Shown piece after piece: positions 1 through 38,416 of a stretch of DNA of 38,416 nucleotides. Position numbers and translations under genes: made by a program. How positions within the stretch are numbered: position 1 is the stretch's first letter; each line of letters starts with the position of its first letter. Where the stretch lies: contig JANQLH010000250.1 of assembly GCA_028280735.1 (NCBI GenBank), positions 1 through 38,416 on the forward strand, in the 5' to 3' direction. The DNA comes from SAR324 cluster bacterium. Its GTDB lineage: Bacteria > SAR324 > XYD2-FULL-50-16. The notes below the pieces were generated by a model. It was not told the DNA's origin, did no database searches, and saw only the letters and a program-made list of their open reading frames with translations.

Positions 1-2
1 AG

Positions 3-98
3 AAACACCTAACCCTACACAGCATCCGCCACACCAAAGCTACACACCTGTTAGAGGCCGGGGCAGGAATCGGGTCGGACCAGCGCGGTGGGCGGTAA
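3..98 (+). pseudogene. C-terminal fragment of a tyrosine recombinase/integrase, truncated at the first repeat
   Basis: Frame 3 reads KHLTLHSIRHTKATHLLEAGAGIGSDQRGGR*. HSIRHTKATHLLEAG matches the HxxR...H/T...LLxxG box of tyrosine recombinases. The downstream LGH...Y region is absent, and the reading frame runs into repeat R1 and stops at 96-98. The 5' end lies outside the window. Confidence 0.7.
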
Positions 99-212
99 AC
101 AGGGAAAAAGTACCTCAAAATTGTACCTCTTGAGGTCTTAGAACCACCTTTTTACCCCCAAAAACAGCCTTCTAAGAAATCCAAACCCGTTAATATTTGA
201 TTCCTCATTCTG
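66..212 (+). repeat. Long array repeat R1, imperfect inverted repeat
   Basis: Shares GGAATCGGGTCGGACCAGCGCGGTGGGCGGTAAACAGGG...TTAGAACCACCTTTTTACCCCCAAAAACAGCCTTCTAAGAAATCC...CCCGTT with R4 and R6. Nested stems: 68-79/180-191, 90-103/147-159, 113-118/130-135. Confidence 0.85.
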
Positions 213-276
213 TTTGATTTGATTAAAAACCCCATATGATTGGCGGAGTTGAGGAATGAGGAATCGAATAGACGCT

Positions 277-372
277 GGAATCGGGTCGGACCAGCGCGGT
301 GGGAAAACTGGAATCGTAAATCGGTGGACAGCATACCTATTTCCATATTTTTTAATCCTCCCTCTGGTGTTG
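277..372 (+). repeat. Array repeat R1b, hybrid of long-type head and short-type tail
   Basis: The head GGAATCGGGTCGGACCAGCGCGGTG is identical to R1. The tail (ATACCTATTTCCATATTTTTTAATCCTCCCTCTG) matches R3 (ACACCTATTTCCATATTTTGATCCTCCTCTG). Confidence 0.75.
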
Positions 373-512
373 AATCAGAAAATTTTGAAATCTATCACAT
401 TTATCCTGCTAAATTGCAATAGCTCACTCAGAAGAAAATCAGTATAACGGGTAAGGAATTTAGTGGAGGCTCGGCTCCAGGAAACTTCTAATATATTTGA
501 AAGGAAAAGATA

Positions 513-953
513 ATGACGAAATCTGAAAAATATGAAGCATCTATCAGCTATTTTACAGATGGAAATGGATCTTGGACCAAGGTTATAGGCGGAAAGCAAT
601 GTTCCTGTGAAAGTATAATATATGGTGAATGTCAGGGGATGTTAGGCCATATGGGCTGTCACTGGAACTACCAACCGGATGGGAGTTATGCGTACTGGAA
701 AAACGATTTAGATCCATCTGCGATTGAAGAAAACTGTGCCTGTGGATCCATCCCTCCTGAGAACGATTCATACATAAATCCTTCATCGAAAGCTAAAGAA
801 AATTATCGTGAATTCTACAATACAGAAGTGGTTGATGATAAGAACTTAATAGAAAAATTAGAACAAGGAATCCCCCCAGAGGAAAACGCATCTATTGATA
901 GACCATGTACAGTGGACGAGATTAGGGAATTAAAACTATTGTGGAGAATATAA
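513..953 (+). CDS. Cys-rich hypothetical cassette protein (146 aa)
   Basis: ORF preceded by AAGGAAAAG. Contains QCSCESIIYGECQGMLGHMGCHW...ENCACGS. Located between repeats. No family recognised. Confidence 0.6.
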   Translation: MTKSEKYEASISYFTDGNGSWTKVIGGKQCSCESIIYGECQGMLGHMGCHWNYQPDGSYAYWKNDLDPSAIEENCACGSIPPENDSYINPSSKAKENYREFYNTEVVDDKNLIEKLEQGIPPEENASIDRPCTVDEIRELKLLWRI

Positions 954-1107
954 TTTTCCAACAAGTGCAGACACCCCACAACTCCTTCAGCTTCGTTAGC
1001 TAGGCATACTACACTCTGAGTAAAGAGACCATCGCGAAATCAAGTCGGATCAATTTAAATGACTGTATACAAATGGAAAATATTGAAAAGTCGGCCATTT
1101 TAAAACA

Positions 1108-1162
1108 TTAGAGCCCAATTTTACCCCCAAAAACAACCTTCTAAGAATTTGATCCCTTCTGC
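1108..1162 (+). repeat. Array repeat R2, 3' half only
   Basis: TTAGAGCCCAATTTTACCCCCAAAAACAACCTTCTAAGAATTTGATCCCTTCTG matches the right arm of R1 and R4. Confidence 0.7.
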
Positions 1163-1216
1163 AATCATCATTATTAAGATTTAGAAAACCGATCTCCCTC
1201 TTCTATTGATTTGCTA

Positions 1217-1250
1217 TTGTCTCACATTTTTTATTCTGGTACAATTGTAC
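1217..1250 (+). promoter_or_regulatory. Promoter and operator palindrome of the PIN toxin-antitoxin pair
   Basis: TTGTCT (1217-1222), 17-nt spacer, TACAAT (1240-1245). The perfect palindrome GTACAATTGTAC (1239-1250) overlaps the -10. Confidence 0.55.
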
Positions 1251-1266
1251 AAAAAGGGAGAATATC

Positions 1267-1659
1267 ATGAGAATTGTGATTGATACATCTGCAATAATTG
1301 CTGTAATAACCAACGAGCCCCATAAAGATAAAATTGTTAATGCTACACGAGGTGCTGATTTAATAGCTCCTTCATCAGTACATTGGGAAATTGCTAATGC
1401 ATTTTCAGCAATGTTCAAACAGAACAGAATCAGTCTTGCTGACTCAATGAAATGCATTGATGAATATAAAAACATACCTATCCGATTTATGGAGATAGAC
1501 TTAAAAAAAGCATTGGATCTGTCGTTTAACTACAACATTTATGCTTATGACGCTTTCCTCCTATCATGTAGTCTAAGCAATGATGCACCTCTTTTGACAT
1601 TGGATCTAAAATTGTCTGAGAAGGCAAAAGCATCAAATGCAAAAATTTTGGAGATATAA
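1267..1659 (+). CDS. PIN-domain toxin (VapC-like)
   Basis: MRIVIDTSAIIAVITNEP...WEIANAF...YDAFLLSCSLSNDAPLLTLDLKL has the PIN acidic residues (D6, E42, YDA). RBS GGGAG upstream. Confidence 0.85.
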   Translation: MRIVIDTSAIIAVITNEPHKDKIVNATRGADLIAPSSVHWEIANAFSAMFKQNRISLADSMKCIDEYKNIPIRFMEIDLKKALDLSFNYNIYAYDAFLLSCSLSNDAPLLTLDLKLSEKAKASNAKILEI

Positions 1660-1660
1660 T

Positions 1661-1882
1661 ATGCAAGTTTATACTTTTTCCGAGGCAAGACAAAAACTGG
1701 CTTCTATTTTAGAACAAGCTTCAAAAGACGGTGAGGTAAGAATCAAACGAAGAGATGGTAGAAGTTATATTTTGAGACCTGAAACCAGTGCCCAATCTCC
1801 CCTTGATATCAAAGGTGTTAACGTAGGATTATCTGCATCTGAAATTGTTGACTTTGTAAGAGAAGGGCGAGATAGAACATAA
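1661..1882 (+). CDS. Phd/YefM-like antitoxin partner of the PIN toxin
   Basis: MQVYTFSEARQKLASILEQASKDGEVRIKRRDGRSYILRPE is a Phd/YefM-type N-terminus. Its ATG lies one nt after the toxin stop codon. Confidence 0.8.
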   Translation: MQVYTFSEARQKLASILEQASKDGEVRIKRRDGRSYILRPETSAQSPLDIKGVNVGLSASEIVDFVREGRDRT

Positions 1883-1896
1883 TCGTCCAAATTGAA

Positions 1897-1952
1897 ATCG
1901 GATTGAAAAATCAGGTGACAACACCTATTTCCATATTTTGATCCTCCTCTGT
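1897..1952 (+). repeat. Short array repeat R3, attC-like hairpin
   Basis: GGATTGAAAAAT (1900-1911) pairs with ATATTTTGATCC (1933-1944), 11 of 12 positions including G.U. The inner stem AGGTG-acaa-CACCT is at 1913-1926. Confidence 0.6.
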
Positions 1953-1992
1953 ATTGCAGATTGTTGACTATCACTGATCAAGGTGGATTGTA

Positions 1993-2253
1993 ATGGAAGA
2001 CTGGAATTACCAAAGAGAACCAACGAGCCCTGGAGAAATTCTCCAGGAAGAATTTTTAGTTCCCCTGGGACTGACACAAAAACAATGTGCAGAGCATCTG
2101 GGGGTTGATGTGAAAGTGATCAACCGTATCATAAACGGCAAGTCGTCAGTTACACCAAAGATGGCGGTTTTATTGGGTTCAGCTTTTGATGTATCGGCTG
2201 AGTTTTGGTTAAATGCCCAGCTAGCAGCTGATCTTTGGAAGATAAGAAATTAA
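1993..2253 (+). CDS. HigA-family XRE antitoxin, orphan
   Basis: PTSPGEILQEEFLVPLGLTQKQCAEHLGVDVKVINRIINGKSSVTPKMAVLLGSAFDVSAEFWLNAQLAADLW is HigA-like. No HigB toxin lies between R3 and this ORF. Confidence 0.85.
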   Translation: MEDWNYQREPTSPGEILQEEFLVPLGLTQKQCAEHLGVDVKVINRIINGKSSVTPKMAVLLGSAFDVSAEFWLNAQLAADLWKIRN

Positions 2254-2337
2254 AAACTTAATTTACCGGGAAGTATTGCCAAACATGTCTTAACTTGGGA
2301 GACAAGACCTACTGAACTATAACTGATAAACACCCGC

Positions 2338-2526
2338 GGGAATCGGGGGTGGCGGGGAATCGGGTCGGACCAGCGCGGTGAGCGGTAAACCAGGGAATCG
2401 GGTCGGACCAGCGCGGTGAGCGGTAAACAGAGAAAAAGTCCCTCAAAATTGTACCTTTTGAGGTCTTAGAACCACCTTTTTACCCCCAAAAACAGCCTTC
2501 TAAAAAATCCAGCCTGTCGTAGTTCG
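2338..2526 (+). repeat. Long array repeat R4 with a tandemly duplicated head
   Basis: 38-bp unit GGGAATCGGGTCGGACCAGCGCGGTGAGCGGTAAACCA at 2355-2392, repeated from 2393, with a third remnant at 2338-2347. Apical stem CCTCAAAA (2441-2448)/TTTTGAGG (2456-2463). Confidence 0.85.
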
Positions 2527-2612
2527 GATTACGATATCTTAAATCGGACCTTTCCTTGCCGCAAAAGGCGGAAAAAGTACATAGAAACGAACCAACCATT
2601 ATAAACTCAAGC

Positions 2613-2641
2613 TTGACAGATACGTCATGTTGACGTATTTT
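2613..2641 (+). promoter_or_regulatory. Promoter and operator of the RelE-like/XRE module
   Basis: TTGACA (2613-2618), 17-nt spacer, TATTTT (2636-2641). Inverted repeat ATACGTCA-tgt-TGACGTAT at 2620-2638. Confidence 0.65.
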
Positions 2642-2646
2642 TTCAT

Positions 2647-2922
2647 ATGACAACGGTATTATTAACCAAGGTTCAGAAGAAATTAAAAAGACTCCCCCTG
2701 CATATTGTCAGAAACCTGCAGAGGTGGGCAATTCAGATTGAAACAATAGGAATCGATGAAGTGAGAAAGATCCCAGGTTTTCACGATGAATCCTTGAAGG
2801 GAAAAAGGGCAGGCCAGCGATCAATCAGGCTTTCAAAATCGTATAGAGCCATTTACATTGAATATAAGGAAAACAAGGTGGATATCGTTAGCGTTGAAGA
2901 GGTAAACAAACATGAATACTAA
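2647..2922 (+). CDS. RelE/HigB-superfamily toxin
   Basis: VQKKLKRLPLHIVRNLQRWAIQIETIGIDEVRKIPGFHDESLKGKRAGQRSIRLSKSYRAIYIEYKENKVDIVSVEEVNKHEY has the RelE fold pattern and the RLSKSYRAIY motif. Confidence 0.85.
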   Translation: MTTVLLTKVQKKLKRLPLHIVRNLQRWAIQIETIGIDEVRKIPGFHDESLKGKRAGQRSIRLSKSYRAIYIEYKENKVDIVSVEEVNKHEY

Positions 2923-3211
2923 GCATTACACAACAAGCGATCTTCAAAAAGATTTTGGTCCTTTAACATTCGGGTTATCGCTAGCCAGTTACCGGAAAGG
3001 TGAAGAACTAAGCCAAAAGGAGTTTGCTAAAATCCTGGGGATTTCACCGCAAAGTCTTTGTGACATCGAGAAAGAGCGCAGGATTCCAACACCTAGTAGA
3101 GCGGCTAAAATTGCACGTAGGTTAAAAGAACCGGAAGCTTTCTGGATTCAACTTGCTCTTCAGGATTTACTTAGAAAAGAAAGCATCGATCTTGATGTTT
3201 CGGTTAGTTAA
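2912..3211 (+). CDS. XRE-family antitoxin partner
   Basis: LASYRKGEELSQKEFAKILGISPQSLCDIEKERRIPTPSRAAKIARRL is a helix-turn-helix. Overlaps the 3' end of the toxin by 11 nt. Confidence 0.85.
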   Translation: MNTKHYTTSDLQKDFGPLTFGLSLASYRKGEELSQKEFAKILGISPQSLCDIEKERRIPTPSRAAKIARRLKEPEAFWIQLALQDLLRKESIDLDVSVS

Positions 3212-3230
3212 CTCAAGAGGTCAGTCCATG

Positions 3231-3362
3231 GGAAATTAGGTTGGACCAGCACATAAAGGCTGTGAACAGTGGAAAATTCCCTGAAAATAAGCCCTTTTGA
3301 AGCTTTAGAACCGCTTTTTTACACCCGAAAACAGCCTTCTAAGAAATCCAGCCTGTTATATC
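3231..3362 (+). repeat. Long array repeat R5, divergent copy
   Basis: AGGTTGGACC...TTTAGAACCGCTTTTTTACACCCGAAAACAGCCTTCTAAGAAATCCAGCCTGTTATA. Outer stem AGGTTGGA (3238-3245)/TCCAGCCT (3347-3354). Confidence 0.8.
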
Positions 3363-3550
3363 TTTATCCTCCCAGTGAAAACGATTTCTACAAAGAAGTA
3401 GCCAAATCCTACCGAGACCAAGTTATAAAGCTGAAAAGAGAAAAAAACAGAACTCGATTAACCGTGAAAGAAGAGATCCGGCTTTTATGAAATGCTAGTT
3501 AAACCAAGTGAATACCGTTTCTAGTTCTTTGTCATGATCATTGATGGGAT

Positions 3551-3567
3551 GTAATCCATTGGATTAC
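3551..3567 (+). promoter_or_regulatory. Operator-like inverted repeat upstream of the degraded HigBA module
   Basis: GTAATCC-att-GGATTAC, perfect 7-bp arms, just upstream of the toxin ATG at 3577. Confidence 0.45.
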
Positions 3568-3576
3568 TATTTACTT

Positions 3577-3763
3577 ATGCAAACAATCGTTGAACTTCCT
3601 GAGTTTATAAAGAAATCAGAAAAATTACTCACGGAAACTGAAAAGAGATATAGTAAACTACCTCGCGGCTCACCCCTCGGCAGGCGCTATAATACAAGGC
3701 ACTGGTGGAATTCGAAAATTACGATGGTCTGCAAGAGGGAAAGGTAAAAGCGGTGGTGCATGA
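3577..3763 (+). pseudogene. HigB/RelE-like toxin, frameshifted and missing its C-terminus
   Basis: Frame 1 reads MQTIVELPEFIKKSEKLLTETEKR. After a shift near 3645-3650, frame 2 reads IVNYLAAHPSAGAIIQGTGGIRKLRWSARGKGKSGGA and then TGA (3761-3763). The usual RVIYY... tail is absent. Confidence 0.8.
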
Positions 3764-3962
3764 ATTCGGGCCTATAGATGTGAAAAATATCCGCACTAAA
3801 ATCGGAATGACTCAAATTGAGTTCGCTTCCAATTTTGGAATTAGCGTAAGTACGCTTCGCCATTGGGAAAGAGGAGACAGAAAACCACATGGTCCGGCTC
3901 TTGTTCTGCTGAACGTTGTAGCGAAAGAACCACAGGCGGTTTTAAAAGCTCTAAGCGATTAA
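3705..3962 (+). CDS. HigA-type XRE antitoxin with a deletion-altered N-terminus
   Basis: FGPIDVKNIRTKIGMTQIEFASNFGISVSTLRHWERGDRKPHGPALVLLNVVAKEPQAVLKAL. The upstream residues of this ORF are out-of-frame toxin sequence. Confidence 0.75.
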   Translation: MEFENYDGLQEGKVKAVVHEFGPIDVKNIRTKIGMTQIEFASNFGISVSTLRHWERGDRKPHGPALVLLNVVAKEPQAVLKALSD

Positions 3963-3988
3963 ACAAAAGCAGGTACAAGCGAAAAAGG

Positions 3989-4138
3989 GGATATCGGGTC
4001 GGACCAGCGGATCAGCGCGGTGGGCGGTAAACAGGGAAAAACTCTCTAAATCAAGGCCCTTATAAGGCCTTAGAACCACTTTTTTGACCCCAAATCCAGC
4101 TTTCTAAGAAATCCAAACCCGTTATACTTGATTCCTCC
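3989..4138 (+). repeat. Long array repeat R6
   Basis: GGATATCGGGTCGGACCAGCG...GCGCGGTGGGCGGTAAACAGGG...CTAAGAAATCCAAACCCGTTATACTTGATTCCTCCG. Apical stem AAGGCC (4053-4058)/GGCCTT (4066-4071). Confidence 0.85.
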
Positions 4139-4395
4139 GTTTGCATCGTCAAATATTTAATTCGCCAATGATCCTTTTAAAAGAGACAAAACCTTGCGGT
4201 ATCAAGGCTGCCTGCCTTAACTGATACAGATCCAATTTCCCAGTAGCTTGATTTATTTTGATTGTCCTTTCAGAAAAGCAAATTTAGATTCCAAGTTGAC
4301 GATTGTGACAGGAACAGTTATATCCAGGTGTGCAGTAAATTTAGGATAATCCATGGTAAATGAAGGACCAAACTGAAGCTGACAAGGAGAGCCTT

Positions 4396-6195
4396 ATGAG
4401 TGGAGACCAGGTGGAAATCAAGGGACCGGATAATCTTGTTGAAATTTTTGAACAAGCGGTGGAGAGATTTAAAGACAGAGATCTTTTTGGCACCAAAAAC
4501 AGCGAAAAAGCCGCTTATAGTTGGGTAACGTACGGCCAGGTAGCTGAGCGAGTTGACAACCTGAGAGCCGGTTTGGCTTCTCTCGGGATCAAAAAAGGTG
4601 ATTCGATAGGAATCATAGCGAACAATCGTGTGGAATGGGCCGTGGCCGCATATGCCACCTATGGTCTTTCCGCAAAGTTTATCCCCATGTATGAATCCGA
4701 GCTGGATCGAATCCTTAAATATATCATCACTGATTCCGAGGTTAAGCTTTTGTTTGTCGCCCGCGATGATATTTATGACCGGGTGAGGGACTTTCCAAAT
4801 GAAATTGAAAGTCTTGAAAAGATTATTGTGATCGAGGGAGAGGGTGACAATTCCATGGCTGCATTGGAGAAAATCGGCAAAGAACAACCTGTGCCTTCAA
4901 TAAAACCTGAAAAATCCGACATTGCCGGATTGATCTATACATCCGGCACCACGGGCAATCCAAAAGGGGTGTTATTGAGTCATTACAATCTTGCCTCCAA
5001 TGCATTAGCAAGTACGATGTGCTTGCCCAGCAATGTCGGGCCCGGTGACAGAACGCTTTCCTTTCTCCCCTGGGCGCATTCTTTCGGGCAAACCGCTGAA
5101 CTGCATATGTTGATTCATTTTGGCGGGCAAACCGGGTTTGCGGAAAGCCCGTTGACCATTGTCGATGATCTGGCCCTGGTGAAACCGACCCTGCTGATAG
5201 CAGTTCCTCGCGTTTTCAACAAGGTATACACGGGCTTGAAAGATCGCATGGATAAAGAAGGAGGTTTACCCAAAAAGTTGTTTGATATGGGATTAAAGGA
5301 GTCAGAAAACAAGAGATCCGGCAAGGGCGGTCTAATGAACTCTTTGAAGCTGGGATTGGTTGATAAACTGGTCTACAGCAAAGTAAGGGACAAGTTCGGA
5401 GGCCGGATAAAAATGTGTCTCAGTTCCAGTGCCGCCTTGAGCCCCAAAATCGCGGAATTTTTCTCGGATATCGGTATCCCGGTTTACGAAGCCTGGGGTA
5501 TGACGGAACTGTCACCCGCCCATACTGTCAACACCTATGAAAAAAATAAACCGGGTACAGTCGGAAGTCCGATACCCGGAAGTTCCCTCAAAATTGACAC
5601 CTCCGTGTCATTTGACAGTGATAAGGAAGGTGAAATCATAGCCTATGGTCCCAATGTCATGATCGGCTACCATAACCTGCCTGACAAAACCGCAGAGGTC
5701 TTTACGGAAGATGGCGGTTTAAGGACCGGAGATCGCGGCTGGATCGACGAAGATGGCTATTTGCATATCACAGGCAGAATCAAGGAACAATACAAGCTGG
5801 AAAACGGAAAATATGTTTTTCCGTCGGACATTGAAGAAGCGATCAAACTGAGCATGTTCATAGAAAACGCAATGGTTCACGGAGCGAACCGTCCATTCAA
5901 CATTGCCGTTATTGCACCGGACTGGCTGGTTGTTGACCCATGGCTGCAAGAGGAGAGACTTCCATCCGATCACAACGAAGCGATCAAGCATCCAAAACTG
6001 ATGGAAAAGATCGAGGCTGAAGTCCAGAAAACCTGCAGTGAATTTGCCCCGTATGAGGTACCCAAAAAACTGGTTTTGATTTCGGAAACCTTTACTCCGG
6101 AAAATGGGATTTTAACCCCCACATTGAAACTGAAAAGAAGAGAGGTACATCGAATTCACGGCAATCGAATCGAAGCATGTTTTGATGCCATGTAA
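4396..6195 (+). CDS. AMP-dependent long-chain fatty acyl-CoA ligase
   Basis: IYTSGTTGNPKGVLLSHYN, YEAWGMTELSP and TGDRGWIDEDGYLHITGR motifs. AAGGAG RBS before ATG 4396; the ORF is open from 4360. Confidence 0.92.
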   Translation: MSGDQVEIKGPDNLVEIFEQAVERFKDRDLFGTKNSEKAAYSWVTYGQVAERVDNLRAGLASLGIKKGDSIGIIANNRVEWAVAAYATYGLSAKFIPMYESELDRILKYIITDSEVKLLFVARDDIYDRVRDFPNEIESLEKIIVIEGEGDNSMAALEKIGKEQPVPSIKPEKSDIAGLIYTSGTTGNPKGVLLSHYNLASNALASTMCLPSNVGPGDRTLSFLPWAHSFGQTAELHMLIHFGGQTGFAESPLTIVDDLALVKPTLLIAVPRVFNKVYTGLKDRMDKEGGLPKKLFDMGLKESENKRSGKGGLMNSLKLGLVDKLVYSKVRDKFGGRIKMCLSSSAALSPKIAEFFSDIGIPVYEAWGMTELSPAHTVNTYEKNKPGTVGSPIPGSSLKIDTSVSFDSDKEGEIIAYGPNVMIGYHNLPDKTAEVFTEDGGLRTGDRGWIDEDGYLHITGRIKEQYKLENGKYVFPSDIEEAIKLSMFIENAMVHGANRPFNIAVIAPDWLVVDPWLQEERLPSDHNEAIKHPKLMEKIEAEVQKTCSEFAPYEVPKKLVLISETFTPENGILTPTLKLKRREVHRIHGNRIEACFDAM

Positions 6196-6224
6196 TAATC
6201 CGCTGTTTTTGTCGTTCAATATAC

Positions 6225-6251
6225 GGAGTTGGCCTCTTACAGGCCAACTCC
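6225..6251 (+). terminator. Hairpin downstream of the acyl-CoA ligase
   Basis: GGAGTTGGCCT-cttac-AGGCCAACTCC, 11-bp perfect stem and 5-nt loop. No clear U-tract. Confidence 0.55.
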
Positions 6252-6390
6252 CTCCAACCGCAATGCTAACCAGATTATCCAAAACCTGATTCAGGGTATC
6301 ACCCTGCAGATGGGAATGTGTTTCCGATTTGAGTGTTAGAAGGAGCAAAAGCTTTGCTCTTTGAATTATATTAATTTACTAATATTCAGC

Positions 6391-6419
6391 TTGACTATAT
6401 TTAGCTTGCTAAGTACTTT
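6391..6419 (+). promoter_or_regulatory. Promoter with palindrome upstream of a MarR regulator
   Basis: TTGACT, 17 nt, TACTTT. The spacer contains TTAGC-tt-GCTAA (6401-6412). Confidence 0.45.
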
Positions 6420-6497
6420 TAAAGTCAACCTTTGTGAAGTGAATAAACGAACTCTCATCTGCCTGCTCTAGGCGGTTATTTTGCAGTGGGAAACATA

Positions 6498-6929
6498 ATG
6501 TCGAACAACAGTGACGATAGGTTAATATTCTTGATTTTAACGGCCCAGCATTTATTAAAAAAGCGTCTTCAGGAAGAATTTCGCAGGGAAGAGGTCCTTA
6601 TCACACCTTCGCATACAGGCATTTTGTTTACTTTGGAAGAAAAAGGACCTCAATCCATGAACTCCTTAAGCGAATTCCTGTTTGTCAAGAATTCCACGGT
6701 GACTGGCCTGATCGACCGTTTGGAGAAAAACCGGTTGGTCAGGCGAAATCCCGTTGGAGGAGATCGTCGTTCGTGGCATATTTCCATAACTGGAAAAGGA
6801 CTTGAGGAACTCGACAAAGCTCGAAAGATCATCCACCGGATCAATGATGAAATCAAGGAAGGGCATCCGGAATCCGATCTCAAGGGAATGAAGAACGTAC
6901 TGGGAGCATTTTTCAGCAAGTTTTCCTAG
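6498..6929 (+). CDS. MarR-family transcriptional regulator
   Basis: MNSLSEFLFVKNSTVTGLIDRLEKNRLVRRNPVGGDRRSWHISITGKGLEEL is a winged-HTH MarR pattern. Confidence 0.85.
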   Translation: MSNNSDDRLIFLILTAQHLLKKRLQEEFRREEVLITPSHTGILFTLEEKGPQSMNSLSEFLFVKNSTVTGLIDRLEKNRLVRRNPVGGDRRSWHISITGKGLEELDKARKIIHRINDEIKEGHPESDLKGMKNVLGAFFSKFS

Positions 6930-6980
6930 CACATTTCCCAAAAAACGTTTGTTTGCTTTATCCTGAAAACGGGGAATCTT

Positions 6981-7937
6981 ATGACCATAAAAAACAGTTT
7001 TATAAACAATGTGCAGATAAGCAACATCACGGACAGTGTCCTGTTGATTCAACAAATAAGGCCACCCGCTTATTTTTCCTGTTCAGACGGTCTTCTTATC
7101 TTGCCCGGCAACGGTCGAAATTCCAAAGCTGTTGCCTTGGATATCAACATAGAACCGAAATATGTCGAGGCCCTGGTTAAGGAGTTTGGTCCGGTCTCGG
7201 ATTATGTCAACACCCATGGTCATATGGATCATATTGCCCATGTTCACGCCTGGGAAAGTATCGGTGCAACCATACATTCACCCGGAAATGAAGCTGAAGC
7301 GTTGATTCGGCTCCAGGGTTTTTACAATAGTTACAACTGGCTGGAGATGGGAAGTGTTGAGACTGTTGAAGCATTCGCAGAATTAAACGGATACCACCCT
7401 TGTAAAAAAGTTAATCCCTTCGAACCGGGAACCACATTGCAATTTGACGAATTAACGGTTGAAACCATTCCTTTTACGGGACATTCGACAGGTCATTCGG
7501 GCTTTTTTCTTCCTGTTGAAAAAATATTGCATATCAGTTGCCTGGGTTTCGATAAGCCTAACGCAGAGGCCAATGGATTCGGACCTTGGTATGGATTCAG
7601 GCAGTGCTCTATTTCACAATATGCCAGGGATATCGAAGCTGCAGAGTTGTTATTTCTGGAAAAAGCAAATTTTCTTACCTCATCACACGGTTATCTCATT
7701 GAAAAATCCGATACTACTCCATTCAGCTACATGAAGCACAAGCTGGATAATAACCGGGTAATCGTTGATCAGGCTTTACATGCATTGGATTCTAATCTGG
7801 CCGAGGACGAGATAGTCAACGAATTGCTGAGGCAAGACCTTTTCTTTCCAAAAGCTAAGATGAAAGGGTTGATGTTTGATATTTACTCATTTTGGGAATC
7901 CTGGATGATTCGACATCATATTAATCACCAAGTATGA
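6981..7937 (+). CDS. MBL-fold metallo-hydrolase
   Basis: VNTHGHMDHIAHVHAW (HxHxDH) and IPFTGHSTGHSGFFL motifs. Confidence 0.85.
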   Translation: MTIKNSFINNVQISNITDSVLLIQQIRPPAYFSCSDGLLILPGNGRNSKAVALDINIEPKYVEALVKEFGPVSDYVNTHGHMDHIAHVHAWESIGATIHSPGNEAEALIRLQGFYNSYNWLEMGSVETVEAFAELNGYHPCKKVNPFEPGTTLQFDELTVETIPFTGHSTGHSGFFLPVEKILHISCLGFDKPNAEANGFGPWYGFRQCSISQYARDIEAAELLFLEKANFLTSSHGYLIEKSDTTPFSYMKHKLDNNRVIVDQALHALDSNLAEDEIVNELLRQDLFFPKAKMKGLMFDIYSFWESWMIRHHINHQV

Positions 7938-8021
7938 TGCAAGAATGCTAGAGTTTTCAGCAGTTTTTTTTGTTTTTTAGCGGCTGGAAATCAAACATGT
8001 GTTACTGAATGAGGCACGGAT

Positions 8022-8045
8022 AATTTGACAAGTCATTGTCAAATT
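8022..8045 (+). promoter_or_regulatory. Operator-like inverted repeat upstream of the second MarR gene
   Basis: AATTTGACAA-gtca-TTGTCAAATT, perfect 10-bp arms. A further half-site ATTGTCAT lies downstream. Confidence 0.6.
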
Positions 8046-8079
8046 AACAAACTATTGTCATGATGAATCGGGTAAAAAA

Positions 8080-8529
8080 ATGGGAAAAGCAAAACTAAAA
8101 CGCACGCTTGCGGGAGAAACATTTACTGACCTGGTGTTGGAGATTTTTAAGCTGAACGGAAGTTTAATAATTGCCGGGGATCAGTTATCAAAGGATTTGG
8201 GGCTTACCAGTGCCCGTTGGAAGGTATTGGGAGCCCTGGAACAGGGACCGCTGACTGTATCACAAATCGCCCGTAAAATGGGGTTAACACGACAAAATGT
8301 TCAACAACTGGTTAACACCCTGGCTCAAAAAGAGTTGCTGTTTCTAAAAGAGAATCCTGATCATCAGACTGCCAAACTGATTGACTTAAGCCGCAGCGGA
8401 CGGGACGTTTTAAACCGGATATCCCTTAAGCAAATTGAATGGGCAAACCGCATTTCTTCCACCCTTGAAACAAAGGATCTCGAAACAACCTTAAAGACCT
8501 TGGTAGCAATTTCGGAGAGTTTGAATTAG
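8080..8529 (+). CDS. MarR-family transcriptional regulator
   Basis: LTSARWKVLGALEQGPLTVSQIARKMGLTRQNVQQLVNTLAQKELLFLKENPDHQTAKLIDLSRSGRDVL. Confidence 0.88.
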   Translation: MGKAKLKRTLAGETFTDLVLEIFKLNGSLIIAGDQLSKDLGLTSARWKVLGALEQGPLTVSQIARKMGLTRQNVQQLVNTLAQKELLFLKENPDHQTAKLIDLSRSGRDVLNRISLKQIEWANRISSTLETKDLETTLKTLVAISESLN

Positions 8530-8556
8530 TACACCGTTATTTTATGAGGACAAGAT

Positions 8557-9393
8557 ATGGATACACAGTTTTTAGATTCGACAAAAGCCTTCATTGACCT
8601 TCTGGGGCTTGATGAAGAGCCATTGGGAGTGTTTTTCAGCGACGAAAAACCTGATCCCGGTTTTGGACTAAAACCTTCCGAATTGCCGACTCGGGAAAAA
8701 GAAGAAAAAAATGAAGTCGACTGGCATTCTGTTTTTTCAAATTTTGCATGCATTCTGGGTAACATTCGGAGGGGCAGACGTAAAAAAATCCCGGCGTATT
8801 TCTCCAAAGAGCAATTCGGCTGTGCCGGCGGGGCATTCTGGCTGGGATTCCTCAAACCGCAAACGGAAACCATCATTAACTATGTTTCGACGGGCATTCC
8901 CGGTCGTATGGAAGGTGAGCATTACTGCGATTCACCGGACCACCTTAGAGAGATGTTCCAATATGCAGATCCGCCTGCTATCGAAAAAAACTATTGTATT
9001 TTCAAGCCTCTCGATCTGTTTATAGACCAGGAAGTACCCGAGCTGGTTGTGTTTTTTGCCCGTTCTGAGATTTTATCCGGGTTACACCAGCTGGCGGCGT
9101 TTGTTACCAATGATCCCGAAGTGGTTGTGTCACCTTGGTCTGCTTCCTGTGGAAGTCTGGTTGGCTGGCCGAGACATTATCTGGCCAAAGGACTCAACAA
9201 GGCTGTTTTAGGCGGGTGGGATCCATCCGCCAGGAAATATTTTCAGATGGATGAACTTTCGTTTACAGTTCCGTTCCCAATGTTTGAAGACATGGTCAAT
9301 CGCCATGAAGAATCTTTTCTTAGCTTGGAAACGTGGGCGTCCGTGCGTGAGAGAATCGAGAAGAAAGAGGGGAGTAAAGGGAAAGACCGCTAG
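8557..9393 (+). CDS. DUF169-family protein
   Basis: DEEPLGVFFSDE...FGCAGGAFWLGF...VVFFARSEILSGLHQLAAF...SPWSASCGSLVGWPRHYLAKGLNKAVLGGWDPSARKY is DUF169-like. Confidence 0.75.
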   Translation: MDTQFLDSTKAFIDLLGLDEEPLGVFFSDEKPDPGFGLKPSELPTREKEEKNEVDWHSVFSNFACILGNIRRGRRKKIPAYFSKEQFGCAGGAFWLGFLKPQTETIINYVSTGIPGRMEGEHYCDSPDHLREMFQYADPPAIEKNYCIFKPLDLFIDQEVPELVVFFARSEILSGLHQLAAFVTNDPEVVVSPWSASCGSLVGWPRHYLAKGLNKAVLGGWDPSARKYFQMDELSFTVPFPMFEDMVNRHEESFLSLETWASVRERIEKKEGSKGKDR

Positions 9394-9395
9394 TT

Positions 9396-9752
9396 TTAGT
9401 TTTTCATTTCCAATTCAGCGAAACGGTTGGTGCTGAGCAGCATTGAAGTGATTTTTTCACGGTGCTCTACCAGCCTTTCCGTGACATCAAATTTTTCAGG
9501 GTAAAACCTGATCCCATAAACAAATCCTTCGGGCTTTTTTAATTTAACTTTTACCTGACCTTTTAACCTGATTCTGTACTGCTCGACTTTAAATGCCAGG
9601 AAAACGTCACTTTCGGTTTTTAGATCCAGAGTGCTTTTAATGGCAAAACCACCCGTGGATAGATCGTTTAAATTCCCGCAGGATGATAAATCGTGTTTTA
9701 AAACCGGAATATCAACCGAAAAACGTTCAAACCGCCTTCTTTCCTTTTCCAT
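9396..9752 (-). CDS. PilZ-domain protein
   Basis: ERRRFERF...NDLSTGGFAIKS matches the PilZ RxxxR and DxSxxG motifs. Confidence 0.75.
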   Translation of the reverse strand: MEKERRRFERFSVDIPVLKHDLSSCGNLNDLSTGGFAIKSTLDLKTESDVFLAFKVEQYRIRLKGQVKVKLKKPEGFVYGIRFYPEKFDVTERLVEHREKITSMLLSTNRFAELEMKN

Positions 9753-10387
9753 TGTTACGCCGTTGGGTTAAAAGAGGCATCAGTGTTTACTGAACAGCTC
9801 AACTGCCAATCATACCGTCAATAAACATCAAGAATACCGATGCTTATGGTTCGCAACCGGTTGCCATTCGAGGATAAATCATGCCCGGATCTCCCTTGTT
9901 TGGTTAATGAGCAACCAGACAACAAATGGTACACTAACGATTGACGATAAATAAGTGGCTTTGCCGGTTTACAAGAAAAATTTACAGGAATTTTATTCAA
10001 AGCCCCTTATGGTTCCCGGCTTCTGGAAACCAGTGGTGTTTATAGGTACTGTTAAGCCTGCAAAGCTGAGTTTTCAGGTTGAACAGAATTCGGTGTGACC
10101 TTACATAAATTTAACACTACTTGATCAGGCTCAAGAAATTAACCGGTGCCGAAGGAAAACCAACTTAACCCTCTTCAATAAAAGCTTTAGAAGCAGTTTG
10201 CAGGGTTGGAAAATTACAAAGGCGACTGTGAATTGGGGACGACCGGATGTGGGCTGCGTTTTTTCTTTCTGCAGAAGGTACGTTAACCGTGGTAACATTC
10301 AGAATTTATCTCAAAGAGCAAACCAATAGTTTCCTGAATATGGGAAGGGGGGATTAACAGCGGGCGGGTCAAAATTCTCAATCAAAG

Positions 10388-10432
10388 CCACTCATTGATG
10401 GATTGGAAGCTCAACTAACAACCAATGAGTGG
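10388..10432. repeat. Inverted repeat downstream of the lipoprotein ORF
   Basis: CCACTCATTG (10388-10397) and CAATGAGTGG (10423-10432), perfect 10-bp arms. Confidence 0.5.
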
Positions 10433-10448
10433 TTCAGAGAAATCAATC

Positions 10449-10703
10449 CTATTTCCTGACACATCTCTTCTTTTTCCTGCCATCAATCAATCGCCAGGTA
10501 CACTCGTGAGAATAGTCGTTTACCTTGTATACTGATCCATGAGTAGCCTTCTGAGGCTTTTTAAGTCTCGCAGAAGGTTTGGAACTGCAACCGTATAACA
10601 AGAATGCAGAAGAAATGATTAATACAACTAATGAACTATAAAACCTAAGGATGCGTCCTGATGTACCCCTTTGATATTTATGTGGCATTCGTTCCTTTTT
10701 CAT
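10449..10703 (-). CDS. Small putative lipoprotein
   Basis: FYSSLVVLIISSAFLLYGCSS: hydrophobic leader plus lipobox-like LLYGC. Confidence 0.55.
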   Translation of the reverse strand: MKKERMPHKYQRGTSGRILRFYSSLVVLIISSAFLLYGCSSKPSARLKKPQKATHGSVYKVNDYSHECTWRLIDGRKKKRCVRK

Positions 10704-10989
10704 CTGTTTGATCGTTTGTAGCTATGATTATCTGTGGGAAGTTTGTATTAATTTGACAACATTTGTGAGCTTTGGTTTTCATTGCCGAGGTGATATTTTC
10801 GCTTGATCGCCTTTAAATTACAACCACCTTTCCTATAAAGATCATAATGAGTTGAATTTTTTGGTGAAAAGTATGCCAAGCTGATGAAAACACTGTTTCA
10901 GGAAAAGATTGAAGTCTGAGGATTCTTCGGAGAAACTTCCATATCGAACTGCGAAAGCTGCAACTCACAGTTCGATAGATAGATGAAAA

Positions 10990-12447
10990 CTATTTTCGCC
11001 AAAATGAAGGATAAAAAATAACCAGTGCTGAAAACAGCTCCAGGCGTCCGATCATCATGTTCCAGGAAAGGAACCACTTTCCAACATCCGAAATATGAGC
11101 ATAATTTTTAGACGGGCCGATCGAACCGAAACCTGGTCCGATGTTCATTAATGTAGAGATGACGGAGCTCATGGCAGAGAATAAGTCCATATTGTCGGAC
11201 ATGACCATAAAGCAAGATCCGCCAAGAATCAGGAAAACATTAACGATAAAATAGCTAACGGCCAGATCGATCATGGAGAAATCGATCTGGCGACCATTGA
11301 GACGGATGGAAACAACAGTCAAAGGCTGGAGAAAGATCCGTTTAACCGAAGCCACTATGTATTTCCAGATTATCACATAGTGCACCACTTTTATTCCGCT
11401 GGTTGTAGATCCGGCGCAGGCTCCGATAAAGCAAACCACCAAGAGAAACATTTGGGCTGCCCGGGGCCATTGTTCATAATCTGCAGTTGTGAAACCGGTC
11501 GTTGTCATCAGAGACATCACTTGGAAGGTCGCGTATCTCAATGATTCCCCAATGCTGTCATAGGTGCCGTTCCTCCAGAGAATCCACGTTACTATTCCGC
11601 AGAAAAACAGCAGAAATCCCACATACCAACGAAATTCGGTATTGATTTTCAGTGATTTCCAGTCTCCTTTAAGTATTTGGTAAAACAGGATAAAGGTCAT
11701 TCCGCCCAGAAACATGAAAATAATAAGCACCCAATCAAAATATGCATTATTGTAATGCCCGATGCTGGCGTTCTTGGGTGAATAGCCGGAGGTTGAAACC
11801 GTGCCGAAGGCATGGCACATGGCATCATAAATGGACATCCCGCCAACACTCAACAGGATAATCAGAAGTATATTCAAAGCCAGGTAAATCGCCCAAAGGC
11901 GAATCATGGCATCTTTGTTACGCGGGGTGAATCTTTCCTTGGTTATTACCTGGCCCGGACTGGATTCGGCTCTAAAGATTCGTAATCCTCCCATTCCGTG
12001 AGGCAGGAAGATAATAACCAGGGTTAAAAAACCCATGCCACCCATCAAGTGGGTTTGACTGCGCCAGAAAAGCAGTCCGTGCGGCAAGGCTTCGATGTCT
12101 GTGAGAATTGTTGCCCCGCTGGTAGTGTAGCCGGACATCATTTCGAAAAACGCGTCTGTAAAAGAGAGATTTGTCTGATGAATCACGTATGGTATCCCGG
12201 AGACGGCCGAAACCATGATCCAACCAAATACGGCAATGAAGATACCGTCCTTGGTGTCCAGGTCATTACTCCGTCTGAAAAACCACCACAACGGCAAACC
12301 CAATGCTGTTGTGATCAATGCGGAGATTGCAAAGCAAGGCGAATCTCCTTCCTGATAATAAAGCGAAACTAAAAAGGGGAAAACCATGGAAAGACCGGTT
12401 ACGATCAGCAGTTTACCCAACACGTTGGCAATCGAGGTGAAATGCAT
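10990..12447 (-). CDS. trkH: Trk-type potassium uptake membrane protein TrkH
   Basis: Multi-TM protein with SGYTTSGATIL, GTVSTSGYSP, MTTTGFTTADY and CAGSTTSGIKVVH selectivity-filter-like repeats. Confidence 0.9.
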   Translation of the reverse strand: MHFTSIANVLGKLLIVTGLSMVFPFLVSLYYQEGDSPCFAISALITTALGLPLWWFFRRSNDLDTKDGIFIAVFGWIMVSAVSGIPYVIHQTNLSFTDAFFEMMSGYTTSGATILTDIEALPHGLLFWRSQTHLMGGMGFLTLVIIFLPHGMGGLRIFRAESSPGQVITKERFTPRNKDAMIRLWAIYLALNILLIILLSVGGMSIYDAMCHAFGTVSTSGYSPKNASIGHYNNAYFDWVLIIFMFLGGMTFILFYQILKGDWKSLKINTEFRWYVGFLLFFCGIVTWILWRNGTYDSIGESLRYATFQVMSLMTTTGFTTADYEQWPRAAQMFLLVVCFIGACAGSTTSGIKVVHYVIIWKYIVASVKRIFLQPLTVVSIRLNGRQIDFSMIDLAVSYFIVNVFLILGGSCFMVMSDNMDLFSAMSSVISTLMNIGPGFGSIGPSKNYAHISDVGKWFLSWNMMIGRLELFSALVIFYPSFWRK

Positions 12448-12651
12448 AGTCTGGTATAGGTGTTAAATAATCAAGTTTTGCGCTACGTTTTATTGCCGGT
12501 CTCCATTACCGGAACCATTGGTGACTACAATTTTCGTCAAGGTATCATGAATATAAGATCCCGATATCCGGAGGCAAACCGTGTACCCAAGGTAACAAAA
12601 AATTGAAGGCAATAGGTGGAAGCGAATCACTGTGCGGTGTTTGTAAGTCAA

Positions 12652-14049
12652 TTAGTCGGAAAATAGCTGTTGTAAATCTTTCAACATCATGGAACCACAT
12701 ACTGCAATCGCTTTGTCCCCTTCTTTCAGGTGGGTATCTCCCACGGCGATTCTCCAGTTTCCGTCGCGATAAATGGCACCGATCAGAATTTTCCCGTAGT
12801 AAAAGGAATCCAGCTTATTCAATGGTGCTTTGCAGATTTGTGAACCCTTGGTGACGCTGAACTCTACGATATCCATGTCAAATCCGTGAAGGTGGGCTAC
12901 AGACAGCATTTTTCCCCGCCGTATATATTTGATAATTTCGTTACCTGCCAGAATCTTCTTGTTCAGCGCGATATCCAAACCTATCGTTGAACTGAGAACA
13001 AGGTATTCTTCCTTGTTGACCATGGCAATGGTCTTTGCCTGGCTGCTCGGATTCTTTTTATTGATTAGATTTTTTGCCAACAGGCTCGTCATGACGTTTG
13101 CTTCATCGTCCTGGGTTGCGGTGATAAAGGTGTCTATATCAGCCAAACCAGCCGTTTCCAACGTTTCCGCATCCGAACCGTCCCCGTGTAGCACTTCGGT
13201 ATGCTCTAAAAAGAATGAAAGCTCTTTGGCATCATAGTCATTCCGCTCTATCAATTTGACACGCACGGAATTTCCCAGCAACTGTGCCACTCGGGAGCCG
13301 ATCAAACCTCCACCCAGAATCATTACACGATGTCGGCTATGGCGTTTGATACCGGTCAGTTCCATTAACTGGACCAATGCGGGCTTATTGGCCATGACCA
13401 GAACCTGGTCATTTGGTTTTATGAAGTTGTTACCACCGGGAATAATTGTCTTGGTATCTCGTGCAATGGCTAATACCCGAAAAAACATATCGCGATATTC
13501 TTTTGAAATTTCGGTGAGTGTTTTGTTGGCCAAGGGTGAGGACTCGTGAATCCGGGTCGCCATTACCTGCATTTTGCCTTCGCCGATTTCAATGATTTCG
13601 TTTCCAGCCGTTCGTTTGACCAAGCGGACTATTTCCTGGGCTGCCAACTCTTCCGGGTGGATGATCAAATCGATCTTTAAATCCTCCATATTCAAGACAG
13701 ATGCACCTGTACACAACTCCAACGAACGCACCCGTGCGATTTTTCGAGGAATACCGAAGCGATCGCCAATAATTGAGGAGAGGATATTGACGGCATCATT
13801 GTCGGTCACTGCAATCAAATAATCAATGTCCTTAGCGTTAGCTTCTTTCCAGCAATCGATACTCATTGCATCACCCTGCAAAATTCTGGCATCAATCGCT
13901 CCATCAGCATGACGTATTTTAATGTTGTCCTGCTCGATCACAGTAACTGCATATCCATCGTGAGCGAGTCGTTTAGCCAGGTAAAAACCGACTCCGCCAA
14001 GCCCAAGTATCAGGATATTTTCACTTGTTTGTTTTGTCTTAATGTTCAT
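12652..14049 (-). CDS. trkA: Trk potassium uptake regulatory protein TrkA
   Basis: Two Rossmann RCK halves (LGLGGVGFYLAKRLA; LGGGLIGSRVAQLLG) and TrkA-C regions. Upstream of trkH on the same strand. Confidence 0.9.
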   Translation of the reverse strand: MNIKTKQTSENILILGLGGVGFYLAKRLAHDGYAVTVIEQDNIKIRHADGAIDARILQGDAMSIDCWKEANAKDIDYLIAVTDNDAVNILSSIIGDRFGIPRKIARVRSLELCTGASVLNMEDLKIDLIIHPEELAAQEIVRLVKRTAGNEIIEIGEGKMQVMATRIHESSPLANKTLTEISKEYRDMFFRVLAIARDTKTIIPGGNNFIKPNDQVLVMANKPALVQLMELTGIKRHSRHRVMILGGGLIGSRVAQLLGNSVRVKLIERNDYDAKELSFFLEHTEVLHGDGSDAETLETAGLADIDTFITATQDDEANVMTSLLAKNLINKKNPSSQAKTIAMVNKEEYLVLSSTIGLDIALNKKILAGNEIIKYIRRGKMLSVAHLHGFDMDIVEFSVTKGSQICKAPLNKLDSFYYGKILIGAIYRDGNWRIAVGDTHLKEGDKAIAVCGSMMLKDLQQLFSD

Positions 14050-14289
14050 CTAAAACTCAGTGCCTTAATTTAATGTAAAACTGCTGTGATATAAAAATCT
14101 CTCCTCACAAAAGATCTTGTCTTGGTCTCTACTGCTTTTAAACCACGGGAAATGAGGCTTAATGAATCCATTCGTCCGTTCTCCCGTCCTTGAATGTTTC
14201 CGACCCCTTTTATTCCTGTTTACACAACGGTAAACGCATCGTAAAGCAGGAACGCCGGTATGTTAAGGACACAACGGATCTAAGTTTTG

Positions 14290-17052
14290 TTAACCGGTGG
14301 CTCTTAAGGCTCCGGCGATGGCGTTGATAGTTAAGCGCAGTTGGAAAAGAATTTCCTCGATCTCTTCCGATTGTTGAGGTGTGGAATTTCTCCATTTTTT
14401 AAGCAGGTCAACTTGTTTAAGGTGCAGGGGATAGAGGGCCTCGCTTCTTAAGCGATTTGAATACAAATGTGCCTTTCTTCTGGTTTCAAAAGGAACTCGA
14501 AATGCACTGAACACCTTGTCTTTAGCAATTTCAAATTCTTTCAGGATTTTTTCCAGGATGTCGAAAAGAGCAGGATCTTCATCTAACAAGGTGGTATAAA
14601 GTCTGATAACTTTTTCATCTGTTGCTGCCAGACTGGTTTCTACATTGGAAAGTACATAGCGAATCAGGGTATCCTGTGGGACGGCTTCAAGGAGTTTTGC
14701 GTACAACTCCGGTTTTTCCTTCTCCATATAATTCATTGCCGATCCTACACCAAACCAGCCTGTCAGGTTGAATCTTGCCTGACCCCAGGAAAACACCCAG
14801 GGAATTGCCCGCAGATCCCCCAGACTCCTTTTGCCGGTTCTTCGAGCCGGTCGCGAACCGATTTTACATTGTTCAATGGCATCTATCGGGGTTGCCTGAC
14901 TGAAAAAGCGGATAAAATGGGGATGATTGATCAACTCCATATATTTTTCCCGACTTTTTTCGGCCAGTATTTCCATATATTCCTGTTCGTTGCTTTTTTG
15001 ATAAGAAAGGTGATGATGCAGTGCTGAAGAACCAACAGTACATGCCGTCAACAATTCAAGGTTATAAGTGGCATTTGTTTTGTTAGCGTATTTTTGTTGA
15101 ATGGTTTCTCCCTGGACGGTTAATCTCATATCGCCATTGATCGATCCCTGGGGAAGAGTCTTGACAAACCATTGGGTTGGCCCTGCCCCTCTGCTGATGG
15201 TTCCGCCTCTGCCGTGAAAAAAACGAATTTGCACATCGTTTTGTTCTCCTACCGCGGTTAGTTCTGAACCTGCTTTAAACAAGTGCCACTGGCTGGAAAT
15301 GATCCCACCGTCTTTATTACTATCGCTATAACCGATCATCACCTGCTGTTGTTGCCTTTTTAGATGATAGAGATTCATTTGATAGTCCAGACTTCTTTGG
15401 GTAAAAGGATGTTGGAGATATGCTTCTAAAATGTCAGGACTTGATTCCAAATCTTCTATAGTCTCAAATAAGGGCACCACGTGAATCGGACAAACTATTC
15501 CCAACCGGGTCTGGAGAATCAAACCAGCTTCCCTGGCAAAAAGATAGACCATCAGCAAATCGGATAGATTTCTGGTCATGCTGACGATAAATGAACCGAT
15601 TGCATCAAACCCGAACTTTTCCGTGAAAAATGCCACTTCTCTGTAGCAGTTTAAGACGGCATCGGCTTCCGGTTCCAGTTTCGCTTTTGGCAGGGTAAAA
15701 GGGCGCGGAGAGTTCAGTTCGCGATAGAGAAAGGATAATCGCTGATCTTCGCTCCAATTTAAAAAAGCATCACCATCCAGAGAAGCTGCATTCATCATTT
15801 GTGAAAGTGCCAATTCGTGATATTGACTGTTTTGTCTTATATCAAGATGGGCCAGGTGAAAACCGAAGGTTTGCAGTATCCGCAAAACAGGGTTGATATC
15901 ACTGTTTGCAATATCAGGTGCTCCTGCTTCCTCAACTGCCTGTTTCAGAATTTTCAGATCATCGATCAATTCAGCAGCATTCAGGTAACTATAGGGATAG
16001 GTTTCAAGTTTGGTTGCATGGTCTCTCTTAATATCCAGTGGTAGTTTATCGATTACCAGGTTCAAGTACATCCGAAACGCCTGGCTTTCGTCCTCTGCCG
16101 TGACATTGACTCCGGACTGTTTCAATTGTTGAAACATCTGTTTGTATCTTTGCTGTAAGGCCGGTGTTGTTTCATCAAGATAAAAGAAAAGGCTCAGGTT
16201 TTTTTGCAATGATCTGAGATACCTGCGAATAACAACCAATGCATTTAAGCGAAAGGTGTAGAGAGTATTTTTTGTGACATCCGCCGTAACCAGGGGGTGT
16301 CCATCTCTATCTCCGCCCACCCAGTTACCGAATGAAAGCTTTGGACGATTGTCGACATTCTCAATCAGTTTGGGGTCAAATCCCATGACATCCCAGGCAA
16401 TGGCCAGTCTGCGATCCAGGTTTAAAACCAAATCCGGAAAAACATTCATCATATAATGAAGGACGTTGGCAAGTTCCGAGCTGACATCCGGTTTTCGAAT
16501 ATGAACTTCACCCGATCGCCATAATCTTTCCAACATCAGCTCGATTTCACGGCTTACTTCCCTGAGTTCCTGCTTGCTGTACATGCTGTTTTCCCTCTTT
16601 ACCAGAAGCAGGTACAACTCCCTATGCAACTCCAGGACAGTAGGTTGTTTGGCTTCAGTGGGATGTGCCGTCAACACCGGTTCAACCCGGGTGCCGGCAA
16701 GGGTTTCCACAACCTGTTCCACCCCGATGCCGGATTCCTTTAGTTTTTTCAGATTATTTGCCCACAATCCGTTAATCCCGGTGAGAGACGTGTCTTCCAA
16801 TCTGCGCCTAATCTGCACGACACCGTTTTCCTCCGCAATGTTCAGCAAATGGAAGCAAACCGTATACAAATGGATATGGTCAGAGGTCTTCGATTCGGTC
16901 TTAAGCTTCAATGGCTCATTAATCCAGGGAATTTCTTCCGCCAGTTCCGGTTTGTCTGATCTCAACAATACATTTTTTAAGCAGCCCAAAAGGAATTCCA
17001 GGTCCTGATAGGTTCTACCGATAATCTCTTGTGTCTCCTTCAGAATACTCAT
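14290..17052 (-). CDS. ppc: Phosphoenolpyruvate carboxylase
   Basis: VLTAHPTEAKQPTVLELHR, GYSDSNKDGGIISSQW, FFHGRGGTISRGAGPT and RAIPWVFSWGQARFNLTGWFGVGSA. Confidence 0.96.
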   Translation of the reverse strand: MSILKETQEIIGRTYQDLEFLLGCLKNVLLRSDKPELAEEIPWINEPLKLKTESKTSDHIHLYTVCFHLLNIAEENGVVQIRRRLEDTSLTGINGLWANNLKKLKESGIGVEQVVETLAGTRVEPVLTAHPTEAKQPTVLELHRELYLLLVKRENSMYSKQELREVSREIELMLERLWRSGEVHIRKPDVSSELANVLHYMMNVFPDLVLNLDRRLAIAWDVMGFDPKLIENVDNRPKLSFGNWVGGDRDGHPLVTADVTKNTLYTFRLNALVVIRRYLRSLQKNLSLFFYLDETTPALQQRYKQMFQQLKQSGVNVTAEDESQAFRMYLNLVIDKLPLDIKRDHATKLETYPYSYLNAAELIDDLKILKQAVEEAGAPDIANSDINPVLRILQTFGFHLAHLDIRQNSQYHELALSQMMNAASLDGDAFLNWSEDQRLSFLYRELNSPRPFTLPKAKLEPEADAVLNCYREVAFFTEKFGFDAIGSFIVSMTRNLSDLLMVYLFAREAGLILQTRLGIVCPIHVVPLFETIEDLESSPDILEAYLQHPFTQRSLDYQMNLYHLKRQQQQVMIGYSDSNKDGGIISSQWHLFKAGSELTAVGEQNDVQIRFFHGRGGTISRGAGPTQWFVKTLPQGSINGDMRLTVQGETIQQKYANKTNATYNLELLTACTVGSSALHHHLSYQKSNEQEYMEILAEKSREKYMELINHPHFIRFFSQATPIDAIEQCKIGSRPARRTGKRSLGDLRAIPWVFSWGQARFNLTGWFGVGSAMNYMEKEKPELYAKLLEAVPQDTLIRYVLSNVETSLAATDEKVIRLYTTLLDEDPALFDILEKILKEFEIAKDKVFSAFRVPFETRRKAHLYSNRLRSEALYPLHLKQVDLLKKWRNSTPQQSEEIEEILFQLRLTINAIAGALRATG

Positions 17053-17296
17053 AGCTTCTCCTTTTGAGTAATGTTTTCGTAAGACTTCGTTGCACCGAAG
17101 TCCGTTTTTTCAAACAATTACCACTATTATGACTGCTCTCGGGGCAACAATGCAAACCGGAAGCTTAGATTAAAAATCTCTTTTTCCCGGGATAGGTTAT
17201 ATGATATTCGGGGATCAGAAAGGTAAGTTTAAGCGGGGATACAATCAAACCATAAAACAAGAAAGGGGTATTTTTTTTGGTATCAGGATGGCAAAA

Positions 17297-17322
17297 AAAA
17301 AGCCTCCGCAAGGAGGCTTTTT
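17297..17322 (-). terminator. Rho-independent terminator downstream of the cold-shock gene
   Basis: AAAAAGCCTCC-gcaa-GGAGGCTTTTT, followed on the - strand by a long T tract. Confidence 0.85.
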
Positions 17323-17368
17323 CTCTACCGGACTGGCTGATGGGGTCTTGGTCCGGCAGTCAACAAGT

Positions 17369-17569
17369 TTAGATGACAGTCACATTTGTAGCAGCAGGGC
17401 CTTTCTGACCTTCTTCAATTTCAAATGAAACCCTGTCACCTTCCTGCAAAGATTTGAAACCTGATCCATTGATCGCAGAATGATGAACGAACACGTCCTT
17501 TCCGCCTTCTCTCTCGATAAAACCAAATCCTTTGCTTTCATTAAACCATTTAACAGTACCTTCAATCAT
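17369..17569 (-). CDS. Cold-shock domain protein (CspA family)
   Basis: [66 protein letters not shown]. Confidence 0.95.
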
Positions 17570-17952
17570 TGTGGATACTCCATATAAAATATTTAAAAAC
17601 ACTAACGTCCAGCATCCACTTAAATCACAAATGGTACTTTCAATCAGAATATATCCGGATTCAACCGGGTAAAATTTTCAAGTTTTGTCACTCAAAGAAC
17701 CAGTTTACCAGAGAAATTCCGGAATCCCCAGCATTATTATTGCTTTGTTGTAAGATCTTGTCTTTTATTACTAAATATCACCACAAGCGCATATTAATTC
17801 AACAGGTTTAAGAGGGAGAAGGAGCTTGCTGATGTTTTCTCCGGAATCCGCTTCCGGATGAAATTATTGGATTTTCCCGGGTTTTTGCGAGTCAGCACCC
17901 GAGCTACGACATGGATGGAGCAGTGGGATGATCCGTATGTGGGGCAAAATGA

Positions 17953-18543
17953 TCAGCTGAGTTCATTGAGGGATTTATAAAAGGCATAATCCATAGGTCC
18001 GAATTCCAGGTTGACGATCCAAGGCACAGGGTACCATGTTTCGTACCTTAAACGACGAATAAACACCTGTGTATGCTCTAGTTTCACGAGGCATTTGACA
18101 ATCTGATCGATGGTAAACTCCTTCCCTGCTTTTTTGGAGTTATCCCGAACAATGGTTAACAGTTGTGAGATGCGTTCCGATTCTATTTCGTAAAACCCAC
18201 CCGCTTTGAACTCCAGAGACAAAGATTGAATGACAATGTGTTTGATTTCATTGTCCAAGAGGTTGGGTAAAGGCAGTTTCACCGTGGAACCATCATCCAG
18301 AAGGGAATGGGTTTGCCTTAAGCAAATAGAATAGGTCTGATCACGAAAAACAAATTCACTGAAATGATCTCTTTGCTCAAACTGTCTGTTTAGAAAAAAA
18401 CAGGGCGTAGTTGCAAACAATGGGAGCTGAAGCAAGAAATCCTTGTATTCCTTGTCTGAAATTCGCAGAAAATTTGTTGAGGCATAAGTTTGGGAGATAT
18501 GAGTGGGCAGCATATCAATCCGTGTCTGAGTTTCCATATTCAT
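17953..18543 (-). CDS. Hypothetical protein
   Basis: 196-aa ORF with a plausible amino-acid composition. No recognised family. Confidence 0.45.
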   Translation of the reverse strand: MNMETQTRIDMLPTHISQTYASTNFLRISDKEYKDFLLQLPLFATTPCFFLNRQFEQRDHFSEFVFRDQTYSICLRQTHSLLDDGSTVKLPLPNLLDNEIKHIVIQSLSLEFKAGGFYEIESERISQLLTIVRDNSKKAGKEFTIDQIVKCLVKLEHTQVFIRRLRYETWYPVPWIVNLEFGPMDYAFYKSLNELS

Positions 18544-19281
18544 ATATCAAACCTGGTGTTTTTTAAAATCAGCGTGATGGGATTGTATTTGCTGTATCTT
18601 TTTTGCTGTTTCCTTCACGCTGCTTTCTTTCGCCCCGGAATATCGACCTTGCACAAAATTACAGGGGCAAATGGAAGTCATTATCTACCAGTAAAATATC
18701 GCTTGTTCAAGATTTATTATTTTTATAGGCCAGCTGCGATAAACGAATAAGCCTGTATTGAAGGAAAATAATATGATAGCTTTTAGCGAAAAAACCACCG
18801 CTGCCTTTCGAAATTTTCCGGATACTTTTTTTTCCGCATCGATCTACAAAGGGACATGTCACCTCAATAAAATATTGCGTTTTAAAGACTAATCCGAATA
18901 AAATTAGGAAAATTCGCTATATAGTGCCTGAACGAAAACCAATTTAATCCTTACCATTAAAGGATTTAAAAGCTTTGTGGTACTTCGAGTATAGTGTATT
19001 CAGCGATCAGCTCTCAACCGGTTATTACTGACAGCACGTTAATCCTCAAGGTGAATTCAGGCATCCGGGGCTGGATAGGGCTTGCCCGACTTTTTGTTCA
19101 GGCGTTATATAGGGCTATTCTATCACAAAAACCATGCAACAGCCCGGGGTTATGTTTCAAAGGCATTGCAACACTCCAGCCAGGGGTTTCTGCGGTAGTT
19201 TTGATTTTATTAACAGATCTTCATCCAATCGAGTAAAACTGAAATACTCGCTGAGTTTCCTTAGAAGAAACCCACAGAATT

Positions 19282-22200
19282 ATGGAAGACATTCCAGGAT
19301 TAGAAATTAAAGAGTGTATTTACGAAAGCCAGAGAGTGTCCGTATACAAAGGTGTTGACTTCCGACAGTCCTTACCTGTGATCATCAAAATACCCGCTGC
19401 TTACACCTTCAGTGCCGAGTCACTGGCCAGAATCGAACGGGAATTTCTGTTGGGCAGTCAAATTAACTCTCCGGGGATTATCAGAATGTATTCCCTGGAA
19501 CCTGTAGGACATAATAAAGCCATAGTCATGGAGGACTTTGGGGGAATTTCCCTGAAAAAGCACCTGGTTACCGTCAAACTCGGGCTTGCCGAGTTCCTAA
19601 ACCTGGCTGTTTCCCTTGCGGACATTGTGAATCAGCTGCATCACCACCAGATTATCCATAGAGATATCAAACCCTCCAACATTTTGATCGATCCTCAAAC
19701 CGGGGAACTCAAGCTGATAGACCTTAGTCTGGCCCATAAACTCTCGGCTCATTCCCGTATTCCCTTCGTTCAATCAAAACTGGAAGGGTCACTGGAATAT
19801 TTACCTCCTGAGCAGACGGGTCGGGTTAACAGGTCAGTAGGATTTCATTCCGATTTGTACTCACTGGGAGCCACGTTTTACGAAATGCTGACCGGCCGAC
19901 CACCTTTTGCAATTGCAGATCCGGTCAGCCTGGTGCATGCTCATATTGCAAAAATCCCCGATCCCATTGAAGCGGATTTCCGGATTCCTGAGATTGTTTC
20001 GGATATCGTGTTCAAACTCCTTTCCAAAATGGCTGAGGACCGGTACCAGGAGGCAGTTGGACTAAAGCACGACTTGGAAAAGTGCCAGATCACGCTGAAG
20101 AATGGAAAACAACTGGAAAGTTTTGCCTTGGGAGAAAGGGATCTTCCGAGACATTTTCGAATTCCGGAAAAGATTTATGGCAGGGAGAGGGAGTTATCCT
20201 GCCTGATCGATTCCTTTCTGGAAACCGTGCAGGGCGATACGCGAGTTGTCTTTCTTTCAGGCAGGGAAGGAATCGGGAAAGCCAAATTAGCCGATGAGAT
20301 GAAACGACTAACCATGGAACAAAATGGTTATTTTGTTACCGGAAGATCAGATAAGACCAGCAATCCAACCCCATACAAAGCTTTCACCCAGGTTTTCGAA
20401 GACCTGCTCCAGCTTTTGTTGGCAGATTCACCGGGAAAACTTGAAAGTTTAAAAAAATATATTCTTACCAGCTTAGATGAGCAGTTTTCCGAATTTACCG
20501 GACTTATTCCAAGCCTGGAACTGATTATGGGAAAATCGATCCAAGCGGCTCTAACAGAATCACAGACAAGTTCTCACAGGTTTATCTCGGGAATGATCGG
20601 ATTTTTGCAATTTGTTTCCTCACCGGATACACCACTTGTCATTTATCTGGAAGATATTCAGTGGATGACTGAATCATCGAAAAGACTTCTTGCAGACTTG
20701 CTGAAAGAACCTGACTTATCCAATATTCTGTTCATAGCTTCTTATCGTTCCACCGCTCCGGAAGCAGCAGAGATTGAAAGCCTGATTGATGAAGTACGAC
20801 AAAACTTTAAAGAGAGAATAACCGAACTGGAAATAGAACCCTTGAAGCTTCCGGACATCAACCGGCTTTTGTCTGACATGTTTCACGCCAAATCCACTGA
20901 AACCAAGGAGTTGGCGCAACTGGTCAAGCAAAAAACCAACGGTATTCCTTTCTTTATGGTTGATTATTTAAATAGGCTGGCCCGAAAAGAAATCATTTAT
21001 TTTGATAAGGAAAGGATTAAGTGGAAATGGAATATTAGCGGTGCCAGAAGACAGAAAGCCTCCATAAACGTGGTCGAATCCATGCTTGAGCAGTATACGG
21101 ATCTTCCTGGTCCGACTAGAGACTATTTAAGCGCTGCATCATGTATGGGAAACTTCTTTGAAACCAATTTGCTCTCCAAAGTCTTGGGTGTTGAAACATT
21201 CGAATTGATCCCGATGATCAAAAAAGCGGCTGATTTAGGTTTGATAAACCAGCAAGGGGAGACCTTTAATAAAGACAATCCCAATATTCTTTACCGTTTT
21301 TCTCATCCGGATATTAAACAGGGAATCTATAAACAATTAGACGGTGAAAAACAAACTGAATTTCACCTGAAGACCGGCAGGTTGCTTTTGGAGGAACTCT
21401 CAACAGAGCAGCAGGAGGAAAAGCTGTTCGACATAGTGAATCACTTAAACCTGGCTGGTGATTCCATCGAAGATCCGGCTGAATCAGTAAGACTGTCGCA
21501 CTTGAACCTTCGGGCCTGTAAAAAGGCCCGTTCATCCGCTGCTTTCGAATTCGCTTCAAAATTCGTCGACAAGGGGCTTTCGTTCCTGCCTGCTGATCAT
21601 TGGGAGAAGCATTACAAATTATCCTTACAACTATTCCGCGAAAAAGCGATCTCGGAATACTTTGCCCAAAGGGATGAGACTGCAGCTACCATGTTTGGAA
21701 GCATTCTGGAGCACGCCAAAACAAAACTGGATAAGTTCGATGTTTATATGGACTGGATAAAGCAAGTGAAGTCCAGAAGCGACTATCCAACTGCCTCCCA
21801 GAGGATCTTGGAATGCCTCCGTACCATAGGAGTTGACATTCCGGATTCAAAGGAAGACCTGCACAATGCTCTTGAGGAGGAACAAGGGAAGATTAACACA
21901 CTCCTGGAGAAAGCAGACCTTTCAGAACAGCTCAATCGACCGGATATGACCGATCCTTACCAGTTGGCTGTCGTGAAAATTCTAGTTGAGGTTGGTATTG
22001 AATCACTGTTTATCGACGGAGATTATTTCATGACTGCACTATTGGGATCAAAAGGGGTCAGTTTGATATTGGAGTATGGGCACAGCATTTACTCCTCCTA
22101 TCTCTTTGCATTTTTGGCAAATTCGATGGTATTTCGGAAACAATACAGAATTGCGGAAGAAATAGGGCAACTGGCGTTAAAAATATCCGGTAAATATCCA

Positions 22201-25062
22201 AACCCTTACGTAGATCGCAGAATGTTTCTTGAATATTCTGCCTTTGTCCAACCATTTAACGGGCACTTAAATGAGTGCAATGAGCAGTTTCAAGCTTATT
22301 TTAAATCAGGACTGAAACAAGGAGACTTCGACAGCGCCAGCAATATTCTGTGGCACGAAATGCTAAATGATTTCATTATCGGAAAAAATGTTCGGCAGAT
22401 ATATGAAACCAACAAGCACAACATGAATTACATTGAACGATACAAGCATCTTTCCAAACCACTGTTGGGGCTGTTTGAGATACATATCAAACAATATGTG
22501 GGGATACTCGCAGACGAAAAGGGTAACCAGGGTGATTTTTTTAGATCAGAGCGTTTTAAGCTGATCAGTAAGAGTCCCTCCGGCGTCACTGTATACTATC
22601 TTTTAACATTAATGCAGCTCTACCTTTCGGGCCTGTATGAGCAGATGGCAATCTACGCTAAAAAAAACATTGCAGATAAGGCCATCCTTTCCACCTCATG
22701 GGTATACAGCCATTACTCACTGTTCTATTTTGCCATAGCCCTTTTGAAAGATTACAGGGCCGGAACCTTTACAAACCCCCAGGATTACAGGTTTTACGAT
22801 AAGATTGAGATGATTCGCTCTGAATTTAAAGATTACTCAAAAGCCTGCAGGGAGAATTTTGAAGCGGCTTACCTGATTATCGAAGCCGAGCTGGCAAGAA
22901 ACAAAGGAGATGACGTATCCGCCATGAAACTTTATAGCCGGGCTATAGAGTCAGCTTACAATTCCGGTTTTATCAGTTTCGAAGCAATTGCCAACGAACT
23001 GGCCGCCGAGTTTTATCGTACGCATGGAATTAAGGAGGTCTGCGCCGTTCATATTGGAAAAGCTATTCAACTATACAGACTTTGGGGCATTAGAGATAAA
23101 GTGGAATTTCTGAATAAGGAGTTCGCAGATTTTTTAATCCTGGGGAGGAGAAGCTTATCCTCTGCCCAGGACTCGGTATCCTCTCTGCACGGCAGTCAAA
23201 CTCATGAATCATTAACGGAACGAATTGATCTGACATCGATTATTCAGGCATCCCGCGCACTTTCCAGTGAAATGGTGCTGGATCGCCTGATCGAAAATCT
23301 ATTAAAGATTATGATTGAGAATTCCGGTGCTCAAAAGGGCGTCTTGATCATGGATAAGGAAAATGAACTGGTAGTTGAGGCAGAAGGGTTAATGGAACTG
23401 GATAAAGTACGTTACTTCCCTTCAACACCCTTGCTTGAATCAAACATTATCCCGCATTCAATTATCGGCTATGTCCACAGGACGGCTGAAACACTGGTGT
23501 TGGACGACGTCTCCAAGGAACATCGTTATCAAAAGGATATTTACATTCAAAATCGCCAGCCTAAATCGATCTTATGCCTGCCGGTTATTCATTCACAAAA
23601 GCTGCTGGCTGTTCTCTATTTTGAAAACTATCTCAGTACCGGAATTTTTTCACCTGAACGGATCAAAACTCTTGAAATTCTGGCCTCGCAGGCTGCTATC
23701 TCCGTCCAAAACGCTTCGATCTATAACGATCTTTTAAAAGAGGTCTCTGAAAGAAGACAGGCGGAAGAAAGCCTGAGAAGCAGCGAGAAAAAATACCGCT
23801 TGGTTACTGAAAACACCAATATTGTTATCTGGACTATGAATGCAGGAGGCGAGTTTACATTCATCAGTCCATCCATCACCAGGCTGATTGGTTATACTCC
23901 TGAGGAATTCGTCCGTTTAAAAACAACAGATTATCTTACTGTCGACGCAAACAAGATGGTGACTGCGGCATTTAATGAAAGTGCCCTCAATCTGAAAAAG
24001 GGAAGCGAGCAAAAAATAAACCTGCAATTGGAGTGTATTCGTAAAGACGGAACCAGTTTTTGGGGTGAATTACAAATGAAGAGCTCTATCTTTGGTGAAG
24101 AAGCGGAGCCTAGCTACATAGGAGTGCTGAGGGATATTACCACGCACAAGAAAGCCGAGGATGAACTGGCTAACTACAGGGAACATTTGGAAGATTTGGT
24201 GGAAGAACGCTCCAAGCAATTAAAAAATGCTCAAAAAGAGCTATTGGAAAAAGCGCATCGAGCAGGGATGGCCGATATCGCAGCTGATATTCTTCACAAT
24301 ATCGGAAATATCCTCAACAGTGCTCATGTATCCTTGCAATCCCTGGAAAAAATGTCTTCATCTCCAGGTTTATCTGATCTTCAGAGAGCCAACCAATTGT
24401 TGGATGAAAACATGGATTCCCTTGAATCGTTTATTTTGGAAGACCCGAAAGGAATTTTACTGCTTCAGTATTATTCAATGGTGGAACAAGAGCTGAATGA
24501 AGAAATGACAGTTTACCACGCTGATGTAAAAAGATTGGGAGAAAAGTTGGAAATGATATCAACCGCTATCAACACACAGAAAAACTATATTGGCATTGAA
24601 TCGCAAAATGAGTTGCTTGAGCTTTCCCAGGTTGTGGAAGACATTATCACCATTCAAGCCGGATTGATTGAGCGAAATGGTGTGCGAATCATCAACAAGG
24701 TAAAGCCGATGCAAAGCATTCCCATTCAAAAAGTCAAACTCATGCACATTTTAATCAGTATTATCAATAATTCAGTTGATGCCATGATCGATCTGTCTCC
24801 GGAAAACAGGCAGATATTGGTACAAGGTGAAGAAAACGAGGATTGTGTTGTGCTCAGAATTTCGGATAAAGGGAAGGGAATAAAGCAGGAAAATCTAACC
24901 AGGATTTTCACACAGGGTTATACCTCCAAACGGGACAGCCAGGGATATGCGCTTCATACCTGTGCAAACTATATGGCTGATATGAGCGGTTCAATCAGTG
25001 CAGAGAGTGATGGGATTGACCAGGGTGCCACCTTTATCCTGAGTTTCAAAAAACAGGCTTAA
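19282..25062 (+). CDS. Hybrid Ser/Thr protein kinase - AAA ATPase - GAF - PAS - histidine kinase (1926 aa)
   Basis: HRDIKPSN kinase loop, GREGIGKAKL P-loop position, YLEDIQW Walker B, GAF region (SALSSEMVLDRLIENLLKIM...), PAS (YRLVTENTNIVIWTMN), LHNIGNILNS phosphoacceptor box, INNSVDAM N box. Confidence 0.88.
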   Translation: MEDIPGLEIKECIYESQRVSVYKGVDFRQSLPVIIKIPAAYTFSAESLARIEREFLLGSQINSPGIIRMYSLEPVGHNKAIVMEDFGGISLKKHLVTVKLGLAEFLNLAVSLADIVNQLHHHQIIHRDIKPSNILIDPQTGELKLIDLSLAHKLSAHSRIPFVQSKLEGSLEYLPPEQTGRVNRSVGFHSDLYSLGATFYEMLTGRPPFAIADPVSLVHAHIAKIPDPIEADFRIPEIVSDIVFKLLSKMAEDRYQEAVGLKHDLEKCQITLKNGKQLESFALGERDLPRHFRIPEKIYGRERELSCLIDSFLETVQGDTRVVFLSGREGIGKAKLADEMKRLTMEQNGYFVTGRSDKTSNPTPYKAFTQVFEDLLQLLLADSPGKLESLKKYILTSLDEQFSEFTGLIPSLELIMGKSIQAALTESQTSSHRFISGMIGFLQFVSSPDTPLVIYLEDIQWMTESSKRLLADLLKEPDLSNILFIASYRSTAPEAAEIESLIDEVRQNFKERITELEIEPLKLPDINRLLSDMFHAKSTETKELAQLVKQKTNGIPFFMVDYLNRLARKEIIYFDKERIKWKWNISGARRQKASINVVESMLEQYTDLPGPTRDYLSAASCMGNFFETNLLSKVLGVETFELIPMIKKAADLGLINQQGETFNKDNPNILYRFSHPDIKQGIYKQLDGEKQTEFHLKTGRLLLEELSTEQQEEKLFDIVNHLNLAGDSIEDPAESVRLSHLNLRACKKARSSAAFEFASKFVDKGLSFLPADHWEKHYKLSLQLFREKAISEYFAQRDETAATMFGSILEHAKTKLDKFDVYMDWIKQVKSRSDYPTASQRILECLRTIGVDIPDSKEDLHNALEEEQGKINTLLEKADLSEQLNRPDMTDPYQLAVVKILVEVGIESLFIDGDYFMTALLGSKGVSLILEYGHSIYSSYLFAFLANSMVFRKQYRIAEEIGQLALKISGKYPNPYVDRRMFLEYSAFVQPFNGHLNECNEQFQAYFKSGLKQGDFDSASNILWHEMLNDFIIGKNVRQIYETNKHNMNYIERYKHLSKPLLGLFEIHIKQYVGILADEKGNQGDFFRSERFKLISKSPSGVTVYYLLTLMQLYLSGLYEQMAIYAKKNIADKAILSTSWVYSHYSLFYFAIALLKDYRAGTFTNPQDYRFYDKIEMIRSEFKDYSKACRENFEAAYLIIEAELARNKGDDVSAMKLYSRAIESAYNSGFISFEAIANELAAEFYRTHGIKEVCAVHIGKAIQLYRLWGIRDKVEFLNKEFADFLILGRRSLSSAQDSVSSLHGSQTHESLTERIDLTSIIQASRALSSEMVLDRLIENLLKIMIENSGAQKGVLIMDKENELVVEAEGLMELDKVRYFPSTPLLESNIIPHSIIGYVHRTAETLVLDDVSKEHRYQKDIYIQNRQPKSILCLPVIHSQKLLAVLYFENYLSTGIFSPERIKTLEILASQAAISVQNASIYNDLLKEVSERRQAEESLRSSEKKYRLVTENTNIVIWTMNAGGEFTFISPSITRLIGYTPEEFVRLKTTDYLTVDANKMVTAAFNESALNLKKGSEQKINLQLECIRKDGTSFWGELQMKSSIFGEEAEPSYIGVLRDITTHKKAEDELANYREHLEDLVEERSKQLKNAQKELLEKAHRAGMADIAADILHNIGNILNSAHVSLQSLEKMSSSPGLSDLQRANQLLDENMDSLESFILEDPKGILLLQYYSMVEQELNEEMTVYHADVKRLGEKLEMISTAINTQKNYIGIESQNELLELSQVVEDIITIQAGLIERNGVRIINKVKPMQSIPIQKVKLMHILISIINNSVDAMIDLSPENRQILVQGEENEDCVVLRISDKGKGIKQENLTRIFTQGYTSKRDSQGYALHTCANYMADMSGSISAESDGIDQGATFILSFKKQA

Positions 25063-25150
25063 CATCGCTCCAAAAAATCATTCCCCGCCATTCCCAAGCA
25101 GACATCATGTCATGACCCTGGTATGAGTCGCTTCCTGGAATACGCCCGAG

Positions 25151-28100
25151 TTAACCGTTCCTGAGGGGAGATATTCGGCTGCCGTTGCGATCTGCAACGA
25201 TGTCCAGCCTGGTCGGTAACTGCTCCTTGAGCTCGGCCACATGGGAAATAACGCCAATCATCCTTCCTGTTGACTGGAGATCAACCAGGGTTCGTACTGC
25301 CAAATCAAGGGACTCCTGATCCAAACTGCCAAATCCTTCGTCAATAAACAGTGTATCCAACCTGATTCCCCCAGCGTAACTTTGTACTATGTCGGAGAGA
25401 CCAAGGGCCATTGAAAGTGCTGCCATGAAACTCTCACCTCCGGAAAGAGTCGCAACAGGTCGGGTTTTTCCGGAATAGGAGTCTTCCACCGCCAAATCCA
25501 GACCGGATACTCTCCGTCGATCAAGTCCTTCATCAGTTCGTAACAGTTGATAGCGTCCCTTGCTCATGATTTTCAAGCGATGACTTGCTTCGATCAGTAC
25601 ATCATCCAGTAAAACGCTGAGAACGAATCGTTGAAGACTGATTTTTTTACCTGTCTGACCATTGGCTACATCACTTAAAGTCCCGATTAGAGCGTATTTG
25701 GCTTCAAGGCTCTTCTTATTTGCAGCTGCTTTTTCCAGCCTTTCATTAGCAACAGTCAGTTGTGTATAGCGTTTGTCCAGATCCTGCCAGATATTTTCAG
25801 CCTTGGTTTTTTCTGCGGCCAGCTTCTCAAGGCTCTCTTCCAGTTGCTTCAAATCGGGCTTCAGCTTTCCTTCGAGTTCCTTATTTTGATGGTTCAAAGC
25901 ACCCCTGGTGGAGGTAACCTCGGATTCATACTTCTCCAACTCCTGTTTTAAATCTTTCAGGTCGGTATCATCCATCAAAGCCTCTTCAAAAGAAGCTTCA
26001 GATGCGAAGTTGCTCTTTTCCAGGGCTTGCCGCCATTTGTCTTTCGCTTTTTTATGTACTTCTACAGCTTTTTGATAGATATCTTTGGCTGAATTGAGCG
26101 AAGCCGTGGCAGATTGCATTTCTCCATGTTTTTTCTGATGGTTTTTGCGAATATTTTCAATTGCCTGCTCTTGTTTCTTAATTTCGTTCTTTTTTTTCGA
26201 CAATGATTTCCGCAGGGCATCGGGTTGCCTGAATTCTTCCGGTAGCTCCTTCATCGCTGCATCCACACGAACCTTAATCCCGACCAACTCCTCTTTTTTT
26301 ATATCGTACTTCTTTTTAATTTCTTCCAACTCTTTTCCAAGCTGCTCCTCCTCCTTTTTTTGTTCGTTGAGCTTGGAACCAAGATCAGCTGCCTGTGTTT
26401 GTTGCTTTAACAATGCCTGCACAGACTCATCTAGCTGTTTTTGCTGTTTTTTTAGTTCCGCAAAATCGGTCTTGGCATATGGGCCTAGTTTTTCTTCGGA
26501 TGCCGAGACTTCGCCCTGTAGGCTTTTATCTTCTCCCAATACCTGTTTGTAATCTTCTCTTGCTTTTATTAATCTTTCCGTGGTGAGTTGCTTGCTTTTT
26601 CTGGCTGCTTCCAGCTCCTCCCTGGATGGTGCGTCATACTGATTTTCTGCAGGTTTCGGGTGATCGGTGCTGCCACAAACCGGGCAGGGTTGATCCGCTT
26701 CCAGTTGCTTAGCCAGGATTGCTGCCTGCCCTTGATGCCATTTCAATTCTAAAAGTTGGAGCTCATTTTGCTTCTTTTTGTCCGTTTCAGACAGTTGCTT
26801 ACCGTGCCGCTCCGCATTCAGCAGCTGTGTGTTTAATTCTTTTAATTTTGATCGTTTTGCTTCAAGTTCAAACCTGGCTGTTACTTTACCTTCAAGGTCT
26901 TGCAAGGCGAGCTGCTGTTGGGGCAAACCGGTTAGCGATTCTTGCATACTCTGCAATACTGATTCCGAATGCTCCCTGAGTTTTTTTGTTTTTTCCAATG
27001 CCTGCCCTGCAGATGTGACTTTGCCCAACAAGTCCTTTTCTTCCTGCGATACCGTTTCCAGGTTTTTTTGAACTTCTAAAAGCTTGCCTGCACGATCTTC
27101 ATAACTGCTTACTACATTCAGTTCCTGTTTCAGTTTATCCAAACCGCTTTGTAGAGTGTTGAGCTTTTTTAACTCTTGCTCGGCTTTGTCCAGCGCTTTG
27201 TGTGCCTTTTTTTCCGTTGCTTTTGAGGCTTCCTGGTTCTCTAATGCCGATGTGCTTTCGGATTCACGGCGAGCCAGCTCTTCTCGAACGGATTTAATAA
27301 TGTTCGCCTTTTCCGCCTGTTGCAGTTCGTTGGATTTCTTAGTGACTTCCGGTTGCAGTCTGGTTAATGCCTCCAGTTTTTTATTTGTTTCATCCAGTTG
27401 TTTAAACTGTTCAACCAGGTTTTTGGCTGACTGCAAATGTTTGCTGGCATCCAGGAATGCCTGATCCCTGGCCTGTTTGTTTTTTTCCGCTTGCCGGCGT
27501 TCAGGAGTTATTGTTTTTAGTTCTTCTTCCAAACCCGCTTTATTTTCATGCCCTGCGGCTTCCAGGTGGATACCAATGGTTTTATTGAATTCTTCTACTT
27601 CAGCTTTGATTCCAGCCGAACGGTCTTTAAGAATTTCTTCCAATCGTTTGTATATTCGAGTCTGAAACAAGTTGCTGAATATCTGTTCCCTCTCGCTGGA
27701 ACCGGCCATAAGCAATTGTCGGAACTTACCCTGGGGTAAAACCATGACTTGTCTGAACTGATCTGCGTTCAGGCCGGTGATTTTCTCAATTTCCGCGGTG
27801 GCTTCCTTGACCTTGCCGGCAACAATAAGCTTTTCCTCGCCGCTTGGCATGATTTCAACCAACTCGGCCCTGGCTTTCTCCTCGGTAAATCCTTCACCCC
27901 GACTTTTAGGTCGCTGTTGCTCCGGAACTCTTTTTATCTTGTAAACCTTACCGCCAAGCTCAAATTCCAAGTATACTTCGGTCAGCAGAGCAGGGTCGGC
28001 CAGATCGCACCTCATCTGGTTTCCTTCCCGTTCATCACCTGTGCTTTTACCGTACAAGGCAAAACAGATCGCATCGAGTATTGTTGTTTTTCCGGAACCT

Positions 28101-28210
28101 GTCGGTCCGTTAATTAAGAATAGCGGGCTGTCACCCAAGTCCTTGAAGCGGATCTTCTCGATTGAAGGATAGGGTCCAAATGCTGTCATTTTCAAGAATA
28201 CGGGGCGCAT
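25151..28210 (-). CDS. sbcC: Exonuclease SbcC (Rad50-like SMC ATPase)
   Basis: INGPTGSGKTTILDAICFALYG Walker A, long coiled coil with CPVCGSTDHP zinc hook, TLSGGESFMAALSMALGLSDIVQ signature, LFIDEGFGSLD. Confidence 0.95.
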   Translation of the reverse strand: MRPVFLKMTAFGPYPSIEKIRFKDLGDSPLFLINGPTGSGKTTILDAICFALYGKSTGDEREGNQMRCDLADPALLTEVYLEFELGGKVYKIKRVPEQQRPKSRGEGFTEEKARAELVEIMPSGEEKLIVAGKVKEATAEIEKITGLNADQFRQVMVLPQGKFRQLLMAGSSEREQIFSNLFQTRIYKRLEEILKDRSAGIKAEVEEFNKTIGIHLEAAGHENKAGLEEELKTITPERRQAEKNKQARDQAFLDASKHLQSAKNLVEQFKQLDETNKKLEALTRLQPEVTKKSNELQQAEKANIIKSVREELARRESESTSALENQEASKATEKKAHKALDKAEQELKKLNTLQSGLDKLKQELNVVSSYEDRAGKLLEVQKNLETVSQEEKDLLGKVTSAGQALEKTKKLREHSESVLQSMQESLTGLPQQQLALQDLEGKVTARFELEAKRSKLKELNTQLLNAERHGKQLSETDKKKQNELQLLELKWHQGQAAILAKQLEADQPCPVCGSTDHPKPAENQYDAPSREELEAARKSKQLTTERLIKAREDYKQVLGEDKSLQGEVSASEEKLGPYAKTDFAELKKQQKQLDESVQALLKQQTQAADLGSKLNEQKKEEEQLGKELEEIKKKYDIKKEELVGIKVRVDAAMKELPEEFRQPDALRKSLSKKKNEIKKQEQAIENIRKNHQKKHGEMQSATASLNSAKDIYQKAVEVHKKAKDKWRQALEKSNFASEASFEEALMDDTDLKDLKQELEKYESEVTSTRGALNHQNKELEGKLKPDLKQLEESLEKLAAEKTKAENIWQDLDKRYTQLTVANERLEKAAANKKSLEAKYALIGTLSDVANGQTGKKISLQRFVLSVLLDDVLIEASHRLKIMSKGRYQLLRTDEGLDRRRVSGLDLAVEDSYSGKTRPVATLSGGESFMAALSMALGLSDIVQSYAGGIRLDTLFIDEGFGSLDQESLDLAVRTLVDLQSTGRMIGVISHVAELKEQLPTRLDIVADRNGSRISPLRNG

Positions 28211-28212
28211 AA

Positions 28213-29355
28213 TCAGGACTCCTCCTTATGGTGAATCTCTTCCAGCGCTTTTTCAATCACTGTCAGTTGATCACTGCTCAGTTCCTCACCGCTGACTTGC
28301 TGAAAAAAATCTTTAAACATATTCAACTCGCCTTTCTGCAGGAGTTCGCGCCGGGTTTTGTATTCATCACCCCTTCCCATCAAACCGGGTCTTTCCAGAT
28401 GAAGCACATTTGGGTAAACCTCACGTAATTTTTGCATGATATCCAGAATAGCGTGAGTATCAGTAAGCCGAACCAGAAGATAATCATCTTTATCAGCATC
28501 GGTCACTCCTTGACGCAGAATCTCATCCAAAGTCCCCTCCAAAACCCTGAGGTCTTTTTGAGGTTTAAGCGGGATTTGCTCGATATTGCATTTACCTTCT
28601 TTATCAATCTCCACAATAGTCACGGCTTTTTTTTGTTTTTGCTCTGAAAAAGAATATTTGAGAATGGAACCCGAATATCGGATATTCTCCTCACCTTTTT
28701 GTTGCGGGCCGTGCAAATGTCCCAGGGCAGAATAGTTAAAACCCCTGAAGTGGTCGGGAGAAACCTTGTCCAGACCTCCCAGTGATAATGGACGTTCAGA
28801 CTCAGTAGGATCTCCGCCGGCCAAAAACAGGTGTCCCAGGGCAACATTGCGATGGTAAGCCGCGATTTGATCCCCGAGTTGATCAATTAAAAACGCTATT
28901 GCCTCATCATGAGTTGCGGTTTCAACCCGGTACCTATGTCGAACGGTAACAGGATCGACATAGGGAATGGCATGAAACGCGACAGGACCATGTTGATCGT
29001 CCAATATGATGGGACTTTGAGCCAAGGGAAGAGAACTGATGATATACAGCCCCGATTCCGACATCTGGCGTGATCCAAAAGCAAGCCTTTCGGCTCCGTC
29101 ATGGTTGCCCGATATGATGATTGCAGGTACTTTTAAATGCCGGCAAATTCTGTCAAAAACATCATCCAACAGTGAGACCGCACTGGACGGAGGCACGGAT
29201 CTGTCGTACACATCCCCGGCCAGCAGCAACACATCAATCTTTTGGTCGGCAGCAATGGACACGATTTGATCCAGAATGAATGACTGATCTTCCAATAAGG
29301 AAACATTATGAAATTGCCGACCTATATGCCAATCAGAGGTGTGTAACAGCCGCAT
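28213..29355 (-). CDS. sbcD: Exonuclease SbcD (Mre11-like nuclease)
   Basis: LHTSDWHIGRQ, LLAGDVYDRSVPPS, IISGNHDGAERL, ALGHLHGPQ. Immediately upstream of sbcC. Confidence 0.95.
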   Translation of the reverse strand: MRLLHTSDWHIGRQFHNVSLLEDQSFILDQIVSIAADQKIDVLLLAGDVYDRSVPPSSAVSLLDDVFDRICRHLKVPAIIISGNHDGAERLAFGSRQMSESGLYIISSLPLAQSPIILDDQHGPVAFHAIPYVDPVTVRHRYRVETATHDEAIAFLIDQLGDQIAAYHRNVALGHLFLAGGDPTESERPLSLGGLDKVSPDHFRGFNYSALGHLHGPQQKGEENIRYSGSILKYSFSEQKQKKAVTIVEIDKEGKCNIEQIPLKPQKDLRVLEGTLDEILRQGVTDADKDDYLLVRLTDTHAILDIMQKLREVYPNVLHLERPGLMGRGDEYKTRRELLQKGELNMFKDFFQQVSGEELSSDQLTVIEKALEEIHHKEES

Positions 29356-29483
29356 AATGAAAAGGAATTTAGGTGTTCTGTTCGGATATTTCTTTGTTTA
29401 GAAGTGTTTGGATTCAGATGGCAATATAAATCATCCGGGCAAGGATCGCAAGATGGGAGAGGATACCGGGGAAACCAAACTGC

Positions 29484-30854
29484 TCAAAATATCCAGCTGG
29501 AACTCAATAAAAAGGAGCTTCCTTCATATTCTTTGTCTTTATCATTGGATTCAGTTTTAAATGCTTCCACTTCTGCTTTCACAGACAGCTGATCGCCGAT
29601 TGATCTTTCCATTGCGAGGCTGAACTCGATTTCAAAATTGTAGAGTTTTTCCGTGTTACCGGATTTAGTTTCAAGCGTTCGTTTTTTATATTGGGTATAG
29701 GTTAGATCCAAACTTTCAATGAATGTCCATCTTGTCATTGTAATCCGAAGGCTTTCACCGATGGAATATTCATCGTAAAGATCATAGCCGGGTCCGTTGT
29801 CTTGATGTACTTTATAAGCTATTGAGCTGTTAAGGTTGATTCCGGGTTCTCCCATCCAGTAGTGATCGTTTGCCAAAACGATTGTTCCGAATTCGTTTTC
29901 CAAGGTCTCCCCTTTGTAAAATGAACCGTCGACATCGGTAACCTCGTCCTCGGGATAGATACTATGATTATAAGCCAGGGATAACAGCAACTCTGAATCC
30001 TCGCCATACTGCCTTTTCAGGCCGGCAGAGGCACCAGTCTGATAATATCGATCAATTAACTCCTCTGAAAAGCTATGCTCCCAGTTCAATCCCAGAAGAG
30101 TATAATAGTTGTTGGCGATCTCATATTGCCAGGAAACTTCAACCGCATAGTCATCACTTCGTATAGTGTCCACAACCCGGTTTTCTTCGGCATTGCCTGA
30201 ATCAAGATCTACAAGGGCTGCATAGTCTAATGCGGCTGCAAACATAAATGCCTTGCCCAGCCATGTTTCCGTTGCGAAACTAATGACTAGGCTTTGAACA
30301 TCGCCGGCTACATCTATATCCGGATATGTTGTATTCTCAAAATAGACAAGCAAGAACACGTTATCCTCGCTTTCACCGCCGTTAAAGTAGAGATAATCAA
30401 GGTAATAATAGCCTTTACGACTGTTAAGTAAAGGTGATTGCTGTTCCAGGATGTTGTTTTCAACTCCCGCTCCGATGGTCGAGCTAAAGGTATGCTGAGA
30501 GGTTTCGGCAGCTTTATTCAGTCCCAGCTCTTTATCCAGAGAGATAACCGAAGGATCTTCACCCAACATTTCATCCAAAACCTGATCAATGTAGAGTTCG
30601 GGATCTTTTACCATATCCGCCTTTGCGGCAGGCAATTCGTTCACCTCAGACGCTTGCAGGTTGCTGAAGAAAAGAGCTCCAATGGCAAAAAGCAACATAC
30701 CATGTTTCAGCTTGAGAAAAGAGCGCGACAATACGACCGGGCACCAGACTTTAAGCGTTGTTAATGTCCGAGTTCCGTTTTGGAAAACTGAAGATAATTT
30801 GGAGTAAACTGAAATTGGCTGTTTGCTGAACATGGGATAAGGACTGTTGTGCAA
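29484..30854 (-). CDS. Putative outer-membrane beta-barrel protein
   Basis: Signal-peptide-like HGMLLFAIGALFFSNLQASE, alternating aromatic strands, C-terminal ...SSWIF. The true start is probably internal, near the leader. Confidence 0.6.
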   Translation of the reverse strand: MHNSPYPMFSKQPISVYSKLSSVFQNGTRTLTTLKVWCPVVLSRSFLKLKHGMLLFAIGALFFSNLQASEVNELPAAKADMVKDPELYIDQVLDEMLGEDPSVISLDKELGLNKAAETSQHTFSSTIGAGVENNILEQQSPLLNSRKGYYYLDYLYFNGGESEDNVFLLVYFENTTYPDIDVAGDVQSLVISFATETWLGKAFMFAAALDYAALVDLDSGNAEENRVVDTIRSDDYAVEVSWQYEIANNYYTLLGLNWEHSFSEELIDRYYQTGASAGLKRQYGEDSELLLSLAYNHSIYPEDEVTDVDGSFYKGETLENEFGTIVLANDHYWMGEPGINLNSSIAYKVHQDNGPGYDLYDEYSIGESLRITMTRWTFIESLDLTYTQYKKRTLETKSGNTEKLYNFEIEFSLAMERSIGDQLSVKAEVEAFKTESNDKDKEYEGSSFLLSSSWIF

Positions 30855-30869
30855 GCTTTTGTGAAATGA

Positions 30870-31598
30870 TTACTTCTTCTTTTTCTTCTTTTTTTTATCT
30901 TTGTCTTTATCTTTATCTGTATCTTTGCCTTTTTTCTTGTCCTTCTCCTTTTTCTTTTTTTCCTTATCTTTTTTCTTTTTAGTCTTTGCCTTGGCTTTTT
31001 TTACTTTCTTAGGTTTCTTAATTTTCTTGTTTTCAGCCTTTACCTTTTTTTTGGTTTCAGGGGTTTGTACCTGGGGCTCCTTACTTTGTCTTGTTTGTTC
31101 AGTGGTTTGCTCCGAAATTGTGGTTTTTACCTTCAGTTCATTCATCGCTGTTTCCAAAGATTTGGAGCCGCCTACCACGGAAAAATACTGACTGTTTTGC
31201 GAGTACCAGTTTTGAAGCAGTTGATTACTTTGCTCGGGAGGCAATCCCTGAAGGTTTTCATATTTCTTAATAATCTTCTGGCGCAGGTTCTCTCGAATTT
31301 CTTTTGCCAGACGTCTTTGTTTGGCTATTCGATCCGAATTCTTTATTTTCCAAATTGCAATTGCCTGACTCTTTTCCTCCCGGGTTTTTAAAGACTTATC
31401 CCTGACCCGCGAAATCAGCTCTTTGCGGATGATTTCACGTTCAATGCGATAACGAACTATCTTATCCTTCAACTCTTTGGAGAACTCCTGGGCGTTCAGA
31501 CTCATACTACACGGCACAAAGAGCAGGATTGCAAGGAATCTTGCCATCCGACCCATCGGGCCTTTTAGAATTATAAAAAGGGATAATACTTTTTCCAT
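30870..31598 (-). CDS. Secreted protein with a long Lys-rich C-terminal tail
   Basis: Leader ARFLAILLFVPCSMSLNAQ, helical middle, then ETKKKVKAENKKIKKPKKVKKAKAKTKKKKDKEKKKKEKDKKKGKDTDKDKDKDKKKKKKKK. Confidence 0.6.
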   Translation of the reverse strand: MEKVLSLFIILKGPMGRMARFLAILLFVPCSMSLNAQEFSKELKDKIVRYRIEREIIRKELISRVRDKSLKTREEKSQAIAIWKIKNSDRIAKQRRLAKEIRENLRQKIIKKYENLQGLPPEQSNQLLQNWYSQNSQYFSVVGGSKSLETAMNELKVKTTISEQTTEQTRQSKEPQVQTPETKKKVKAENKKIKKPKKVKKAKAKTKKKKDKEKKKKEKDKKKGKDTDKDKDKDKKKKKKKK

Positions 31599-31902
31599 AA
31601 CGACAATATTAAACTTCCAAAAATATGAATGACTCCCAGAATTGTGATTGAACTCCGGATAAACGCCTTACGGGTAGTGAAGAATCTCAAAAACGTGCTT
31701 CGGAATAGGATATCAATAATTTACCACCGGGATTTATTTCGATCGCTTCATAGATTTAAGTCTTTGCAAAACCAGCAAAATAAAGACCTGGCCCAATTGT
31801 TGGTGCACTCATTGTGCCGAATCCCTGAAAACACTTGATGGGGATTGGCATTAGCAAAAGTCCCTTATTTTAACGGGTAAGGTACATGTCCTTCTATTGA
31901 GA

Positions 31903-31922
31903 CATCATACCACATCATACCA
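31903..31922. repeat. Perfect tandem 10-mer (CATCATACCA)x2
   Basis: CATCATACCA at 31903-31912 and again at 31913-31922, intergenic. Confidence 0.6.
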
Positions 31923-32213
31923 TGAAAAACTTGAATATCAAAATCCGGTTTTCTGATTGGAAGGACCTCACGGGGGGGCAGTTCTTTAGTAACACAACCA
32001 TAGCCCAGGCTCTTTTATCATGATAATTGGTTAAACAACCATAACATAAGGGTGAAGAATCAAATTTTTCACCTCTTAAGTCATATCATCTGCAATTTTC
32101 TGAAATAATGGAAGTATTGACAGGCCCAAGAACTGGCTAAATGGCCATTTCCTAAGCTCATAACTTGAACACAAAAGGATGAGAGATGACATACTGTTCG
32201 GAGCGATTCGCCT

Positions 32214-34370
32214 TTAGTATTTTAAACGAGCGTAATAGGTTTTCCTGGAGGCATCAATAGCTTGCTTTAAGGTAAAAATGCTCTTTGTTTCCAACAAGGG
32301 AATCATCTTCAAAAACAACTCTCCTGTAGTCAAAGCGTCACCCAAGGCCGTATGCCTTCCAATCACGCGTATTCCCAAACGCTTGGCAATGGCTTCCAGA
32401 CTATGGTTTTTTTGGGCAGGATTGATGACAGCGGAAAGCAGTAAAGTATCCAATACCGGATTGGTAAAGGATATTCCCGTTGCTTTTTCCTTCATTTGCA
32501 ACATTTTCATATCAAATGCCGCATTATGTCCGATCAATACGGTGTCCTTGGCAAAACTGAAAAAGCCGGGAAGGGTCACCTTAATATCGGGCTGTCCTTT
32601 CAGCATGTTAGCTTTGATACCATGATATTTGATTGATTCTTTAGGAATTGACCTGTTCGGATTTACCAGCCTGTCAAATGATTCTTCCCTCAACAAGCGG
32701 CCATTGACAATTCTTAGGGCACCAATCGATATTATTTCGTCTTCTTTAGGATTCAGTCCTGTGGTTTCCGTGTCAAACACGGTGTAGGTGAGGTCACTCA
32801 GAAAGCTGTCTTCTTCAGGGTCAAGTGCCTCAACCCGGTTAAAGATATCAAAATCATAAAACTCGGTTCTGCTCTTAACAGAGATAGCCGCATGAGCTCG
32901 ATCGTTTGTCACGACCTTTGACGCAACCTTGGGAAACATCATTCGAAGGCATGGATAGCCATCAGAGGTAACCTGGGGCCAAATCTCCGTATTGTGCTGT
33001 CTCATGGTTTCCTTCAAGGTGAAAGGTATTGTTGCCTCGCCAATTTCCATTCTTTGAAATACCCATTGATTCAGGTCCTGGGGTAAGATGGCATTTCCCT
33101 GCCAGGTAAGGTCAAACATCACCGACTTCCCGGATTGTTTAAATCGGCACTGTATCCATTTCGGCCCAACTTTTGACACCAGTTTATGAAGTTGGAAGAG
33201 AACCGCATGAACTATAGAAAAGCTGTCTACATGAATCCACAAATTCTCGTCACTGGATTGGACCTCTATGGAAAGCTTCAGGTCCGATTGTGCTTTTTTT
33301 CTAATAATCTCCAGCAGATCATCACATTGGAAATCTTCCATGGGCCATTCCGATTTGGACCCCAGGATGCTTTCAACTTCGGGACAATCGATAACACTCG
33401 ACAAATTGTGAGTCTCATCCAAAATGATTCGTCTGAGTTTGGCCAATTCATCCGGCCCCATATCGGGGAAATCCATGATTGTTTCCATGGCAGCCCGAAT
33501 GCCGCTCATGGCAGATCGGATGGAAGTGATCAGGGAGTCCAGGTAAACCTCACGTTGGTCTTCAACAACCATTCTTTGGGTGATATCTTTGACGATCAGC
33601 ACAAAGCCAAAGATCTGAATTTCATTGGTAATAATCGGAATGGCATAAACATCCAGCATTCCGCCGCTGCCGGTTGTGTGAGCAAAATGATAACCCGAAT
33701 GATCCTCCTCTTTTTCCAATCGATTGGTCAATTCATCAAACACATGAACCACCTGGTTTTTATTTAAAATACCCAGGATTGACCTGCCTAATCCAAGCGA
33801 ATCCGTGGCAGACTGTTTTCCCTCCTGATCTTCCGCTTGATCGATCAGCAATGATCTGGCCTTCTGGTTATACAATAGGATCTGCCAATTTATATTACAG
33901 ATTATTATACCTTCAGGAAATCCAGAAATGACCGCTGCCAAGCGATTTTTCTCCTCTTCGGATTCCCGCTTGGCCTGTTGTATTGTATTCTCAATCTCCT
34001 GTTCCGACACCTCAATGCGATCAGCCATCTCATTGATCATGTCAACCAAGGTTTCAAGGTCATTACTGCCCTCCAGGGAGATGCGATGAGAAGGGTTGGC
34101 AGAGGTCACTATGGATAATTCTTCCACAGTTCTTTTCAACGGCAGGACGTAGGTATTGAGGAACTGGTCAAAGGCCAGACCAAATGCAAAAGCTATTAAA
34201 ACAAAAGCGATAAAAATCGGACCGATATTATCCTTGAAGATTTTTCCCAGAATGACTTGTTCTTCCGGAGAAAGATTCAGCCAGAATTGATAGTAGATGA
34301 CAGCCGCAATAATGCTGAGGATGATAAAGGATATCAGTGCAAATAGCTGGTATTTGTTCTTGAGCAGCAT
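32214..34370 (-). CDS. TM-HAMP-PAS-pseudo histidine kinase fused to a DEDDh 3'-5' exonuclease domain
   Basis: Two N-terminal TM segments, HAMP/PAS region, degenerate kinase core. C-terminal VFDTETTGL, LIGHNAAFDMKML and HTALGDALTTGELF match ExoI/II/III of the DnaQ family. Confidence 0.85.
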   Translation of the reverse strand: MLLKNKYQLFALISFIILSIIAAVIYYQFWLNLSPEEQVILGKIFKDNIGPIFIAFVLIAFAFGLAFDQFLNTYVLPLKRTVEELSIVTSANPSHRISLEGSNDLETLVDMINEMADRIEVSEQEIENTIQQAKRESEEEKNRLAAVISGFPEGIIICNINWQILLYNQKARSLLIDQAEDQEGKQSATDSLGLGRSILGILNKNQVVHVFDELTNRLEKEEDHSGYHFAHTTGSGGMLDVYAIPIITNEIQIFGFVLIVKDITQRMVVEDQREVYLDSLITSIRSAMSGIRAAMETIMDFPDMGPDELAKLRRIILDETHNLSSVIDCPEVESILGSKSEWPMEDFQCDDLLEIIRKKAQSDLKLSIEVQSSDENLWIHVDSFSIVHAVLFQLHKLVSKVGPKWIQCRFKQSGKSVMFDLTWQGNAILPQDLNQWVFQRMEIGEATIPFTLKETMRQHNTEIWPQVTSDGYPCLRMMFPKVASKVVTNDRAHAAISVKSRTEFYDFDIFNRVEALDPEEDSFLSDLTYTVFDTETTGLNPKEDEIISIGALRIVNGRLLREESFDRLVNPNRSIPKESIKYHGIKANMLKGQPDIKVTLPGFFSFAKDTVLIGHNAAFDMKMLQMKEKATGISFTNPVLDTLLLSAVINPAQKNHSLEAIAKRLGIRVIGRHTALGDALTTGELFLKMIPLLETKSIFTLKQAIDASRKTYYARLKY

Positions 34371-34380
34371 ATCTACTGAC

Positions 34381-34746
34381 TTAGTTGATCATTTCGTTGA
34401 TTTTTTTTACCAGTTCTTTAGTGGAAAATGGTTTGATAATATATGCATCAGCCCCCATTGCCATGCCTTTTTCAATATCCGAATCGCGACTCTTCGCCGT
34501 AAGCAGAATGATTTTCATATCCTGCATATCATATGCTGTACGAAGAGTGTGACAGACTTCAAACCCGGTAATATCAGGCAGCATGATATCCAGTAAAACT
34601 AAATCCGGCCTGCTTTTTACCACAGATTCAAGGACTTCCTTGCCGTTGCGGGCGATCATTACTTCATACCCGCTCTGTTTCATCAAAAACTCCAGGGGCA
34701 CCACTATGTTGGGTTCATCATCAACTATCAGTATCTTTTTTGGCAT
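34381..34746 (-). CDS. Stand-alone response-regulator receiver domain
   Basis: MPKKILIVDDEPNIVVPLEFLMKQSGYEV...PDLVLLDIMLPDITGFEV...IILLTAKSRDSD...GADAYIIKPFSTKEL. No output domain. Confidence 0.9.
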   Translation of the reverse strand: MPKKILIVDDEPNIVVPLEFLMKQSGYEVMIARNGKEVLESVVKSRPDLVLLDIMLPDITGFEVCHTLRTAYDMQDMKIILLTAKSRDSDIEKGMAMGADAYIIKPFSTKELVKKINEMIN

Positions 34747-34822
34747 TTGCATCTCATTGGCAATATTTAGCATTCCCTTGCGGAAAGTAGGCACGCTTCA
34801 GCTCAAACCGGCTGATACATTT

Positions 34823-37579
34823 TTACATGATGACATATTCAAATCGCTCAATCTCGACTCCCTTCTGGTGTTTTGGGAGAGTAAAGGTAAAGGTTGATCC
34901 TTTTTTGGGTTTACTTTCCACCCAGATTTTTCCCTGGTGGGATTCAACTATTAACTTGCAAATGGGAAGACCCAGGCCGCTACCTGAATTGGTGGATTCG
35001 ATCTGGCCTTTTAATTGTGTAAACCTCTCAAATACCAACTCTTTGTCTTTAGCTTTAATCCCAATCCCATTGTCCCTGATTTCTACTTTCAAGTAATCTT
35101 TTTCCTCCGTCAAGGAGATTTCAATATGTCCATTCTCGTTGCCACAAAATTTTACCGCATTTGACACCAGGTTGATAATCACCTGGATTATCCGGTCTCT
35201 ATCCAGCATCACCAAGGGGACTTCCCCGGGGGTATGAACATCCAGAGTAATATTTTTCCCTTCAATCAGCTGCCTGGTAGCATCAATGGCATCACCGATG
35301 ATTTTTATCGTATTGGATAACTGCAGATGCAGCACGGTTTTTTGAGAATCAAATTTTTGTATATCCAGTACCTGGTTAATCAATCGGGACAATCTTTGAG
35401 TCTCCTTGATAATAATGGCAGTGAATTCCGACTGTCTCTCCTCTTCAAGGTCGGGAGTTTGATTCAAGATTTCAGCCAGGGCTCGAATCGAGGTCAGGGG
35501 TGTCCGTAATTCATGGGTCACTGTGGAGATAAAATCATTCTTCAATTTATCCAACTCTTTTAGTTTCTCATTGGCTGATTTTAAATCTGTGGTGGCCTTT
35601 TCAAGCTCAGATGATTTGAATTCCAGCTCTTTGCTATACGCAATTGCTTGCTGGGTTTCATCAATCATTTTAATGATTTCATCGCTGCTGAGCGGCTCCT
35701 TTTTGGCGATGGAATCCATCATCACCCTGGCAGTAGCAGATCCTATCGCGCCTGCCAGTAGTTTCTCCCCGTAATTTACCAGATCGGTTTCCGCTTCAAG
35801 CAATTCTTCCCAATCGATGTTTCTGTTGTTTGCGTATGTCGTTAAGGCTCTGTCAGTCGCTTCTTCACCGATAAACCTGGCTAGCAGGGAACGCAGATCA
35901 AGCACACTGGCACCGGCAGTTTTTACAAAATGAGCATCCCGGGAATGATCAAAAGCATCCACAAACAATGTTGCCTGGCTATACTCAAGGGGTGAGGGTT
36001 TACTGAACAAAGATATACCCACGTACAAGGCAAAGTTGAACAATAAGCTCCAAAATGCTGCATGAGAGATGCTTTTGAACTCCGAAAACCCGAAAAGCTG
36101 ATGCGGATTCAGCCAGGCCAGCCCGAAAGGTCCTTCTGTCATAATGGATAACGGCACCAAACCTGCCTGGGCCAGCGAAGGCAGCACCAATGTATAAGCC
36201 CAGATCAAAAACCCGGCGGTTAAACCCGCAAGTGCACCGATTCTGGTACCTTTCTTCCAGAAAATTCCACCCAGCATGGCAGGTCCAAACTGGGCCACAG
36301 CCGTGAAAGAGGTCATTCCTATCGAAACCAGGGGAGCGTTTTTTGAAATAAAATGCACATAGGTATAACCCAGCATCAAAACAAAAACGATACTGGCCCT
36401 GCGAATCATCAGGATATGGCGACTTAAATCCTTTCGGACGGAAAAATCCCAAAACGGTGAACGAAAGAGGATAGGCATAACCAGTTCGTTACAGATCATC
36501 GTAGAAAGGGCAATGGAAGAGACAATCACCATGCTGGTGGCGGCGGACAAACCTCCGATAAAGACAATCATGGCAATCACCTTATTCCCTTCCAAAAGCG
36601 GAAGAATCAATCCGAAATATTCCGATTCCATCTCTCTTCCGGGCAAACTCAACAGCCCCCCAAAGGCAATAGGCAGGACAAAAATATTGATAATCAGCAA
36701 ATATAGAGGAAAGAGCCAGGTCGCCTTGTTTACATGCTTTTCATTGACATTTTCAACGATTGATACCTGAAATTGCCTGGGCAAAAACATTATTGCCATC
36801 ATTGAAATCACCGTAAGCCAAAGCCATTCTGAAAATGCGCCTTGCGATTCCGGCATGATAAACAGGTGGCTGTACATGGATTCAGCCCGGCTGAATATAT
36901 CACCAAATCCGTTAAACATACCGTAGGTTACGAAAACCCCGAGTATTAAAAACGCCAGCAGCTTGATAATGGACTCGAAAGCGATGGCCGCCACTACCCC
37001 TTCATGTCGCTCTGTTGCGTCAAGATGCCTGGTTCCGAAAAGCAGGGCAAACGCAATTAAAACCAGGGTCACATAAAAAGCTGTATCCTGCAGTACAAAT
37101 ACATTGCCGGAAAGTGCCGGGAAATCCACATCAGGGTACCTGCTTATCACTAAAAAGCTCTCCGAAATGGCCTTTAGCTGCAGAGAGATATAGGGTACGA
37201 TTCCCGCTACAGCTATGGTGGCTACCAAGCCTCCGAGCAGGTTGCTTTTCCCGTAGCGGGAGGAAATAAAATCGGCAATGGAAGTCAGGCGATGAGTTTT
37301 GCTGATGCGAATCATTTTACGGAGGAGTATCCACCAGATACAAGCCATTAAGGTTGGGCCTAAATAAATTGGCAGATACCCTATACCATCGTGAACGACA
37401 AATCCTATGTTTCCATAGAATGTCCAGGCAGTGCAGTAAACCGCAAGGGATAGAGAGTATACATAAGGATTACTAATGATGCTTTTGCCGGCATCCGCTC
37501 GTTTGTCCCCATAGTAAGCGATAGCAAACAGCAAGCTGAGATAACAAAATGCAGAAAGTAATATAATCCAGCTTTCCAA
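34823..37579 (-). CDS. SLC5 (PutP-like) transporter - STAC - histidine kinase sensor
   Basis: Sodium:solute-symporter-like TM region, STAC-like RFIGEEATDRAL...LVNYGEKLLAGAIGSATARVMM, FISTVTHELRTPLTSIRALAEI H box, NLVSNAVKFC N box, SGSGLGLPICKLIVESHQGKI. Confidence 0.92.
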   Translation of the reverse strand: MESWIILLSAFCYLSLLFAIAYYGDKRADAGKSIISNPYVYSLSLAVYCTAWTFYGNIGFVVHDGIGYLPIYLGPTLMACIWWILLRKMIRISKTHRLTSIADFISSRYGKSNLLGGLVATIAVAGIVPYISLQLKAISESFLVISRYPDVDFPALSGNVFVLQDTAFYVTLVLIAFALLFGTRHLDATERHEGVVAAIAFESIIKLLAFLILGVFVTYGMFNGFGDIFSRAESMYSHLFIMPESQGAFSEWLWLTVISMMAIMFLPRQFQVSIVENVNEKHVNKATWLFPLYLLIINIFVLPIAFGGLLSLPGREMESEYFGLILPLLEGNKVIAMIVFIGGLSAATSMVIVSSIALSTMICNELVMPILFRSPFWDFSVRKDLSRHILMIRRASIVFVLMLGYTYVHFISKNAPLVSIGMTSFTAVAQFGPAMLGGIFWKKGTRIGALAGLTAGFLIWAYTLVLPSLAQAGLVPLSIMTEGPFGLAWLNPHQLFGFSEFKSISHAAFWSLLFNFALYVGISLFSKPSPLEYSQATLFVDAFDHSRDAHFVKTAGASVLDLRSLLARFIGEEATDRALTTYANNRNIDWEELLEAETDLVNYGEKLLAGAIGSATARVMMDSIAKKEPLSSDEIIKMIDETQQAIAYSKELEFKSSELEKATTDLKSANEKLKELDKLKNDFISTVTHELRTPLTSIRALAEILNQTPDLEEERQSEFTAIIIKETQRLSRLINQVLDIQKFDSQKTVLHLQLSNTIKIIGDAIDATRQLIEGKNITLDVHTPGEVPLVMLDRDRIIQVIINLVSNAVKFCGNENGHIEISLTEEKDYLKVEIRDNGIGIKAKDKELVFERFTQLKGQIESTNSGSGLGLPICKLIVESHQGKIWVESKPKKGSTFTFTLPKHQKGVEIERFEYVIM

Positions 37580-37599
37580 AACGGCTTGTTTCCTTAAAC

Positions 37600-37860
37600 T
37601 TAGAGTTTTTTTAAGACAGACTCACCCAAGTTTTCACCAGGAACCGGGTCATCCCCTTTTCTTTTATGTCGCAATTCCATCAATACGATCATCAATCCGA
37701 TAAACACAGCCCAGACAACAAAGAGATAAAGGTATAAGATCGGGATGCCGGCAATGGTCTTGCTTAGATTTACCAGGGAAAGAATTGGATATTGCAGACC
37801 GGCCAATCCGATGATAAATAAAAAACCCAGTCTTTCCCCAAGATAGGTGCGCGAAAGCAT
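37600..37860 (-). CDS. Small membrane protein upstream of the SLC5-HK gene
   Basis: MLSRTYLGERLGFLFIIGLAGLQYPILSLVNLSKTIAGIPILYLYLFVVWAVFIGLMIVLMELRHKRK, two or three TM segments. The ORF is open from 37965. Confidence 0.65.
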   Translation of the reverse strand: MLSRTYLGERLGFLFIIGLAGLQYPILSLVNLSKTIAGIPILYLYLFVVWAVFIGLMIVLMELRHKRKGDDPVPGENLGESVLKKL

Positions 37861-38054
37861 TTTGAGTCCTGAATAATGGTCGGTGATGTGATTCGGAAAT
37901 AAACAGCTATATGTTGTTCGGATATTCGTTAACCAAAGGCCGGGATTGCTGAAATAAAACCACATTCAGGTTATTAAATCAACCTTATTTTAAAGTACGA
38001 TGCTCGTTCTTTCATTCCAATAGCGACACCAAAATCAAGTAATACTAAGTGTCG

Positions 38055-38261
38055 TCCCTAAGGGATTTAATTGCATAGTGGAATGAATCACCAGCGCTTG
38101 GCACTGCCGGCTACTCCTCTGCCATCCCTTCGGGATTTAACTCGCAATCATAATTACCACTAAGTTATCAATCACTTGCAAAAAATTAACTACCTGTAAA
38201 TCCCGGTTCCTAACATAGCCTTAAAGCTTTACCTCTAATTTATAACAAGCTCCGTAGGAGC
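38055..38261. repeat. Cluster of REP-like mini-hairpins
   Basis: TCCC-taa-GGGATTTAA (38055-), ATCCC-ttc-GGGATTTAACTCGC (38124-), GCTCC-gta-GGAGCGAAATATTGTA (38249-). Confidence 0.55.
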
Positions 38262-38416
38262 GAAATATTGTAACCAAAGGTTTTAACCACTAGGTCAGAG
38301 CTTAGGTTTTATCGATTCTTCCGGATAGTGAACTAATTGGATTTTTTGTGAATTGATTTTTAATTTGGATATCGACAATGACTAATGCTTACTTTAAGTT
38401 AGCTAAAAAGACAGCC

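Follow-up and report, generated by a model that had tools for sequence, protein, structure and literature searches.

Toxin-antitoxin-associated repeats on a SAR324 contig are probably solitary ends of a TIRtron-like transposon

The window, i.e. the whole stretch of DNA that was analysed, is the entire 38,416-nt contig C453 of a metagenome-assembled genome of a SAR324 cluster bacterium (511 contigs, 88% complete). An initial annotation had placed a set of repeats at 66-4138; these do exist and were found in the window both by repeat analysis and by a DNA search of the genome. The window contains four full copies, one degenerate copy and two end fragments, which alternate with small toxin-antitoxin genes. 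In the following list the repeats are described as the putative transposon ends that we take them to be.

66..195, + strand: R1, full putative solitary transposon end, with the terminus GGGTCGGACC at 72-81 and a subterminal hairpin at 136-177
277..303, + strand: R2, outermost 27 nt of a putative end, nothing more
513..953, + strand: ORF of 146 aa between ends, no Pfam match
1036..1150, + strand: R3, degenerate putative end, hairpin still discernible at ~1108-1146
1267-1659, + strand: PIN toxin (PF01850, 8.6e-12)
~1676-1882, + strand: Phd/YefM-like antitoxin (PF02604, 6.3e-6, below its cut-off)
1993..2253, + strand: HigA/VapI-like HTH antitoxin (PF01381, 2.7e-10)
2356..2393, + strand: partial putative end before R4, outer 38 nt of an end, a tandem duplication directly 5' of R4 (repeat family D2)
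2394..2517, + strand: R4, full putative end, hairpin at 2464-2505
2647-2922, + strand: HigB-like toxin (PF05015, 3.2e-4, below its cut-off)
2912-3211, + strand: HTH antitoxin, HigA-like (PF01381, 1e-11)
3233..3357, + strand: R5, full putative end, diverged, hairpin at 3303-3344
3705..3962, + strand: MqsA-like HTH antitoxin (PF01381, 2.3e-9; PF15731, 9.9e-7, just below its cut-off)
3987..4126, + strand: R6, full putative end with a short internal duplication close to the terminus, hairpin at 4068-4109, start approximate

The repeat is about 120-140 nt long and runs from GGAATCGGGTCGGACC to about TTCTAAGAAATCCA..GTTATAT, the window-type end being GCGGTAAACAG. A DNA search of the window's own genome with the repeat gave 23 matches, and the family is dispersed, with about 20 copies on 13 contigs. 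In the same search contig C10 was found to carry an array of six full copies, and single copies lie on C441, C358, C30, C227, C273, C352, C312, C444 and others; the copy at L011 5243 retains the inner part only. The sequence TTTAATCCTCCCTCTGT, the usual 3' neighbour of the repeat, also occurs alone at L011 1396, 6285 and 7237 and at position 357 of the window, and C10 has seven matches to it in all compared with 0.14 expected. These lone occurrences are perhaps inner remnants of further elements. At window positions 3-95 (+ strand), a tyrosine recombinase is truncated by the contig start to a C-terminal piece (KHLTLHSIRHTKATHLLEAGAGI), which continues directly into R1; no second close copy of this piece was found in the own genome. 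In a genus relative, too, a family end is closely preceded by a broken tyrosine recombinase gene (L037 ~80-1000, G001 C42).

From apparent compensatory substitutions between copies, the initial annotation had proposed a conserved fold of outer, middle and apical stems under selection as a folded single-stranded form. All of the strings quoted in its support are present in the sequence. Across 17 aligned full copies, 78.2% of the cells of the outer and middle stems taken together are paired versus 78.4% in shuffles, and double-change pairs, the signature of compensation, number 4 versus 3.8 expected in shuffles. Folding energies of the whole repeat are close to those of dinucleotide shuffles (mean z of -0.09 for RNA and -0.04 for DNA on the + strand, and -0.34 for both on the - strand), with individually low values for R1 and R5 only, the pair most compared in the annotation. 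In the alignment, the apical stem of R4 (CCTCAAAA/TTTTGAGG) pairs columns 48-55 with 64-71, and the R6 stem (AAGGCC/GGCCTT) pairs columns 56-61 with 70-75. These columns are not homologous, so the two stems are no instance of compensation within a single stem. The apical AAGC/GCTT of R5 is 4 nt long and occurs everywhere. The segment TTTTTACC is contested between the middle stem and a better-kept hairpin in columns 73-113, and RNAalifold of the whole repeat yields weak pairing outside this 3' hairpin. By the refutation criterion that the initial annotation had itself set, folding energies on a par with shuffled sequence, the full three-stem fold fails, and the proposal is not supported.

The hairpin on the 3' side of the repeat (CTTAGAA..CTTTTT..AAAAA..TTCTAAG) is paired in 93.6% of cells across columns 73-113 of the own copies and in 86% of cells in the wider family (32 hairpins). 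Its energy in these 32 family members has a mean z of -1.9 (RNA, + strand), and of -1.25 to -1.6 in other settings. Five double-change pairs are found in the wider family, e.g. U-A to C-G, and the covariation score is equalled by 14 of 500 shuffles; this is modest support, as the covariation can partly stem from relatedness. The hairpin is kept across phyla. A scan for its pattern in one genome per species (84,980 species) matched only one contig of the same genus and one Brocadiaceae contig. Of the earlier proposal, selection on a folded single-stranded form thus stays plausible for one subterminal hairpin, together with the palindromic terminus, and falls away for the three-stem fold.

Seven Y1-type transposase matches are present in the own genome. 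The transposase on contig C300 scores 44 bits with PF01797 (cut-off 23) and 64.5 bits with NF047646, under the cut-off of 80, and the protein carries HIH and YIELNM, the HuH motif and the catalytic tyrosine, respectively. The 3' end of its gene is directly adjoined by GGTCGGACC...CTTAAAACCGCTTTTTTACCCTTAAAAAGTTAGTTGTAAG, the last part of which overlaps the stop codon, and the unit at this position consists of a GGGTCGGACC terminus and the hairpin. A profile of the 18 own copies gave a full-length match to this 3' flank (E 2e-8) as well as two matches (E 2e-5) at the 3' end of the gene of the closest genus relative, a locus that had been retrieved with the protein and not with the repeat. The C300 end is similar, not identical, to the window repeats, and its contig ends within the gene, so that the 3' side alone is visible. 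The closest relative of the C300 transposase within the genus (G001 C18, 55% identical) has two ends on its 3' side, one of which is solitary and still has 23 codons of the transposase C terminus. On G001 C66 a left end of the same design precedes the start of a truncated transposase gene, and on G001 C40 and Brocadiaceae L048 there are pairs of ends in facing orientation, separated by about 260 bp, which resemble a miniature element.

Two other sources of the repeats were considered and rejected: the Y---NP transposases of the window's phylum, the flanks of which contain neither terminus nor hairpin, and plasmid records, in which transposases are only 29-31% identical. Viral contigs gave no match. 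A second transposase family in the own genome and relatives (L055, L050, L072 and L087) has the ends GGGGTCAGGCTTGCG, near the published motif GGGGWSAS, and these stand on both sides wherever both could be seen.

The Brocadiaceae genome recovered by the hairpin scan encodes two transposases 38% identical to the C300 protein. At the Brocadiaceae locus L092, a near-perfect hairpin (-20 kcal/mol) lies over the stop codon, a second hairpin precedes the start, and GGGGGCNGCCC-like termini stand outside. In planctomycete relatives the transposase genes have GGGGTCGGACCAAGCTA to their left and TAGCTTGGTCCGACCCC to their right, or variants of these, and the complete element in relatives is some 1.0-1.3 kb long. 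For 12 of the 14 genes of this branch, the inverted termini surpass the 95% null; most of them read GGGGTCGGACCAAGCTA or nearly so. Of 11 transposases from the window's phylum that belong to another branch, 2 exceed the null, with an unrelated terminus sequence, and no hairpin of the stop-codon design was seen in that branch. The motif Y---NM occurs in 15 of the 16 branch members of the tree, L107 having Y---NP, and one side of a branch with support 92/83 is made up of the Y---NM members together with L107; terminus and Y---NM motif together mark one tree branch. The C300 protein falls among sequences that come from the Brocadiaceae genome's relatives, a placement that suggests horizontal transfer. 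Two branch members, L094 and L095, have the perfect palindrome TGTGGTGTCACCACA as terminus on both sides.

Termini are often directly flanked on their outer side by a short tandem repeat, the unit of which differs by locus: GGAATCG in the window family and TGTCATTTG, TGTCAACTGTC, TAGATGTA, AGGATTCGG or TGAGTCTTGG elsewhere. Such outer repeats reach p < 0.05 at 15 of 50 ends compared with 2.5 expected (units above 12 were left out of the count), where the 50 ends are not independent, several own copies sharing descent, and some were picked by motif and may be false ends. Examples beside a GGGTCGGACC terminus lie at L011 4228-4271, at L031 1335-1390 and at the right end of L096. If the transposase makes them, these outer repeats would constitute an unusual footprint left by single-strand transposition. 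An extended scheme, in which ends would grow one-sided tandem copies of flank plus the terminal GGGG, with a unit of 6-13 nt peculiar to each locus, and solitary right ends would move or collect toxin-antitoxin genes in an integron-like manner without an integron integrase, appears improbable to us.

The unit at the 3' end of the C300 gene and the termini on both sides of the genes in Planctomycetes together lead us to read the repeats as solitary, non-autonomous TIRtron ends. Each repeat would be the solitary end of a small transposon with a single-tyrosine HUH transposase of the RAYT/TIRYT kind, a reading to which we assign a probability of about 0.88. In the complete element, as relatives show it, the transposase gene is enclosed by inverted termini (GGGGTCGGACCAAGCTA...), with a hairpin some 60-90 bp inwards, and the right-hand hairpin starts at the stop codon or extends across it. 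The window copies would represent the right end of this element and comprise its terminus, its hairpin and, it seems, a few final codons of the gene. By analogy with related nucleases, the transposase most likely acts on one DNA strand, where the palindromic terminus and the hairpin would be the structures recognised and where cleavage and joining would take place. Gene-less copies may have spread in trans, or may remain after gene loss, and would have accumulated in a toxin-antitoxin island; recognition as single-stranded DNA, mobilisation in trans and this origin of the array are what we infer. At the level of sequence, the comparisons establish the identity of the family, the two-ended arrangement in relatives, the conservation of the hairpin and the toxin-antitoxin context.

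This context could also be read as a moving cassette system, in which an end carries the adjacent toxin-antitoxin genes and the transposase builds the array. The array units look cassette-like, those of C10 including genes for ParE, MazE/PIN, HigB and further PIN and BrnT-like proteins, and toxin-antitoxin genes also adjoin ends on C30, C180, C300 and in the genus relative G001. However, many of the single copies elsewhere have no toxin-antitoxin neighbour, no two places with the same end and genes in different surroundings were found, and islands of toxin-antitoxin genes form for other reasons, making such a system unlikely. Since toxin-antitoxin genes lie among the array repeats and are often absent beside single copies, we favour a reading of the array as a toxin-antitoxin island in which ends have accumulated; the array may also have a cassette-like role.

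The same alternation of VCR-like-length repeats with small toxin-antitoxin genes, in one orientation and on two contigs, recalls integron attC sites, the recombination sites of gene cassettes, here in a CALIN or sedentary integron with toxin-antitoxin cassettes. A decayed fragment resembling an integron integrase C terminus (IYTLVTKKVGRGIQSPADLL) is present on C395 (L026 3600-3815), with no family repeats nearby. Yet the core boxes R'' (RYYYAAC) and R' (GTTRRRY) occur together in 0 of 18 copies, contrary to the hint of attC sites in the initial annotation, isolated copies stand at a distance from any array, and the sequences most closely related to the repeat are found at the ends of Y1-HUH transposase genes. 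No integron integrase above the TIGR02249 cut-off was found in the own genome (88% complete); the best score, 100 of 265 bits, belongs to a recombinase on C492, which was rejected as an integron integrase as its neighbour is a reading frame for an IS91-type transposase and family repeats are missing from its surroundings. We regard the attC reading as extremely improbable. Hardly more credible is a structured RNA or transcription terminator following toxin-antitoxin operons and unrelated to mobility, for which the position of most copies 3' of genes, hairpin energies that beat shuffled sequence and minus-strand terminator-like matches at R1 and R4 could be cited. These matches rely on another hairpin and concern two copies only, a search for Rfam RNA families and tRNAs gave no match, and transposase genes of other phyla carry the conserved hairpin at either end. 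The repeats may also play a secondary part as RNA elements, much as has been suggested for REPs.

Reading the repeats as solitary transposon ends removes the false lead of a new attC-like fold and assigns a previously unannotated repeat family of a small, little-sampled phylum (52 genomes) to a transposase branch. The branch in turn gains defined ends, with palindromic inverted termini, a hairpin at each end and outer short tandem repeats.

Among known systems, attC/VCR sites share with the repeats their length, folding potential and alternation with toxin-antitoxin genes, but the repeats have no core boxes and no integrase, and their relatives differ. IS200/IS605 elements have no terminal inverted repeats. 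The branch described here resembles them in its related nuclease and in subterminal hairpins at both ends, and differs in the presence of inverted termini. Like REPs and REPINs with RAYTs (PMC3116915, PMC8266576), the repeats of this family are small, palindromic and non-autonomous and are related to RAYT gene ends, and the inverted pairs of about 260 bp on G001 C40 and Brocadiaceae L048 are REPIN-like. In contrast to these, the conserved GT[AG]G foot (GTAG/GTGG) directly 5' of the hairpin is absent in our alignments, and the repeats are about 120-140 nt instead of 20-50 nt long, number about 20 copies and are mostly single. Recognition of REPs by RAYT-related nucleases takes place on single strands (PMC8266576).

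The closest resemblance in kind is to TIRtrons, the name given by De Nocera and colleagues to RAYT-like genes within inverted repeats, some termini of which form repeat families in dimers or clusters (PMC3733652). Most TIRYTs were placed by Quentin and colleagues in subclass 2.1 of TnpA-Y1, and Y---NP is the common class 2 signature (PMC6006769), which describes the class and does not define TIRYTs. As in TIRtrons/TIRYTs, a Y1-HUH transposase is associated with inverted termini starting with GGGG (PMC3733652), the flank can overlap the 3' end of the gene, and termini are dispersed, in dimers or in clusters. Compared with the TIRtron motif GGGGWSAS, which is found in some termini only (PMC3733652), GGGGTCGG differs at the seventh base whereas GGGGTCAG (G001 C40) fits, and the branch has Y---NM in place of the published Y---NP. 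Further differences from TIRtrons are the conserved subterminal hairpin at both ends, the outer short tandem repeats and the location of ends in a toxin-antitoxin cluster. The element would be of a known kind, a TIRtron; the branch deviates from the published description at position seven of the motif and by its Y---NM.
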